A stretch of 59,424 nucleotides of DNA from an uncultured Alphaproteobacteria bacterium (lineage in GTDB: Bacteria > Pseudomonadota > Alphaproteobacteria > RF32 > CAG-239): contig CALXTE010000009.1 of assembly GCA_944391345.1 (NCBI GenBank), positions 1 through 59,424 on the forward strand, written 5' to 3'. Below are positions 1 to 59,424 of this stretch, piece by piece (the first letter of the stretch is position 1; each line of letters starts with the position of its first letter). The translations under genes were made by a program, and so were the position numbers. The notes beneath the pieces were generated by a model. That model was given only the letters and a program-made list of their open reading frames with translations. It ran no database searches and was not told the DNA's origin.

Positions 1-1071
1 AAGTGCAAGAACGTAACCTGTGGTGCAAATGCCACCTGCTCAAATGGTAGCTGCGTCTGCAACAAGGGTTACGAAGGTAATGCAAATACCGGCTGTACAC
101 CGATAGATAAGTGTAAGAACGTAACCTGTGGTGCAAATGCCACCTGCTCAAATGGTAGCTGCGTCTGCAACAAGGGTTACGAAGGCAACGGCGAAGCCGG
201 CTGTACTCCGATAGATAAATGTGCAAACGTAACCTGTGGAGCAAACGCGACCTGCTCGAATGGCACCTGCCTCTGCAACAGTGGCTATGAAGGAAACCCG
301 AACAGCGGTTGTACGGAAATCGACCCTTGCGATGATATTCCATTACTAGCAATGCCAATACACTCACATTGCACGTCATATTATAGTGAGTGTCCGTCAA
401 AATGTAAGGCATGGGCTTGCGATGATGGCTTTACTCAAAAAGGTAACTATTGTGAAAAGGTCTGCGAAGTTGAGACATGTACGGGATATGGTTTAAGTGC
501 TTGTCCAAGCCATGGTAATTGTTCAACCTGTACATTGGTTGGAAGCAACTGCGCACAAGGGGCAACGAAATACAAACTCGACAGTTGTCAAAGTGGTTAT
601 ACCAAGAGTGGAGATAGCTGTATACCGGATAAAGATCCTTGTGATGATGTGACAGCGGTAAAGGTCCCGGCAAATGCACATTGTACCTCGTACTACAGCG
701 AGTGTCCGTCAAAATGTAAGGCATGGGCTTGCGATGATGGATATGTAACACTGATTGGAGGTACCAGCTGTGTTAAGAAATTAGACCTAGCTCCCCTTCC
801 GACCTTAGACAAATGTCCTTCAGGATATAGTCTTGGAGATGGATGCTCTTGTCCTTATGGACGTAGTATCGCAACCTCAACGCAAGGGAATACCTGCTAT
901 AAATGCTGTTCTCAACCAGTACCTGGAGGATTTAAATGTGCTAGCTGCGATGTATCAAATGCTCCGGTAGAAACACCTTCGAAGACACACTGTAATGGTG
1001 GTCTAGCCAGAACAGTATGTCAGTGTGGAGGTTTCCATACCAAATGGACTCAACCTCACAATTGTAACTAA
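1..1071 (+). CDS. EGF-like repeat, cysteine-rich secreted/surface protein (3' part)
   Basis: The reading frame is open from the first base of the window, so the gene starts upstream; the stop is TAA at 1069-1071. The first 324 bases are three tandem 108-bp units (1-108, 109-216, 217-324). Each encodes a 36-residue EGF-like module with six cysteines in the pattern CxxxxCxxxxxCxxxxCxCxxGY. The first two units are almost identical in DNA, the third has drifted. After them comes a second repeat type (around residues 110-145 and 212-250 of the visible part) with the string CTSYYSECPSKCKAWACDDG in both copies. EGF-like modules are extracellular and bind protein, glycan or calcium; the ligand here is unknown. 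No signal peptide or membrane anchor can be seen because the N-terminus is missing. It may belong with the cysteine-rich proteins at 15.2 and 46.3 kb. Existence of the gene is certain; a surface role is inference. Confidence 0.85.
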   Translation, partial: KCKNVTCGANATCSNGSCVCNKGYEGNANTGCTPIDKCKNVTCGANATCSNGSCVCNKGYEGNGEAGCTPIDKCANVTCGANATCSNGTCLCNSGYEGNPNSGCTEIDPCDDIPLLAMPIHSHCTSYYSECPSKCKAWACDDGFTQKGNYCEKVCEVETCTGYGLSACPSHGNCSTCTLVGSNCAQGATKYKLDSCQSGYTKSGDSCIPDKDPCDDVTAVKVPANAHCTSYYSECPSKCKAWACDDGYVTLIGGTSCVKKLDLAPLPTLDKCPSGYSLGDGCSCPYGRSIATSTQGNTCYKCCSQPVPGGFKCASCDVSNAPVETPSKTHCNGGLARTVCQCGGFHTKWTQPHNCN

Positions 1072-1094
1072 ATAGGAGGTATAACGAATGAAGA

Positions 1095-1129
1095 AAACCT
1101 CGTTTGGCAACAAGCGAGGTTTCCTTTTA
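1095..1129 (+). terminator. Rho-independent terminator after the EGF-like gene
   Basis: A 12-bp stem (AAACCTCGTTTG pairing with CAAGCGAGGTTT, one G-T wobble) is capped by a GCAA tetraloop and followed by CCTTTT. It lies 24 bases after the stop codon at 1071. The short T-run makes it a moderate terminator. It sits inside the small ORF that starts at 1088, which argues that this ORF is not a normal gene. Confidence 0.6.
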
Positions 1130-1138
1130 TGTCTATGT

Positions 1139-1387
1139 TGGTGGGCTTGTTACAGTCGTGCAACGGTTTGTCCAAGCGGAACATCTACCTCATGCTCAGG
1201 AATGATATCCTCGTATTTTTCATTTGACTATCATGTCGAAAATGCAGAATGCGACGAATTTAGTTCAAACGACTTCACCGATAAAAAAAGATAATCCCTA
1301 TGGTGGAGTAGAGGCTGTTTTAATGCATCGAATTGTATTGGTACCATGTGTTCTAAATGTAATGTAAATGACTCACCATTACGTTAG
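1139..1387 (+). pseudogene. Remnant of a cysteine-rich protein gene
   Basis: Frame 2 is open from the ATG at 1088 (after an AGGAGG-type ribosome site at 1074-1079) to TAA at 1292. It then continues cysteine-rich to TAG at 1385. The pieces read VCPSGTSTSCSG, then after the stop RGCFNASNCIGTMCSKC. This is the composition of the cysteine-rich secreted proteins in this window, and the internal stop follows an A7 run at 1283-1289. I read it as a decayed gene or the leftover 3' end of one. A short real 68-residue protein is possible, but its first codons overlap a terminator hairpin. Low certainty. Confidence 0.3.
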
Positions 1388-1395
1388 AGACAAAC

Positions 1396-1432
1396 AAAAA
1401 ACGCGAGGAATTTAATTCCTCGCGTTTTTTTT
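1396..1432. terminator. Bidirectional rho-independent terminator
   Basis: Stem ACGCGAGGAA (1401-1410) pairs perfectly with TTCCTCGCGT (1416-1425). A-run on the left and T8 on the right, so it can stop transcription from the cysteine-rich side on the plus strand and glgP on the minus strand. Confidence 0.9.
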
Positions 1433-1442
1433 CAAAGATTAA

Positions 1443-3953
1443 TTAAGCCGATTTTTTAGCTTTTTCAGTTTTCTTTGCGGCCTTGCGGCTTTCAGCCGTG
1501 TGCCAAATATACTTATCATATTCAAGAACGGCGCGGTCAGAAGAAAACTTACCGATGTTGGCTACATTGGCAATAGCTTTTTTTGCCCATTTTGATTTGT
1601 CTTGGAAGTCATCGGCTGCTTGCTTGATGGTTTTATCAAAAGCTTCCAAATCAGCCAAAACAAAGAAATAGTCGCGGTTAATAAGTTCTTCAAAAATCGG
1701 CTTAAACAGCAAAACATAATCTTTTTCGCAGAACATATTTGAATTCAGTGCGTTCAAGATTCGTTTTATATAATCGCTGTTTTCATAGATGGCACGAGGA
1801 TTATAAGAAGAACGTTGCTGTTGAATCTCATCAGAAGTCAAACCGAAGAGATAAAAGTTTTCTTCTCCGACTTCTTCTCTGATTTCAATATTAGCCCCAT
1901 CAAGTGTTCCGACGGTCAAGGCGCCGTTAAGGGCAAATTTCATGTTTCCGGTACCGGAGGCCTCAAAGCCTGCGGTAGAAGTTTGCAAACTAACATCAGC
2001 TGCGGGAATAATAACTTCAGCCAAAGAAACCTTATAATCCGGTACAAAAACAACCTTAAGCATATCGTTAACTCTTGGGTCGTTGTTGACTACGTCAGCC
2101 ACATTGTTAATCAGCTTAATGATAAGTTTTGCAAAGTTATAAGACGGAGCGGCTTTTCCGGCAAAAATATAGGTTTTAGCCGTTGTGAATTTTTTATTAT
2201 CTTTGATAATGGCAAGATAATCACCGATAACTTGCAGAATAGTCATTAACTGACGTTTATATTCATGGATACGTTTGGCATGAACGATAAACATACTATC
2301 AGGATCAATCAAAATACCCGAAGTTTTTGAAATGACTTTAATTAAACGCTTCTTATTTTCGCGTTTGACGCGAGAAAAGTCTTTAACAAACTCTTCGTCA
2401 TTAATAAACTTATTAAGAGCGTGTAATTCATCAAGGTCAATAATCCAGCCTTCGCCGATTTTATCGCTGATAAGATCAGATAAAGCGGTGTTAGCGTGCA
2501 AGAGCCAACGTCTTGGTGTGATACCATTTGTAATGTTGATAAATTTTTCAGGCCAAAGCTCATAAAAGTCAGGAACCAAATTTGTTTTAATAAGCTCAGA
2601 GTGAAGGCGTGCTACGCCGTTCACCGAGAAGGATCCGACAATAGAGAGGTTTGCCATACGAATAATTTGGTTGTCACCATCGCCGACCACAATCGAAAGC
2701 CGCCCGAGTTTAGCATTATCCTCACCGAGTTTTGAGCGGGCAAAATCCATAAAGCGACGATTAATTTCATAAATAATCTGCAAATGACGCGGCAGAATTT
2801 TTCCAAGGATTCGTGTCGGCCAAGTTTCGAGAGCCTCAGGCAATAAAGTATGGTTTGTATAGGCAAAAACTTTGGTAACAATTTCCCAAGCGGTATCCCA
2901 ATCTTGTCCATATACATCCATCAATAAGCGCATCATTTCCACAATAGCGAGTGCAGGGTGCGTATCATTCAGTTGAATACAAACATAATCCGGCAGCTTG
3001 TGGAAGTCATTGCTTTTCTCTAAAAAGCGACGAATAATATCTTGAACCGCACAAGAAACAAAGAAATATTGTTGAACAAGGCGCAAAGCTTTTCCCGATT
3101 CGACAGCATCTGAAGGATACAAAACACGAGAGATGGTCTCTGTGCTGATTTTATCCTTAACAGCTTCCATATAACCACCTTCGTTAAAGATGTTAATATC
3201 AAGTTCGTCGTCGGTTTTTGCAGAGAATAAACGCAGATAGTTAACAGCCTTTCCCTTATATCCGACAATCGGAAAGTCATAAGGAATACCATATACATGT
3301 TGCGTATTCATCCAAATAAAGGTGTCTTGGCCGTTAGCGTTTTTAATAACTTCCACATTTCCGTTAATAGGAATGGTAACCTTACGGTCATTTCTTGCAA
3401 ACTGCCAAGGAGAGTCCTCGCCTTGCCAACTATCAGCTTGTTCAACCTGATAACCGTTTTCAAACTTTTGCTTAAACAAGCCGAACTGATAGTTTATACC
3501 ATAGCCAAACCCCGGAATTCCGAGCGAGGCCATAGAGTCCAAATAACAAGCGGCCAATCGGCCCAAACCGCCGTTTCCGAGTGCCGGATCATATTCGGCA
3601 TCAAAAATTTCTTGCAAAGAAATATCCGGAAATCCATCAATTTTAATATCTTTAAGAATATCAAACAAACCGAGGTTGTGCAGGTTGTTTTCCAACGAGC
3701 GTCCGATAAGATATTCAATAGAAAGATAATAAACTCTTTTGGCATTTTCACGATTATAGCGAGCAATCGTGTCATACATTTTATCCATGGCAAACTCGCG
3801 CACGGCCAAGGCAATTGCCTCAAGAGCCTCGTCCTTATTAATCTCGCAAGTTCTTTTGCCGATAAAATATTTGATATAATGCTCAATAGAAAGTTTCAAA
3901 CGAGCTTTATCAATTTCGCTGATGATAGCGGCGGTATTATCTTTTTTCTTCAC
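1443..3953 (-). CDS. glgP: Glycogen/alpha-glucan phosphorylase
   Basis: This enzyme phosphorolyses alpha-1,4-glucans to glucose-1-phosphate in the cytosol, using pyridoxal phosphate. The 836-residue length is normal for family GT35. The N-terminal half carries the family block with YGINYQFGLFKQ. The C-terminal half carries EASGTGNMKFALNG, whose lysine binds PLP, followed by GTLDGANIEI. The C-terminal tail is lysine/alanine rich. It stands alone: no glgB, glgC or glgA is in the window. It reads toward the shared terminator at 1396-1432 and is divergent from tolC, with about 200 bp between them. The start at 3953 gives MKKKDNTAA; no stronger alternative was seen. Call is secure. Confidence 0.95.
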   Translation of the reverse strand: MKKKDNTAAIISEIDKARLKLSIEHYIKYFIGKRTCEINKDEALEAIALAVREFAMDKMYDTIARYNRENAKRVYYLSIEYLIGRSLENNLHNLGLFDILKDIKIDGFPDISLQEIFDAEYDPALGNGGLGRLAACYLDSMASLGIPGFGYGINYQFGLFKQKFENGYQVEQADSWQGEDSPWQFARNDRKVTIPINGNVEVIKNANGQDTFIWMNTQHVYGIPYDFPIVGYKGKAVNYLRLFSAKTDDELDINIFNEGGYMEAVKDKISTETISRVLYPSDAVESGKALRLVQQYFFVSCAVQDIIRRFLEKSNDFHKLPDYVCIQLNDTHPALAIVEMMRLLMDVYGQDWDTAWEIVTKVFAYTNHTLLPEALETWPTRILGKILPRHLQIIYEINRRFMDFARSKLGEDNAKLGRLSIVVGDGDNQIIRMANLSIVGSFSVNGVARLHSELIKTNLVPDFYELWPEKFINITNGITPRRWLLHANTALSDLISDKIGEGWIIDLDELHALNKFINDEEFVKDFSRVKRENKKRLIKVISKTSGILIDPDSMFIVHAKRIHEYKRQLMTILQVIGDYLAIIKDNKKFTTAKTYIFAGKAAPSYNFAKLIIKLINNVADVVNNDPRVNDMLKVVFVPDYKVSLAEVIIPAADVSLQTSTAGFEASGTGNMKFALNGALTVGTLDGANIEIREEVGEENFYLFGLTSDEIQQQRSSYNPRAIYENSDYIKRILNALNSNMFCEKDYVLLFKPIFEELINRDYFFVLADLEAFDKTIKQAADDFQDKSKWAKKAIANVANIGKFSSDRAVLEYDKYIWHTAESRKAAKKTEKAKKSA

Positions 3954-4152
3954 GAAAACTACTCCTGAAAAAGTTAAACCTACAACATTATCCCAAGGAT
4001 AGAGGAGAATTGTTTGAAATATAGTTAATATGGATTATTTTTATAACAAGATGCAATTTGTTATTATTTTATTTAGAAATTTCATTGCATAATTCAACCA
4101 GTTTAATATACTGCATTAAGAAAAGATTTTAAAATTGAGGAAAAAAAGAAGT

Positions 4153-5514
4153 ATGAAAAAAAGTTTTTTATCGGCACTGATGTTGGCAAGCATGTTGTCA
4201 GGCACGGCGCAGGCAGAAACAATTTTTGAGGCGATGGAATCAGCCTATGAAAACAACCCGACCCTACAGTCGCAAAGAGCTTATTTGCGTTCAATAGATG
4301 AAAATGCCGCAATCGCACGCTCTGGCTTCCGTCCGACCATTTCGTTGAATGGTGGCTATAATGACCTAAAAACTAATGATGATTTAGAAGGCTCAACGAA
4401 TGAAGGCCAGAACGGAACAACCATATCCGCAGATATTACTCAACCGATTTTCTCAGGATTCTCAACGGTAAATACCGTAAAGTCAACCGACAGCGCCATT
4501 CGTGCCGCCCAAAACAGCTTGATGAATGTTGAGCAAGAAACCTTGCTGAGTGCCTCAACCGCTTATTTTGATGTTATTCAAAACAAAGCCATTGTTGACT
4601 TGCAGAAAAATAACGAAAAACTTCTTAAAAAACGCCTTGATGAAACTTTAGAGCGCTTTAAGGTTGGTGAGGTCACCAGAACCGACGTTTCTCAGGCAAA
4701 GGCAAGATACTCAAGCGCCCAAGCTGACCGTATCGATTCGGAAGGAACTTTAGAGTCTTCAATCGCCGAATATATTCGCATCATCGGCAATGAACCAAAA
4801 GATTTAACCGAGCCCGGAGATATCAACAAATATCTGCCAAAGGATTTTCGCTCGGCTTATGAATATGCCAAAGAACACAATTATTCAATTCAACAGGCAC
4901 GTTATCAACTCGATTCGCAAACATATAATGTTGCCGCCCAAACAGGAGCCTTGCTCCCAATCGTTAATTTGACCGGCAGCGTTTCTAAAAACAATAGTGA
5001 CCCTTATGGCTATGACGGTGAACATACAACCGACAATGTTGAGTGGGGCGTCAATATGTCTGTGCCGTTATACAGTGCCGGCGAAACCAGAGCCAAAATT
5101 CGCCAAAGCAAATACCAAAAATGGCAAGCTCAGGAAGATGTTTTGGCCGCGGAAAGACAGGTTCGCTATGATATAAAAAATGCTTGGGAATTTATGGTTA
5201 CCAACAAAGCCCGAATTTCTTCAATTAAAGATCAGGTCAAAGCCAACGAGGTTGCACTTGATGGCGTTCAAAAAGAAGAGGCCCTCGGCAACCGTACAAT
5301 TCTCGATGTCTTAAACGCTTATCAAGAATTGTTGAACTCAAATGTTGAAGAAGTAAAAGCCAAAAGAGACTACTATGTTTCTTCAATGCAGCTGTTAATG
5401 GCTATGGGCAAATTAACGGCCAAAGATTTGGCGTTAAACGTCGAACTTTATGACGCTCAAAAGTACTATGAAGAAACCAAAGGCAAATGGTTGACCCTTT
5501 CGGTTGATGATTAA
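4153..5514 (+). CDS. tolC: TolC family outer-membrane channel protein
   Basis: This is the outer-membrane duct of type I secretion and RND efflux systems, acting as a trimer across periplasm and outer membrane. I chose the ATG at 4153 over an upstream TTG at 4135 because it follows a GAGG ribosome site and begins a clean signal peptide ending GTAQA before ETIF. The two-fold repeat of the family is visible: long heptad-like helices and paired motifs such as ADITQPIFSGF in the first half and VNMSVPLYSAGETRAKIRQS in the second. At about 453 residues it has family-normal length. No inner-membrane ABC/RND or adaptor gene is adjacent, so the partner is unknown. It is followed 21 bp later by the popZ-like gene, possibly co-transcribed. 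Confidence 0.93.
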   Translation: MKKSFLSALMLASMLSGTAQAETIFEAMESAYENNPTLQSQRAYLRSIDENAAIARSGFRPTISLNGGYNDLKTNDDLEGSTNEGQNGTTISADITQPIFSGFSTVNTVKSTDSAIRAAQNSLMNVEQETLLSASTAYFDVIQNKAIVDLQKNNEKLLKKRLDETLERFKVGEVTRTDVSQAKARYSSAQADRIDSEGTLESSIAEYIRIIGNEPKDLTEPGDINKYLPKDFRSAYEYAKEHNYSIQQARYQLDSQTYNVAAQTGALLPIVNLTGSVSKNNSDPYGYDGEHTTDNVEWGVNMSVPLYSAGETRAKIRQSKYQKWQAQEDVLAAERQVRYDIKNAWEFMVTNKARISSIKDQVKANEVALDGVQKEEALGNRTILDVLNAYQELLNSNVEEVKAKRDYYVSSMQLLMAMGKLTAKDLALNVELYDAQKYYEETKGKWLTLSVDD

Positions 5515-5535
5515 CAAAAAAGAGAGGACGCTATA

Positions 5536-6375
5536 ATGGCAGAAAACGACATCCCTCAGGATAACCCTTCGATGGAAGACATCTTGTCTTCAATCAAAGG
5601 CATATTATCAGAAGATGAACAAAGCAGCACCGCTGCCGCAGACACCAATGAGAAAAAAGAAGATGATGACGATATCATAGATTTGTCTTCTTCCATGATT
5701 ATCGACCCCTCATCGGAGCCGGCTCAGCAAAAGGCTGATGAAGAATTGTCAGCCGTGCTGGATGATGACCTTCCTGAAATAAAATTAGGCGAAGACGAAG
5801 CCTTAGAGCTTCCCAAAGAACCGGCCTTGAATCAGCCGGAACAAGCTGCTGATGAAAAAATGTCGTTTTCGGCAGAATCTATAGAAAAAGCAGAACCTAA
5901 AGCCAAAGATGAATCGATTTCAGAAGAACAGTTGGATAAATTAATCCAATCCATTGATGATAATAACGTCGATTCTGTACTCGAAAAAGAAATTCCGGAA
6001 GAAGCACCGGTTCCTGCTCAGAAAGAAGCCGAAAAGCCGGAAGAAGTCTCCGATTCGATAATTAATAACTTTGCGCAGATGTTTTCTGAAAATAATAAAA
6101 AAGAAGAAAGAGCCGAAATTGCAACCGCGGCGCCAAGCATGAAAATCGGTGACGGCGCACAAACGGTAGAAGATTTAATCAAAGCTGTCATGGCAGAGAG
6201 CCTAAAGCCGGCAATTGAAAAAGCCGTTGCTTCGGTAGATAAAGATATTATGGAACTTGCCAAAGAACAAGTCTCAAAAGAGGCAAAAATCTGGGTTGAT
6301 AAAAATTTGACCGAGGTTGCTGAATCTGTAATCCGCGAAGAAGTAAAACGAGTGATGGCAAAGGTTGGGTCTTAA
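5536..6375 (+). CDS. popZ: PopZ-like polar organizing protein (DUF2497)
   Basis: PopZ of Caulobacter makes polar condensates that anchor the centromere and recruit cell-cycle regulators. This 279-residue protein has the same three-part build. The N-terminal helix has MEDILSSIKGILSEDE. A long acidic, proline- and glutamate-rich linker spans about residues 30-200. The C-terminal helices include AKIWVDKNLTEVAESVIREE, the oligomerisation signature. In many alphaproteobacteria this gene lies just upstream of valS, as here, and often after tolC; that matches the synteny I know. Ribosome site AGAGAGG is 5-10 bases upstream. The family call is firm; that it is functionally PopZ is inference. Confidence 0.85.
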   Translation: MAENDIPQDNPSMEDILSSIKGILSEDEQSSTAAADTNEKKEDDDDIIDLSSSMIIDPSSEPAQQKADEELSAVLDDDLPEIKLGEDEALELPKEPALNQPEQAADEKMSFSAESIEKAEPKAKDESISEEQLDKLIQSIDDNNVDSVLEKEIPEEAPVPAQKEAEKPEEVSDSIINNFAQMFSENNKKEERAEIATAAPSMKIGDGAQTVEDLIKAVMAESLKPAIEKAVASVDKDIMELAKEQVSKEAKIWVDKNLTEVAESVIREEVKRVMAKVGS

Positions 6376-6406
6376 GCAAAAGGCAACAGCCTGACCTGAC
6401 CTTTTT

Positions 6407-6445
6407 AAAAATGCTCTCAATTCATCAGAAACTGAGAGCATTTTT
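6407..6445 (+). terminator. Rho-independent terminator after popZ-like gene
   Basis: TGCTCTCA (6412-6419) pairs with TGAGAGCA (6433-6440), extended by flanking A/T pairs and followed by T5. Confidence 0.85.
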
Positions 6446-6510
6446 GTGTTTACATGTTTGAAATTAAGTGTTAAGAAAAAGTTAATTAAAAATTAGAGGA
6501 ATAGAATAAA

Positions 6511-9147
6511 ATGTTAGAAAAAAATTATACCCCTAAAGATTTTGAAGAAAAAATTTATGCGGATTGGGAGGCTTCGGGCGACTTTAAGCCGGATATGCGT
6601 TCAAATAAAGATGCTTTTGCAATCGTTATCCCGCCGCCCAATGTTACCGGTATTCTGCACATGGGACATGCCTTAGATAATACCTTGCAGGATATTTTAA
6701 TTCGCTATAATCGCATGCTGGGCAAAAAAGTTTTGTGGCAGCCGGGAACCGACCACGCCGGCATTGCAACACAAATGGTTGTTGAAAGAAATCTGGCCAA
6801 AGAAGGAAAGACCAAGCATGATTTAGGGCGTGAAAAATTTATTGAAACCGTTTGGAAGTGGAAAGAACAATCCGGCGGCACGATTACCAAACAGCTTCGC
6901 CGCTTGGGCGCATCATGCGACTGGAGCCGTGAAAGATTTACCATGGACGAGGGGCTATCGCGCGCCGTTCGCAAAATCTTTGTCAGCTTGTATAAAGACG
7001 GGCTGATTTTTAAGGCCAAAAAATTAGTAAACTGGGACCCGAAATTAGGAACAGCCGTCTCGGATTTGGAAGTTGTCCAAAAAGATACACTCGGAAAAAT
7101 GTATTACTATCGTTACCCGATTGAAGGCAGCGAAAACGAATATGTTACAATCGCCACCACCCGACCGGAAACCATGTTTGGTGATACGGCAGTTGCGATA
7201 TCTAAGGATAACGAAAAGTTGAAGCATTTAATCGGCAAGAATTGTATTATTCCGATAATCAATAAGGTCATCCCGATTATTGCAGATGAGCATGCTGACC
7301 CTGAAAAAGGAACCGGTGCGGTTAAAATTACGCCGGCTCATGACTTCAATGACTTTGAAGTTGGCAAAAGACACAACCTGCCGTTGGTTAATATTTTGAA
7401 TCCGGATGCAACCTTGAACGAAAACACGCCTTATGAAGGCATGACCACGCAGGAAGCCAGAGCTAAAACGATTGAAGAATTAACCAAGCTGGGGTTAATG
7501 GACAAGATTGAAGACCACCCGATGGTTATTCCTTACGGCGACCGTTCAGGCGTTGTCATTGAGCCTTTGATGACCGACCAGTGGTTTGTTGATGCTCCGA
7601 CTTTGGCCAAAGCCGCAGTTAAAGCGGTTGAAAACGGCGAAATGGAGTTTGTTCCGAAAAGCTATGAAAAAACATACTTTGAGTGGATGAGAAACATTCA
7701 GCCATGGTGCATTTCACGCCAACTTTGGTGGGGCCACCAAATGCCGATATGGTATGGTCCAGATGAAACGATTTTCTGCGAAGAAAATGAAGAAGAAGCC
7801 CTTGCAGCAGCTGAAAAACATTATGGCAAAAAAGTTGAACTTCGCCGCGAAACAGATGTTTTGGATACATGGTTCTCCTCAGGCTTGTGGGCTTTCTCAA
7901 CTTTGGGCTGGCCGGATAAAACAGAGTATCTTGATACATTTTACCCGACATCGGTTCTTGTAACCGGCTTTGACATCATCTTTTTCTGGGTTGCACGCAT
8001 GATGATGATGAGCATGTACAAGATGAAACAAGTTCCGTTCAAAAAATGTTATATCCATGGCTTGGTTCGTGATGAAAAAGGCCAAAAGATGTCAAAATCA
8101 AAAGGCAACACGGTTGACCCAATGGCCACGATTGAAAAATATGGGGCTGATGCCTTGAGATTTTTCATGGCCGCGATGGAAACGCAAGGACGTGATATTA
8201 ACTTATCAGAAGCACGCATTGCCGGCTATCGTAACTTTGCGACCAAACTGTGGAATGCCGCCCGATTCGGCGAAATGAACGAATGCCGTTTGGATACGTC
8301 GTTTAACCCACAGAAGGCAAAATTGGCCGTAAACAAATGGATAATCGCCAAAGCTCAAGAAGCCAGCAAAGAAGTCACCGAAAATTTAAACAGTTTCCGC
8401 TTCTCAGATGCGGCAAATGCGGTTTATCAGTTTGTTTGGGGCTCCTTCTGCGATTGGTATATTGAGATGATAAAACCGATTCTCTATGGCGAAAATGAGG
8501 CCGACAAGGCCGAAACCAGAGCCACCTTTGCTTGGGTTTTGGATAGAATTCTGATTATTCTCCATCCGTTTATGCCGTTTATTACAACAGAGCTTTGGAA
8601 CAATACGGCAGAAAGAAGCGTTAAGTTAATCCACGCTTCATGGCCGGAAAATGAACCAATTGATGAACAGGCTATGAAAGAAATTGATTGGGCCATAGAC
8701 CTGATTTCAGAGATTCGTTCGCTCCGTTCGGAAATGAATATTCCGGCCTCGGCAAAATTGACGGTTTATCTGAAAGGCGCTGAAGAAAAAAGTAAGCAGC
8801 ATCTGGCTCAGCTTGATAAAATCATCTGCACTTTAGCAAGACTGGAGAGCATTTCCGCTTATGATGGCGAGATAACGCCGGATATGGTTCAGGGTGTTTT
8901 CAAAGAAAGCACATTGCTTTTGCCGTTAAAAGGCGTTGTTGACTTTAAGGCTGAAAAAGAACGCCTTAAAAAAGAGCTGGATAACCTGAACAAATATTTG
9001 GAAGGTTATGAGCGCAAGTTGAGCAATCCAAGCTTTGTTGAAAGAGCGCCGGCAGCGGTTGTTGAAGAAGAACGCCGCCGCCAAAGCGAGGCAAAGGAAA
9101 ATAAAGCCAAGGTAGAAGCCGCGCTTGAAAGAATAGCCAACTTCTAA
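6511..9147 (+). CDS. valS: Valyl-tRNA synthetase
   Basis: It charges tRNA-Val in the cytosol. The 878-residue protein shows the class I signatures: PPPNVTGILHMGHAL (HIGH-type, about residues 40-54) and GQKMSKSKGNTVDP (KMSKS, about 525-538). It has the ValS editing-domain block ATTRPETMFGDTAVA, the zinc-free bacterial layout, and the C-terminal coiled coil (KAEKERLKKELDNLNKYLEGYERKL) that contacts tRNA. It is preceded by a weak AGAGGA ribosome site and separated from popZ by a terminator, so it likely has its own promoter. Length and order of domains are complete. Confidence 0.98.
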   Translation: MLEKNYTPKDFEEKIYADWEASGDFKPDMRSNKDAFAIVIPPPNVTGILHMGHALDNTLQDILIRYNRMLGKKVLWQPGTDHAGIATQMVVERNLAKEGKTKHDLGREKFIETVWKWKEQSGGTITKQLRRLGASCDWSRERFTMDEGLSRAVRKIFVSLYKDGLIFKAKKLVNWDPKLGTAVSDLEVVQKDTLGKMYYYRYPIEGSENEYVTIATTRPETMFGDTAVAISKDNEKLKHLIGKNCIIPIINKVIPIIADEHADPEKGTGAVKITPAHDFNDFEVGKRHNLPLVNILNPDATLNENTPYEGMTTQEARAKTIEELTKLGLMDKIEDHPMVIPYGDRSGVVIEPLMTDQWFVDAPTLAKAAVKAVENGEMEFVPKSYEKTYFEWMRNIQPWCISRQLWWGHQMPIWYGPDETIFCEENEEEALAAAEKHYGKKVELRRETDVLDTWFSSGLWAFSTLGWPDKTEYLDTFYPTSVLVTGFDIIFFWVARMMMMSMYKMKQVPFKKCYIHGLVRDEKGQKMSKSKGNTVDPMATIEKYGADALRFFMAAMETQGRDINLSEARIAGYRNFATKLWNAARFGEMNECRLDTSFNPQKAKLAVNKWIIAKAQEASKEVTENLNSFRFSDAANAVYQFVWGSFCDWYIEMIKPILYGENEADKAETRATFAWVLDRILIILHPFMPFITTELWNNTAERSVKLIHASWPENEPIDEQAMKEIDWAIDLISEIRSLRSEMNIPASAKLTVYLKGAEEKSKQHLAQLDKIICTLARLESISAYDGEITPDMVQGVFKESTLLLPLKGVVDFKAEKERLKKELDNLNKYLEGYERKLSNPSFVERAPAAVVEEERRRQSEAKENKAKVEAALERIANF

Positions 9148-9163
9148 GGCAACAAAAAAACAA

Positions 9164-9199
9164 CGATTAAAGCCGTCCGTTACCGGGCGGCTTTAATCG
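9164..9199. terminator. Long inverted repeat downstream of valS
   Basis: A 16-bp stem (CGATTAAAGCCGTCCG against CGGGCGGCTTTAATCG, one wobble) with a TTAC loop. The plus-strand transcript has no U-run after it; the A-rich flank would give a U-run only on the minus strand, where no gene reads in. It may be a processing or pausing hairpin for valS mRNA. Confidence 0.5.
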
Positions 9200-9289
9200 T
9201 AGGTGCGGATAAGTCTTAGGAAACAGTTTATTCTTAAATAAAAAGGTATATAGTAAACAAAAGGATAAAAGGTTATCGAAAAGAAAAAT

Positions 9290-10468
9290 ATGAATATAAG
9301 CCGCTTAATAGGGGGAATAATAGTCGGTTTGGCCTTCTTGGAAAATGGATATGCCCAAGAGGAACGCGCTGTTTTATACGCGCCGTCAATGGCCGAAGAG
9401 TCAGATATTATTGCCAGCGGAAAAATTGATGACAGTGTTTTGAGTTTTGATAATCTTGAATTTGATGAAAACGGCGAGCTGATGACATCTTCTCCGCAAG
9501 AGAAGAAGCAGCCGACACCGGCCGAAGCCCCAAAAACACAAACCCCGATATCAGCACCAAAAGTGCAAGGCATCGTTCCGCTCCCCAGCCCGATAAAACC
9601 CGATGAAAGTTCAAACGGTACTGCCGGAGAAATGTCTGCGGAAAAAATAGAAGAAATCTCTGACGGAACCAGCCTGACCGATGCCTTAAAAATCAAAGAA
9701 AATGAAGAAGAACAACAAGAAGCAGCCAAAGAAAATAAGGATGATGAAACTTGGATAAGCAAGCTCAAACAACCTTTGAGTGCTATCGGCAGCAGCCTTG
9801 TTTCCGGAGAAAGCGCCAAAAGCACGCTTGAAAACTTAATGACCGATTCTCAAACCAATCCCGAGCGCTCAAACGCCTCGGTGTTTGACATATCCGGTAT
9901 CATGCTGAGAATGTCTCCGCTTCAAGTTGATGATGCCATGAAAAAAAGAGGATTTCAAAAGGTTAATCAAGAATATGAAATTCCTAATTTCATCCGCTGG
10001 CGCAATGAAGAAAGCTGCCGCAATAACGGTGTTGTCGGATATGAACGTCTGGAAAGCTGCGTGGTAGAAATGGCCAAGAAAAATAACTACCAATATATCT
10101 ACCTGACCAAATATGTAAAATATAAAACTAAAGAAGAAATTACGGTAAGATATACCAGTAATTTTACCAATAATAAAGTTTATCAGGTTATATATAAAAG
10201 TATGGCGGCAACCTTGACCAGCAGCGGCGCCAAAGCAATCTATTTAAGAAACATAAAAGTATATGATTTCTGGAAGTTGATAAACCGCAAATATGGCGCA
10301 CCGGATAATAAGGAAGAAGTCACTTGGGGACTGGGAAATAACAAGCCCTATATGCGCGCCTCAACCGGCTTCTTGCTTCTGGAGGACCCCATGCTAAGAG
10401 AGCTGGACTATACCCGTATGTCGCGAGAGGATCAGTTATTTATGAACACAAATTTATATAGTTTTTAA
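9290..10468 (+). CDS. Secreted protein of unknown function upstream of chpT
   Basis: I do not recognise this 392-residue protein. It starts with a signal peptide (IGGIIVGLAFLENGYA, cleaved before QEER). Next is an acidic, proline/glutamate-rich linker of about 150 residues, then a folded C-terminal domain of about 190 residues beginning ISGIMLRMSPLQVDDAMKKR. The segment with MSPLQVDDAMKKRGF resembles in outline a segment of the protein at 52414-53244 (WGASMSDVEKSGVRL), another secreted unknown; this is similarity by eye only. The C-terminal domain has two cysteines (SC and SCVVE) that could form a disulfide. It ends 12 bp before chpT, so it is probably the first gene of that operon. A periplasmic role is inferred from the signal peptide. 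Confidence 0.8.
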   Translation: MNISRLIGGIIVGLAFLENGYAQEERAVLYAPSMAEESDIIASGKIDDSVLSFDNLEFDENGELMTSSPQEKKQPTPAEAPKTQTPISAPKVQGIVPLPSPIKPDESSNGTAGEMSAEKIEEISDGTSLTDALKIKENEEEQQEAAKENKDDETWISKLKQPLSAIGSSLVSGESAKSTLENLMTDSQTNPERSNASVFDISGIMLRMSPLQVDDAMKKRGFQKVNQEYEIPNFIRWRNEESCRNNGVVGYERLESCVVEMAKKNNYQYIYLTKYVKYKTKEEITVRYTSNFTNNKVYQVIYKSMAATLTSSGAKAIYLRNIKVYDFWKLINRKYGAPDNKEEVTWGLGNNKPYMRASTGFLLLEDPMLRELDYTRMSREDQLFMNTNLYSF

Positions 10469-10480
10469 GAAGGACCAAAA

Positions 10481-11092
10481 ATGAGCATTCAGGCAACAGA
10501 ACTTGCAGAAATAATAAGTACCCGCATAAGCCACGATCTGATAGGAAATATCGGCGCTGTTGGCAATGCGGTAGAGTTGCTTGAAGAAGGGGATATGGAC
10601 TTTCTTGATGATATAAAATCGATTCTAAAAGTCAGCTCCGGAGTGTTAAACAGCCGCATGAAGTTTTTTAGAATGGCCTTTGGCCTTGATAACAGTAATA
10701 TAGAAGACGAAGAGCAAGTAAACAAAATCTCGCAGGCTTATATTAAAACCATCGGGAGTGGCGCCAATAACGGCATAAGTCTTAAGATGACCTTGTCCGG
10801 AAAAAAATTATATCGTGAGGCAATGTTATCGGTTATGATATTGGTCGATACCATCATTCGCGGCGGAGAAATAACCATAACTTGTGACGGCAACGGTGTG
10901 GCAGCCAAATTGCGTTCTGAAAAAGGTCTATCAGCCGAAAAAATCGCAACGTTAAAAACAATATGGAATAATGTTTATCCGGAAAACAAAGCCATCTATG
11001 CTGCCGGCATCTATTTGAATGAAAGAAAAAATTATCACGGTTACACCATAACACAGACCGAAACCGAAGGATTGGAATTATATATCAGATAA
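10481..11092 (+). CDS. chpT: ChpT-like histidine phosphotransferase
   Basis: ChpT relays phosphate from the hybrid kinase CckA to the response regulators CtrA and CpdR, the core alphaproteobacterial cell-cycle pathway. The N-terminal helix carries ISTRISHDLIGNIGAVGNAV, matching the ChpT H-box, with the acceptor histidine at residue 18. The next helices form the dimeric four-helix bundle, and the C-terminal part is a degenerate ATPase-like domain lacking ATP-binding glycine boxes, as in known ChpT. At 203 residues it is normal size. AAGGAC ribosome site lies just upstream. It is followed 10 bp later by a receiver-domain gene and then cheR, so the three are likely co-transcribed. ctrA and cckA are not in the window. 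Confidence 0.82.
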   Translation: MSIQATELAEIISTRISHDLIGNIGAVGNAVELLEEGDMDFLDDIKSILKVSSGVLNSRMKFFRMAFGLDNSNIEDEEQVNKISQAYIKTIGSGANNGISLKMTLSGKKLYREAMLSVMILVDTIIRGGEITITCDGNGVAAKLRSEKGLSAEKIATLKTIWNNVYPENKAIYAAGIYLNERKNYHGYTITQTETEGLELYIR

Positions 11093-11102
11093 GGAATGCA
11101 CT

Positions 11103-11468
11103 ATGAAAAAATGTATTATCGCTGATGACTCAAAAATAATATGTATGCTGATTTCCAAAATCATGAGCAATTTGGGATATGAGGTCATCGAGGCTGAAGA
11201 CGGCGAAGAAGTCGTTGAAATGTGCGAGCGAGAAGAACCTGAACTGATTATCATGGATACAAAACTTCCGATATTAGACGGCCTTGATGCTATGTATAAA
11301 ATAAGGGATATGCTCCGCATAAACCAACCCAAAATAATATTTTGCTCGGCAGTGAACGATCCCGAACGAATAAAAGAAGCATTAGACGGCGGTGCTGATG
11401 ATTATATCATGAAACCGTTTGATGAAGAAATTATAGTCAGTAAGTTAGAGATATTAAATTTATTATAG
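11103..11468 (+). CDS. CheY-like single-domain response regulator
   Basis: A stand-alone receiver domain of 121 residues. The acidic pair DD (8-9), the phosphoacceptor aspartate (D52 in IIMDTKLP) and the conserved lysine (K104 in IMKPFDE) are all present, so it should be phosphorylatable. No output domain follows. Such proteins control flagellar motors, act as phosphate sinks, or act as adaptors like DivK and CpdR. Position between chpT and cheR suggests that ChpT or a chemotaxis kinase phosphorylates it; that is inference. Start ATG at 11103 follows AAGGAA. Confidence 0.85.
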   Translation: MKKCIIADDSKIICMLISKIMSNLGYEVIEAEDGEEVVEMCEREEPELIIMDTKLPILDGLDAMYKIRDMLRINQPKIIFCSAVNDPERIKEALDGGADDYIMKPFDEEIIVSKLEILNLL

Positions 11469-11477
11469 GAGCAGCCG

Positions 11478-12422
11478 ATGAAAAAAGACGATTTTGAATA
11501 TCTTTTGGGATTGCTGAAACAGCATGCAGGCTGGGACTTGGGCGAAGACAAGTTTTTTATCCTAGATAGAAAAATATACAATTTTGTAAGAGAGAAGGAC
11601 TATGCCTCGGTCGAAGATTTAATCGCTGATTTACACCAAGGGCAAAAAACATTACTTTGGCAGGTTATTGAGGCGCTGGCTTTATCTGATACCTGTTTTT
11701 ACCGCGATTATAAAGTATTCAATACATTTGAAAGCCGCATTCTTCCGCATTTAAGAGAAGCCAACCGCGGCAGCCGAAAACTAAGAGTATGGAGCCTTGG
11801 ATGTTCATCTGGGCAAGAGACATATTCCATAGCCATTTCCATAAAGAACAGAATGTTTGCCATAAGCGACTGGGATATAAAGATAATCGGCACAGACATT
11901 TCAACCGCTTCCATCGGTAAAGCTCAAAAAGGATTATACAATCAGTTTGAAATACAAATGGGGCTAAACGCGCGCACCATAATAGATAACTTTCATCAAG
12001 AAGGCGATCAGTGGCAAATAAATAACGATATAAAAAACATGATAGAATTTCGACGTTATAACTTGCTTGATAATGTTACTTTTACTGAGCCTTTTGATGT
12101 CATATTCTGCCGCAATGTTTTAAGGTTTTTTTCAAAAGATAAACAGGCAGAAATGTTGGAATCCATATACCGCAATCAAGTAAACGGGGGATTTTTATAT
12201 TTAGGTTTGGGAGAGGACTTAAACGGCATTGATAAATATTATGATCATGTCAAAGGCATGAAATGCCTATTTCAGGCCAAGCCGGAAATTACTTTACCCA
12301 AAGAGAAAAAATTAGAGATAAAAACAGAAGTAAACGCACCGAAGATGCCAAAATTCGTCCGTCCGGATAATCTGACAACTTTGTCATCAGGCATAGTCCG
12401 CAAAGCAAACCTTGATAAATAA
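11478..12422 (+). CDS. cheR: CheR-type chemoreceptor methyltransferase
   Basis: CheR methylates glutamates on chemoreceptors with S-adenosylmethionine. The 314-residue protein has the N-terminal all-helical domain (residues 1-80). The family motif near ALSDTCFYRDYKVF corresponds to the ETxFFRDxxxF of classical CheR, with DTC in place of ETF. The SAM site is WSLGCSSGQETYSIA. The block PFDVIFCRNVLRFF matches DLIFCRNVxIYF. A C-terminal tail of about 50 residues is extra and proline/lysine rich. No chemoreceptor or cheB gene is in the window. Divergence of the substrate-facing motif leaves room for a different methyl acceptor. Confidence 0.82.
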   Translation: MKKDDFEYLLGLLKQHAGWDLGEDKFFILDRKIYNFVREKDYASVEDLIADLHQGQKTLLWQVIEALALSDTCFYRDYKVFNTFESRILPHLREANRGSRKLRVWSLGCSSGQETYSIAISIKNRMFAISDWDIKIIGTDISTASIGKAQKGLYNQFEIQMGLNARTIIDNFHQEGDQWQINNDIKNMIEFRRYNLLDNVTFTEPFDVIFCRNVLRFFSKDKQAEMLESIYRNQVNGGFLYLGLGEDLNGIDKYYDHVKGMKCLFQAKPEITLPKEKKLEIKTEVNAPKMPKFVRPDNLTTLSSGIVRKANLDK

Positions 12423-12432
12423 AAGGCAAAGA

Positions 12433-12900
12433 CTAATAAGGACTTTGAAAGAGCGGCTGGTTTTGAGACTTCTTTTGTGGATGATAAATAAAGATATTTG
12501 TCGTCGTCGGAATATTATAAGTTCTGTTCCAATAGCCGCGGTTTTCCATACATTCGCGATAATCACTGGGATCAATATTAGCATCATCACGCAGAGAATT
12601 AACCACAATCGGCTGTGCCCCCGGATAAGGCACATAAGAGGCCCAAATACCGCGTTCACTATGCCAATCAGCACGAATGTCCAGTTTTTCTTCTTCGGAA
12701 AAGAACCAGTTTCTAACATCTGGAATAATCTGAAAATATTCAGCCTTGCGCAAACATTCGGAATGATCTCTAGCAAATTTTTCAACACCGGTATTTTCTC
12801 TTTCCCAGTGATAAATAACTTGCCCGCGGCCGGTCACCATCCAAGCACAACCTGAAAGATAAACTGAAGCAAAAACCGAAGCAAGAATAAACTTTTTCAT
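12433..12900 (-). CDS. Small lipoprotein of unknown function
   Basis: A 155-residue protein with a lipoprotein signal (ILASVFASVYLSGC; cysteine 18 would be lipidated). The mature part is aromatic-rich and polar, with a cysteine pair in HSECLRKAE and RECMENRGY that looks like the repeated alphaproteobacterial pattern of a small disulfide-bonded envelope protein. I do not recognise the family. It converges on cheR with 10 bp between them and lies 12 bp downstream of the GST gene on the same strand, so the two may share a transcript. Confidence 0.75.
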   Translation of the reverse strand: MKKFILASVFASVYLSGCAWMVTGRGQVIYHWERENTGVEKFARDHSECLRKAEYFQIIPDVRNWFFSEEEKLDIRADWHSERGIWASYVPYPGAQPIVVNSLRDDANIDPSDYRECMENRGYWNRTYNIPTTTNIFIYHPQKKSQNQPLFQSPY

Positions 12901-12912
12901 GATAATTTCACT

Positions 12913-13578
12913 CTAGAAATCAAGATTCGCATAATGTTTTGAGGGGAGAATACCTTTAATGGTATCTTTAAGGATATCCTTAAAGCTGGGGCGAGATTTT
13001 ATTTTAGAATACCAAATTTTAGCATTTTTATAACCATCCCATGGAATATCTCCCAAATAATCTATGACAGAAAGCTGAGCTGCAGCGGCAATATCTGCCA
13101 GAGAAAAATCATCACCGGCAAGATAATTTCTGCGTTCAGCGAGCCAATCAATATATTCCATATGGAAGGAGAGGTTAGACAGCCCAGCTTTCAAAAGTCT
13201 GGAATTCGGCGCCTGATTTTCCAAAAAACGTTTATAAATTTTTTCAGCAACAATAGTTTTAAAAACTTCAGAATAAAACTTGTCATCAAACCATTCGCAA
13301 AGGCGACGCACTTCGGCACGAGCTTGAGGTGTTTTGGGTAAGAGCGGTACATCAGGACAAGTTTCTTCCAAAAACTCGGTAATAGCATAATTTCCGGCCA
13401 CAACTTTTCCGTCATAGACAAACACGGGAAGGGAACCGGCGGGGTTAAGATTCAAGAGTTGTTCAGAGGGCTGCCAAGGCTGCTCTTCTCTAAGGACAAA
13501 GAGCATTTTTTTCTCAGCCAGAATGATTCGCACTTTTCGAGAAAAAGGAGAAACCGGATGATGAACCAATAAAACCAT
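12913..13578 (-). CDS. Glutathione S-transferase family protein
   Basis: The N-terminal thioredoxin-like domain begins LVHHPVSPFSRKVRIILAEK, with the SPFSRKVR glutathione-site helix. It continues with NPAGSLPVFVYDGKVVAGNY, where the cis-proline (LPV) and the downstream ITEFLEE helix are visible. The C-terminal half is the all-helical domain (DDFSLADIAAAAQLSVIDYLG is typical of GSTs). I use ATG at 13578, not the longer frame from 13635, because GGGAGG lies 6-7 bases upstream. This gives 221 residues, normal for the family. Substrate unknown; detoxification or stress-linked thiol chemistry is family knowledge. Confidence 0.88.
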   Translation of the reverse strand: MVLLVHHPVSPFSRKVRIILAEKKMLFVLREEQPWQPSEQLLNLNPAGSLPVFVYDGKVVAGNYAITEFLEETCPDVPLLPKTPQARAEVRRLCEWFDDKFYSEVFKTIVAEKIYKRFLENQAPNSRLLKAGLSNLSFHMEYIDWLAERRNYLAGDDFSLADIAAAAQLSVIDYLGDIPWDGYKNAKIWYSKIKSRPSFKDILKDTIKGILPSKHYANLDF

Positions 13579-13649
13579 AAACCCTCCCACTAAAAAACTA
13601 GAACAGATTTTATCAGCAAGGAATGTTGAGGTCAATAGGATAAATCAAG

Positions 13650-14489
13650 TTATTTATCATTAATAAAATCCGGAGCAACGATGCCGATATTTTTTTCTTC
13701 GATTTTATTAATATAATCTTGCAGGACGGAGATAAGTTTTTCACGAGTTTCGGGAGCTGAAGAAATTTTGGTCAAGCCGCGTTTGAGCTTATCACGGAAG
13801 AGTGAAGCTTTTGAGATACCGATAAAGACCGGAATACTCCACACCGGAGAAGACATAGAGATTTGAGTTTTCAAACCTAATTCGGCGAGCAACACCCGAG
13901 CATTATATTCAGAGGCCAGCACATAATCAATTTCTTTGGTAAAAAGCATTTTGTACAGATCATAGGGTTTTTCCACTTTTTGCACATTCAGCGCACTAAT
14001 CTGCTGGTTTACAAAGTCGCTGAAATATTCATAGCTTCCCATTCCGCCTTTAAGGTTTTTCAGGTCAGAAACAGAAGAAATTTTAACGGTAGAATAAAGC
14101 GGTGTAATGACCACCACGGGGTTATTAATCAGCGCCGGATAAATCAACTCAATTCCGGCATAGTCAGCAGAAGCACTATAAGCACCAAGAATAAAATCTA
14201 ATTTTCCGCCGCGCACATTACGCACCAGTTGGTCATAATTTCCGTGTGTGTCATAAGTGGTTAAAAAATTCGCTTGTTTAGCATAATCTTCAATGACGAA
14301 GGTAAAGATAGAGCCAAAATAATCGGTCGCTTTTTCTGGAGAAGAATAGCCAAACGGAGGATAGTCAGGAAAACCGGTTCCTCTGATAACCTGAGCTTTG
14401 TAGTTTCTGTCGGTATCAAGTTCAACTTGAGCAAATACTTTTACCGGAAAAGTCACCATCATCAAAAGGGCAAGAAAATATTTAAGCAT
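13650..14489 (-). CDS. Periplasmic solute-binding protein, family 3
   Basis: A 279-residue protein with a signal peptide (FLALLMMVTFPVKVFA cleaved before QVEL). The body fits the type II periplasmic binding fold of polar amino-acid transporters: GFPDYPPFGYSS near the start, the ligand-arm segment GGKLDFILGAYSAS and LKNLKGGMGSYEYFSDF. No ABC permease or ATPase gene is adjacent, so it is an orphan receptor; it could feed a distant transporter or a sensor. Ribosome site GGGAG lies 8 bases upstream of ATG 14489. Ligand not predictable by eye. Confidence 0.8.
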   Translation of the reverse strand: MLKYFLALLMMVTFPVKVFAQVELDTDRNYKAQVIRGTGFPDYPPFGYSSPEKATDYFGSIFTFVIEDYAKQANFLTTYDTHGNYDQLVRNVRGGKLDFILGAYSASADYAGIELIYPALINNPVVVITPLYSTVKISSVSDLKNLKGGMGSYEYFSDFVNQQISALNVQKVEKPYDLYKMLFTKEIDYVLASEYNARVLLAELGLKTQISMSSPVWSIPVFIGISKASLFRDKLKRGLTKISSAPETREKLISVLQDYINKIEEKNIGIVAPDFINDK

Positions 14490-14586
14490 AAGCGGCTCCC
14501 AAAAATTTATACAATTTTAATAAAGATAGTATATAATAAAAAACGTTAACAAAGGTGAAACAAGATGATGATAAAAAGGAAGGAAA

Positions 14587-14985
14587 ATGGATTCTAATCA
14601 AGCCTATGTGCAAACGCAGGTATCAGGGCTTACAGAAAGTGAGTTGGAAAGCAGAGCGTTGATAAAAACAGCCGCCGCTTTGAACGACATAAAAGAACAT
14701 TGGGAAGAGAAGAAAACAGAATTACCGCAAGCACTTGAAAAAAATCGTAGACTGTGGAGTTTAATAGCTGTCGCGATGGGAGAGCCGGATTGTCCGCAAG
14801 ACAAAGCCGTTAAGATTAACATAATAAATTTATCAATATTTATATTTAAGAGAATAAACATGATATTGGGAGCAGAAGACCCCAAGCCGGAACTTTTAAA
14901 TATATTGATAGATATAAATATGAATATAGCCAAGGGTCTGAATGAAAGAACGCAACCGGAAGAAGCACCGGCCGAAAACCCCTAA
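14587..14985 (+). CDS. flaF: FlaF-like flagellar regulator
   Basis: FlaF is an alphaproteobacterial protein needed for flagellin secretion and flagellin synthesis control, antagonistic to FlbT. The 132-residue product matches the family at two blocks: ALEKNRRLWSLIAVAM (family pattern LxxNRRLW) and the C-terminal ILIDINMNIAKGLNE (family LIDVNRxIMxGL). Length is normal. Ribosome site AGGAAGG immediately precedes ATG. flbT and fliC are not in the window, but fliK-flgD-flgE lie 2 kb downstream. The intervening cysteine-rich genes interrupt what might otherwise be a flagellar block. Confidence 0.8.
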   Translation: MDSNQAYVQTQVSGLTESELESRALIKTAAALNDIKEHWEEKKTELPQALEKNRRLWSLIAVAMGEPDCPQDKAVKINIINLSIFIFKRINMILGAEDPKPELLNILIDINMNIAKGLNERTQPEEAPAENP

Positions 14986-15023
14986 GATCAAATCAGAAAG
15001 CCATTAAGATAAGAAAAATCTTT

Positions 15024-15059
15024 AACGGAGCGAGGAAAGCCTCGCTCCGTTTTTTTTTC
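15024..15059 (+). terminator. Rho-independent terminator after flaF
   Basis: ACGGAGCGAGG (15025-15035) pairs perfectly with CCTCGCTCCGT (15040-15050) around AAAG, followed by T9. Confidence 0.95.
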
Positions 15060-15090
15060 ACCACTCTCCCACCTTTCTTAAAAATGCATG

Positions 15091-15153
15091 TTGCAAGTAA
15101 ATAAAAAATATGCTATAATCGAGTCGTGAAGGCAAGCTATGAAAGGTAATATT
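15091..15153 (+). promoter_or_regulatory. Promoter and leader cassette of a cysteine-rich gene
   Basis: TTGCAA (15091-15096), 17 bp, then TATAAT (15114-15119) with an extended -10 TG. The leader from TGCTATAATCGAGTCGTGAA to the start codon is nearly identical to the leader at 46241-46284. The string CACCACTCTCCCA upstream is also shared. AAAGG before ATG 15154 is the ribosome site. Confidence 0.8.
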
Positions 15154-15966
15154 ATGTTGAATTCGCGACAATATGCGGTTTTAACCGCAGTGATTTCAGC
15201 GGTTGGAATAATACCGCTGAACGCAAAAGCTAATGTTTCTTTTCCAAAGTATGGAGAAGAGCTTATCGACACACTTCACACACACCTTACTTCTCCTTCT
15301 TTGAGTTTGCCTTCTTCTGATGAATTTGAAACCGCGGCAGTCTGTTTTATTAGTGATACAGAGGCTTGTGCCGGCTTGGGCTTTGGTAGTGGGACAAGTG
15401 ATGATGTCCCAAGCTTTGACCTTAATCCGGATGAGCGTTGCCTTAATGAAGGCTATACCGTGAGTGATTGCCCCGATGGGTATAAAGCCGGCGGCAAGAA
15501 ATGCCCTTATGGAGCTTATTATTCGGAATGTGTAAAAGCTTGTCCGAGTAATTATGTGACTTGTGAAGAACCGCATATCGGGGTTGGTGAGCCTTGCAAC
15601 GGAAAATACGTGTCATGTACCTGCACACCTTGCGGTGCCGGATATGATTATACCACAATTCCCGAAGGTTATGTCCAAGACGGCGAAAGTTGTCTCGATT
15701 GCGACGGGCAGACAAAATATAAAATCAAGCCTAATCCTTGCGATGGCTTTATGGATTGTGGCTCAATGGGCGGTGAAGCCGGTGCCACAACTTGTTTGTC
15801 CGGCACAATCACGAAATATGATAACTGCAAAGCTTGTCCGAATTTAGGCACTTATACAAGTTGCCCAAGCGGCTCGGTCTGTGAATATGAAGACTGTTCG
15901 GGCTTGTGGTACGCCACCGGCTGTAAAAGCGGCTACACGGATTATTGCGACTATTGCGCAATGTAA
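15154..15966 (+). CDS. Secreted cysteine-rich protein, paralogue of the 46.3-kb gene
   Basis: The start at 15154 (ATG TTG AAT TCG) is chosen over the ATG at 15139 because the paralogue at 46285 can only use the equivalent position. The signal peptide ends IIPLNAKA before NVSF. The shared N-terminal block KYGEELIDTLHTHLTSP is followed by a cysteine-rich region (CPDGYKAGG, CPSNYVTC, CNGKYVSCTCTPCGAGYDYTT, CPNLGTYTSCPSG). These look like small disulfide knots that recall EGF or furin-like modules without matching one exactly. It ends CDYCAM. In the paralogue the same architecture continues into a C-lectin-like domain; here that domain is a separate gene 20 bp downstream. Surface location is inferred. 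No membrane anchor seen. Confidence 0.82.
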   Translation: MLNSRQYAVLTAVISAVGIIPLNAKANVSFPKYGEELIDTLHTHLTSPSLSLPSSDEFETAAVCFISDTEACAGLGFGSGTSDDVPSFDLNPDERCLNEGYTVSDCPDGYKAGGKKCPYGAYYSECVKACPSNYVTCEEPHIGVGEPCNGKYVSCTCTPCGAGYDYTTIPEGYVQDGESCLDCDGQTKYKIKPNPCDGFMDCGSMGGEAGATTCLSGTITKYDNCKACPNLGTYTSCPSGSVCEYEDCSGLWYATGCKSGYTDYCDYCAM

Positions 15967-15986
15967 AAAAACAAAGGAGAAAGAAG

Positions 15987-16820
15987 ATGAAAAAAATACT
16001 CTATACAACAACAGCATTTGTTCTTTGTGGCAGCATTGTGCAAGCAAATGCGGCCTGTATCGCCACCCCGAGCTGTACGGCAATGGGCTATACTAGCACA
16101 TCAAGCTGCACCAACGGTATTAAATGTCCGTTCGGGGAATACTGGAATTGTGCGAATAGTGATTTGAGTAATAAGATAACGGAGTTAGAAAACAAAATTA
16201 ATTCTGGTGCGGGAACAGACCCAAGTGATAAAACTTATGACTGCAAAATCGGAGATATATTTTATTCGGATTGGACTTGTTCTACGGATGTTATTTCCGG
16301 AAAGACACCGATTGCGGTCGTGGTTTACATGGATGGCGCCGGACACGGGCAGGCTTTGGCTTTGAATTCAATCGGAACCTATTATTGGCAAAGTTATTCA
16401 ATGGTTGATTCTGAGGGAAATCTGGTAGATGCGGCTGTATCAAACTATGATGATTCATCTAGTGCATCTAAAGATTTTAATAGCTGTGTTAATACGCTTA
16501 TGTTAGTTTCCTCCGGCACACCAAATGATTTTCCGGCAGCATGGGCAGCCAATTATTATAAAACAGCAGGAACGGAGGCCGGAGATTGGTGCCAACCGGC
16601 GGCAGGAATATTTACCTCATATTATAATAACCAAGATGCAATTAATTCAGGTTTTACCAAAGCCGGTGGGACAAAATTCACAAACAGCACCTACGCTTGG
16701 TCGTCGTCCGAGGACAATAGTAACCGCGCGTGGGGCTCGAACTTTAGCAGTAGCTACGGTTTGTACAGCTACTACGGTAAGTATAACAGCCACGAGATCC
16801 GCCCCGTTCTTGAGTTTTAG
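15987..16820 (+). CDS. Secreted C-lectin-like (DUF1566/Fib_succ-type) protein with variable-region-like C-terminus
   Basis: ATG 15987 follows AAGGAG; a longer frame from 15945 lacks a site. The 277-residue product has a signal peptide ending QANA, a short cysteine-rich part (CIATPSCTAMGYTSTSSC), a brief coiled coil (SDLSNKITELENKINSG), then a domain of about 190 residues. That domain has GKTPIAVVVYMDGAGHGQAL, GDWCQPAAGIF and ends WSSSEDN...HEIRPVLEF. The WSSS...RPV ending is typical of DUF1566 and Fibrobacter paralogous-domain proteins with a C-type-lectin-like fold, a fold used by many DGR target proteins. Residues 238-274 are almost all Asn/Ser/Tyr/Gly/His with NNC or NNT codons, as in DGR variable regions. 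Ligand unknown. Confidence 0.8.
   Translation: MKKILYTTTAFVLCGSIVQANAACIATPSCTAMGYTSTSSCTNGIKCPFGEYWNCANSDLSNKITELENKINSGAGTDPSDKTYDCKIGDIFYSDWTCSTDVISGKTPIAVVVYMDGAGHGQALALNSIGTYYWQSYSMVDSEGNLVDAAVSNYDDSSSASKDFNSCVNTLMLVSSGTPNDFPAAWAANYYKTAGTEAGDWCQPAAGIFTSYYNNQDAINSGFTKAGGTKFTNSTYAWSSSEDNSNRAWGSNFSSSYGLYSYYGKYNSHEIRPVLEF
16697..16808 (+). other. Candidate DGR variable region 1
   Basis: Begins TTGGTCGTCGTCC, exactly as at 47817, and ends at the RPV codons. Between 16716 and 16730 it reads AATAGTAACCGCGCG against CGTAGTGGCCACGCG in the second copy. All five differences involve an adenine in one of the two copies. No reverse transcriptase or template repeat is present in the window. Confidence 0.5.
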
Positions 16821-16842
16821 TTTTTTTTATCCTTTATCTCAC

Positions 16843-16871
16843 AAAAGCGGAGCTAAAAGCTCCGTTTTTTT
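16843..16871 (+). terminator. Rho-independent terminator after C-lectin-like gene
   Basis: CGGAGC pairs with GCTCCG around a TAAAA loop (about 16848-16864), followed by T7. A T9 run also lies just after the stop codon at 16820. Confidence 0.85.
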
Positions 16872-16886
16872 ATGAACGTATTTTTT

Positions 16887-16903
16887 TTGGCACGATATTT
16901 GCA
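16887..16903 (+). promoter_or_regulatory. Sigma54 (RpoN) promoter of fliK operon
   Basis: TTGGCACGATATTTGCA: the -24 element TGGCAC and the -12 element TTGC are spaced exactly 5 bases apart, so GG (16889-16890) and GC (16901-16902) are 12 bases apart. This is a near-perfect match to the RpoN consensus and lies 41 bases upstream of the fliK start. It implies activation by a flagellar enhancer-binding protein such as FlbD, as for hook genes in Caulobacter. No tandem enhancer site was recognised. Confidence 0.88.
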
Positions 16904-16943
16904 TTGAATATCCGTAGATGAAATTTATTTGAGGATTCTGATA

Positions 16944-18767
16944 ATGGGAATTAGGGATGTAAACAGCTTAACCGGAATGATACTGAATAAGTTAAATTCC
17001 ACTTCGACGCAAAGCACAAACAGCGTGTCTACGGCTGTTCAAGACTTCAAAAAGATTGTCGCCGAAGGGAGCTTTATGAACTTTGCCTCTGTCGATACCG
17101 GCGATGATGTAACCGCTCAACCTGTTGAAAAAGAAGTTAAAACCGCTGATTCTTCATCTAATGATAAAAAAACAGAAAGACCGACTGCGGAAAAGGCAGA
17201 TAAAAAAGAAGATGCGCCTTCAGCCAAAAATGAAGACAAATCTCCTGTTGAGGATAAAAAAACTCAGTCTGAAAACAAAACTGAAAATAAGGCAGATAAA
17301 GAAACGGTTGAACAAGACTCAAAACCGGAGCAAACAGCCGAAAAAGCTGACAATTCAAAAGAAAATACATCAGATAATACAGTTGAAGACGCCGATTCTG
17401 CTTCAGCTCCTGTTGACGGGGAAAATATTTCCTCAGATAAGACACTGCCGAATAAAAACATAAAAGAGCAGGTATTTGTTGCTGAACAAATGATTCCGCT
17501 TGAAAATTTAAGTGCTATGAATGCCGTCACGGTTTATAATGCCGTTGACGGAACATATAGCGTGATGACCGGTGCGGAGCTGGTTGCTCAGATTGAAAAC
17601 TATGGCACGGAAATCGGTGCCTTCATGAGCCAAAACGGCCAGTCTGATATCACTTTGGTAAACTTGCAGCAACCGCAGGCTAATCAGCAAGTCAGCCTTG
17701 TTTCTGACAAGGGACAAGTAGAGCTTGTTGAGGGCATGGAAACCGTTCCGGAAGAAACTTTTGCCGCCGCTGTTAAAGAAGCACAACTCCAGCCGGAAGA
17801 AAAGAAAAAATCAGATTCTCAAGTCGCCGCTAATCAAAATAACAAAACCGTAAAGCCGGCCGAAACAGCAGAAACGGCAAAAGTTATGGAGCCGGTGGCC
17901 GAGCAAGAAGAACAAATTTCAAAACTTGTAGGTGAAGATAAAAAACTTGATATCAAAGTAGATGTCAAAGAGGAAAATTTTGCCTATGACAAAGCTCGCG
18001 TAAATGTCAAAGGGGAAGAAAAAGCCGAAAATATTAAATTTGACACGGCATCAATCAAGACCACAGCAACTTCCGCAACTGAGGTAAAGGCACAGCCGAC
18101 AGCAATGAATAACAATCTGGTTCAACCTCTTGTCGCCGAAGTGCAACCGCAAAATGCGGCTCTGAATACGGCAAACACAAGCAGCTTGAGCGCCGGAATA
18201 AAAGGTGTTAGCGAAGGATTAACCCAGAGCAACACCGCTAATCTGGCAAATCTTGCCGGCACCGAAACCGCCGCGCATAACCTAAAAGCCGAAGGCTCTG
18301 TTCAAGGCGATAATAAGACCACCTTCCGCGATGTTTACAAAGGCATGAGCCGTGAAGTTGCCGAACAAGTTAAAGTAAATATTACTAAATCTGCCGTTAA
18401 AGGCATTGACAGTATTGAGATAAAATTAAAGCCGGAAGAACTCGGGCATATTGAAGTTAAAATGCAAATCTCAAAAGACGGAAAATTACAGGCGCATATT
18501 ATTTCAAGCCGTGCCGAAACCATGGACATGCTGCAAAAAGAACTTCCGACTTTGGAAAAAGCTTTTGCCGATGCCGGATTTTCACTCGACAACGGCAGCC
18601 TGAGCTTCAGCTTTAGAGATAATCAAGCCGGCAACCGTGAAAACAACGAGCTTCGCCAGTTTTTGAGTAATGTATTTGAACAAGAAGCCGGCAATGAAAA
18701 TAACATGGCGGAGCTTTCCGGCTATGACAGCTGGGACGGAAAATCAGCTCTGAATATCAGAGTTTAA
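16944..18767 (+). CDS. fliK: Flagellar hook-length control protein FliK
   Basis: FliK is the secreted molecular ruler that stops hook growth and switches export to filament proteins. Start ATG 16944 follows GAGG at 16931-16934; an upstream in-frame TTG at 16929 is ignored. Of 607 residues the first 470 or so are low-complexity, rich in K/E/D/A/Q, as usual for the ruler part. The conserved C-terminal Flg_hook domain is clear: SIEIKLKPEELGHIEVKMQI followed by DGKLQAHIISSRAETMDMLQ. It is the first gene of the fliK-flgD-flgE unit driven by the sigma54 promoter, with gaps of 20 and 21 bp. Confidence 0.93.
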   Translation: MGIRDVNSLTGMILNKLNSTSTQSTNSVSTAVQDFKKIVAEGSFMNFASVDTGDDVTAQPVEKEVKTADSSSNDKKTERPTAEKADKKEDAPSAKNEDKSPVEDKKTQSENKTENKADKETVEQDSKPEQTAEKADNSKENTSDNTVEDADSASAPVDGENISSDKTLPNKNIKEQVFVAEQMIPLENLSAMNAVTVYNAVDGTYSVMTGAELVAQIENYGTEIGAFMSQNGQSDITLVNLQQPQANQQVSLVSDKGQVELVEGMETVPEETFAAAVKEAQLQPEEKKKSDSQVAANQNNKTVKPAETAETAKVMEPVAEQEEQISKLVGEDKKLDIKVDVKEENFAYDKARVNVKGEEKAENIKFDTASIKTTATSATEVKAQPTAMNNNLVQPLVAEVQPQNAALNTANTSSLSAGIKGVSEGLTQSNTANLANLAGTETAAHNLKAEGSVQGDNKTTFRDVYKGMSREVAEQVKVNITKSAVKGIDSIEIKLKPEELGHIEVKMQISKDGKLQAHIISSRAETMDMLQKELPTLEKAFADAGFSLDNGSLSFSFRDNQAGNRENNELRQFLSNVFEQEAGNENNMAELSGYDSWDGKSALNIRV

Positions 18768-18787
18768 TCTAAAAAAGGAGTAAAGCC

Positions 18788-19627
18788 ATGACCGATGTAA
18801 ATGCAATAAATGGTTATACCCAGACCGGAACGTCAACAACAAGTTCCGCCTCACAGACTTTGTCTGCGGATATGAACACTTTTTTGACGCTCTTAACCAC
18901 CCAGTTAAAATATCAAGACCCGCTTGACCCGATGGACACAGCTGAGTTTACGAACCAGTTAGTTCAGTATTCCAGCGTAGAACAAGCCATTCAAACCAAT
19001 TCAAAACTTGACACCTTAATCAGCATGACCACCTCAAATCTGGGCGCTCAAGCCGTGTCTTATATCGGCAAAGTCGCACAAGTTTTGGGTGATGTTATGC
19101 CTCTTGAAAATGGCATTGCCAAGGCAGCTTATACCTTGGATAAAGATGTCAAGAGTGTCTCTGTTGTCGTAAAAGACATGAGCGGCAATATCGTATATTC
19201 TGGCGGCGGAGAAACAACCGCCGGAACCCATGAATTCACTTGGGACGGAAAAGACGCCAACGGCAACCAGCTTGAAGATGGTGCTTATCAGATTGTGGTT
19301 CGTGCAGAAGTTGCCAACGGCGAGGCTGCTGCAAATGTCACAACAACGATATTCGGACGAGTCACCGGTGTTGCCAGCGACAGCAATGGAGTTTACATCG
19401 GCTTGGGTGATGCCGTAACCGCAAACTTAGACGATATTTTGACTATTCGCAATGATGATTATTTTGACAAAGACAAACCGGTAGAAGGAGAGGTTGCCGA
19501 TGAAGGTGACAATTCAACCGGAGATGAAGAAGACAGCTCTATCGTCGAAGAAGTCGTTGATAGTGTTGCAAACGTAGCCTCCGCTGCGGCAGAAGTTGCC
19601 GGAGCCGCGGTATACGGAATATTATAA
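18788..19627 (+). CDS. flgD: Flagellar hook-capping scaffold FlgD
   Basis: FlgD caps the growing hook and lets FlgE subunits assemble. The family N-terminus is clear (FLTLLTTQLKYQDPLDPMDTAEFTNQL), followed by the tudor/fibronectin-like core with GTHEFTWDGKDANGNQLEDG. At 279 residues it is longer than the usual 220-240. The last 45 or so residues form an extra acidic then alanine/valine-rich tail (DEGDNSTGDEEDSS, then VANVASAAAEVAGAAV) that is not part of the family domain. Ribosome site AAGGAG precedes ATG. Second gene of the hook operon. Confidence 0.95.
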   Translation: MTDVNAINGYTQTGTSTTSSASQTLSADMNTFLTLLTTQLKYQDPLDPMDTAEFTNQLVQYSSVEQAIQTNSKLDTLISMTTSNLGAQAVSYIGKVAQVLGDVMPLENGIAKAAYTLDKDVKSVSVVVKDMSGNIVYSGGGETTAGTHEFTWDGKDANGNQLEDGAYQIVVRAEVANGEAAANVTTTIFGRVTGVASDSNGVYIGLGDAVTANLDDILTIRNDDYFDKDKPVEGEVADEGDNSTGDEEDSSIVEEVVDSVANVASAAAEVAGAAVYGIL

Positions 19628-19648
19628 AAACTTTAGGGAGTAAAAACA

Positions 19649-21862
19649 ATGAGTATATTTGGAGCAATGCAGTCCGGTATATCAGGCTTGGCGGCCCAGT
19701 CAACGGCCATGGGAGCCATATCGGATAATATTGTAAACATTAATACGATTGGTTACAAAAATAACAATACCTCATTTCAAACTTTGGTAACCAAACAAAC
19801 CTTTACCAGCCGTTATTCACCGGGTGGTGTTCAGCCTGTCAGCAAGCAACAAATTAATGCTCAGGGATTGCTGGCCTCAACCTCCTCATCAACCGATTTG
19901 GCAATCAGCGGCAACGGCTATTTTGTTGTCAATCAGGCCGCCAATCCGGGAGAGGGAGACTTGTGGGCCTATACCAGAGCCGGAAGCTTTGATGTAGATA
20001 ACAACGGTTATCTGGTAAATACCGGTGGTTTCTATGCACAGGGCTGGACCTTACTTCCGTGGAACGGCAATACACAGGCCTCTACGGTGGAAATCAATGG
20101 CATTACTTATATGAAGGCTTATTACGAAACCGACGGTAGCTTAACACTGATTAACGATAATATTATCGACAACCGTAACTTAAAGCCGATTAACTTAAAC
20201 AACATCGGTGGAACGGCCACCCCGACACAACAAATTAATTTTGGTGCCAACTTGCCGAGTAATGACAGCATCGGAACCACCCAAAAAATTTCAGCTCTGA
20301 TTTATGACAGCCTTGGAAACGCCAGCAACTTGAGCCTTGATTTCCAAAAGACCAGCTCAACCGGCTGGAACTTGTCAGCCACTGTTCCGGACGGCGCCGC
20401 AACTTCAGTCTTGTATGGTAATAATAATACGGTTGATGGCTCGGCAGATGTTTTCTCCGCCGCCGGACAATTAGAATTCACGGCAATTCCTGAAAACGGT
20501 TCAAGCATTGACATAACCGATGGCGCAACCAGAACAACTTATACCTTTGTGTTCACCAACAATCCGGCAGGCGTAACCGGTCCCAACCAAGTTGCGATTG
20601 ACTTATCAACCGGCGTTGTCAGCTTGAGCGACTTTACCTCAAAATTTGCAACCGCCTTACAAAATACATTGTCTTCAGGCGACCGCTTTACCGCCGGAAC
20701 AGATAGAATTAACATTGTTCAATCCACAATGGGTGCAGAGCTGACCATAGATGCTAGCAAGACCTTGGCTTGCGTCCAACACTCAGCTAACCCGAACTTT
20801 AACACCGGTATTCCGACAGGTCAGTTCGTTATTCCGCAAATTGATAACGACATCAAAAACGGTGCCCGTATTGACTTTACCTCGACCACAAGCACAGACT
20901 ACATCGGAAAAAGCATCGTTCTCGATGGTGTAACTTATACCTTTGGAGAAGCTGGAACTCAGGTCGATCCTCCGGCGGTAAAAGTCGATATTTCTTCAGC
21001 AATCAGCGGCGGTACAAATGTTGATGTAACACAATTAGTCAGCATCTTAGGTAGCACCATTCAGGCCAATGCGACCGAGCCAAGCCGCTTTAATGCAACC
21101 GGCACCAGCTTGGAGATTTTACCGAGCGAAACCGGTGGAGATATGGCTATTAACACCCAAGGACTGGGCGCAGCGGTTAGTGGTACTGTTCGCGATGAAA
21201 CTTCAGGCTGGGTTACGGCAAATAACTATAACGGAACTTTAAGCAATGAGTTTTCAGTCGGTGAAAACGAAATCGAAGTCGGTTCAAAGGCCCCTGCTGT
21301 TCGTTTTAATGCCGATGGTACACCAAAATACTTTAACGTAGACCAATTAGCAATTCAGTGGGCAAACGGTGCCGAAAATATGGACGGAACCCCAAATAAC
21401 GGTACAATGATTCAGTTGTTTATGGGCAATACCGGAACCAATGACGGCTTGACCAGTTTGTCTGGCGACTTCACCACTGACTATATCAATCAAGACGGTG
21501 CAAAATTCGGTAGCTATTCTGGCGTTATGATTGACGAAAGTGGCGTTGTAACCGCTCTGTTTGATAATGGTGAAACCCGTCCGATAGCAATCTTACCTTT
21601 GGCCACCTTTGCTAACCCGAATGGAATGGAAGCCTTGACCGGTAACGCATGGATTGAAACCGATTCTTCGGGACAAGCCTTGCTGCAAAGAGCCGGAACC
21701 AATGGTGCCGGAGAAATCTCAAGCAGTGCTTTGGAGCAATCAACCGTTGATTTGGCAACCGAGTTTTCAAACATGATTGTCACCCAAAGAGCTTATTCAG
21801 CCGCCACTAAGATTATTACGACGGCAGATGAAATGCTTGATGAATTAACCCGTATGACCTAG
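19649..21862 (+). CDS. flgE: Flagellar hook protein FlgE
   Basis: FlgE builds the hook. The N-terminal helix (MQSGISGLAAQSTAMGAISD, then INTIGYKNNNTSFQT) and the C-terminal helix (FSNMIVTQRAYSAATKIITTADEM) are the coiled-coil parts that form the D0 core of all rod/hook proteins. The middle is the expected beta-rich D1/D2 region. At 737 residues it is much longer than the roughly 400-residue enterobacterial protein and longer than the near-600-residue Caulobacter one. The extra length lies in the outer domains, so the hook surface should be unusually large. AGGGAG is 9-14 bases upstream. Confidence 0.95.
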   Translation: MSIFGAMQSGISGLAAQSTAMGAISDNIVNINTIGYKNNNTSFQTLVTKQTFTSRYSPGGVQPVSKQQINAQGLLASTSSSTDLAISGNGYFVVNQAANPGEGDLWAYTRAGSFDVDNNGYLVNTGGFYAQGWTLLPWNGNTQASTVEINGITYMKAYYETDGSLTLINDNIIDNRNLKPINLNNIGGTATPTQQINFGANLPSNDSIGTTQKISALIYDSLGNASNLSLDFQKTSSTGWNLSATVPDGAATSVLYGNNNTVDGSADVFSAAGQLEFTAIPENGSSIDITDGATRTTYTFVFTNNPAGVTGPNQVAIDLSTGVVSLSDFTSKFATALQNTLSSGDRFTAGTDRINIVQSTMGAELTIDASKTLACVQHSANPNFNTGIPTGQFVIPQIDNDIKNGARIDFTSTTSTDYIGKSIVLDGVTYTFGEAGTQVDPPAVKVDISSAISGGTNVDVTQLVSILGSTIQANATEPSRFNATGTSLEILPSETGGDMAINTQGLGAAVSGTVRDETSGWVTANNYNGTLSNEFSVGENEIEVGSKAPAVRFNADGTPKYFNVDQLAIQWANGAENMDGTPNNGTMIQLFMGNTGTNDGLTSLSGDFTTDYINQDGAKFGSYSGVMIDESGVVTALFDNGETRPIAILPLATFANPNGMEALTGNAWIETDSSGQALLQRAGTNGAGEISSSALEQSTVDLATEFSNMIVTQRAYSAATKIITTADEMLDELTRMT

Positions 21863-21921
21863 TTTTAGGGACTAATTAGAAAAGCTAAGAATTAAGACTA
21901 TAATTATAAATCCCTAAAGTT

Positions 21922-21958
21922 AAAAAAACAGGCTCACCAGAAGGAGAGCCTGTTTTCT
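21922..21958. terminator. Bidirectional terminator between flgE and the virD4-like gene
   Basis: AACAGGCTC (21927-21935) pairs with GAGCCTGTT (21946-21954), with A7 on the left and T4 on the right. It serves the convergent hook operon (+) and the coupling-protein operon (-). Confidence 0.88.
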
Positions 21959-21968
21959 TGTGTGGTTA

Positions 21969-24188
21969 TTAAGACGAGGCGCTGTCCTCATCTTCTTCCA
22001 AAGAATCGGCATCAGGATCTTCTTCCGGGTTATATTCAACCCCGAGCTTGGCCAACATATCGGCATTAATATCCTCACGCTGAGCCACAATCCAGTCCGG
22101 AACATTCGGTGCCGGAGGCAGAGCAGCCAAAGCCTTCATCTTCTTGTCCAGATACCAACGAGGAGAATCTGCCATAATCGGACGGTCAATAGAACCTTGC
22201 ATCAAGACAACTTGTTTGAGCATCGGCAAGCTCAACAGCTGGGTTGTGCTGATAACGGAAGTCCCTTGCAGCTGATAAGAAACATTTTTGTTAAATGGGT
22301 TGTTTCCTTTGCCAAAACCCTCGCTTTTGGAGAAAGATGTTGTTTGCACGGTTTTGTTACCAATCATCTTAGAAAAACGCTGGGCAGTCACTTCGTTGTT
22401 CTGAGAAAGAATAACTTTGCACGCCGTGGTAGAAATAACGGTTTCAAGATCATCTTTACCATATTTTCCGGAGATTTGGCCCAAGTCTTGTCCAATCAGC
22501 AGGTACGAAACTTTTTGACCACGACCGACCGCCGGTCCGTCAATAATTGCTTTAAGCTTAGGCATTTGCGGAAACTCGTCGAGGATGAACAAGGCAGGGA
22601 ACGGCCCCATCACGCCATCGGTCTTGTTGTGGAATTTTGGCGGGTTCGCAATCAAATAAGAAGACATCAGCTCAATAAATGTACCCGAAATAATATTCAA
22701 GGCACGCGCATCAACCTGGTTAACGGAAAGATAAACCGAAATCGGTTTCCACTCACCGGTAACGGGGTCTTTCATTCCGCGCAAATCTTTGAATTGTAAG
22801 TCGGAGAAACTTGTACGAGAAACCACCGCCGCGTTCTTAAAGATACCAATACCGGACAAACCGGTTGACAGCACGGAACCGCGCTCTTTATCCGGCATGG
22901 CACTGAGCTGGCTAAGTTCGACAATACAACGTTGAGAATAACCAAAGCGGCGCGCTTCTTCAATTGCTTCTTCAAGCATGTTGCGCATCGGATCCGCCAT
23001 CGCTGCCATCTGATCGCCTTCTTCAAGGCGACGCTTAATTTCTTCGGATTGCTTGATTTGTGCTTCGGTAATCCATTCCAGAATCATAGCAAGGCAGGCT
23101 TCATGGCCAATCCACTTTTCAGGGAGCAAAGCCCAAGAACCGATAGGCAGATAATTATCAATAGTCAGATTGCCGGTTCTCAGATCCTGAATAGCTTTTG
23201 CCGCCATCGGGTCGCGCATTTCCAGATAATAGCCTTCAAGCACGCGACGGTCTTCATCATCAAGCTTTCCTTCATAAATACGCGCTATAAAATAATCATT
23301 GGCGCGAGCTTTTTCACATTTGAATGACACAAAGTGAATAAAGCCGGTAAGCGCCGCACGACCGGTTTTAGACCAGTGTGGGTCAGCATTTCCTTTCGGG
23401 TCTTCAACCAAGATGTTGCACATAGAATCAACATACATATCGCGGTCAGGCCCCGGAGCCGGCATCGCATTTTGCGAGAGCGGATTCCAACTCGGATAAT
23501 AAATACCTTCGGCAGGGTTATCTTCGGCACCCCAGTTAATGACAAATACCGGACCGTCTTTTGCGCGCGCACCGGTTGTGCTGAAACAAAGCTCCGGTTT
23601 AGGGTCGTTCACGATAATGCTAAGCCCATGAGAGTTAAAAATTGTCGGAATAACCACGCCGGCTGTTTTACCGGTACCCGGAGGAGCGCAGCAAAGCGTT
23701 GCGAGTGTTTCTTTGAGCATCAACAGCTTGCCGTTAAACTTTCCGACCACCTGACAAAAGCCGTCAAATCCGAGCAGAGGCATTTTTTTAATGTCTTTTT
23801 CGGTTGCAATACGGGCAGAACCGTGAATATTTGATTGAAAGCGATACGGATTAGCGAGCAAGCCGACAGTCAAACCGAGCGGCAAAGTGATAAAAGGCAA
23901 AATAGGCAGCCACAAACTAAACGAAAAAGGCCCGTGATAACTTGAAAGTTGCTTAAACCAGCTGATATATCTGGCGGTCAGATAAGACGGATTATTAAAT
24001 ATGGTTTTGATAAAGCGTCCGGCCACATCAAGGCTTTCTTGCGACACGCCGGTTCCGATTAAATATCCGAGCGGCAAAGAAAAAATCGCCAGCAAAATAG
24101 AAACAATCAGCGATACCAAAACGGTCACGGCTGCCCATTGCACGGCATTATTATATTCTTCCCATTCTTCACCTTTTTTTTCAGCCAT
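21969..24188 (-). CDS. VirD4/TraG-family type IV coupling ATPase
   Basis: Type IV coupling proteins are inner-membrane hexamers that recruit substrates to a type IV secretion channel. The 739-residue protein has N-terminal transmembrane helices (about residues 17-48 and 90-112), Walker A APPGTGKTAG (about 168-177), the family segment IIVNDPKPEL, Walker B LFILDEFPQM (about 533-542) and the GQDLGQ motif (about 567). The end is strongly acidic (EEDPDADSLEEDEDSASS), reminiscent of C-terminal substrate- or partner-binding tails. It is the last gene of a six-gene minus-strand run starting at 28769. No VirB, Tra or Dot channel gene, relaxase or integrase lies in the window. Family call is secure; the associated channel is unknown. 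Confidence 0.92.
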   Translation of the reverse strand: MAEKKGEEWEEYNNAVQWAAVTVLVSLIVSILLAIFSLPLGYLIGTGVSQESLDVAGRFIKTIFNNPSYLTARYISWFKQLSSYHGPFSFSLWLPILPFITLPLGLTVGLLANPYRFQSNIHGSARIATEKDIKKMPLLGFDGFCQVVGKFNGKLLMLKETLATLCCAPPGTGKTAGVVIPTIFNSHGLSIIVNDPKPELCFSTTGARAKDGPVFVINWGAEDNPAEGIYYPSWNPLSQNAMPAPGPDRDMYVDSMCNILVEDPKGNADPHWSKTGRAALTGFIHFVSFKCEKARANDYFIARIYEGKLDDEDRRVLEGYYLEMRDPMAAKAIQDLRTGNLTIDNYLPIGSWALLPEKWIGHEACLAMILEWITEAQIKQSEEIKRRLEEGDQMAAMADPMRNMLEEAIEEARRFGYSQRCIVELSQLSAMPDKERGSVLSTGLSGIGIFKNAAVVSRTSFSDLQFKDLRGMKDPVTGEWKPISVYLSVNQVDARALNIISGTFIELMSSYLIANPPKFHNKTDGVMGPFPALFILDEFPQMPKLKAIIDGPAVGRGQKVSYLLIGQDLGQISGKYGKDDLETVISTTACKVILSQNNEVTAQRFSKMIGNKTVQTTSFSKSEGFGKGNNPFNKNVSYQLQGTSVISTTQLLSLPMLKQVVLMQGSIDRPIMADSPRWYLDKKMKALAALPPAPNVPDWIVAQREDINADMLAKLGVEYNPEEDPDADSLEEDEDSASS

Positions 24189-24204
24189 CAGTCAACCTCT
24201 TGAA

Positions 24205-25527
24205 CTAAGCAATATTACGAACAAGTTTTTTAATTTTTTCAAAGTCATTTTTAGCCACGGGCGCACCGGCATCAGGCAAGGTCCGTGCAAAGAGCGGAAT
24301 TTCTTTTGGCGTGCCGCGGTCAATACGCGTAACCGAAACTTTAAGGTCTTCCCAGATGTCAACCATATCTTCGGCATTAATAATATTGCCGATAGAAACA
24401 ATAACAAAAGCCTTGACCGAAAATTTAAGCCCTTGTGCCGCCAGAGCCTCTTCCAAAACCTTGCGGGCAATATCAACTTTTCTCACCGGAGAAATTCGGT
24501 GTGAACTTTCAGAAAACCACAAAGGTTCCTCATCATTAAAACGCTCTTCATCAGCCAGCCAATCACCGGTTTCTTTATCAATCAGGCAGAGAACAATTTG
24601 ATTTTGTGCCACGGCCAAAAAGTCAATAAGATTATTTTTGATGGTAATGCCGTTAAGCGTCTCAAAGCCATGTTGCTTAATCACATCCAAAACGGAATTT
24701 CCGCTGCCTCTGGGAGAGGGCGGATTATTTCTTGGTTGAGAGGGAAGGTTAGAATCCCGATTCTTTTTGCCGCGTTGAAAATCTCTGTCACGGTTATTGC
24801 CGCGCTCGTTATTAAAGTTTTCTTTTTTCTGAGGAAGAGAAGGCTTAGGCGCCGGCTCGTCGATTTTTTCACTGGGGGTAGAGGCTTTTTCAATATCAAA
24901 ATCATCAATATTAAAATCAAAGTCATCAGCCGCATCAGTTGTTTCCATCTCAAAAAGCGAATGACTAAATTCTTTGGGCTCTGCAGACTTGGAGGCTGTA
25001 TTTTTCATCAGCGGCGCCGGAGAAGCCTCAACCGCCGGTGTCAAAGGCTTTACTTTGGCAGAAGTACTAATAAGCTTGGACGCATTTTCCGGTTCGGGCC
25101 GATCATCAAGCGGCAAGCGCAAACTTCTGGGACGAATTTCTTTATAAGATTTCTTTTTCTTAACATTTTTCACTGCGCTTGAATTAGCAATAATTTTAAC
25201 CGGCTTATAGAAAATTCTGCGAAAAAGCTTAACCGGAAAATCCACGATTTTAATAACGATTTTTTCCCATTTAATCAGGCTCAGGGCAGCCCAACCGGAA
25301 AGCCACAGCGGAATAAATGTGAGAATGATAAGAACGAAGGCCCATTCTTTTGGGGTATTAATAACCCAGCCCGAAAGCCACAAGTTCCACGCATGATTCC
25401 AGTGAGATGTCTGAAACATGTCAAAATGCCAGTTTCTGAGCATAATAACACGAACGCCCTCAATGAAGAACAAGCTCCAAAAGAGGCCGACGCACATGAT
25501 TCGAGTAAGAACAATCAAAGGTTTCAA
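24205..25527 (-). CDS. Membrane protein with a conserved C-terminal domain, coupling-protein operon
   Basis: A 440-residue protein 16 bp upstream of the virD4-like gene. Two transmembrane segments lie at about residues 7-30 and 60-85. Next is a long basic/low-complexity linker with acidic stretches (DDFDFNIDDFDIEK) and an N/R/P-rich stretch (GNNRDRDFQRG). The folded C-terminal domain, about residues 285-440, starts VLDVIKQHGFETLNGITI. The pattern of that domain (short strands VLCLIDKET and FVIVSIGNIINAED around a helix) recalls small nuclease-like or DUF2726-type folds, but I cannot name catalytic residues. Together with its neighbour it is likely a partner or adaptor of the coupling ATPase. 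Function unknown. Confidence 0.78.
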   Translation of the reverse strand: MKPLIVLTRIMCVGLFWSLFFIEGVRVIMLRNWHFDMFQTSHWNHAWNLWLSGWVINTPKEWAFVLIILTFIPLWLSGWAALSLIKWEKIVIKIVDFPVKLFRRIFYKPVKIIANSSAVKNVKKKKSYKEIRPRSLRLPLDDRPEPENASKLISTSAKVKPLTPAVEASPAPLMKNTASKSAEPKEFSHSLFEMETTDAADDFDFNIDDFDIEKASTPSEKIDEPAPKPSLPQKKENFNNERGNNRDRDFQRGKKNRDSNLPSQPRNNPPSPRGSGNSVLDVIKQHGFETLNGITIKNNLIDFLAVAQNQIVLCLIDKETGDWLADEERFNDEEPLWFSESSHRISPVRKVDIARKVLEEALAAQGLKFSVKAFVIVSIGNIINAEDMVDIWEDLKVSVTRIDRGTPKEIPLFARTLPDAGAPVAKNDFEKIKKLVRNIA

Positions 25528-25583
25528 TGCACATTATCCTTTATAAATTATGGCAAGTATAGCAAAATAAAGTTAATAATAGC

Positions 25584-26069
25584 TTAGCTTTTAGGGCCGG
25601 AGAACTTAGATTTCATAATTTCGCGAATTTCGCTGGTTTTTTTGCTGTTATCCAACTCTTTTTCAAGAGATTTAAGCTTTTTCTCAACAATGGCTTTATC
25701 ATCAGTTTTAGCCTCAACCGAGGTTCCGATATTTTTCAGCACAATATGAGAAGAAGGCTGATATTTGCGTATTTCCCATTGGCTAAAGAGTTCAAACGGT
25801 TTGCGAATTAAGGCCGCATAATTTGTCCGCAGCGCTTTTCTGAAACCAAATATCCAAATAAACAAACAAGCCGCAAAAGAAAATACAAACAAATAATCTT
25901 GATAAGATTTTATAACGCCGCCGCTGTTCCAAAATGTCACTAAGAAGGCTCTGTCACCGGCGGACAGAAAGTTAAAATTCCAAACCCAAACAAAAAAGTA
26001 AAGACAGACCAAAAGAAACAGGGCTGTCCAAAGAGTTCCGATAAAAAGAAAACGTATAAATTTTTTCAT
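25584..26069 (-). CDS. Two-TM membrane protein, coupling-protein operon
   Basis: A 161-residue protein with a first hydrophobic segment right at the N-terminus (FLFIGTLWTALFLLVCLYFFVWVW) and a second at about residues 65-80 (YLFVFSFAACLFIWIF). The second half is a basic, charged cytosolic helix (EKKLKSLEKELDNSKKTSEIREIM). I do not recognise a family. It is separated by 2 bp from the upstream gene (stop at 26072, start at 26069), so translation is probably coupled. Context suggests a small inner-membrane component of the same complex. Confidence 0.75.
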   Translation of the reverse strand: MKKFIRFLFIGTLWTALFLLVCLYFFVWVWNFNFLSAGDRAFLVTFWNSGGVIKSYQDYLFVFSFAACLFIWIFGFRKALRTNYAALIRKPFELFSQWEIRKYQPSSHIVLKNIGTSVEAKTDDKAIVEKKLKSLEKELDNSKKTSEIREIMKSKFSGPKS

Positions 26070-26071
26070 GG

Positions 26072-27484
26072 CTATTTCATCATAAATCTGTCTTGATAAT
26101 ATTTACGCATAGCGGCAGTCAGCGCGGCGTCATTTTGTCCTTTACTGTTTTTCATAACATATTGCGGATTTCTGAGGTTTTCGATTCTCTGCTGACGTTT
26201 TTGCTCACGAATTTTCTCAGCCTTTTCGCGGTTGGCTTTTTTCTGCGGGTCGCTATAAATACGCGCTCTAGCTTCCAAAAATCTCTTACGCCGTGCTTCA
26301 AGGGATTGCAACTGATTGTTAGTCATCTCTCGCGCGGTTGTAAAGCTGATAATTTTATCTTGGTTATTTTTATCAAAATTCTGCTGTTGCATAATTTCTT
26401 CATAAATACCCTGAGTTCCGCTGGTTTGTCCCAAAGAACTAGCCTCGGCAAGAATATCTTCGAATGCTGAATTTTTCTTATAAGATCCTTTTTTCGTGCG
26501 TCCGAACCAGCCTTTTTTGCTATAACCGTCAAAGTTTCCTTTGCGAACATCTTTCTGAGTTTTTACAATGGCACGATCCATCGTTTTCATCAAAGCTTTA
26601 GTATATTGACGAATTTCATCAGGGCTTTTACCTTGTTGCTTCTGATTGGCAATCAAGCGGATAAAAATCTCGGATCCTTCACGTTTGGCTTTGTCATAGG
26701 CTTCCTGATCTGTTGGAGCCTTAGCATCTTTCATTTTGGCATTAATGACAGAAACCTGCGCATAGTTATTTGCAAACAAAGCAACTGCGACCATATTATC
26801 ATTATAATTTTTCTGCAGCTTAGCCATTCTGTCTTTGTCAAACAGGCGATCAAATTTTTCACGCGGCAAACTTTTAAGCATAAAAGCCGTATCTTCGGAA
26901 ACCCCGCTAAAGTCCCCCTCGCGCAATTTTGCACCTAAATCAATCAGGGCAGTATTGCCGGTAAAATAATCATGTGAACTCTCAATATTATCTTTTGCTT
27001 TTCCTGCCAAATCTGTCATTTTCTTATAAGTATCATAGGTCTTGACTTCTTTATCAGCTTTTTTTGCCGCATTTCTCATATTTCGACGGTATTCTCGGTT
27101 GTAATATCCCTTATCAAATTGATAAACCGTTTCCTCACACAACCAGTTAATGCCGGCAATTAACCACTCTTTGAACATATATTGAATAACGTCACCTTCC
27201 TTGAAAGGCTCTATCTTTTTTCTTTTCGGATTAATCTCGGGAGTATAGTTGTTTGACGAGATATCGCCTTCATTTTCGTCATCTTCTTTTTTTTCAGGAG
27301 ATTCGCTATCAGTTGGCTTGGCATCTTCTTGGTTAACTTTGGTCTCACCATTATTTTTTTCACTTATGGTTGTTTGTTTTTGCGCTTGATTGACCGTAGT
27401 TGATTTTACATCCTGATTGACGGTAGTCGTTTTAGGAGTATCGTTTTCCTCTTCAACAATAACTTTTTTATCTTCGTCAGCCAT
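26072..27484 (-). CDS. Large charged cytosolic protein, coupling-protein operon
   Basis: A 470-residue protein with no signal peptide or membrane segment. Residues 1-95 are disordered and contain imperfect TTVNQ repeats (TTTVNQDVKSTTVNQAQKQ). The rest is helical and highly charged, with KEWLIAGINWLCEETVYQFDKGYY at the start of the ordered part and an arginine/lysine-rich coil near the end (RRKRFLEARARIYSDPQKKA). I recognise no family. The size and lack of membrane segments suggest a soluble partner, adaptor or substrate of the coupling ATPase; that is inference from operon position only. Confidence 0.75.
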   Translation of the reverse strand: MADEDKKVIVEEENDTPKTTTVNQDVKSTTVNQAQKQTTISEKNNGETKVNQEDAKPTDSESPEKKEDDENEGDISSNNYTPEINPKRKKIEPFKEGDVIQYMFKEWLIAGINWLCEETVYQFDKGYYNREYRRNMRNAAKKADKEVKTYDTYKKMTDLAGKAKDNIESSHDYFTGNTALIDLGAKLREGDFSGVSEDTAFMLKSLPREKFDRLFDKDRMAKLQKNYNDNMVAVALFANNYAQVSVINAKMKDAKAPTDQEAYDKAKREGSEIFIRLIANQKQQGKSPDEIRQYTKALMKTMDRAIVKTQKDVRKGNFDGYSKKGWFGRTKKGSYKKNSAFEDILAEASSLGQTSGTQGIYEEIMQQQNFDKNNQDKIISFTTAREMTNNQLQSLEARRKRFLEARARIYSDPQKKANREKAEKIREQKRQQRIENLRNPQYVMKNSKGQNDAALTAAMRKYYQDRFMMK

Positions 27485-27575
27485 TTTTTCCTCGTCAAAT
27501 AAAGAGTGTTTTTTTAATTATTAACTTATCATAGCACTAAAAATATGTTTTGTCTATAATTTTCTCTAAAATATT

Positions 27576-28463
27576 TTAGATTTTTAGATGTTTTAAAAAG
27601 TTTCCGATAATCCGATTCATGCGGATACCGTCTTGCGGTCCGACTTTAAGCAGTCCAAAAAAGCGCGGCTTGATTTTATTAAACTCGATAGGCGAGAAAA
27701 CCGCCGGATTTTCGGTAAGAATCTGATAAGCGCCTTTAGGATCTTTGGTCGAAGTTTTGAAAAAGTTTTTAACCAAGCGTTCGGCATTTATCGGAAATTG
27801 TTTTTGCTCAATAGCGTTAATATAAGCTCTTGCGCGGTCAGCGCGGCGTTGATGTTCTTCATAGATTTCGCGTTCAAGCTTTCGTTTTTCTTTACGCAGC
27901 TTGCGTTCTTTATAGCTGATTTCACAGCCCTCCATTTCAATCAATACCTCAATATAAGAGATAATAGCAAATTGCAAGGTTTCGTGCTCGCAGTTTTCAG
28001 CAAATTCCAATAGCTTTTCATCGCTCATATCCGGAGAAATTTTTGCGGTAATGTCCGGAAAGGCTTTCATCAAAACATCCCATCCGGCAATCACGTCATC
28101 AACGATTTTTTGCCCGAGAGAAGGCTTATAGTTAGGATAGAGCGCCTGAGGTGTAATCTGAAAGTCATGTAAGGGCAAATTTGCTTCATCGGCAATAATG
28201 GTCACGGCATCAGAAAAATTTCTATAAGCACGCGCCAAAGCTTTTTCCTCAGGGCGAAGTTGAGCCATTTCGGGGTCATCATCTTTTTCTTCTTGCGGCG
28301 TATCTTCCGACAGATTATCTTTTTCCTGTAAAATACCGGTGTCGGAATCAGACTTTTTTTCAGGCGAAGAGACAGAGTCAGAAATATCAACATCTTCCAA
28401 CTGCGAAGAAATAAATTCATTCAAGAGTTGTTCAAAAGCTTCATCATCAGTTTCTTCAGCCAT
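27576..28463 (-). CDS. Acidic-then-basic cytosolic protein, coupling-protein operon
   Basis: A 295-residue protein. The first 70 residues are acidic and low-complexity (EQLLNEFISSQLEDVDISDS). The remainder is an all-helical domain with strongly charged helices (YKERKLRKEKRKLEREIYEEHQRRADRARAY) and a C-terminal block GLLKVGPQDGIRMNRIIGNF. No catalytic motif is seen. It lies 18 bp downstream of the small membrane gene at 28482-28769 and 91 bp upstream of the 470-residue gene. Unknown function. Confidence 0.75.
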   Translation of the reverse strand: MAEETDDEAFEQLLNEFISSQLEDVDISDSVSSPEKKSDSDTGILQEKDNLSEDTPQEEKDDDPEMAQLRPEEKALARAYRNFSDAVTIIADEANLPLHDFQITPQALYPNYKPSLGQKIVDDVIAGWDVLMKAFPDITAKISPDMSDEKLLEFAENCEHETLQFAIISYIEVLIEMEGCEISYKERKLRKEKRKLEREIYEEHQRRADRARAYINAIEQKQFPINAERLVKNFFKTSTKDPKGAYQILTENPAVFSPIEFNKIKPRFFGLLKVGPQDGIRMNRIIGNFLKHLKI

Positions 28464-28481
28464 TTTTCAAAACCTTTCTAA

Positions 28482-28769
28482 TCAGTTTAGGGTGATATGC
28501 GCCGTTTTTTGCATGGTTTCGGGGTTAAGAATAATAATTCGATCAGCTTCTCCGCCGTCTTTAACCACAAGATAAATATAACCATTATATTCTAACATAG
28601 AGTTAATACGGCTGCCGCTGGGCTCTCCGAGGGATAAAGACAGCGCTTCAGCCGAGGGCTGAGATGATTTAATATTTTTATAAACGAGCGTTGCAGCCAT
28701 CAAAATCCCAAAAACGAGCAAAAAAGTTAACAACGCCACAACGGCCTTTACCAGTTTAAGTTTATCCAT
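28482..28769 (-). CDS. Single-TM protein divergent from rluD (DUF6476-like)
   Basis: I use ATG 28769 (MDKLKLVKAVVALL), which follows AAGGA with a 7-8-base gap, rather than the frame from 28811. This gives 95 residues: one transmembrane helix (VVALLTFLLVFGILMAATLVY) and a small beta-rich periplasmic part (YIYLVVKDGGEADRIIILNPETM). Short proteins of this build lie divergently beside rluD in many alphaproteobacteria, and I believe this is that family, from memory of synteny. It may be unrelated in function to the coupling-protein genes that follow it. Confidence 0.72.
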   Translation of the reverse strand: MDKLKLVKAVVALLTFLLVFGILMAATLVYKNIKSSQPSAEALSLSLGEPSGSRINSMLEYNGYIYLVVKDGGEADRIIILNPETMQKTAHITLN

Positions 28770-28837
28770 ATCATTTTCCTTGCAAAAATCAGAATATTCT
28801 GTATCTTTCATAATACAAGAAAATTAGGAAAAAGTAA

Positions 28838-29815
28838 ATGGAAAACGATTCTCAAACATTCCAAAGCCCCGAGGTAGAGGATTCCGAGCAGGGAACACGG
28901 CTCGATAAATATCTTGCAAACCACATGCCGTCTCAGTCACGCTCTCAAATACAACGACTGATAAAAGAAGGCAATGTGAGTATAGATGACATTATCTTAG
29001 CCGATGCGGCTTATAAGGTCAAAACCGGAGAGAGTTATACAATATATGTTCCCGAAGCCGAGGAAGCCGAGCCTGCCGCTGAAAATATTGCACTGGACAT
29101 TGTATATGAAGATGATGACCTGCTGGTTGTTAATAAGCCGGCCGGAATGACCGTTCATCCGGCTGCCGGCGCTTGGAGCGGAACTTTGGTTAATGCGCTG
29201 TTGTACCATTGCCGCGGAAAATTATCCGGAATAGGGGGCATCAAGCGCCCCGGAATTGTTCACCGAATAGATAAAGAAACCAGTGGTTTGTTGGTTGTTG
29301 CCAAAAATGATATTGCGCACCGCGGCTTATGCGCTCAGTTTGCAGAACACAGCATCGAGCGCACTTATTATGCCATTGTCTATGGCGTGCCGCAACCCTT
29401 ATCCGGCAGAATAGAAGGCAATATCGGCCGCAGCCCTTATGACCGCAAAAAAATGGCAATCGTTTCCCGCGGCGGTAAGTTTGCTGCCACAAATTATGAA
29501 ACAACGGAAGTATATCATAATGCCGCAGCCACCGTGCGCTGCAAACTGGAAACCGGTCGCACGCATCAAATCAGAGTACATTTATCTTCAAAGGGATGGA
29601 ATTTGATCGGAGATAAGGTTTATGTAAAAAATCATAAAAGCTCTTTACCTTTTCCGGATGAGACAAAGTCTTATGTCAATTCGTTTGGCCGGCAGGCGCT
29701 CCATGCTGCAACTTTAGGTTTTATCCATCCGCTAAGCCAAAAATATATGATATTTGATTCTGATTTACCGGCAGATATGCAAGAACTCCAAAAAAAGCTA
29801 AATGATTGGAAGTAG
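28838..29815 (+). CDS. rluD: RluD-type 23S rRNA pseudouridine synthase
   Basis: RluD makes pseudouridines in helix 69 of 23S rRNA. The 325-residue protein has an N-terminal S4 RNA-binding domain (RLDKYLANHMPSQSRSQIQR) and the catalytic block HRIDKETSGLLVVAKND with the essential aspartate. It also has the RTHQIRVHLSSKGW motif in the C-terminal half. Ribosome site TAGGAAAAAG precedes ATG. It is followed 93 bp later by rpoH, an order common in alphaproteobacteria. Confidence 0.94.
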   Translation: MENDSQTFQSPEVEDSEQGTRLDKYLANHMPSQSRSQIQRLIKEGNVSIDDIILADAAYKVKTGESYTIYVPEAEEAEPAAENIALDIVYEDDDLLVVNKPAGMTVHPAAGAWSGTLVNALLYHCRGKLSGIGGIKRPGIVHRIDKETSGLLVVAKNDIAHRGLCAQFAEHSIERTYYAIVYGVPQPLSGRIEGNIGRSPYDRKKMAIVSRGGKFAATNYETTEVYHNAAATVRCKLETGRTHQIRVHLSSKGWNLIGDKVYVKNHKSSLPFPDETKSYVNSFGRQALHAATLGFIHPLSQKYMIFDSDLPADMQELQKKLNDWK

Positions 29816-29908
29816 AAAAAACAAGGGTTATACAACTAAAGTATAGATTGTAGAAAAATCTAATACACGATAAGGTTGACACAGTTCATTTCAAGGAGAT
29901 TATAGAAA

Positions 29909-30784
29909 ATGACGGAAACTCCTATTGGACTTGACTTTTCGCCTGAGCTTAACATGGCGAGATATTTACAAAGCATTCGCAAATATCCTATTCTAACTTC
30001 TGAAGAAGAATATCAACTGGCGAAAACCTACAAAGAAACAAAAGACGACAGAGTTGCCTACAAACTCATCACGCCGCATTTGCGCTTGGTGGTCAAAGTC
30101 GTATCAAAATACAAAGGTTATGGTTTACCGCTCAGCGAGATGATATCGGAAGGCAATATAGGCCTGCTCTATGCGGTTGAAAAATTTGATCCGGACAAAG
30201 GCTTTCGCTTTTCAACTTATGCTTTGTGGTGGATAAAGGCTTCGATTCAAAAATATATTCTGAATTCATGGTCATTGGTAAAAATCGGCACCACTGCCGC
30301 GCAAAAGAAATTATTTTTTAATTTAAGAAAAATAAAAAACAGCTTACGCTTGGTTGAAGACCGCGAAATGAGCAGCGAGATAATGGAAGACATTGCAAAA
30401 TCTTTGGATGTTAATCTCAAAGAAGTTGCCGATATGAATAATCGCATGTCATGCCATGATGGCTCTTTAAACACGGTGATAGATTCTTCATCTGACAGCG
30501 GAAGCGAATGGCAGGATTTTATTGCCGATAAAAAGCCCAATCAAGAAGAAACCTTGGGCTATAACGAAACCTATCAGTATCGCAAAAAACTGTTTACTCA
30601 GGCGCTGGGCTGCCTTAATGAACGCGAAAGAGATATATTATACAAGCGCCGCTTAAATGAAAAAGCTTTAACGCTTGATGACTTAAGCCGCGCTTATAAT
30701 ATCTCAAAGGAACGTGTCCGACAAATTGAACTAAACTCAATCCGCAAACTTCAAAAGGCAGTAGGCGAGCTGGCTTTTCGCTAA
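29909..30784 (+). CDS. rpoH: Heat-shock sigma factor RpoH (sigma32)
   Basis: Directs RNA polymerase to heat-shock promoters. The 291-residue protein has region 2 (EGNIGLLYAVEKFDPDKGFR, then STYALWWIKASIQKYI), the RpoH box QKKLFFNLRKIK that separates it from RpoD/RpoS, and region 4 with LSRAYNISKERVRQIE as the helix-turn-helix. Ribosome site AAGGAG sits 9 bases upstream of ATG. In the family, control is largely by mRNA structure and protein turnover; I did not find a clear thermosensor fold in the short 93-bp leader. It converges on msbA across a shared terminator. Confidence 0.95.
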   Translation: MTETPIGLDFSPELNMARYLQSIRKYPILTSEEEYQLAKTYKETKDDRVAYKLITPHLRLVVKVVSKYKGYGLPLSEMISEGNIGLLYAVEKFDPDKGFRFSTYALWWIKASIQKYILNSWSLVKIGTTAAQKKLFFNLRKIKNSLRLVEDREMSSEIMEDIAKSLDVNLKEVADMNNRMSCHDGSLNTVIDSSSDSGSEWQDFIADKKPNQEETLGYNETYQYRKKLFTQALGCLNERERDILYKRRLNEKALTLDDLSRAYNISKERVRQIELNSIRKLQKAVGELAFR

Positions 30785-30810
30785 ACAAAATCGCTATAAT
30801 CTTCCCCGAT

Positions 30811-30850
30811 AAAATAAGAGTTTTGAAAAAAAACAAAATTCTTATTTTTT
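30811..30850. terminator. Bidirectional terminator between rpoH and msbA
   Basis: AATAAGAGTTTTG pairs with CAAAATTCTTATT (one G-T mismatch) around A8, followed by T6. It overlaps the last codons of msbA on the minus strand. Confidence 0.75.
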
Positions 30851-32614
30851 GTTTTTGAACTGAGCATTATAGAGCGCGCGATAAGCTCCGTCTTCAATCT
30901 TAAGCAAATCATCATGCTTTCCGGCCTCAACAATTTGTCCGTCATTAACCACCATAATCATGTCGGCATTTTGAATGGTTGAAAGGCGATGCGCAATAAC
31001 AAAAACCGTCCGGTCTTTCATGAGGTTATCAATGGCTTTTTGCACCATAGCCTCGGCCTTATTATCAAGGGCGGAAGTTGCCTCATCAAGCACAACGATT
31101 TTTGAGTTTTTCAAAAAGGCGCGCGCAATGGCAAGTCTTTGTCTCTGTCCACCGGAAAGAAGCGTTCCGTTTTCTCCGACATCAGTATCGAGCCTTTTTT
31201 CCAGCCCGTTAACAAATTCATCAAGATGTGCCATTTCCAGAGCTTTTTTAATTTCTGCTTCTGAGGCATTTTCGTTTCCGACCAAGATGTTATCACGAAT
31301 AGTGCCGGCAAAAACAAAATTATCTTGAAACACAACCGCAATATTATCGCGCAAAGATTCAAGTGTAAACTTGCGAATATCTTCACCGTCAAACTTAATG
31401 GCGCCGCCGCAAACATCATAAAATCTTGGCAGCAAGCTGACTAACGTGCTTTTTCCTCCGCCGGAGTTTCCGACAAAGGCAATCGTCTTACCGGTTTTAA
31501 CCTCAAAGTTAATATCTTTCAACACCGGCTTTTCAGGCACATAAGAAAAATCTACATGTTCAAAAGAAATCGTTTTAGAAATGTTGGTCAGTTTTTTAGC
31601 CTTGGGTGCATCATAAATCGTGGGTTTAATATCCAAAATTTCTGCAACACGTTCAATCGCAAGGAAAGAAAGCTGCACCGCCTGATAATTTTTTCCCATA
31701 GACTTAATCGGGGTATAGAGTAAAACCAACGCCGTGATAAAAGAAACAAAATTACCGCTGGTAATATCGCCGCTCACGATTAAAAAGCTTCCGTAACCGA
31801 TAACGGCACCGATACCGATAGAAACAATAACATGCATGGCCGGTGTCATCCAGCCGACTTTTTGTACCATTTTAATGGCAAGCTTAAACATTTTCTGCAG
31901 AATAGATTCAAAATTTGAAAATTCTTTCTGTTGCAAGTTATAGGCCGCAATTGTTTTGTTTCCGGAATAAACTTCGTTATAATTCATAAAAATGCGAGAA
32001 TTTTCTTCAACATTTTTCTTAACCAAATCCTTAATCTTGCGCCGCACCGAAGCCAAAGGAAGTAGAGCGCCGAACAAGATGACAATGGCAATAATGGATA
32101 ACTGCCAAGAATTATAAATAAGCACGCCGATGAGAGACAGCGATGAGAAAAATCGAGATACAAAAACCTTCAAATTTTCCAACAGTCCGGTACAAGCGGT
32201 GGTAGCGTCCGTACTAAAACGCTGGAGTACAAAGCCGGAATTATGTTGGTCAAAAAACGCCGATTCGAGAGAGAGGAGTTTTTTAAACAAGTCACGCTTT
32301 ATATTCTGGTCGATTTTTGTTCCGACCCAAGTATTGAGATAAGTGGCAAAATAGTTCAAAAAGCCCTGTACGGAGGTAAAAGCCACAATCAAAAGCGGAA
32401 TATACGCCGGAGATTGAGCCGATTTATCAACCAAAACAATGTCCATATAAGGCTTGAGGGCCAAAGCCACCACGGAATCAAGCGCCCCGATGGGAATGCT
32501 GACCAACACCGCCAGTAAAGCTCTAAACCAATAAGGCTTCACATAAGGCCACATTTTTTTGTAATGTTCAGAGAATTTTAGCTTTGGTGCTTCTGCCGAA
32601 AAATCATAAGACAT
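30842..32614 (-). CDS. msbA: MsbA-type ABC exporter (lipid A flippase family)
   Basis: A 590-residue half-transporter with six N-terminal transmembrane helices (residues about 30-310) and a C-terminal ATPase domain. Walker A is GNSGGGKSTLV, the signature is LSGGQRQRLAIARAFL, Walker B is IVVLDEATSALD and the H-loop is IAHRLSTI. The layout and length match MsbA, which flips lipid A core across the inner membrane. A different lipid or peptide substrate is possible because fused exporters look alike. The window also carries kdsB, so LPS synthesis is expected. Followed 18 bp upstream by the DUF1294 gene on the same strand. Confidence 0.85.
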   Translation of the reverse strand: MSYDFSAEAPKLKFSEHYKKMWPYVKPYWFRALLAVLVSIPIGALDSVVALALKPYMDIVLVDKSAQSPAYIPLLIVAFTSVQGFLNYFATYLNTWVGTKIDQNIKRDLFKKLLSLESAFFDQHNSGFVLQRFSTDATTACTGLLENLKVFVSRFFSSLSLIGVLIYNSWQLSIIAIVILFGALLPLASVRRKIKDLVKKNVEENSRIFMNYNEVYSGNKTIAAYNLQQKEFSNFESILQKMFKLAIKMVQKVGWMTPAMHVIVSIGIGAVIGYGSFLIVSGDITSGNFVSFITALVLLYTPIKSMGKNYQAVQLSFLAIERVAEILDIKPTIYDAPKAKKLTNISKTISFEHVDFSYVPEKPVLKDINFEVKTGKTIAFVGNSGGGKSTLVSLLPRFYDVCGGAIKFDGEDIRKFTLESLRDNIAVVFQDNFVFAGTIRDNILVGNENASEAEIKKALEMAHLDEFVNGLEKRLDTDVGENGTLLSGGQRQRLAIARAFLKNSKIVVLDEATSALDNKAEAMVQKAIDNLMKDRTVFVIAHRLSTIQNADMIMVVNDGQIVEAGKHDDLLKIEDGAYRALYNAQFKNKK

Positions 32615-32632
32615 AAAACAATCCTTAAAAAT

Positions 32633-33070
32633 TTATAACAATCCGAGATAAGAGAGAATAGCCCAAATCAAAAAAATCTGGAAAAAAAGCATCAGCCAAA
32701 ACACGGCGCGAAAACTTTTCTTTTTCGTTTTGTGCCTAAAGAGCTTTTGCGCAATAAAAGCCCCGCACCAGCCACCTAATAATTCAAGCGTGTGGAGCTG
32801 AGCCTCCGGTACACGCCATTCGCCGTTAATCGCCGCCCGCTTATCAACCCCATAAGCTAAAATCGTCACCAAATTAATAGAGATAAGCTGAAAGACCAAA
32901 AACAGCAAAAAAGTTTTTGGCACAAAAGGCGTAACCCTAAAAAAATGCGTTTCCACAAAATAGGCGCTGCCGATAACTAAAACCGCATGCAGCACAAAAA
33001 AACGATTGCGTTGCAAAGGCCGGAATAAAAAGAGCATCGCCGCCAATAGGGCCGAAAAAGTTAAAACCAT
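32633..33070 (-). CDS. DUF1294 membrane protein
   Basis: I take ATG 33070 (MVLTFSALLAAML), about ten bases after AGGAGA, giving 145 residues. It has three or four membrane helices and the DUF1294 hallmark YGVDKRAAINGEWRVPEAQL followed by LLGGWCGAFIAQKLFRHKT. The biochemical role of the family is not established. The gene lies upstream of msbA on the same strand with 18 bp between them, so they probably share a transcript. Confidence 0.85.
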   Translation of the reverse strand: MVLTFSALLAAMLFLFRPLQRNRFFVLHAVLVIGSAYFVETHFFRVTPFVPKTFLLFLVFQLISINLVTILAYGVDKRAAINGEWRVPEAQLHTLELLGGWCGAFIAQKLFRHKTKKKSFRAVFWLMLFFQIFLIWAILSYLGLL

Positions 33071-33187
33071 AAAGTCATCTCTCCTAACAAAAAGACATTT
33101 CAATTTAGCATAGAATAAAAAAATTGCAATGAGTGAATAACTAAAAAAAATAATGAGAAGAATAAAAAAATAAATATAATATCAATT

Positions 33188-34336
33188 ATGATGAGACTAA
33201 AGAACAAATATGCAAACTTGCTTTGTGGGCTTTTGATGGTTGCCGCGATAAAAACGGAAAACGCGGCTGCAGAAGACTTAACGTCGATTAAGGTGCAAGG
33301 CTCTGCTTGCGAAAACCTAAAGCGGGGAGAAACTTTATCAACGGCAAGGGTCAGAGCAACCGACGCCGCCTCGTTTAATGCGGTCAGCAAACTCGATTCC
33401 TTAAAGCAATATAAGGAAGAGCTCGATTCGCATGACTTTAACGTCATGGTCTATAATATTGTTGATAATTACCTTGAGGATCTCAACGTTTCAACTCAAG
33501 AGCAAAATGAGGAAAAAATCTGCATCGAGGTGAGTGGTTATGTTAGCCCAAACCATGTTCAACAAGGGATAGACGAGAGCTTTAACCGTCAAACCCAAGA
33601 AACCGAACTCATTGACGACACGGCAGAAAAAGCCGCCGACTTATCCGCCGCCGTCACGGCCGAATTAAATAAAGCCGCAGACGAATTTGAGCAACAGCAA
33701 GAAAAATTGCTGGAAGAAAAAGAAATTGTATACGAAGACAAGCTGGAAGAAAAAACAATCATAACACCGCCGCCTCCGGTAATATCGGAACAAAAAACAG
33801 AACCTAAAACAGAAATTAAAACCCAACAACCCCAACCGGTGCCAGAAGAAAAAGCGATTCGCCAAGAAGGCCTAATCTTTGTAGACCCAACAGAATTTTT
33901 TAATCAAACCAGCTCGGATTATTATTCCGCCATTATCAAAAATTGGTTCGCCGATAAAAAAGGCTTTTTAATAACCGCTGACCGCAATTTGGCCGATTTT
34001 ATCTTGCGCCCGAAAATATTGCGCGCCAAAGTTGAGACCATTAATGAAGAGAGCAACCGCTTGCAAATGGTAACGGCACTTGAACTTGTGTATACCGCCA
34101 GCGGCAAAAGCTATACCGAACATCAAAACCGCTTTGTGGTTTATGGCAATGATGAAGGGGAACAAGATGTTGCCTACAGATTGATGAAACAGCTACTTGA
34201 AAAATCTTGTGAAGAACTGATTACCGGCATGGAAAAATACGTTGAAGCCAAAGCGCCGAAGAACACATCACCGCAGGCACTGCCGCCGATAATTACACCG
34301 GCAAAAATACAGTATCCAACCGTGGGTGCACACTAA
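33188..34336 (+). CDS. Secreted protein of unknown function, LPP20-like N-terminal domain
   Basis: A 382-residue protein with a signal peptide (LLCGLLMVAAIKTENAAA). The first domain (residues 30-130) contains the pattern LSTARVRATDAASFNAVSKLD, which resembles the LPP20/FlgT N-terminal fold of envelope proteins by eye. A glutamate/lysine/proline-rich linker (about 140-225) leads to a C-terminal domain with YSAIIKNWFADKKGFLITAD and LADFILRPKILRAKVETI. That domain resembles outer-membrane-associated lipoproteins that sense or assemble complexes, but I cannot name it. No clear ribosome site precedes the double ATG. It overlaps the convergent gene at 34293-35108 by 44 bp. Confidence 0.72.
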   Translation: MMRLKNKYANLLCGLLMVAAIKTENAAAEDLTSIKVQGSACENLKRGETLSTARVRATDAASFNAVSKLDSLKQYKEELDSHDFNVMVYNIVDNYLEDLNVSTQEQNEEKICIEVSGYVSPNHVQQGIDESFNRQTQETELIDDTAEKAADLSAAVTAELNKAADEFEQQQEKLLEEKEIVYEDKLEEKTIITPPPPVISEQKTEPKTEIKTQQPQPVPEEKAIRQEGLIFVDPTEFFNQTSSDYYSAIIKNWFADKKGFLITADRNLADFILRPKILRAKVETINEESNRLQMVTALELVYTASGKSYTEHQNRFVVYGNDEGEQDVAYRLMKQLLEKSCEELITGMEKYVEAKAPKNTSPQALPPIITPAKIQYPTVGAH

Positions 34337-35108
34337 TAGGCTCAACCAAAACCCGAATGCGCCCTTGCAAATCAATATCGTTTTTCTGGCAAAAGGCTTC
34401 AATCTGACGATTGATAATTTGCGATAGTCCGTCAGCATCTTTTGCAACAGACAGAATAATGTCCAAACCGGAAGCTTCTTGCTCTGTTTCAAATGATATG
34501 CGATAATCTGCCAACGAAAGCGCTGCATTTTGAAAAATAATTTTATGCAGAGAGGCCAGCGTTTCCCAGTGTCCGTTTTGTTCGCAAAAATCAATAAAAT
34601 CATAAAAAGGACCTTCGCCTTCTTCTTCGATTCTTGCGGCTAAAATTTCCAGAGTATCAACATCTTGAAACGCAAACGAAAAATTCAGTAACGGAATATA
34701 AAAAGCAAAAGGCAAGCTATCGACATCTTCCAAAAAAGCCTTCACAATTTCTGTCGCCATTTCAGGCAAATTCAAAGCAATCAGATGTTGCAGATACAGA
34801 AGCTGAATTTGGGGCGGAATATCACCGCCTTCTTCCCAAAGCTGAAAAACCAAAGAGCGAGCGCGCTCAATACTTCCTTGCATAAATTGAAGCTCTATCA
34901 GCATAATCAAATAAGCGCCGTTATCATCAGAAGATTTCATTGCCGAATAAATATCTTGTTCCAAAGCGCTAATAGAGGCCGTATCCGCAAAATCGAGCTC
35001 GATAAGTCTTTTCCACAGAACCGATACATCAAGCGGTGATATGGGCGGCTCATAATTTTCGAGTAAATTTTCCTCTTCTTCGGGAAGGGCATCGTCATAA
35101 TCAGCCAT
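34293..35108 (-). CDS. Helical-repeat protein of unknown function, coupled to dtd
   Basis: The start at 35108 (ATGGCTGA) follows AAGGAG and overlaps the dtd stop codon, which is strong evidence for translational coupling; the longer frame from 35156 lacks a site. The 271-residue product is acidic at its start and then a run of paired helices (LIMLIELQFMQGSIERARSL, LYLQHLIALNLPEMATEIVK) typical of TPR-like solenoids. I do not recognise a named family. A scaffold role is likely from the fold, but the partner is unknown. It overlaps the convergent gene at 33188-34336. Confidence 0.7.
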   Translation of the reverse strand: MADYDDALPEEEENLLENYEPPISPLDVSVLWKRLIELDFADTASISALEQDIYSAMKSSDDNGAYLIMLIELQFMQGSIERARSLVFQLWEEGGDIPPQIQLLYLQHLIALNLPEMATEIVKAFLEDVDSLPFAFYIPLLNFSFAFQDVDTLEILAARIEEEGEGPFYDFIDFCEQNGHWETLASLHKIIFQNAALSLADYRISFETEQEASGLDIILSVAKDADGLSQIINRQIEAFCQKNDIDLQGRIRVLVEPISVHPRLDTVFLPV

Positions 35109-35559
35109 TGTCGCTTTCTCCTTTTTTCTCGAGCATAAAAGTCGCCGGCCCGTCATTGATTAAGGCCACTTTCATGTCTGCCTGAAAAATTCCGGTTTTG
35201 ACATCAAGCTGATAAGACTTCAGCTTTTCAATCATGTAAAGATAGAGTTCATTGGCTTTATCGGGACGAGCCGCCGTTTCAAACCCCGGACGATTTCCGC
35301 GAGACGTGTCAGCCGCCAACGTAAATTGAGAAACCAACAAAACACTGCCGCCCACATCAGAAAGATTGAGGTTCATTTTACCTTGATTATCCTCAAAGAT
35401 TCGCAGTGCCGAAATCTTATGCGCAAGAAAATCAGCCTGCTTGGAGGTGTCATCTTTTTCCACCCCGAGCAACACCAAAAATCCTTTACCGATTTGAGAG
35501 ACAATGTTCCCATCCACCGTAACGGATGCTTGTAAAACACGTTGCACCAAAGCCTTCAT
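35101..35559 (-). CDS. dtd: D-aminoacyl-tRNA deacylase
   Basis: DTD removes D-amino acids and glycine mischarged onto tRNAs. At 152 residues it has full family length. Key blocks: N-terminal MKALVQRVLQASVTV, the substrate-cap motif SQFTLAAD, and the cross-subunit Gly-cisPro motif in NDGPATF. Start ATG 35559 follows GGAG. It is the first gene of a coupled pair with the helical-repeat protein. Confidence 0.95.
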   Translation of the reverse strand: MKALVQRVLQASVTVDGNIVSQIGKGFLVLLGVEKDDTSKQADFLAHKISALRIFEDNQGKMNLNLSDVGGSVLLVSQFTLAADTSRGNRPGFETAARPDKANELYLYMIEKLKSYQLDVKTGIFQADMKVALINDGPATFMLEKKGESDNG

Positions 35560-35643
35560 AAAAAAACTCCGATTGATAATAAGAGTTGCAAGTTAAATAC
35601 AGATAACATAATATAACAAAATAAGAAAACAAGGAAAGAAAAA

Positions 35644-36903
35644 ATGAAAAAGATACTGAGCATATTGGGGATAATCCTTGCTTTAGGCGGCTGTGAATCT
35701 TTTGGAAAAGGCGTGGCCAGTGCGCTAATAGATAATGAAAATAATGAAGACACAAGACGCTGTGAAATCACCGGAGAAGACTTTCCGGGGTTAGATGACT
35801 ATCTTGCTCAGGGAGATGTTGTCAAAGTCATGATGATTCACGGGGTCGGCACCCATAAAGAAGGCTATGCCACCCGCATGAAAGATAATTTATCAAAGGC
35901 GCTGAACTTAACCGTTTGGTCAAAAACAGATAAAAACATCACTTTGATAAATCCGCAAAATAAAAAAGACGAGATAGGCAATCTGCGCGTCACCAGAATG
36001 CAAAGCGAAGACCTTAAGAAAACAGTCATATTTTATGAATTAACCTGGTCAAGCATTACAACGCGCGAGAAAAAAATATTAGAATATGATGATTCGGACG
36101 AATACGGCTATAAAAGAGCCGTGTTTAACCGCTCAATGAAAACTTTTTTGAATGATACCTTGCCAGATCCCATGATATATCTGATGGACAACAAGCAACA
36201 GATATTAAATGCCGCCAAAGAAGCAACTTGCTGGATGTTAAGCTCTAATTGGGAAAACTTAAAAGACAAAGAAAGAGATGTCTGCCGTGTGTCGTCTTAT
36301 AATCAAATAAAAGATTTGAGCCGAGAAAACATAGTTTATATCACTCATTCGCTGGGCAGTCGCATTCTATTAGACAGCGTTATTGATGTTGCTGACGAGA
36401 TATCTGATTTGAAGGTTAATCCCGATTCGCCAAATGCCGAAGAAGCCGAGCAAATCATCAATATGCTCAAACAAAAAGAAATAACCGTCTTTATGCTGGC
36501 CAATCAGCTGCCGCTGCTGCAAATCGGCCGCCCAAAACCAAATGTGACAAATGAGATAAAAAATTATTGCCGCAAAGACGGAAATAAATACTACAAACGA
36601 GTATTTAAGGAAGTTAAAATAATCGCTTTTACCGACCCGAATGATTTGCTGAGCTATGGTATTCCGCAAAACTTTGTTGATGATTATATTGATTCGCGGA
36701 TTTGTCCGTCGGTAACCAATGTTGAAATCAATATTGCCGATGTTATATCCGCTTTTGGCGTCGGTGTCGTAAATCCGGTTGTTGCCCATACAGAATATGA
36801 CAATGACGAGCGGGTAATTGAAATTATTGCTCACGGAACCGAAAATTTGGATAAAAATGACTTGTTGGGGCAAAGTTGCCGCATAAAAAGATTAAAGGAA
36901 TAA
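35644..36903 (+). CDS. Alpha/beta-hydrolase lipoprotein
   Basis: A 419-residue lipoprotein (lipobox LGGC, cysteine 17). The hydrolase signs are an oxyanion segment VMMIHGVGTHKEG (about residue 60) and the nucleophile elbow ITHSLGSRIL (about 227), giving serine in an HSLG context. Candidate acid and histidine residues are in FTDPNDLLSY and IIAHGTENL. This looks like an esterase or lipase tethered to a membrane and facing the periplasm, but no substrate can be named. The next gene (ZntB-like) starts 6 bp after its stop, so they are co-transcribed. Confidence 0.78.
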   Translation: MKKILSILGIILALGGCESFGKGVASALIDNENNEDTRRCEITGEDFPGLDDYLAQGDVVKVMMIHGVGTHKEGYATRMKDNLSKALNLTVWSKTDKNITLINPQNKKDEIGNLRVTRMQSEDLKKTVIFYELTWSSITTREKKILEYDDSDEYGYKRAVFNRSMKTFLNDTLPDPMIYLMDNKQQILNAAKEATCWMLSSNWENLKDKERDVCRVSSYNQIKDLSRENIVYITHSLGSRILLDSVIDVADEISDLKVNPDSPNAEEAEQIINMLKQKEITVFMLANQLPLLQIGRPKPNVTNEIKNYCRKDGNKYYKRVFKEVKIIAFTDPNDLLSYGIPQNFVDDYIDSRICPSVTNVEINIADVISAFGVGVVNPVVAHTEYDNDERVIEIIAHGTENLDKNDLLGQSCRIKRLKE

Positions 36904-36909
36904 ATCACC

Positions 36910-37911
36910 ATGGATAAAAACAAAAAAGAAGTTGTTACACCGTCTTTTGTCGTAGAGTTTTATGATGACCAAGCACCGCGTGTTACAATGGGCATCAAGC
37001 CGATAACCGATATCGACAATACGCGCTACATTTGGCGTCACATGGACTACCAAAATCCCGATGCCAGAAAAATGTTGGTAAAAAACTGCGGCATTCCCAA
37101 AGACATCGCACAAGCAATGTGCGATGACAGCACTCGCCCCAGATATTTTCGCAACAAAAACGACGGAATTGTGCTGATAATGAGAGGCATAAATTACAAT
37201 ACGGAAGCAGAGCCTGATGACATGATTTCTCTCCGTGTTTGGGTCGATCATAAAAAAGTCATCACACTGTCGCATAATCCGCTAAAAGCAATAAAAACCA
37301 TGCTCGAAATGGTGCCGAGTGCCGAGTTCCATCCCAATGGGCCGATGCAGTTATTTTTAAGTCTGGCCCAAAATTTGGCCGATGGAATTAATGACGCGGT
37401 AATTGACTTGATTGAAGCAACCGCCGATTTAGAAGAGCGCGTGCTCAATCCCGATGCCTTGAGCGATTTTACGCTGCGTGACACAATCAGTGACATGCGC
37501 CGCAACATTATTTCGATTCGCCGCTATACCGCCCCGCAAAAAGAAATTTTTATGAGCCTTCAAACCGACAAATGGGAGGCTCTGAGCGATGATGACCGCA
37601 GTGACATTCGTGAGATTTATAATGACATTACTAAGGCCGTAGAAGATTTGGATTATTGCCGCGACCAAATGTCGGTTTTTCACGAAGAGCTGCAAAGTAA
37701 GGTCAGCATCAGCATGACCCGAATAATGTACCTGATATCAATCGTCACAGTCGTCTTCACGCCGCTGACATTGCTCACCGGCCTTCTGGGAATTAATGTC
37801 AGAGGAATTCCTTATGCCGAAAATGAATATGCCTTTGCCTTTGTCTGCCTGATATTAGTGCTCATAACTGTGGGGGTTGTTGCCGTCATGAAACGGCTTA
37901 AATGGCTATAA
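36910..37911 (+). CDS. CorA/ZntB-family divalent metal transporter
   Basis: A 333-residue protein with a large cytosolic N-terminal domain and two transmembrane helices at the C-terminus (MYLISIVTVVFTPLTLLTGLLG and AFAFVCLILVLITVGVVAVM). The pore motif after the first helix is GINVRGIP instead of the GMN of CorA, closest to the ZntB branch (GxN...GIP). This suggests zinc or another divalent ion; the metal cannot be decided from sequence. It starts 6 bp after the lipoprotein and its last 6 bp overlap the convergent SpmAB-like gene. Confidence 0.88.
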   Translation: MDKNKKEVVTPSFVVEFYDDQAPRVTMGIKPITDIDNTRYIWRHMDYQNPDARKMLVKNCGIPKDIAQAMCDDSTRPRYFRNKNDGIVLIMRGINYNTEAEPDDMISLRVWVDHKKVITLSHNPLKAIKTMLEMVPSAEFHPNGPMQLFLSLAQNLADGINDAVIDLIEATADLEERVLNPDALSDFTLRDTISDMRRNIISIRRYTAPQKEIFMSLQTDKWEALSDDDRSDIREIYNDITKAVEDLDYCRDQMSVFHEELQSKVSISMTRIMYLISIVTVVFTPLTLLTGLLGINVRGIPYAENEYAFAFVCLILVLITVGVVAVMKRLKWL

Positions 37912-39141
37912 CGGAGAATAAAAAGCATATCCGCAAAGAATGGCGGTAACAATCCCTGCCAAATCAGCCAGCAAAGCACAGGGCAGGGCTGCGCCGGTTT
38001 TAGAAATTTTAACCGCCCCAAAATAAACCGCCAAAACATAAAATGTTGTCTCGGTTGATCCTTGAATAATGCAAGAAACAAAAGCCGGAAAACTATCAGC
38101 GCCATAAGCTTGCATGGTTTCAATCATCATCGCGCGAGCACCGCTTCCGGATAAAGGTTTCATGAAAGCAGTTGGCAGGGCAGCCACAAAATCCGTATTT
38201 AGGCCAAAGAATGAAAATATTGCTTCAAAAGTAAAAACCAGCAAGTCCAAAGCGCCGGAGGCACGGAAAATCGCAATCGCGCAGAGCATGGCAACCAAAT
38301 AAGGAATAATCTTTATCGCCACCTCAAAACCATCTTTTGCGCCGGATATGAAAGTTTCATAAACATTTATCTTTTTATAAAGACCGGCAAGCAGGAAAAT
38401 CAATATAAAAAACATAAGCAAAAAATTGCTGAGCGCCGAAGAGAAAGCAAAGCGCTGAGCCGGAGGCAAAGACAAAAAATAAAAAGCCGCACCGCCGACA
38501 ATTGCCACAAAAAGCAGGAAATAAGCCAGCACCGTCCGATTAAAAATATTAAGTTTCTGCACATAGGCCACGGCTAAAAATCCAACCAAAGTAGAGGCGG
38601 ATGTTGCAAATAAAATCGGGATGAAGACGGCGCTCGGGTTAGCCGAACCCAGCTCAGCCCGATACATTAAAATTGTAATCGGAATCAAAGTCACGGCCGA
38701 GGCATTTAAAACCATAAAAAGAACTTGCGCCGGAGAAGCTGTGTCTTTTTTGGGGTTAAGCTCTTGAAGCTGCTCCATCGCCTTTAACCCCATCGGCGTT
38801 GCCGCATTGTCTAGGCCGAGCATATTAGCCGCCATGTTCATGATAATAGATCCGATTGCCGGATGATTTTGCGGCACATCAGGCATAATTTTCCTAAACA
38901 GTGGCGCCAAAGCTTTTGCCAATAGCCCTGTAAGTCCTGATTTTTCTGCAATTTTGAGCATTCCGAGCCACAAACACAGCAAGCCGGTTAAGTTGATTGA
39001 AATCAAAAATGCAGTTTTTGCCGTAGCGAATAAAGAGGTCGATAAATTTTGCCAAACAGATACATCGCCGCCAATTAAGCTTTGGTAAGCGGCACAAATA
39101 AAACCAACAATAAAAAATCCGGCCCAGATAAAATTTAACAT
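37906..39141 (-). CDS. Fused SpmA-SpmB-like nucleoside-recognition membrane protein
   Basis: A 411-residue integral membrane protein with many hydrophobic helices and two Gate (nucleoside recognition) domains in tandem. The first has ANMLGLDNAATPMGLKAMEQLQ and the second has PLSGSGARAMMIETMQ followed by CIIQGSTETTFYVLAVYFG. Bacillus SpmA and SpmB are separate; here they are one chain, a form found in gram-negatives that do not sporulate. The natural substrate is unknown. Its start overlaps the stop of the upstream membrane-protein gene by one base, so translation is coupled. Confidence 0.85.
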   Translation of the reverse strand: MLNFIWAGFFIVGFICAAYQSLIGGDVSVWQNLSTSLFATAKTAFLISINLTGLLCLWLGMLKIAEKSGLTGLLAKALAPLFRKIMPDVPQNHPAIGSIIMNMAANMLGLDNAATPMGLKAMEQLQELNPKKDTASPAQVLFMVLNASAVTLIPITILMYRAELGSANPSAVFIPILFATSASTLVGFLAVAYVQKLNIFNRTVLAYFLLFVAIVGGAAFYFLSLPPAQRFAFSSALSNFLLMFFILIFLLAGLYKKINVYETFISGAKDGFEVAIKIIPYLVAMLCAIAIFRASGALDLLVFTFEAIFSFFGLNTDFVAALPTAFMKPLSGSGARAMMIETMQAYGADSFPAFVSCIIQGSTETTFYVLAVYFGAVKISKTGAALPCALLADLAGIVTAILCGYAFYSPL

Positions 39142-40211
39142 CAGTAATTTTTCAATTTTTGCAGATCAGCCGAAGAGGAAGAAACAATAGAGCTCGCCAT
39201 CTCATCAAAGATAACGCAACCTTCTTCGGGAGAAATTTCTTTGTTATAGTCATCAGACCAAACCACCTGAGAGGCAGAAACATTGTTTTTCAAAGCAACG
39301 GCTTCAATGATGGCTTGTTTTCTCACCTCATCAATATCAGCCGCCAAACTGTCAAACAATCTTTTGCCGAATGCAAGTTTTGCATTTTCATAAAATATTG
39401 CCAGAGTTGAATCTTGCTCAGCTAATTGTGCTTGAATTTTAATGATGGACGGCTCAAATTTTTTTGCAAAAACTTCAGGATAACGCTTCAACTCATAGCC
39501 TTGAGATTTGCAATAGTCGGTATATCCATATATATGACGCGCTGCAATACCGGCTGCGGCATTCAACGCCTCCCTGTCTTCGGCAGAACTTTGCGGGGCA
39601 TTCATACCCAAAGAGGTAATAACTAAGAGAATAAATGCTACAATCCATAAGATTGCGGAATAAATGAATGCAGCAATAACATCACGCTGCAGTGAATATT
39701 GCGACCGCTTTAATTCAAAACCATTTTCAAGGCTGATACGCGCATTTTCATATTTGAAGGCAAAGGCAAAAGCCACCAGAGCCAAAACCAACCACAGAAA
39801 AAGCAAAAGCCCGTTTGATTCGGCATACCCCAGCAGGCAGAACACGTCAAGCATAACAAAAACAGCGCCCATAACATAAGCCGCACGATAACCGCGGAAC
39901 ATCAGATAAGAAACAAACACGCTGATAAAAACAGCTCCGGCCGAAAAAGAAATTCCAACGGAATATAAGGCTAATATAAGGCAAAAGGCAATTGATGCGG
40001 CACGCAGTTTCCCAACCAAATTTTGTTCTAAAATTTTTTTCTTATCGCTGGGAGCAAGCTTTAGAAAAGGAGCAATTTTAAGCATAAAAGCAGAACTAAA
40101 CCGCTTTTGGCGCGGCAGAATATTTTTCTTATAAAAAGGCACAACCTTTGCCATAAAAGGGGAAACAGCGGTTGAAACCCAATCAATAAAAGCACTTAAC
40201 TTTTTAATCAT
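39141..40211 (-). CDS. Multi-pass membrane protein of unknown function
   Basis: A 356-residue protein with about five hydrophobic segments in its middle (LRAASIAFCLILALYSVGI, YVMGAVFVMLDVFCLLGYA, LLLFLWLVLALVAFAFAFKY, AAFIYSAILWIVAFILLVI) and a helical C-terminal soluble domain. The N-terminal 60 residues are basic. I recognise no family. It is coupled to the SpmAB-like gene by a one-base stop/start overlap, which suggests a functional pair in the membrane. Confidence 0.72.
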   Translation of the reverse strand: MIKKLSAFIDWVSTAVSPFMAKVVPFYKKNILPRQKRFSSAFMLKIAPFLKLAPSDKKKILEQNLVGKLRAASIAFCLILALYSVGISFSAGAVFISVFVSYLMFRGYRAAYVMGAVFVMLDVFCLLGYAESNGLLLFLWLVLALVAFAFAFKYENARISLENGFELKRSQYSLQRDVIAAFIYSAILWIVAFILLVITSLGMNAPQSSAEDREALNAAAGIAARHIYGYTDYCKSQGYELKRYPEVFAKKFEPSIIKIQAQLAEQDSTLAIFYENAKLAFGKRLFDSLAADIDEVRKQAIIEAVALKNNVSASQVVWSDDYNKEISPEEGCVIFDEMASSIVSSSSADLQKLKNY

Positions 40212-40306
40212 ATCAAGACCTTAAACAAATAAGCACACCCGATAGATTAACGATACAACAGCAAAGTGCAGAGTCAACCACAGAAAAAGAGTTTTATGCA
40301 GAAATT

Positions 40307-40804
40307 TTATTCCGCCGAAGGAACATGGGGAACAATCTCATCGCCCCAATCTTCTTTTAGCTTTTCCAGCTTGGCGTTAATTTTATCAATTTTTCTGGCA
40401 GATAAAAGCTTATAAACATAAGCATAAAAATTCGGCAATTCGTTATAGAGAACCAATCCGAGCGCGGCCGAACCAAGCATCAAAATAACCATAAAAATAT
40501 TATCGGCAATATCATTTTGCTGCCCGATGCTAAATTTGTTGAGCAACCCGAAAAGATAAAAAAACACACCGGCAATATTAAAACATCCGACAATCAGCTG
40601 TTTGTCATAATTTTTCTTATCAACAAACAAAATGGTGAGTGTTGGCAAAAGGCCGAATATCAAAATCAGAACAATAGGAAAAGATATAATGCAAATCAAA
40701 ATAAAAAAGACAATAAGCAATGCTTTTTGAAATACATTCAGCTTCCGAAAGGAGCGTCCGAATTGAGCAGACTTGTCAGTTTCTTTTGTATTTTTACTTT
40801 TCAT
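40307..40804 (-). CDS. Small membrane protein next to the pseudokinase
   Basis: A 165-residue protein with three to four membrane helices (ALLIVFFILICIISFPIVLILIF, LIVGCFNIAGVFFYLFGLL, FMVILMLGSAALGLVLY) and a charged C-terminal cytosolic tail (KIDKINAKLEKLKEDWGDE). Unknown family. Its ATG at 40804 directly abuts the TAA stop of the pseudokinase (40805-40807), so the two are almost certainly translated together and may act together at the membrane. Confidence 0.75.
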   Translation of the reverse strand: MKSKNTKETDKSAQFGRSFRKLNVFQKALLIVFFILICIISFPIVLILIFGLLPTLTILFVDKKNYDKQLIVGCFNIAGVFFYLFGLLNKFSIGQQNDIADNIFMVILMLGSAALGLVLYNELPNFYAYVYKLLSARKIDKINAKLEKLKEDWGDEIVPHVPSAE

Positions 40805-42847
40805 TTATTTTAACACCCAAGAAATAAGATTATACGCAAAGGAGGCCGTCATCGCCAAAATAGACAAGACAGAAACAAGCTTAAGAGCCGAGGCTCTGGC
40901 TTCTTCATCGAGTTTTGGGCCTCCGTTTTCGATTCTGTTTTTTTCAAGAGACAGATAGTTTGCCTCATTCAAAACGGCGGCATAATCGGTTCTGTCTTTT
41001 TCCAGAGCACTTTCGTTTTCCAAAAGTTCTACAATTTCATAAAGCTTTCCCGAATTAGATTTCAGCAGCTCTTTTTCAAGATAGCGTTGATATTTTTTAT
41101 TGTGATAAATTCGTACCAACGGTTTAGAAAAATTAACCAACCAGCGAGCCAAATTAGGCAACTCTGCCGGCCCGAATTTGTTTTGCAGCATGGCATAAAG
41201 GTGCAAAATTGCCGCCACATGATTTTCTTCTCTCGGAGAGTTCAAATCAGAAATAAGGGAATCAATTTTTTTGCCGATTTTACAGCGTAAGAAGGCAATA
41301 ATTGTTCTGTCATAAGGCGGCAAAGAAATATTTTCTTTTTTGAAAGCGTTGTTCAGCGCACGCAAAACCTGCGGCGCTCCGATAACAATTTCACCATTAA
41401 ACAAGGGGCTGACACAAGGCAAGTCATTATCAAAATCATAGATAATACGCTCAATTCCATAACCGATTTCTTGGCGCATGATATACACCCTAAATTCGGT
41501 AATATTTCCCGGAGAGCGCAAAGATTCTTGCTCTTGGTACCACAGTTTTATCAGATCGGAATCAAAAATCTCCACAAAGGGCTTAAGATTTTTTTTCTCT
41601 TTCAGGGCCATAAAGGTTGCTTTTGCAATTCCGTCAGGGAAAAAGGCCATGTCTTTGAACTTAATCGGCAAAATAGGATCAATCAGACAAGCAATTCGGG
41701 CAACGGTCAAATTTTTATTTCCGGCAGCAGATTTTTCTTGCCGAACAATCACATCAATTTTGGCGGCCAAAGCCTCATTTTCAAGGCCGTTTTTAGCCCA
41801 GTCAGAAATTTTTCCGTTAAGAATCAAAGAATAAGCTTCATCAATATTCGAGTGAAGCATATAGACCACATCATGAGGCATATAAACTTTTTCACCGTTA
41901 ATATTGAGGGCTCTTTTAGGGCGTTCCGTAGCCGAAGTCGGACCGTAACTAACTTGCTTTCCTTCAAAAAAACTAAAGAGTTGAGAATAATTCCACCGCA
42001 AAGAGGGCGTATCGTTCATCATTCCCCTAAGGGCGTTACTAAATGTCGCCGGAATTTTTTCAATACTGTTAATCAGAGCCAAAGAACCTTTTTTAATCTT
42101 TTGGCGCAAAACTTCCGGAGCCGAAACATTTTGCAAAATATCATGCCCGAGAACCATGCAAGTCAGCGTTACGGCAGCCGAATAAATATCACTTTTGTCA
42201 GATCCGTTTCCACGAGCCACTTTGTCGGCATAAAGACTTTCTATTGCTTCAAAAGCCGGTGGCTGAAAAAACGCCGGAAAAGCAGCAGCACAGTCACCGA
42301 TAACAATTTCGCTTTTCCCGACATCTCTAAAATAAAGATTATCGGTACGAATGGCTCTGTGAGTGATGTTCATATTTTTAAAGGCATCAATAACCCCCAT
42401 AAAACTCAAAGCCAAGGTTCTGAATTTTTCGGGCGCCTCTTTAAGAGAAAGGGAACAAATTCCGGCATCAAAAACTTTTCCGCCCAAAGGCTCTTCATAA
42501 ATAAGGGCCATTTTTTGAGCATTATCGGGACTATATGTAACAATACCATATTCGACCAACTTCATTAGGGCCGAATTTTCAATAGATTTCAAATAAGGTA
42601 AAATAGACAGCCGAGGCGGTGTTTCCCCGCAACAAATAAGGGCAAAAAGCCTTCTTGTCGTATCAATTCTGTCAGACACGGCAAAAGCCTTGCCGCCGTT
42701 ATTGTCAAGCCAAACAAGCGGGCGTGAAAAATCAATTTCAAATCGCTCTTTTAATAAAAACTTTTGGTTATCAAGCTTAGGCTGAGACGATGCATTTTGC
42801 GCCTCATCGCCCGACTTGTTAACGACAATTTCTTCATCGACAGTCAT
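40805..42847 (-). CDS. Membrane-anchored protein kinase-like protein, probably a pseudokinase
   Basis: A 680-residue protein with kinase-fold features. An N-terminal lobe of about residues 30-150 leads to THRAIRTDNLYF (163-174) at the position of the catalytic loop HRDxKxxN. Here the catalytic aspartate is alanine and the lysine is arginine. DFG is replaced by a GDC-like segment (IVIGDCAAAF), and KSDIYSAAVTLTCMVLG matches the helix-F region of Ser/Thr kinases. The second half is a helical domain without a name. A single transmembrane helix closes the protein (ALKLVSVLSILAMTASFAYNLISWV), so it is tail-anchored with the kinase-like part in the cytosol. Loss of catalytic residues makes a scaffold or sensor role more likely than phosphorylation. 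Confidence 0.75.
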   Translation of the reverse strand: MTVDEEIVVNKSGDEAQNASSQPKLDNQKFLLKERFEIDFSRPLVWLDNNGGKAFAVSDRIDTTRRLFALICCGETPPRLSILPYLKSIENSALMKLVEYGIVTYSPDNAQKMALIYEEPLGGKVFDAGICSLSLKEAPEKFRTLALSFMGVIDAFKNMNITHRAIRTDNLYFRDVGKSEIVIGDCAAAFPAFFQPPAFEAIESLYADKVARGNGSDKSDIYSAAVTLTCMVLGHDILQNVSAPEVLRQKIKKGSLALINSIEKIPATFSNALRGMMNDTPSLRWNYSQLFSFFEGKQVSYGPTSATERPKRALNINGEKVYMPHDVVYMLHSNIDEAYSLILNGKISDWAKNGLENEALAAKIDVIVRQEKSAAGNKNLTVARIACLIDPILPIKFKDMAFFPDGIAKATFMALKEKKNLKPFVEIFDSDLIKLWYQEQESLRSPGNITEFRVYIMRQEIGYGIERIIYDFDNDLPCVSPLFNGEIVIGAPQVLRALNNAFKKENISLPPYDRTIIAFLRCKIGKKIDSLISDLNSPREENHVAAILHLYAMLQNKFGPAELPNLARWLVNFSKPLVRIYHNKKYQRYLEKELLKSNSGKLYEIVELLENESALEKDRTDYAAVLNEANYLSLEKNRIENGGPKLDEEARASALKLVSVLSILAMTASFAYNLISWVLK

Positions 42848-42983
42848 AGAAACATCCAGACAAAAAACTTTCTAACTTAGCTAAAGCATAAAGTATATTT
42901 ATTAACAAAGCGCAAAGATTTAATTACTTTTTAAAAAATTAAGGCGTAGGATAAGATAATAAAAATAAATAAGGGAAAGACAC

Positions 42984-44117
42984 ATGCCAAAAAAAAGCCA
43001 TAAAGAAGGCTCTGCCGCACAAGATTTAGAGCTTTTATCGGACGAACAAATTGTCGCCAACAAGGCCGAACTTCAAGAGGCCGCTCAATATCACATAAAT
43101 TTGGATGACCTTGAGAGCGTTGATCCCTTGCTTGAAGACATAAACGACAGCACCTATGTTCAAGAAGAACAATATGAAAAACAAAAAGAACAATCCCCCG
43201 AGGAACAGACCCCGACAGAAGATATCACACTGAATATGGAAGAAGTCTACATTCCGTTAAAAGATATGATGAGAAAAATTTTTCGGCGTGCATTGCGTCC
43301 GGTTGTGATTATCAGTGATGACAAAATAGCCTATGCTAATCCGGCCTTCTTAAAAATACTAGGCAAAGAGTCAGGTTATGAAGTCTTGGGTGAAAATTTT
43401 TGGGAATTTGTTTCGCCCGAATATTGGGATTCTTTGTCGCAAGGCATCGGAGAAATCTTAAACAGCAACCAAACCTTGCCGGTTGGAATCAAAACCGCCG
43501 CAGGCCATGTTGAAAGAATTAATGTAGATGCCGTATATATTCCCGATGATCATACTTTTAGCTTTATTTTGATAGGTGTCCCGATTGAGCCAAAAGCAAA
43601 AATCATCAGCGGACTATATGACGAAGCTACCGGTCTGCCGAATTATTATCTGCTTGAAGACCGCGTCAATATGGCCATCAACAGTAAGCCGATGCAGCAG
43701 AAACTCAGCCTTGGCAAGGCACTTGCGGCATTAATCTGCATTGAAATAGAAAATATGGAAAACTTCGCCAGAATAGGCAATGCCGAACAAATTTTCAAAA
43801 GATTGCTGGAAAGAATATTAACCAGTATTGATAAACAATACAGCTTTGCCTGCGGAAAAAATAACAACCAATATTGGCTGTTTATTCCCGAAATTGAAAA
43901 TTATGAAAAACTTGTAACGGAGGTTGACCATCTAAAAGGGTTGTTTGATGCACCGATAGAAGAAGAATATACGGCTTATCATGTTAAAAACAGCTTTGGC
44001 GTCAGTGTTTATCCCGAGCCGGCAACTTCTGCCAAAAAGCTGTTTGAACAGGCCGAACTTTCAGTCAAAAAAGCTCTGAAAGACGGCGGTGAAAGAACCA
44101 TCATCTTTGGGGAATAG
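42984..44117 (+). CDS. PAS domain protein with degenerate GGDEF domain
   Basis: A 377-residue soluble protein. The N-terminal 90 residues are acidic. A PAS domain follows (about residues 95-200: VVIISDDKIAYANPAFLKILGKE). Then comes a GGDEF-like domain that starts canonically (LYDEATGLPNYYLLEDRVNMAI) but has FACGKNNNQYW where GGDEF should be, so diguanylate cyclase activity is not expected. Such degenerate domains often bind GTP or c-di-GMP, or act by partner contact. It is divergent from the pseudokinase with 136 bp between them, suggesting a shared regulatory region. A signalling role is inference from the fold. Confidence 0.82.
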   Translation: MPKKSHKEGSAAQDLELLSDEQIVANKAELQEAAQYHINLDDLESVDPLLEDINDSTYVQEEQYEKQKEQSPEEQTPTEDITLNMEEVYIPLKDMMRKIFRRALRPVVIISDDKIAYANPAFLKILGKESGYEVLGENFWEFVSPEYWDSLSQGIGEILNSNQTLPVGIKTAAGHVERINVDAVYIPDDHTFSFILIGVPIEPKAKIISGLYDEATGLPNYYLLEDRVNMAINSKPMQQKLSLGKALAALICIEIENMENFARIGNAEQIFKRLLERILTSIDKQYSFACGKNNNQYWLFIPEIENYEKLVTEVDHLKGLFDAPIEEEYTAYHVKNSFGVSVYPEPATSAKKLFEQAELSVKKALKDGGERTIIFGE

Positions 44118-44120
44118 ATA

Positions 44121-44861
44121 TTAAAATTCAAGCATTTTGCCCAGCCGCAAAATAGCGTTTGCTTGCGGAGAATAAGCCCCGTCATCATCATGGATAATCA
44201 GACCGGCATGAATTATTGTCGGAGCCTTAGAGTCTTTTTGGGCCGAGATAAGAACGCGTTTTGCTGCTTGCCCTTTTTTTGAAAAAAGCGGAAATATCTG
44301 AATGTTTCCTGCTTTTCCATAAAGCGTGCCCAACATTTCATCAATCGCTTCGGCGCGGTTAACGAGATAGATAAAACCTTTGGGCGCCGTCAACTTAATG
44401 CAAAATTTAATCCATTCACCAAGGGTAAAACAAGAAAGGTTATGCGCGGTTGCCTTGCTTTTATTAGGCGATGGCATATCGTTTAAGGCATAAGGCGGAT
44501 TTGAAAACACATGGTTAAACGAGCAATAGGGAATATGCTCGGGCATTTTGTGACGAATGTCGAGATTTTCAAAATGCAAGAAGTCAAAGCCGTTTTCTTT
44601 GGCACTAAGGTTGGCAAGCTCAACAAGTTCGGGCTGAATATCAAGCCCCAGAATAGAGGTGTTTAGTTTTTTAACACGTTCAGCCAGACAAAGAGAAATC
44701 GCCCCCGTACCGGACCCGACGTCAAGAATTTTATCGCCCGACTTTATCAAAGCCGGCATGGCAGAGAGTAAAACCGCATCTGTTGAGGCGCGATAACCGT
44801 CAACCGGTTGAAAGATTTTAACTTTTTTATCTAACAGATAATCTTGTGTATAATTTTGCAT
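44121..44861 (-). CDS. trmN6: tRNA(Val) adenine-N6 methyltransferase-like protein
   Basis: The 246-residue protein has the SAM-binding block ILDVGSGTGAISLCLAER and the catalytic FSNPPYAL (NPPY motif of N6-adenine methyltransferases). The order of motifs is that of YfiC/TrmN6, which methylates A37 of tRNA-Val. The N-terminus includes FQPVDGYRASTDAVLLSAM, also typical of this family. Exact substrate not provable by eye. It converges on the PAS/GGDEF gene with 3 bp between them. Confidence 0.82.
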   Translation of the reverse strand: MQNYTQDYLLDKKVKIFQPVDGYRASTDAVLLSAMPALIKSGDKILDVGSGTGAISLCLAERVKKLNTSILGLDIQPELVELANLSAKENGFDFLHFENLDIRHKMPEHIPYCSFNHVFSNPPYALNDMPSPNKSKATAHNLSCFTLGEWIKFCIKLTAPKGFIYLVNRAEAIDEMLGTLYGKAGNIQIFPLFSKKGQAAKRVLISAQKDSKAPTIIHAGLIIHDDDGAYSPQANAILRLGKMLEF

Positions 44862-44939
44862 AAGCCCTCAAAAAAAATAAGGATATGGTAACTTGGACAA
44901 CAAGATAACGCAAAATTTTTAATAAGGAAACAAAAATTT

Positions 44940-45617
44940 ATGACGCAAAAGCCAATAATCAAAAATATATTTTGGGATGTTGACGGCGTTCTGGCAAATT
45001 TGAACTACGCTTATTACAATTTTCTGACTAAGCACCCCAAATACGCGTCAGAATATAAAAACTTAAAGTGGGAAGACTTGCCCAAGGCTTTGCCGATTGA
45101 GCCAAAATATGGTGCGCTTGAATTAAAAACCGAGCCTAATAAAGGAACGGCACTGGACTATGATTTTTGCCATTCACCTGAGTTTTTTTGCAATCGCCCG
45201 CTTTATCCGAAGGTGATAGAAACGCTAAAGGAACTCAATGAAAAAGGCTATCGCCAGTTTACCATGTCGGCAACTTTTGACGTCGAAGCCAAGAAAAAAC
45301 TTCTGAATAGCTTGCTTGCGGATGTTAAAGACTTTTTGACAATTGAATGCGTTCAGCATGGCAAATTTATGCACGATTCGGCTAAGGAGGATATGCTAAA
45401 GGCTTGCTTTGAAAAATATGGATTGAAGGCGGAAGAAACGGTCTTGGTAGATGATAGAATATATAATCAGTACGCGGCGATAAATGTCGGCGCTCATCCT
45501 GTTAGAATGCGTTGTGAATTTACGACCGATTTGCCCGAAGATTTGAGCTGGATACCGGAAGTCAAAGATGTTGAGGATTTCAAGTTTTGGCTTTATGAAA
45601 ACACCAGATTAAAATAA
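44940..45617 (+). CDS. HAD-superfamily hydrolase
   Basis: A 225-residue protein with HAD motif I FWDVDGVLANL (nucleophile and acid aspartates), motif II in MSATFD, a lysine-bearing segment KFMHDSAKED, and motif IV VLVDDRIYN. A cap domain is inserted after motif I (about residues 30-90). It resembles phosphatases of the 5'-nucleotidase or phosphoglycolate type in size, but the substrate is not clear. No obvious partner gene: the next gene belongs to the C-lectin-like family. Confidence 0.8.
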   Translation: MTQKPIIKNIFWDVDGVLANLNYAYYNFLTKHPKYASEYKNLKWEDLPKALPIEPKYGALELKTEPNKGTALDYDFCHSPEFFCNRPLYPKVIETLKELNEKGYRQFTMSATFDVEAKKKLLNSLLADVKDFLTIECVQHGKFMHDSAKEDMLKACFEKYGLKAEETVLVDDRIYNQYAAINVGAHPVRMRCEFTTDLPEDLSWIPEVKDVEDFKFWLYENTRLK

Positions 45618-45622
45618 AAAAC

Positions 45623-45693
45623 TTGACAAAAAACAAAAACAAGCATAAAAAGCAAAAAGATGATTTTATTATTAATAACTAAAAAATACTATT
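45623..45693 (+). promoter_or_regulatory. Shared promoter/leader block of the small C-lectin-like genes
   Basis: TTGACA at 45623-45628, a 17-bp A-rich spacer, then a weak TAAAAA -10 and the AT-rich leader with TTTATTATTAAT. The same order is found at 54503-54569. No ribosome-binding purine tract is seen before the ATG. Confidence 0.5.
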
Positions 45694-46149
45694 ATGGGAA
45701 AGATTATTAAAAAAGTCAGGCAATTCCTACAAATTGAATATCCGTTTGAGGTCTTGTACACCGATGGCAGCCGCTCATGGGTTCCGCAAGAAAATAAAAA
45801 GCCTTGGGGCGTTTTTTTCTGCAAAGGGATTATTTCACTAAACGATGAAGCAGACGAGGTTCAATTAGAACAAGCCATCAAATCAACGCAAAAGCTGTCC
45901 ACTTACACGATTACCTGCGGCTCAAAAAAATTTTGGGAAGATGTTTGCAATCAACCGTTTAAGACAAGAAATAAGTTAAATGATTTTCTTGAACAACTTG
46001 GAGGCAAAAAGATTAGTGGATTCTATTGGACCAATACAGATCGTCAGTCGGAAGAGGGATATGCCTATTATTTTTACAACAATTATCAAGGGGTAATAGT
46101 GAATAATAAATATATTCATTATAAGCTTCGCCCTGTAATTGAAAACTAA
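45694..46149 (+). CDS. Small C-lectin-like protein (paralogue of 54570-55001)
   Basis: A 151-residue protein without signal peptide. It aligns by eye with the 143-residue protein at 54570: YPFEVLYTDGSRS against YPFEVIYTDGTRS, then FWGVFFCKGIIS-type strand patterns, CGSKKFWE against CGDKSFWE, and a C-terminal block with GFYWTNTDRQSEEGYAYYF. The end HYKLRPVIEN resembles the WSSS...RPV ending of the larger C-lectin-like proteins, so this may be a minimal form of the same fold. No canonical Shine-Dalgarno precedes ATG; the leader has the string TTTATTATTAAT also found upstream of the paralogue. Function unknown; cytosolic unless exported by another route. Confidence 0.7.
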   Translation: MGKIIKKVRQFLQIEYPFEVLYTDGSRSWVPQENKKPWGVFFCKGIISLNDEADEVQLEQAIKSTQKLSTYTITCGSKKFWEDVCNQPFKTRNKLNDFLEQLGGKKISGFYWTNTDRQSEEGYAYYFYNNYQGVIVNNKYIHYKLRPVIEN

Positions 46150-46150
46150 C

Positions 46151-46187
46151 AAAAAGAGGAATAACAAAAAAGTTATTCCTCTTTTTT
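46151..46187 (+). terminator. Rho-independent terminator
   Basis: Perfect 15-bp stem AAAAAGAGGAATAAC (46151-46165) with GTTATTCCTCTTTTT (46172-46186) around A-rich loop; further T residues follow. Confidence 0.92.
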
Positions 46188-46220
46188 TCACCACTCTCCC
46201 ATCTCAAAATAAAAATTATA

Positions 46221-46284
46221 TTGAAATCAAATCAAATTTATGCTATAATCGAGTCGTGAAGGCAAGCGATGAAAGGTAAATATT
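46221..46284 (+). promoter_or_regulatory. Promoter and leader cassette of the large cysteine-rich gene
   Basis: TTGAAA (46221-46226), 17 bp, TATAAT (46244-46249) with extended TG. From TGCTATAATCGAGTCGTGAA onward it matches the cassette at 15111-15153. The ATG at 46269 in this copy is out of frame, so 46285 is the start. Confidence 0.8.
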
Positions 46285-48297
46285 ATGAAAAATTCACGAC
46301 AAGAGGCGGTTTTAACCGCAATACTAATGGCGGCAGGACTGCTTCCGTTAAGTGCAAAAGCTAATATTTCTTTTTCTAAGTATGGAGAAGAGCTTATCTA
46401 CACACTTCACACACACCTTACTTCTCCAACTTGGCGCTTGCCTTCTTCTGATAAGATTAAAACCGCAGCGGTATGTTTTATATCAGACACCGAAAATTGT
46501 AGTGACGGTATGTTTGGCAATACCGAAAACAGTGGTGGAAATGGTGGTTCCGGCGGGGCGCCTGATTATGATTTGAATGACGCTGAACGTTGCCGCAAAG
46601 AAGGCTATTCTTTGACTTCTTGCGCCGCTGGAAAAACGCCGGAAGGTTTTTGTATTTATAACAGTAATTACTTTGCCCGTTGCGTTTGCCCCTCTGGTTA
46701 CAAAACTTGCGAACCGCCTTATTATGGTGTCGGTACGGCTTGCGGTGATAAATATGCATCTTGTGAAGAAGACACCGAACGCGCTTGTAAAGAGCAGGAT
46801 TCTGAATTTACCGACACCTGTCAAACAGGCTGGAAAGTTGATCCGAATAATGCTTGTGAATATGACGCCACATTCGGAAAATGTTGTAACCTTTGCGAAG
46901 GTTATGATTACACCACTATTCCCGAAGGTTATATTGCTGACGGGGTGGCTTGTGTGGATTGCAACGGAACGAGCAAATATAAAATCAAAATCAACCCATG
47001 TGACGGTTTCCAGGATTGCGGTGTTATGGGCGGTGATACCGGCGCCAAAACCTGTATGTCTGGCTCACAGATAAAATATGATAATTGCAAACCTTGTCCA
47101 AACTTGGGAACACTTTCGAGCTGCCCAAGTCCGTTCACTTGTACTTATGAGGAATGTTCTAATCGTTATTATAAATCCGGTTGCCAGTCCGGTTATGACT
47201 GGAATGCCACCGCCCAAACCTGCACCCCGCAATGCAGCAGTGGTTATCAATATACCTGCACTGGAACAGGTTATTCCGGCGGCAGCGGTACGGCTTGTAA
47301 TGGATTATATGAGGCATGTACTTGCTCTAGCGGATATTATTGGAGTGGAGAATCTTGTGTAAAATACAATGATTGCATGAGAGGCTCTCAAATCGGTCAT
47401 GTCCTTAATAGCGATATGACCGTAACCCCGACCAAACAAAGTGGTAAAACACCAATCGGGGTTGTTGTCTGTTCTTATGAAAATGGTGGCGGACAAGCTT
47501 TGGCTTTGAATTCGTTAGGAAGCTATGAGTGGGGCGGATATGGTACGGATATCCCGGGCTTAACGTACTATGATTCGGTTGCAGCTGCATCACAAGACGT
47601 AGCAAGTTGCGAAAATAGTAAAAAGATAATGGCACTAGGAGATAACAGATATCAGGCTGCATGGGCTACGAATGAGTATAGTACAGAAGGTACAAGCGTA
47701 GGCGATTGGTGCTTACCGGCGGCTGGAATATTAAACTCACTTTTTTTCACCTATAGCTCGATCAATTACGCGCTTAGACAAGCGGGCGGAACACGACTCG
47801 AAGCCAGACCCCGTCTTTGGTCGTCGTCCAAGCTCCGTAGTGGCCACGCGTTGTTCTCAAACTTCCTCTACGATTACGGCTTGGACGACTTCAGTACGGG
47901 GTTTAGCCTCGATGTTCGTCCCGTTATCGGTTTCTGCAAATCAGGATATGAGTATGACAAGTCAACAGACAGCTGTAAAATTCGCACTTGCGGAGACGGA
48001 TATTCAACATCCTTACAATCTGAATGTCTCGAATATGACACTTGCCAATCTGGCTCCACAACATATTACCGTTGCACAGAATGTAATCCCTGTTCAACTA
48101 TGTGTAACTCTGAATGTGTCAATGGTTATGATGATATAAGTGAAATAGGAAGATACGAAACCTATGAAACTTGTCAATACAACAATCAAACCTATTACAG
48201 AGCAACCTCATGCGACAAATCTCATCCATGGAACAGACTTGACGATTCTCGAGGATATTGCTATACAAGCGGTGGAGACAATTTACCTTGTCTGTAA
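46285..48297 (+). CDS. Large secreted cysteine-rich protein with C-lectin-like domain and variable-region-like segment
   Basis: The 670-residue product begins with the signal peptide and N-terminal block shared with the 15154 gene (SAKANISFSKYGEELIYTLHTHLTSP). It continues with many cysteine-rich modules (CPSGYKTCEPP, CQTGWKVD, CEGYDYTTIPEGY, CPNLGTLSSCPSP). A C-lectin-like domain spans about residues 365-550 (GKTPIGVVVCSYENGGGQAL, GDWCLPAAGI, WSSSKLR...DVRPVIGF). Another cysteine-rich tail of about 115 residues follows (CKIRTCGDGYSTSLQSEC, CNPCSTMCNSEC). In the 15-kb locus the same two parts are separate genes. No membrane anchor is visible. Role unknown; surface attachment and variable ligand binding are inference. 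Confidence 0.8.
   Translation: MKNSRQEAVLTAILMAAGLLPLSAKANISFSKYGEELIYTLHTHLTSPTWRLPSSDKIKTAAVCFISDTENCSDGMFGNTENSGGNGGSGGAPDYDLNDAERCRKEGYSLTSCAAGKTPEGFCIYNSNYFARCVCPSGYKTCEPPYYGVGTACGDKYASCEEDTERACKEQDSEFTDTCQTGWKVDPNNACEYDATFGKCCNLCEGYDYTTIPEGYIADGVACVDCNGTSKYKIKINPCDGFQDCGVMGGDTGAKTCMSGSQIKYDNCKPCPNLGTLSSCPSPFTCTYEECSNRYYKSGCQSGYDWNATAQTCTPQCSSGYQYTCTGTGYSGGSGTACNGLYEACTCSSGYYWSGESCVKYNDCMRGSQIGHVLNSDMTVTPTKQSGKTPIGVVVCSYENGGGQALALNSLGSYEWGGYGTDIPGLTYYDSVAAASQDVASCENSKKIMALGDNRYQAAWATNEYSTEGTSVGDWCLPAAGILNSLFFTYSSINYALRQAGGTRLEARPRLWSSSKLRSGHALFSNFLYDYGLDDFSTGFSLDVRPVIGFCKSGYEYDKSTDSCKIRTCGDGYSTSLQSECLEYDTCQSGSTTYYRCTECNPCSTMCNSECVNGYDDISEIGRYETYETCQYNNQTYYRATSCDKSHPWNRLDDSRGYCYTSGGDNLPCL
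47817..47930 (+). other. Candidate DGR variable region 2
   Basis: Starts TTGGTCGTCGTCC as in region 1 and ends in GTTCGTCCCGTT. It encodes WSSSKLRSGHALFSNF, then LYDYGLDDF. The codons are mostly NNC/NNT with residues Leu, Arg, Gly, His, Tyr, Asp, Phe. It is internal to the gene, followed by a cysteine-rich tail. Confidence 0.45.
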
Positions 48298-48305
48298 CTG
48301 TACCC

Positions 48306-48342
48306 AAAAAGCGGCTCGCAACTGAGCCGCTCTATTTTTTTA
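48306..48342 (+). terminator. Rho-independent terminator after cysteine-rich gene
   Basis: AGCGGCTC (48310-48317) pairs with GAGCCGCT (48324-48331), followed by CTATTTTTT. It converges on kdsB. Confidence 0.88.
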
Positions 48343-48354
48343 TAACTAAAGAAT

Positions 48355-49128
48355 TTACTTAATCCATTTACAGGCTTCGGCATATTCTTCTGGGGTGTTA
48401 ATATCGGCCGGCGCTTCATCAATCAGCTTCATATTGCCGATGATTTTTGCGCGAATGGTCATACCGTTTTCAAGAGCGCGGAGTTGCTCAAGAGATTCTT
48501 TTTCTTCCAAAACGCCAACCGGCAAAGACACGATTTTTTTAAGAGACTTGGCCTTAAAGACATAAATTCCGATATGATGATAATAATCATGATTTTTGCA
48601 CTTTTCCGGATTACGGATATAAGGAGCCGCCGCGCGAGTAAAATACAGGCAGCGACCTTCGGTTTCGCCCTCTCGAAGTCCCATACAAATTTTAACCATA
48701 GTCGGATCATGAATATCTTTCTCGTTTTTGAAGAGCATACCACAAGTCGCAATATCGCAGTCCGTGCGTTCAATCATTTCGATTAAGTCGAGATTAACTT
48801 TCGGGTCAACATTGAGTCCGTCTCCCTGAAAATCGACAACAATGTCATATTTTGATCCATCAGGGTCAATTTGATTAAGCGCGGCGGCAATACGATCGGT
48901 TCCACTCGGCAGTTTAGGGTCTGTCAAAATAGCGGTTGCGCCAAATTTTTTAGCCTCATCAACCAACACCTGATCACCGGCGGCAATAATAATATCTCCG
49001 GGAACGGCGGCTTTAACATTTTCATAAACGCGTTGCAATACGCTTTTTCCATTCACATCAAGCAAAGGCTTGTTCGGCAGGCGAGTAGAAGCCATGCGCA
49101 CCGGAATCATGGTAACAATCTTAGACAT
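48355..49128 (-). CDS. kdsB: CMP-KDO synthetase (3-deoxy-manno-octulosonate cytidylyltransferase)
   Basis: Activates KDO for lipopolysaccharide core synthesis. The 257-residue enzyme starts at ATG 49128 (MSKIVTMIPVRM), after AAAGGAA; a TTG one codon earlier is ignored. The nucleotide-binding start IPVRMASTRLPNKPLLDVNG and the VDFQGDGLN block are present; in the second the usual family VxxQGDEP reads QGDGLN, a small departure. It also has HHIGIYVFK, EQLRALENGM and a C-terminal DINTPEEY. Stands alone upstream of the hairpin-rich non-coding region. Confidence 0.93.
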   Translation of the reverse strand: MSKIVTMIPVRMASTRLPNKPLLDVNGKSVLQRVYENVKAAVPGDIIIAAGDQVLVDEAKKFGATAILTDPKLPSGTDRIAAALNQIDPDGSKYDIVVDFQGDGLNVDPKVNLDLIEMIERTDCDIATCGMLFKNEKDIHDPTMVKICMGLREGETEGRCLYFTRAAAPYIRNPEKCKNHDYYHHIGIYVFKAKSLKKIVSLPVGVLEEKESLEQLRALENGMTIRAKIIGNMKLIDEAPADINTPEEYAEACKWIK

Positions 49129-49212
49129 CAAAAAATTCCTTTCATCAAATACAAAAGATAAGCCACGCTACCACGAAATAAAATAAAATCAAAGTTTTTT
49201 ATATAAAATCTG

Positions 49213-49241
49213 TTGACAAAAAATAAAAAATAAATTATATA
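49213..49241 (+). promoter_or_regulatory. Promoter P1 of the hairpin RNA array
   Basis: TTGACA (49213-49218), 17 bp, TATATA (49236-49241). Strong match to a sigma70-type promoter, pointing into DNA with no ORF. Confidence 0.75.
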
Positions 49242-49247
49242 AACCCC

Positions 49248-49561
49248 GTTTCATGTATTATTACATAGTATAATTACTCTTTTATTTATGTCTCAAAGAC
49301 GTCAAAGCGTTGACCTCTTTGGGATAAAAAGCAAGTCATTGTGAAATGCCTTACTTTTTGGTGTTAAGCTAGATTTTCAATCAGTAAGACCTTTGTTTAT
49401 CAGATGTCTTTCTGAAAAATCCTTCGTGCAGAAGACAAAAACGTTGTGAAACGGTCTTCTGGTTTTGGTTACTTTTAGATTGTTATTGCAAAAGGTTTTG
49501 CAAAAACTGTGTTTATTTATGTCTTTAAAGAGTCGTTGCGAAACGGCTCTTTATTTTTTTT
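49248..49561 (+). ncRNA. Candidate non-coding RNA 1 (hairpin array)
   Basis: No convincing ORF. The transcript would contain hairpin A (49294-49321, AGCG loop, single C-C mismatch) and hairpin B (49326-49359, GTGA loop). Hairpin C (49430-49460) has a GTGA loop and a five-A bulge; a palindromic GCAAAA/TTTTGC lies at 49488-49501. Hairpin D (49526-49553, GCGA loop) is followed by T8, a strong terminator. B, C and D are each capped by a GNRA tetraloop on a four-base-pair stem, and B and D have a mismatch or wobble beneath it. Confidence 0.6.
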
Positions 49562-49564
49562 GTC

Positions 49565-49593
49565 TTGACAACAGCACTAAAAAGAAGTATAGG
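49565..49593 (+). promoter_or_regulatory. Promoter P2 of the hairpin RNA array
   Basis: TTGACA (49565-49570), 17 bp, TATAGG (49588-49593), starting four bases after the T-run that ends RNA 1. Confidence 0.7.
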
Positions 49594-49599
49594 AAAAGC

Positions 49600-49809
49600 A
49601 CCTGTTTATTATTTTAGGTATAATTGTATAATTTTCATCTTGAAGACATCAAAGCGTTGATTTCTTTGAGTCAAAGACTAAGCTGTTGTGAAACATCTTC
49701 TCTTTGGGCGTTAATAATCAGCACTTACCAATCAAAGTTTCTAAACTTTGTCGTGTTAAAATTTTTGTTTGTTTACCAGAGAGCCGTCGTGAGACGTTTC
49801 TCTGTTTTT
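49600..49809 (+). ncRNA. Candidate non-coding RNA 2 (hairpin array)
   Basis: Repeats the layout of RNA 1: hairpin E (49641-49668, AGCG loop, cognate of A), hairpin F (49672-49706, GTGA loop, cognate of B), then hairpin G (49777-49804, GTGA loop) followed by T5. Small ORFs overlapping here have no ribosome site and are not credible. Confidence 0.6.
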
Positions 49810-49839
49810 CAGAAAAAGTGAATAAAACGAGATATAACA

Positions 49840-49947
49840 AGTCTTCAGAACAGACTGAAGTATTCATCCTGCATGATTTGTTTGATGGATAAACCAACAG
49901 TTTTCTACGTTTAACAGAGAACCGTCGTGAGACGTTTCTCTGTTTTT
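49840..49947 (+). ncRNA. Candidate small RNA 3 of the array
   Basis: A TATAAC at 49833-49838 could be its -10; the -35 is weak. A CTTCAG/CTGAAG stem (49843-49860) is followed by terminator-like hairpin H (49915-49942, GTGA loop, T5), nearly identical to hairpins G and J. Confidence 0.45.
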
Positions 49948-49979
49948 AATGAAGAATGTAAACAAAACAATATAATTGA

Positions 49980-50087
49980 TTTGTCCCGAGACCGTCGTGA
50001 GACGCTTCGTGCATGTTGATTTTAGTTGATAAAATTACATTTCAAATTCGGCAGAGAACCGTCGTGAGACGTTTCTCTGTTTTTTTT
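49980..50087 (+). ncRNA. Candidate small RNA 4 of the array
   Basis: A perfect TATAAT at 49971-49976 lies at the same distance (56 bases) from the previous hairpin as in RNA 3. The transcript would hold hairpin I (49987-50009, GTGA loop, no T-run, imperfect stem) and hairpin J (50052-50079, GTGA loop) followed by T8. The T-run reaches the ldcA stop codon. Confidence 0.5.
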
Positions 50088-50979
50088 ATATGGAACAAAC
50101 CTGACAACCGTTTGCTGAGCTAAGGAGTTTAACTTCAGCACCTAAGGGCAGCATAACACGTTCAAAGTCATGCCCATAAGGAAAATCTTTGATGACGGGG
50201 ATAGAAAGCTTTTCACTAAAATAGGAGATAACCTCGTCAACCGAACCGTCACCCTCGCGGCGAATGAGGCAGTCCAAGCACCGCCCGAAGATAACACCGC
50301 TAAGCTTATCAAAATCTTTGCATTGAGAAATTTGTTGAAGCATCAGGTCAATTTTATAGGTCGGCTCTTCCACATCTTCCACCAACAAAATCGCTCCTTT
50401 GAGCGAGGGAAAATAAGGCGTTCCGCACAGATTGCGAAACAGGCTTAAACATCCGCCGACAAGCTTACCTTTTGCCTCGCCGACAATAACCGGTTTGCCT
50501 GCGCAATAGCAAAACTCGTCACCGAAAATCATGTTTTTGACACTTGCGTCAAGCGTTTTATTAAGACTTCCGTTTCTAAAATCATAATTGAGTGTCAGCC
50601 CGCTCGGGCAAATAAGGCCGCATTTTTCCACCAAGGCGTTTTGCAAAGCCGTTGTGTCGCTAAAACCAAACAGGGGCTTGGGATTTTTTTTGATGAGTTC
50701 AAAATCCAAAAGCGGCAAGATATATTGGCTTCCGTCACCGCCGGATGTGGCAAAAATGGCCTTAATCTCTGGGTCAAGAAAAAATCCCATAATATCTTCG
50801 GCGCGTTCTGCTGCAGTTCCCCCCATATAACGAAAGGACTTGAATGCATTTTTTCCCATAACCGGAATCAAGCCGAGTGACCGCAGGTATTCAACACCTT
50901 TGGCAATTTCTTGCTCGGTCACGTTCCGAGAGGGGGAAACCAGTCCGATTTTATCACCTGGTGTTAAGGGATAATACAT
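50086..50979 (-). CDS. ldcA: LD-carboxypeptidase (S66 family)
   Basis: Cuts the terminal D-alanine from cytoplasmic murein tetrapeptides during peptidoglycan recycling. The 297-residue protein starts with LTPGDKIGLVSPSRNVTE, has GGTAAERAEDIMGFFLDPEI and ATSGGDGSQYILPLLD. The catalytic serine is in LFGFSDTTALQNAL. A strong GGAGGTGAG ribosome site precedes ATG 50979. It lies 20 bp downstream of mpl on the same strand, a meaningful pair: LdcA makes the tripeptide that Mpl re-ligates. Confidence 0.92.
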   Translation of the reverse strand: MYYPLTPGDKIGLVSPSRNVTEQEIAKGVEYLRSLGLIPVMGKNAFKSFRYMGGTAAERAEDIMGFFLDPEIKAIFATSGGDGSQYILPLLDFELIKKNPKPLFGFSDTTALQNALVEKCGLICPSGLTLNYDFRNGSLNKTLDASVKNMIFGDEFCYCAGKPVIVGEAKGKLVGGCLSLFRNLCGTPYFPSLKGAILLVEDVEEPTYKIDLMLQQISQCKDFDKLSGVIFGRCLDCLIRREGDGSVDEVISYFSEKLSIPVIKDFPYGHDFERVMLPLGAEVKLLSSANGCQVCSI

Positions 50980-50999
50980 AACTCACCTCCGCAACAAGC

Positions 51000-52388
51000 T
51001 TAAGAATTAACGGCTTCCGGCTTGTCCGCCAAGTCTTGTAAAAGCTGGCGACTGAAATCCGGCAGAGAGTTGTCTCTTGCGCCCATAATCACAATTCTGT
51101 CACCGTTTTTAGCATTTTGCAAAATATAATCACGAACTTTATCTTTAGTCTCAAGAAAGAGGGCGTTGACCCCGTTGTTTTTAGCAAAACGAACCAGGTC
51201 TGCACCGGATATGTCCGCATCTTTGACCGGGTCGCGCATATAAATTTCCGGCATCAGCAAAATATCGTTTTTATCAAGCACTTGTCCGAAGACCACGCCG
51301 TCTTCTTCACCGGTTGTACGTGCTGAAAATGGCTTGTGCGATTGATACATAACAATGAGGCGTCCGGAATATTCTTTAAGTGCCTTGAGTGAGGCCTCGA
51401 TTTTGCTGGCATTGTGAGCAAAGTCATCAATCAGTGTAATGTTGCGGTTATTGGTGCCGACAACTTCAAGACGACGTTTAATGCCGTGAAAACCTTGCAA
51501 AGCAGTAGCTGATTCGTCAGGGCTAATGCCGAGAACTTTGCAGCAGGCAATGGCGGCCAAGGCGTTGGACACATTAAATTTGCCGATAAGATTGAGGAAA
51601 TACTTTTTGCCGTTAAGCTTATAAGAAACCCCATTGTCAATGGCTTTGATGTCTGAGGCATATAAATCCGCATCGGAAGATAAAATTGAGAAAGTAATTT
51701 TGTTTGCATGATTGAGCTTTGAGGCGAGTGGACAATCGGCATTAACCACCAAAGCATGACGCGCATGAGAAGCAAACGCGCTAAAATATTCAACCAAAGT
51801 TGGAATATCTACATGGTCATGAGAGATATTATTTACCAAGGCAATATAAGGATGATAAGAACGTATCGAACCATCGCTTTCATCAGCCTCAACCACGCAA
51901 ATATCATTATTGTTATAAATATAGTTTGGCAGTCCGCTGTTTGATTCATAATCGCGCAACATTCCGCCGTTAATCATGCACGGCTTTTTTCCAAGCTTAT
52001 CGAGGATAAAACCAATCATTGCGGTTGTTGTGGTTTTTCCGGCGGTTCCGCCGACAGCAATATTATAATTATATTCATGAAAGAGCTTGGCCAAGAGCTC
52101 TGAACGTTTAAGAATAGGAATATTTTTTTGCTTTGCGGCAATCACGTCGGGATTATCATCAGATATGGCAGAAGACACGCACAAAAATTCCAAGTCATCA
52201 GAAATCCCGCTGCCATCTTGCGGAACCAGTTTAATACCGGCAGCTACCAGAGCCGCACGATTAGCATGATCCCTTCCGGCATCAAAACTTTGGTCAGAGC
52301 CAAATACCTGATAACCTTTTTTCACAAAAATCTGAGCCAAAGGGCTCATGCCGTTACCCGAAACGGCGCAAAAAGCAACTTTTTTCAT
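51000..52388 (-). CDS. mpl: UDP-MurNAc:tripeptide ligase (Mpl) or MurC-type ligase
   Basis: Mpl joins recycled L-Ala-D-Glu-meso-DAP to UDP-N-acetylmuramate. The 462-residue protein has the Mur-ligase order: Rossmann N-terminus (CAVSGNGMSPLAQIF), ATP site AVGGTAGKTTTTAMIGFIL, central VVEADESDGSI and NNISHDHVDIP, and the C-terminal domain with LIDDFAHNASKIEAS. Both Mpl and MurC share these; I prefer Mpl because of the ldcA neighbour and because no other mur/fts genes surround it. Confidence 0.8.
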   Translation of the reverse strand: MKKVAFCAVSGNGMSPLAQIFVKKGYQVFGSDQSFDAGRDHANRAALVAAGIKLVPQDGSGISDDLEFLCVSSAISDDNPDVIAAKQKNIPILKRSELLAKLFHEYNYNIAVGGTAGKTTTTAMIGFILDKLGKKPCMINGGMLRDYESNSGLPNYIYNNNDICVVEADESDGSIRSYHPYIALVNNISHDHVDIPTLVEYFSAFASHARHALVVNADCPLASKLNHANKITFSILSSDADLYASDIKAIDNGVSYKLNGKKYFLNLIGKFNVSNALAAIACCKVLGISPDESATALQGFHGIKRRLEVVGTNNRNITLIDDFAHNASKIEASLKALKEYSGRLIVMYQSHKPFSARTTGEEDGVVFGQVLDKNDILLMPEIYMRDPVKDADISGADLVRFAKNNGVNALFLETKDKVRDYILQNAKNGDRIVIMGARDNSLPDFSRQLLQDLADKPEAVNS

Positions 52389-52413
52389 ATCCCATTTAGT
52401 CCTTAAAAAAACA

Positions 52414-53244
52414 TTATAAAGCTTCTAATACGTTTAGCTCATTTTCCTTAATAATCTTTAAATTTCGATAATCAATTTCGATATAAGTTTGATTATCGCC
52501 GTCAACATTAACAGCCAAAGCCACGCCGACATCTTCTCCGCCGAAGGTTGAATAAAGAACGGCCGCTCCGCTGATTAAATTTGCCAAAAGGTTAGGGTTG
52601 TCTTCCGGAGATTGTGCCGCGGCAGAGTTTGCCAAATCCGGATTCTCATCAACATTAGTGGTCGACAAGCTGTAGTTCTGCTGAGCATTACCATATTTTT
52701 TGGACAGCAAGTTGTAATAATATTGATAAAGCTTCAAGGTTTTTGCCGCATTTGGTGTGTCATCAGAAATTTTATCACTGCGCGCCAAAACACGATAAAG
52801 CTTGTCAGAATCCCCAAAGATGAGATAAGCGGTAGAAAAGTCTTTAAGCGGATTCGGTACTCTCTCGGCAAGGAACGAGTTTGTATAATCTTTCAATGGC
52901 TGAGGAATAAGCCGCACACCGGATTTTTCCACATCGGACATACTTGCGCCCCAAACTAAACCCAGCGGCGCCGCACCATAAGTATTTTTCAGATTGTCTA
53001 GAGTCTGAGACAGTGTCTGCGGAGCAGCAACCTCTGCCTCGGTTGTAGGCAAAGGCGCCGGAGCAACATCTTTTTCCAAAAGTGCGGCGGCACTGTTTTT
53101 AGCCTGATTTTCTTGTTGTTTTTGTTCGTATTCATCAGAGAACAAAATATTTTGGTAAAAATCAGAAGAAGCTTCCTGAGCCATTGCCGCAGAAGCTGAT
53201 AAGATAACGGAAAGAGCCGCCCCCAGAAATAACTTATTGCGCAT
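52414..53244 (-). CDS. Secreted protein of unknown function
   Basis: The start ATG 53244 (MRNKLFLGAALSV) is used over a TTG at 53253, since AAAGGA lies 10 bases upstream. Signal peptide ends SAAMA before QEAS. A proline/alanine-rich linker (residues 30-75) leads to a folded domain beginning PLGLVWGASMSDVEKSGVRL and ending with short strands (VALAVNVDGDNQTYIEIDY). I do not recognise the family. The segment WGASMSDVEKSG is like MSPLQVDDAMKKRG in the secreted protein at 9290 by eye. Divergent from the tetR gene with about 100 bp between them. Confidence 0.72.
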   Translation of the reverse strand: MRNKLFLGAALSVILSASAAMAQEASSDFYQNILFSDEYEQKQQENQAKNSAAALLEKDVAPAPLPTTEAEVAAPQTLSQTLDNLKNTYGAAPLGLVWGASMSDVEKSGVRLIPQPLKDYTNSFLAERVPNPLKDFSTAYLIFGDSDKLYRVLARSDKISDDTPNAAKTLKLYQYYYNLLSKKYGNAQQNYSLSTTNVDENPDLANSAAAQSPEDNPNLLANLISGAAVLYSTFGGEDVGVALAVNVDGDNQTYIEIDYRNLKIIKENELNVLEAL

Positions 53245-53341
53245 TTTATCCAAATCCTTTAATAAAAAAATTGAACACGGATGATAATTGATATATATGT
53301 AGTATTATAAAAGCTAATTACAAACAATTTATTAAGCAAAG

Positions 53342-53935
53342 ATGACAGAGAGCAAAGAAAATATCCGCACATATCTGATAAGCGTGGGCCGAGAGATTGT
53401 CGAAAGCAAAGGGATGGAATATCTGACCGCCAGAAAATTGTCTGAGGCCTCAGGCTGTTCGGTCGGAACAATATATAATCAGTTTTCAAACATGGATAAT
53501 TTGGTCGCGGCCATAAACCTCCAAACCTTAAAAAGATTGTATGATAAAATGGCTCAGGTCAAGCCGGACAGAAGCGCTTATAAAAATTTGAACACTTATC
53601 TTGATATCTTTGTCAGTTTTGTATTGCAAAATTCAAACTTGTGGTTTTTGCTGTATAATTATCACCTAAGCGCCAGCAAGCAGCCGCAAGGCTACCGTGC
53701 TATGATTATTCGCATGATGCAGTTGTGGCAGCCCTCGTTTGATGCGGTTTATACCCATTTGAACGCCCGCAAGAGAAAGGTTGCAAGACAAGTGTTGTGG
53801 CTGAGTTTGTTTGCCATGAGTTCATTTTTGACCACAACGATAATTAATGATTTCCGCATGGTGAACAAGAAAAACCTCTGCAAATTGTTATTAAACACTT
53901 ATTTAGCCGGATTAGCAGTCTTAAAGCGGGGGTAA
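53342..53935 (+). CDS. TetR-family transcriptional regulator
   Basis: A 197-residue protein with the family helix-turn-helix at the N-terminus (LTARKLSEASGCSVGTIYNQFSNMDNLVAAI). The C-terminal half is helical, ligand-binding type, with no recognisable ligand. The next gene starts one base after its stop, so they are an operon; the regulator probably controls the membrane metalloprotease-like gene and the divergent secreted protein. Confidence 0.85.
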   Translation: MTESKENIRTYLISVGREIVESKGMEYLTARKLSEASGCSVGTIYNQFSNMDNLVAAINLQTLKRLYDKMAQVKPDRSAYKNLNTYLDIFVSFVLQNSNLWFLLYNYHLSASKQPQGYRAMIIRMMQLWQPSFDAVYTHLNARKRKVARQVLWLSLFAMSSFLTTTIINDFRMVNKKNLCKLLLNTYLAGLAVLKRG

Positions 53936-53936
53936 A

Positions 53937-54497
53937 ATGATTGACGTAACCATCAGGGCGATTGATAATTTTTTTCGCTACATAAACAGCCCCGAAGTCG
54001 TCGAGAGCATTTTTAACAACCGATTCTATACGATATTAGCCGTTGTAATGTTGATGAGAATAAAATACGCAACTTACAGCAGCATGTTTGTCTGCGCTTT
54101 GGTAAATATCCCCGGAACAATCTTGCACGAGCTGATGCACTTTCTGGTCGGCCTGTTTTTGAATGCACATCCGGTCAATTTTACATTATTTCCCAAAAAA
54201 GATCCGGCTGGCGGCTATGTTATGGGCAGTGTCGGCTTTCGCAACATAACCTTTTATAACGCGATTCCGTCGAGTATGGCCCCATTAATATTATTGCCTT
54301 TGTCTTTTTATATCAACCGCTATGTCTTGCCCCATATCCCGCATACGATATTATGGTATATCGGTTATGTGCTGCTGCAAACAATCATTATCGAAAACGC
54401 GATTCCCTCAAGGGCAGATTTCAAAATAGCCTTTATGTATATTTCTGGCATAATTCTTTATGGCGTTTTGTTAATCGCTCTTTTGTTGATGCTGTGA
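53937..54497 (+). CDS. Membrane protein with HExxH motif
   Basis: A 186-residue integral membrane protein with four to five helices. GTILHELMHFLVG at about residues 60-72 is a zinc-metalloprotease-type HExxH inside a hydrophobic segment, as in site-2-protease-like or DUF3267-type proteins. I cannot identify the third zinc ligand with certainty. The window does not show a substrate. Translationally coupled to the TetR regulator. Confidence 0.72.
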   Translation: MIDVTIRAIDNFFRYINSPEVVESIFNNRFYTILAVVMLMRIKYATYSSMFVCALVNIPGTILHELMHFLVGLFLNAHPVNFTLFPKKDPAGGYVMGSVGFRNITFYNAIPSSMAPLILLPLSFYINRYVLPHIPHTILWYIGYVLLQTIIIENAIPSRADFKIAFMYISGIILYGVLLIALLLML

Positions 54498-54502
54498 GGC
54501 CC

Positions 54503-54569
54503 TTGACAATTAGCAAAAATCAATTAAAAAGAAAAAACATTTTTTATTATTAATCTAAATTTTATAATT
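54503..54569 (+). promoter_or_regulatory. Shared promoter/leader block, second copy
   Basis: TTGACA (54503-54508), 16 bp, weak TAAAAA, then the AT-rich leader with TTTATTATTAAT, as at 45623. No Shine-Dalgarno before ATG 54570. Confidence 0.45.
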
Positions 54570-55001
54570 ATGGGACAAGAAAATTTATCAATTTATCCGT
54601 TTGAGGTTATTTATACGGATGGAACAAGATCAAATCACTCCCAAGAGGGAAAAACGATTTGGGGCGTGATGTTTTGCAACAGAGGCATCAGCCTGCAATC
54701 ATCACCGGATATTTTGTTTGACGAAGCGCAAAAATATTGCCAAGGCATAAAAGTCGGAAAAAAGACTTGCACCTGCGGCGATAAAAGCTTTTGGGAACAG
54801 GTCATTCGCCAAGGAAAAGCAAAAATTGCAGAATTAAATGCTTTTATTGAAGCGCTTGGCGGAACCCCGCTCAAAGGGCGGATTTGGACAAAAGACACAT
54901 ACCGGTCGGATGACGCATGGATAAATTTTTTCAATGAAGAAATTGGCCTTTCTTATGGCAATAGGGCTGACTATTATGTAAAGGCCCGCCCGATTGTCTG
55001 A
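54570..55001 (+). CDS. Small C-lectin-like protein (paralogue of 45694-46149)
   Basis: A 143-residue protein without signal peptide. YPFEVIYTDGTRS at the start, CGDKSFWEQVIRQ in the middle and RIWTKDTYRSDDAWINFF near the end align with the 45694 protein and with the WSSS...NF...RPV pattern of the large C-lectin-like proteins. It ends YYVKARPIV. It is therefore a probable minimal version of that fold. Unknown ligand or partner. AT-rich leader without a purine ribosome site. Confidence 0.7.
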   Translation: MGQENLSIYPFEVIYTDGTRSNHSQEGKTIWGVMFCNRGISLQSSPDILFDEAQKYCQGIKVGKKTCTCGDKSFWEQVIRQGKAKIAELNAFIEALGGTPLKGRIWTKDTYRSDDAWINFFNEEIGLSYGNRADYYVKARPIV

Positions 55002-55019
55002 GCAAATACCAAAAAACAC

Positions 55020-55046
55020 AGGGCAGCCCGCAAGGCTGCTCTTTTT
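55020..55046 (+). terminator. Rho-independent terminator
   Basis: GCAGCC pairs with GGCTGC around CGCAA, followed by TCTTTTT. It ends the 54570 transcript and abuts the xre relic. Confidence 0.8.
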
Positions 55047-55097
55047 AGGTTCACCGTTGGCCATTCTGCCGCGAGATTTTATGCGTTTGATATCCAT
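55047..55097 (-). pseudogene. Relic of the XRE regulator 5' end
   Basis: Reads MDIKRIKSRGRMANGEPK from 55097, the same as the first 18 residues of the regulator at 58408 (with R for K and K for N changes). It then runs into the unrelated terminator of the 54570 gene. The DNA match continues upstream of the start through ATGATTTTTCT and on to about 55119, where it follows the sequence found at 58691-58714 instead of that directly upstream of the intact gene. Confidence 0.75.
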
Positions 55098-55106
55098 GAT
55101 TTTTCT

Positions 55107-55321
55107 TAAAATTCAATAAAGATGTTTAAGAAGTTGGGCAGCGTATATTTATGATAATAAAAATCTATTTTTTTATAAAGCTTTATAAATACCAGTTTTT
55201 CAAAACACCATGTCAATACAAAAAAGACATCAATAAAGGAGGCTTTTTTTCATATTGATAATGCTGTTAGCCTAAAGTTGCAGAAACCTCCCCTTATTTA
55301 CAATCACATCAATGAAAGGAT
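55107..55321. other. Intergenic DNA with no gene seen
   Basis: AT-rich. The first dozen bases match the region near 58702. An inverted repeat ATCAATA/TATTGAT and a GGAGG/CCTCC pair lie around 55229-55291, but without a T-run or promoter that I can defend. Confidence 0.4.
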
Positions 55322-55642
55322 TTATATATTAAAAAAGTTGATAAAATAGATATATTGAATCAAATATAAAAGAGCCGGTATGGATAGAATGATATAGGCT
55401 TTTTTGAGATTTGTTTTACGCTTTTTCCAAGCATAAACCGTAGGTGCAATTATTATGAGTAATAATGTTAATGTCATTATGGTATAGTTAAACCTATTTT
55501 CATATGCCCAACCTAATGCCTCTGCATTCCATGGCATGCTGTCACTTGTCATATCATCTGGATATGTTACTGCAATGATAAAAACCGCAAAGGCATATAA
55601 TCCTGACAATAGATAAAACGGTATAAGTTTGATTTTTTTCAT
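55322..55642 (-). CDS. Three-TM membrane protein, candidate immunity protein 1
   Basis: A 106-residue protein with three hydrophobic segments (LSGLYAFAVFIIAVTY, IMTLTLLLIIIAPTVYAW, AYIILSIPALLYLIQYIYF). No known family. It lies 63 bp downstream of the DUF2778-like gene on the same strand, the usual place for an immunity gene. A DUF2778 toxin acts in the periplasm, where a membrane protein with exposed loops could neutralise it; other functions are possible. Confidence 0.65.
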   Translation of the reverse strand: MKKIKLIPFYLLSGLYAFAVFIIAVTYPDDMTSDSMPWNAEALGWAYENRFNYTIMTLTLLLIIIAPTVYAWKKRKTNLKKAYIILSIPALLYLIQYIYFINFFNI

Positions 55643-55705
55643 AATTGCACCTTCGGTTAAATTTATTCAAAGTATATTCAGCATTTACCTTAAATACAAT
55701 AAAAA

Positions 55706-56608
55706 TCACCAACAATCTTTATCATATTTTACATCAAGAATCATATCATGCCCATATTTCTTAAATTTATCGGTAAATTCATCCATCCTATCTGTTAAAT
55801 CAATACACCCTTTAGAGCCATATTCTTTACCTCCGTGGATTGAAAGATTAGTTCTATCTTTATTATCTGTTCCTTGAGCGGGCTCCAACCAAATGCGGTT
55901 ATTACCCCAAGAATCTTTTCCTCCAGGCCATCCTCCCATGATTCCAAAACCATATTCACTTTTTAATTGTCCTATTTTACTTTGGTCTTTATAGAAGTTC
56001 TGATGTTGAGATTGTCTTACCAACCATTTTCCCTCAGGCAATGGACCTTTATCTTTTACGCTGTCATATTCTTTACATTGATAATCAGGTTTACCCGACA
56101 TTGCTTTCCAAGAATTAGTTACCTCATTATTTTGATACCAACGTAATTCCTTTCCATTAAAATCAAGATATGCATTATTGTTTTGCGCTAAAGGAGTGTT
56201 GTTCAGTCCCCATTGGGTGGAGTTATTGTTTTCTTGCCCAAAGGTTTGATTTTGACTATCACTTCCCAAGCCATAACTTTGTTTATCTTGGCTCAGCCCA
56301 AAGGTATTCACCGTATTTTCAAATGGATTATTATTCCTATTCTCAATATTGTCGTGAATGTTTGAAGAGCCGAAACCATAGTTATTATCAGAATTGCCCC
56401 AAAAGTTTGTGCCTTGTTGAGGATAATTTTTTGTTATCCCTTGATTGTTGTAGTTCTGGATGAGTTGGTTTTCCTTGTTTTGTCTTGCAAATTGATATTC
56501 CAATTCATCTCGCGTAGAAAAGCCGCTGTGATCAACACCGTATGTATCAATCTGACTATCTGTCGCCTGATATCCTAACGGCGACTGAAATTTTTTATAC
56601 ATATTCAT
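55706..56608 (-). CDS. DUF2778 / Tlde1-like L,D-transpeptidase-fold protein, candidate toxin 1
   Basis: A 300-residue protein without signal peptide. Residues 1-90 are the N-terminal domain shared with the 57250 gene (QIDTYGVDHSGFSTRDELEY, then NSDNNYGFGSSNIHDNIENR). A Asn/Gln-rich linker follows (about 90-145). Then comes a DUF2778 domain: LDFNGKELRWYQNNEVTNSW, GPLPEGKWLV, WGNNRIWLEP, and the active-site region LSIHGGKEYGSKGCIDLTDR with the His and Cys of the L,D-transpeptidase fold. DUF2778 proteins include the Salmonella T6SS effector Tlde1, which trims and exchanges peptidoglycan peptides. Attacking rival cell walls is inference from that family. Confidence 0.78.
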   Translation of the reverse strand: MNMYKKFQSPLGYQATDSQIDTYGVDHSGFSTRDELEYQFARQNKENQLIQNYNNQGITKNYPQQGTNFWGNSDNNYGFGSSNIHDNIENRNNNPFENTVNTFGLSQDKQSYGLGSDSQNQTFGQENNNSTQWGLNNTPLAQNNNAYLDFNGKELRWYQNNEVTNSWKAMSGKPDYQCKEYDSVKDKGPLPEGKWLVRQSQHQNFYKDQSKIGQLKSEYGFGIMGGWPGGKDSWGNNRIWLEPAQGTDNKDRTNLSIHGGKEYGSKGCIDLTDRMDEFTDKFKKYGHDMILDVKYDKDCW

Positions 56609-56759
56609 TGGTTGTACCTCTATGAAAAAAATTGCAAAATTAAAATCATAGTCCGATAGTCACAAAAGTTATATTAGCATATTTTGATATTTAACGCAAA
56701 CCGCAACCTGTGTAAAAGTCCCGTTTTTGTGAATAAATACAAAATTTTTCTGGGGATAA
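56337..56759 (-). repeat. Long repeat, copy 1 (N-terminal coding part plus upstream region)
   Basis: Matches 57536-57959 over about 420 bp: the codons for the shared N-terminal domain and about 150 bp upstream of the start, up to CTGGGGATAA. Divergence is scattered point changes and one 1-bp indel. Confidence 0.85.
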
Positions 56760-56823
56760 CGTATCCGGCTGGATAATGCCCCCAAATACATAAAATTCGA
56801 TAAAGATGTTTTCGTACAAGTTT

Positions 56824-57210
56824 TTATCTTCTTTTTGCTTTTATAAAAGCAAAAAGAAGTGACAAAACTGCCCCGCAAGCACCACAATACATTAGGCCAT
56901 AAGCGAATTTTGCAAAGAAATCATCAGGGTATTTTATAAAAAAATGACTGATTAAAAAAATAAGAATAGCCATTATCATAAAATATGTAACCCAACCAAT
57001 CGCAGAAAGATAATATGATGTTTGGGGATATTTAGTTGCAACAAAAGAGATATATTGAGGTGTTTTATTAAAACAGAGCATAACCAAAGAAAAAAGAAAA
57101 ACAATAAATAAAATATCTCTCAGTATTTCAAAATTAAATAAAGAAAAGGAAGTATCTGAAACTCCATACAAGCCCCCAAGCAATAAGGTTTCTTTTTGTG
57201 ATAATTTCAT
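56824..57210 (-). CDS. Four-TM membrane protein, candidate immunity protein 2
   Basis: A 128-residue membrane protein (ILRDILFIVFLFSLVMLCF, AIGWVTYFMIMAILIFLIS, GLMYCGACGAVLSLLFAFI) that is a clear paralogue of the 58735 protein: both have ETLLLGGLYGV-type starts, FNKTP after the second helix, YYLxxIGW in the third, and end LLFAFIKA with two basic residues. It lies 39 bp downstream of the 57250 gene. A paralogue behind a different toxin fits cassette-type immunity. Confidence 0.7.
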   Translation of the reverse strand: MKLSQKETLLLGGLYGVSDTSFSLFNFEILRDILFIVFLFSLVMLCFNKTPQYISFVATKYPQTSYYLSAIGWVTYFMIMAILIFLISHFFIKYPDDFFAKFAYGLMYCGACGAVLSLLFAFIKAKRR

Positions 57211-57249
57211 GAGTATGTCCTCCTTTTCTTAATTTTAGTATTAATTATT

Positions 57250-57808
57250 TTATTTTTTATTACTTGCTAGGCAACTTTCGTGATAAGCATTCATGCCTTG
57301 GGCAAGTGCAGCTCCTGCCTGAGATGATGAATTATACGCTTTTATATATTTACCGATAATCGGAATTCGGTTAATAGAATAATCTACAGCAGGTATACCG
57401 GAAGAAATAGGCTTTTCAACAGCTGTATCTTTCCTCATTTTAAGAAAATTGTCAAATACCCCATGTACGGAACACTCATTATTATAATGAGAATAACTGT
57501 TATATATGTTAGGCATATTTTCTTCTAATTGTTTTCTATTCTCAATATTGTCGTGAATGTTTGAAGAGCCGAAGCCGTAGTTATTATCAGAATTGCCCCA
57601 AAAATTAGTACCATACTGCGGATAATTTTTTGTTATCCCCCGATTGTTGTAGTTCTGGATGAGTTGGTTTTCCTTGTTTTGTCTTGCAAATTGATATTCC
57701 AACTCATCACGGGTAGAAAAGCCGCTGTGATCGACGCCATAGCTGTCAATCTGACCTTCACCGGTCTGATAACCGAGTGGCGACTGAAATCTTATTATAC
57801 ATATCCAT
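57250..57808 (-). pseudogene. Candidate toxin 2, frameshifted near its start
   Basis: Downstream of about 57785 the frame reads FQSPLGYQTGEGQIDSYGVD and on through the shared N-terminal domain to a distinct C-terminal part (DTAVEKPISSGIPAVDYSIN, then GAALAQGMNAYHE). The start codons equivalent to toxin 1 (ATG 57808 and 57802) are in another frame, because seven bases (TCTTATT, 57790-57796) stand where toxin 1 has six T. I see no alternative ATG, GTG or TTG in the good frame before TTG 57702, which would drop the first 35 residues. So the copy is probably inactive, or needs frameshifting. The C-terminal domain is too short to classify. Confidence 0.72.
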
Positions 57809-57959
57809 TGACTGTACCTCTATGAAAAAAATTACGAAATTAAAGTCATAGTCCAGTAGTCGCAGAAATTATATTAGCATATTTTGATATTTAAATCAAA
57901 TCGCAGCCTGTGGAAAAGCCTTGTTTTTGTGAATAAATGCAAAAATTTTCTGGGGATAA
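57536..57959 (-). repeat. Long repeat, copy 2
   Basis: Partner of 56337-56759; offset 1199-1200 bp. Includes the upstream region of the frameshifted gene. Confidence 0.85.
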
Positions 57960-57967
57960 AATGCTTA

Positions 57968-58408
57968 CTAAGCCGAAAGGGCGGCGATAAGGTCGCGGAG
58001 AGCAAGTAGGGAGCTGGGGTTTTTGATTTTAGAGAGGGCGGCAACCAGCTCGATATTTTCCATGCTGAACAGCGGGTCACTTTTATTAACGGAAAAAGGG
58101 ATGCCTGCGCCGTAAAGTTGGCTCGGACTTTGGCGGCGGATTTGGCTGTCCATGCCGTCAAAGAAGTAGTTTATCGGAACATTCAAAACCGAGGCAATAT
58201 CCCACAAACGGCTGGCGCCCATGCGGTTTAAGCCGCGTTCGTATTTTTGCACTTGCTGAAAAGTTAAGCCAAGCGCGGCGGCTAATTTTTCTTGAGAAAG
58301 GCAAAGCATTTGCCGGCGCAGGCGCATTCTTTTACCGACGTAAACGTCAATCGGATTAGGTTCGCCGTTGGCCATTTTGCCGCGAGATTTTATGCGTTTG
58401 ATATCCAT
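57968..58408 (-). CDS. XRE-family transcriptional regulator
   Basis: A 146-residue protein with a helix-turn-helix of the alphaproteobacterial type: VGKRMRLRRQMLCLSQEKLA, then LGLTFQQVQKYERGLNRMGA, followed by SRLWDIASVLNVPINYFFDG. The C-terminal part is a short helical dimerisation region. GGGGAG stands 8 bases upstream of ATG 58408. It lies between the toxin 2 and toxin 3 modules and next to the structured RNA, so it may govern the island; no operator was identified. A truncated copy exists at 55047-55097. Confidence 0.88.
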   Translation of the reverse strand: MDIKRIKSRGKMANGEPNPIDVYVGKRMRLRRQMLCLSQEKLAAALGLTFQQVQKYERGLNRMGASRLWDIASVLNVPINYFFDGMDSQIRRQSPSQLYGAGIPFSVNKSDPLFSMENIELVAALSKIKNPSSLLALRDLIAALSA

Positions 58409-58417
58409 GATTTTTCT
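58407..58417. repeat. 11-bp direct repeat flanking the structured RNA, left copy
   Basis: ATGATTTTTCT, identical to 58691-58701 and to the junction at 55096-55106. Confidence 0.8.
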
Positions 58418-58432
58418 CCCCGAACATTAAAA

Positions 58433-58467
58433 ACAAAAAAAAGACCACTTTTTTTGCAAAAGCGGTC
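58433..58467 (-). terminator. Terminator of the structured RNA
   Basis: GACCGCTTTT pairs with AAAAGTGGTC (one A-C mismatch) on the minus strand, followed by ten U residues. It lies just upstream of the xre start. Confidence 0.85.
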
Positions 58468-58682
58468 GGGAAGTTGAACAATCATACATAGTTAAATGAC
58501 TCTTTTAGTCTTTGGGAGGGAGAAATCTCTCCTTGAACATACACTAAAAGCTTCCCAACCATGTTGGGATTTCTATATCGCCCATATATAAACTATGGGC
58601 GACTAACTATGTATGAGGACCGTTCAAAGTCCCGCACCGCTCTCTCAGTGCTAAACGCAGGTTTTTCCCCACGCCTGACTTT
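58433..58682 (-). ncRNA. Candidate structured non-coding RNA, about 250 nt
   Basis: No ORF on either strand fits. On the minus strand: an outer stem TTGAAC/GTTCAA (58622-58627 with 58474-58479), then a 12-bp stem CATACATAGTTA/TAACTATGTATG (58604-58615 with 58483-58494). It encloses three hairpins: GCCCATA/TATGGGC (58580-58600), TCCCAAC/GTTGGGA (58553-58569), and CTTTTAGT/ACTAAAAG (58502-58550). 5' of this a hairpin GCACTG/CGGTGC lies near 58635-58652. It ends at a terminator hairpin followed by a T10 run. Confidence 0.65.
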
Positions 58683-58683
58683 C

Positions 58684-58711
58684 AATATAAATGATTTTTC
58701 TTAAAATTCAA
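58684..58711 (-). promoter_or_regulatory. Promoter of the structured RNA
   Basis: On the minus strand TTGAAT (58706-58711), 16 bp, TATATT (58684-58689). Confidence 0.55.
58691..58701. repeat. 11-bp direct repeat flanking the structured RNA, right copy
   Basis: ATGATTTTTCT; lies inside the promoter spacer of the structured RNA, 284 bp from the left copy. Confidence 0.8.
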
Positions 58712-58734
58712 TAAAGATGTTTTCGGGCAAAGAT

Positions 58735-59130
58735 TTATTTTCTTCGAGCTTTTATAAAAGCAAAAAGCAAAGAAACAGGAATTCCATAAGTACAAATAAT
58801 ATCAAATATATCTACTACAATTTTAATGTCCGTATCATTCCATTCAAAAACGCTTGCAAAAAGAGGAATAATAATTATGCCAAAAATTAAAAAATAAGCA
58901 ATCCATCCAATGGATATTAAATAATAAGATAAGATAGGATGTTGTTTCGTGAATGTATAAATAAACGAAGGTGTTTTGTTAAAAAAATTAAGAAACAAAA
59001 ATATAACAAATAACCCCAAAAGAACAAAATGAATTTGTTCAAAATATTGATTGTGAAAATAAGTGAAGGGAGTTGTTAAAACTCCATATACTCCGCCTAA
59101 TATCAAGGCTTCTTTTGACCATAATTTCAT
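58735..59130 (-). CDS. Membrane protein, candidate immunity protein 3 (paralogue of 56824-57210)
   Basis: A 131-residue protein with four hydrophobic segments (IHFVLLGLFVIFLFLNFF, YYLISIGWIAYFLIFGIIIIP, DIFDIICTYGIPVSLLFAFI). It shares with the 56824 protein the start MKL...EALILGGVYGV, FNKTP, YYLISIGW and the end LLFAFIKARRK. It lies 48 bp downstream of the partial gene at 59179. Its relation to two toxin-like genes that share a weak C-terminal similarity supports an immunity role. Confidence 0.7.
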   Translation of the reverse strand: MKLWSKEALILGGVYGVLTTPFTYFHNQYFEQIHFVLLGLFVIFLFLNFFNKTPSFIYTFTKQHPILSYYLISIGWIAYFLIFGIIIIPLFASVFEWNDTDIKIVVDIFDIICTYGIPVSLLFAFIKARRK

Positions 59131-59178
59131 GAGTTTATCTCCCTTCTTTTTATTTATACAATTAACAGAAATAATTGC

Positions 59179-59424
59179 TTACTCTTTAGATTTATTTCTA
59201 TCCCTATATGCCGCAACAGCTCGTGCAAGGTTAGCACCACCTGTTTCAATATAAGGATAAGCTTTTTCTGCCGCTTTTACAACAAATTTTGCTTGAGGAC
59301 TTTTCGCTAATACTCCAAGGGCTTTAGCTCCATATTTTGCAATATTTTTATCTATAAATTTATTGCCAGTCGATATTGAATGTGGAATATCTGTCATATA
59401 TTCTAATTCATTAAATTTGTCAAT
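59179..59424 (-). CDS. Candidate toxin 3 (C-terminal part, continues beyond the window)
   Basis: The frame is open to the last base of the window, so the ATG at 59397 is probably internal. Visible residues: IDKFNELEYMTDIPHSISTG, then a helical alanine-rich end with AAEKAYPYIETGGANLARAV and AAYRDRNK. The end is like that of toxin 2 (GAALAQGMNAYHE against GANLARAVAAYRD), which fits with their downstream genes being paralogues. The N-terminus, and whether it has the shared domain, cannot be seen. Confidence 0.65.
   Translation of the reverse strand: MDKFNELEYMTDIPHSISTGNKFIDKNIAKYGAKALGVLAKSPQAKFVVKAAEKAYPYIETGGANLARAVAAYRDRNKSKE

Follow-up and report, generated by a model that had tools for sequence, protein, structure and literature searches.

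The intergenic region between kdsB and ldcA of the window, the 59,424-nucleotide stretch of DNA analyzed here, contains an array of plus-strand hairpins that would represent a multi-hairpin small RNA (sRNA) with a new hairpin. The window corresponds to contig G000:C9 of a genome assembly of 1.63 Mb in 44 contigs, and the region spans approximately 0.9-0.95 kb, lacks a credible gene and holds ten hairpins. The hairpin is kept at several genome locations in relatives, which suggests an undescribed RNA family. From the arrangement of the sequence elements, we put at even chances the reading that multi-site sRNAs present one hairpin repeatedly to a putative trans-acting binder, probably a protein, and that the last hairpin acts also as terminator. 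The features of the region are listed below. E values refer to two covariance models, R1, built from the terminator hairpin, and the broader R2; each hairpin given an E value is itself a member of the model in question.

48355..49131, minus strand: kdsB-like gene flanking the array (Pfam CTP_transf_3)
49213..49241, plus strand: promoter-like site 1, TTGACA at 49213-49218, 17 bases, TATATA at 49236-49241; predicted start at about 49248
49289..49326, plus strand: hairpin A, AGCG loop; AGNG loops occur in five of six species, including that of the window
49325..49360, plus strand: hairpin B, core CATT-GTGA-AATG (R2, E 6.2e-5)
49429..49461, plus strand: hairpin C, core CGTT-GTGA-AACG; a bulge of 5 bases interrupts its 5' side
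49526..49561, plus strand: hairpin D, core CGTT-GCGA-AACG and T-run, terminator of unit 1 (terminator scan; R1, E 5.9e-7)
49565..49593, plus strand: promoter-like site 2, TTGACA at 49565-49570, 17 bases, TATAGG at 49588-49593; predicted start at about 49600
49639..49670, plus strand: hairpin E, AGCG loop
49666..49714, plus strand: hairpin F, core TGTT-GTGA-AACA (49684-49695)
49777..49809, plus strand: hairpin G, core CGTC-GTGA-GACG and T-run (R2, E 9.2e-6)
49913..49947, plus strand: hairpin H, GNGA core and T-run (R2, E 1.3e-6)
49982..50013, plus strand: hairpin I, GNGA core without T-run
50050..50087, plus strand: hairpin J, GNGA core and T-run, the last terminator, converging with ldcA (R2, E 8.5e-6)
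50086..50979, minus strand: ldcA-like gene flanking the array (Pfam Peptidase_S66)

All ten hairpins placed here by the first-pass annotation are present, two of them with AGCG loops and eight of the GNRA type, whose cores start at 49337, 49442, 49534, 49684, 49785, 49923, 49993 and 50060. Its view that the gap holds no credible gene also stands. No open reading frame (ORF) in the gap exceeds 65 codons, four of the small ORFs have no Pfam match above the cut-off, and no ORF is common to the gaps of six species, as judged by the longest ORFs of each gap (32-65 codons). A coding function was discarded because these longest ORFs are unlike across species and the four small ones searched are unmatched in Pfam. 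A PADLOC search of the kdsB-like and ldcA-like genes and three small gap ORFs returned no match.

The hairpins are far more frequent than expected by chance. The gap contains eight four-pair GNRA hairpins, whereas 1000 dinucleotide shuffles average 0.87 and never exceed 4. The minus strand holds a single such hairpin, in agreement with the plus-strand orientation proposed earlier. Two TTGACA-17 promoter-like sites lead into the gap, as had been claimed, by reading of the sequence (49213/49236 and 49565/49588); both escape a generic promoter scanner, whose -10 rule requires a T at position 6. All six columns of the -35 box of site 1 have at most one deviant among the aligned units, seven of eight of which reach there (G002 has TTAACA), and just two of the six -10 columns are as conserved as those of the -35 box. 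A counterpart of site 2 precedes the second unit of the relative G008. T-runs follow the stems ending at 49553, 49804, 49942 and 50079, which bears out the statement that at least four hairpins are so followed. The gap would encode one or more untranslated sRNAs, with predicted transcription of unit 1 from about 49248 to 49561 and of unit 2 from about 49600 to an end near 49809, 49947 or 50087. The fold of unit 1 (49248-49561) has a z-score of -6.0, with none of 100 shuffles as good, and that of unit 2 (49600-49812) is weaker, with a z-score of -2.4 and five of 200 shuffles as good.

The genus includes five other species (G001, G002, G003, G004 and G008) in which kdsB likewise lies beside ldcA, with gaps of approximately 262-795 bases. 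Every one of these gaps shows a box resembling TTGACA (TTAACA in G002) and units that each hold one to three hairpins built alike; a terminator hairpin adjoins ldcA, in the same place as hairpin J. G008 has two units, as does the window. A search of the six gaps for any four-pair GNRA hairpin, an unconditioned check that demanded neither a G as third loop base nor a U-A second pair, yielded 25 hairpins, all of which have a GNGA loop (25/25) and a U-A second pair (25/25), while pairs 3 and 4 vary with compensation. The excess is modest in G002 and G003, with two hairpins each (17 and 43 of 1000 shuffles as high, respectively). In ten terminator hairpins, 110 of 110 cells are paired, with two-sided changes at four pairs, and the second loop base may be A, C, G or T. 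Among the columns of the aligned units, 12 of 15 are conserved in the cores and 27 of 35 in the terminators, and 56 of 178 in all other parts. The first-pass annotation had weighed its reading against relatives that keep an ORF and lose the hairpins; the opposite was found, with the hairpins kept and no ORF in common. Five of the 12 genomes inspected in the genus have no array of at least two cores, among them G007, which has one strict and two looser hairpins.

The tip of the hairpin can be refined to a GNGA loop on a Y-R closing pair (U-A or C-G), with an invariant U-A pair beneath. The shared design described earlier, with an outer stem, a mismatch, four pairs and a tetraloop, is recovered; the accompanying GNRA motif stands as far as the eight tetraloop hairpins are concerned, but the loops are narrower, all being GNGA (GTGA or GCGA in the window). 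Pairing was counted over 68 hairpins of 16 regions, picked by the regular expression TYGNGARA, which conditions pairs 1 and 2 and the loop; five of the 73 hairpins so found were dropped for an unpaired third position. Position 4 is paired in 63 of the 68, position 5 in 21 and position 6 in 57. The 47 hairpins unpaired at position 5 have mostly C.C (19), C.U (12) or U.C (5) at this place. The loops are GTGA in 46, GCGA in 12, GAGA in 9 and GGGA in 1, and the closing pair is U-A in 60 of 68. These counts give the unfiltered rates; alignment A4 retains 38 of the 73 rows, filtered for pairing, and its covariation is inflated by this choice. When any four-pair tetraloop was counted in 16 array spans, chosen for having cores, GTGA occurred 44 times against 0.84 in shuffled sequences, GCGA 13 against 0.49 and GAGA 11 against 0.95. 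Because these three are far above shuffles and GAAA reaches just 7 against 2.43, the loop is GNGA and not general GNRA. AGCG loops constitute a second, weaker type (5 against 0.33).

Across relatives, the outer stems change with compensation while the tip stays constant. A strict tip, freely changing outer stems and several copies per RNA are read here as a repeatedly presented binding site. A different use of the same tip would be RNA-RNA tertiary docking, in which GNGA loops enter helical receptors of the same or another RNA to form a compact scaffold. The invariant third loop base could mirror a preference of minor-groove receptors, but the copy number and spacing of the cores differ among species, and we regard docking as very improbable.

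The tip also resembles helix 36 of 16S rRNA, with the tip UCGUGAGA, and the array might mimic this helix and titrate a ribosomal protein or an assembly factor. Four hairpins of the window have TCGTGAGACGTT or TCGTGAGACGCT, and the 16S stretch of the family reads TCGTGAGATGTT in all five genomes with a match (130 searched). Most array hairpins, however, have UUGNGAAA, with a variable loop base and a U-A closing pair in 60 of 68, unlike the 16S rRNA of their own family, where the tip is UCGUGAGA in 5/5 matches. The mimic was rejected on this account and retains only a trace of probability.

The hairpin is scarce in the rest of the window's own genome. Among 231 tetraloop hairpins followed by a T-run in 400 kb of this genome, seven have GNRA loops, two have GNGA loops and none has the tip; therefore, the tip is not the ordinary terminator of this genome, and a generic terminator loop was dismissed. 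Without the T-run condition, 4 of 1779 tetraloop hairpins in the 400 kb carry the tip; the same rule applied to the array gives 5 of 10. R2 gave 11 matches at E<=1 in the genome, five in the array and six elsewhere; of the latter, just one, on C2 at about 68904, has a core, and it has four of six outer pairs and lies antisense in a 247-codon ORF. Seven weak matches were found in the 400-kb sample, five of them within ORFs, and two other pattern matches in the genome were set aside, both being within ORFs. Neither R2 nor the pattern searches revealed a convincing copy of the hairpin outside the array in the window's genome. This weakens a simple sponge model, because competition with many mRNAs predicts more sites in the genome, and argues as much for a dedicated ribonucleoprotein as for a sponge.

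A covariance search of related genomes, as suggested in the first-pass annotation, recovered the hairpin in the window's genus, in genus g4 and in other genera. R1, applied to 153 genomes of the family, gave matches beyond the window's genus in members of g4. In G058 (g4), a large array follows dnaG. Arrays are located after the dnaG match in ten of the 15 g4 genomes with that DnaG (18 searched), namely G058, G061, G014, G064, G067, G071, G066, G072, G073 and G069, the DnaG domain itself having been shown for G058 only. The array of G014 comprises three cores, two of them with just three pairs. A contig end truncates locus L112, and no clear array follows dnaG at L113, L114, L115 and L123; four of the 18 g4 genomes inspected have no array of at least two cores. 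R2 was run on 34 chosen genomes and, with stricter filters, on 385 genomes of the class. The former search revealed further arrays of at least two cores in G059, G028, G063 and G070 of g4, in G005 of the window's genus and in G017 of genus g7, and a tentative pair of cores without T-runs in G166 (g40). In G005, G007 and G017, a cytidine-deaminase-like gene flanks the array on one side and an HD-domain gene on the other. The class scan, covering 277 genera, gave matches at E <= 0.002 in six genomes: G000, G017 and G031 within the family, and G318, G387 and G468 outside it, each a single match. G318 and G031 have no core hairpin, the matches of G387 and G468 resemble isolated terminators, and all four were discounted as arrays; under these strict filters, no array was found outside the family among the 385 class genomes.

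In some relatives the tip is found singly. G006, G010 and G011 (L138, L140 and L145) have a single tip-capped terminator after a gene of about 138 codons, which has no Pfam match above the cut-off in the two tested, and in G017 and G018 the tip also caps gene or tRNA terminators of ordinary appearance. Locus L173 of G017 has near-identical tip-capped terminators at about 1039 and 1313, after a tRNA-Thr gene (928-1003) and within about 310 bases. Such single copies, the several array hairpins that are terminators and an 80-nt stretch duplicated at 76% identity within the array fit a lineage-specific favourite terminator or stem-cap sequence that lacks a dedicated partner and has spread by local duplication. 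We consider this origin unlikely: capping terminators with the tip is not a habit of the window's genome (0/231), many copies lack a T-run, and the mismatch at position 5 persists (47/68 unpaired) although it weakens the stem. A repeat at the DNA level, or a small mobile element, that has no function as RNA is scarcely credible; the variable copy number and the different loci between genera would agree with it. The -35 box, the terminator and the strand-specific loops are conserved, G.U cells exceed A.C cells on the plus strand (57 versus 32 of 816), and the genome has no good copies elsewhere. A mobile or viral origin was rejected on the finding that two exact patterns had no match in viral contigs.

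A second carrier of the tip is the 3' UTR of a g4 gene encoding a protein of approximately 215-230 residues. This gene is present in 16 of the 153 family genomes, all of them g4 (protein alignment A5; 3' UTRs L092-L108), and three orthologues have no Pfam match above the cut-off. Its terminator bears the strict tip in 12 of the 16 orthologues. The hairpin preceding the terminator has the strict tip in eight and a GNGA loop with a C-G second pair in four more (L098, L099, L102 and L105). At least one GNGA-loop hairpin (one or two) is found in the 3' UTR of 14 of the 16; L103 and G014 (L107/L108) show neither of the two hairpins, in L101 and L104 the tip-capped terminator stands alone, and L098 and L105 lack a tip-capped terminator. 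The gene product is not the common binder because the window's genus has no homologue of it. At L061, the gene follows an ABC-auxiliary lipoprotein gene and is two genes before a MacB_PCD (lolC-like) gene.

A scan against Rfam 15 (4227 families), also called for at the outset, gave no match at the gathering cut-off for the window or for the arrays of 18 related loci, other than three flanking tRNAs; weaker matches, at E 0.07 and above, were judged to be chance. No description of a GNGA-hairpin RNA was found among the open-access texts that the literature searches reached. The closest working analogy would be CsrB/RsmZ. RsmZ is an RNA of 127 nt with four stem-loops and a terminator (PMC4005645). 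Like these RNAs, the array combines several copies of one hairpin with an intrinsic terminator and shows a recurring loop motif on top of conserved closing pairs, but their loop motif is A(N)GGAX and that of the array is GNGA. GGA appears just in the single GGGA loop of G003, the window loops being GTGA, GCGA and AGCG. CsrA is not expected to be the partner because GGA loops are absent, and a CsrA sponge was rejected for the same reason. The setting also differs from that of CsrB/RsmZ in that no other good site was found in the window's genome.

The CcsR RNAs of Rhodobacter, proposed earlier as an analogy, have a CU-rich loop motif. The analogy is not supported for the array: its flanks are kdsB and ldcA, none of four small ORFs of the window gap matches DUF1127, and CU-rich motifs are not enriched. 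Arrays elsewhere are flanked by dnaG, or by deaminase and HD genes, as far as their flanks were inspected for such a gene. CcsR1-4 share a transcript with the DUF1127 gene ccaF1, which starts at an RpoHI/RpoHII promoter and undergoes processing by RNase E (PMC10253847). The array resembles this locus (CIN1) as a tandem of alphaproteobacterial sRNAs ending in a Rho-independent terminator, but each of its units has its own TTGACA site and no DUF1127 gene is seen beside it. CU-rich anti-Shine-Dalgarno-like motifs number zero in the window array and 13 over 16 spans, where 9.4 are expected and 31 of 200 shuffles are as high; CcsR-like anti-Shine-Dalgarno regulation was discarded, the motifs not being enriched.

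The same count weighs on the possibility of Hfq-type base-pairing sRNAs, whose linkers would pair with target mRNAs while the hairpins would do no more than stabilise and terminate the sRNAs. The window's genome and all 20 genomes searched encode Hfq, the terminators end in T-runs and the relative G004 has ACCTCCTTTC in an apparent loop. The linkers, however, are poorly conserved and the hairpin tips conserved, and base pairing leaves the constant GNGA tip and the recurring mismatch unexplained. We view Hfq-type pairing as an unlikely account that nevertheless deserves weight.

Repeated RNA motifs that bind a protein are known from the ToxI RNAs of type III toxin-antitoxin systems. The array likewise repeats an RNA motif, but its core spacing is irregular (67-150 nt) and no toxin gene adjoins it, the flanking genes being kdsB- and ldcA-like and without a PADLOC match. 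The L17 downstream element is a candidate RNA whose strand was proposed on the basis of GNRA loops and G-U pairs (Weinberg 2010; PMC2864571). It is named for its place after L17 genes, and no Rfam family matches the array.

The reading of the array as repeatedly presented binding sites leads to the following model. Each sRNA would display several copies of an outer stem, a usually unpaired position (mostly C.C or C.U), four pairs and a GNGA loop, and the last hairpin of each unit would also end transcription. The constant tip would be bound by a trans-acting partner, which is most likely an RNA-binding protein; many sites per RNA would titrate or collect several copies of this partner, as CsrB/RsmZ do for CsrA/RsmE. 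The 3'-UTR copy of g4 would be targeted by the same binder or be its second carrier. On the side of observation, the array exceeds chance, is conserved with compensation across species and genera, and keeps a constant tip, which is absent from the T-run hairpins of the 400-kb sample. The earlier idea of an sRNA family with one recognised motif is supported, and is refined by the other loci in other genera. More broadly, and with confidence that falls a little short of even, we propose that one alphaproteobacterial family has an undescribed riboregulatory system, in which multi-site sRNAs at several loci that shift, and the 3' UTRs of a few mRNAs, would carry one GNGA hairpin for a dedicated putative RNA-binding protein. 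The definition of the hairpin (U-A pair, Y-R closing pair, GNGA loop and usual mismatch at position 5) is good enough for direct use as bait. The binder, if found, would be an RNA-binding regulator of a group of uncultured bacteria with small genomes, and would tell whether titration like that of CsrB arose repeatedly in evolution, around a different hairpin.

The surroundings of the array offer some further observations. The plus strand of the window at 46285-48297 encodes a Cys-rich protein of 670 aa, probably secreted and without a Pfam match. By eye, ldcA adjoins similar-looking Cys-rich coding stretches in relatives in which kdsB is not its neighbour (e.g., G010, G007 and G005). At L034 and L036, a tRNA-Ser (cga) gene adjoins ldcA, and a partial repeat of the tRNA end, seen by eye nearby, is possibly the scar of an integrated element.
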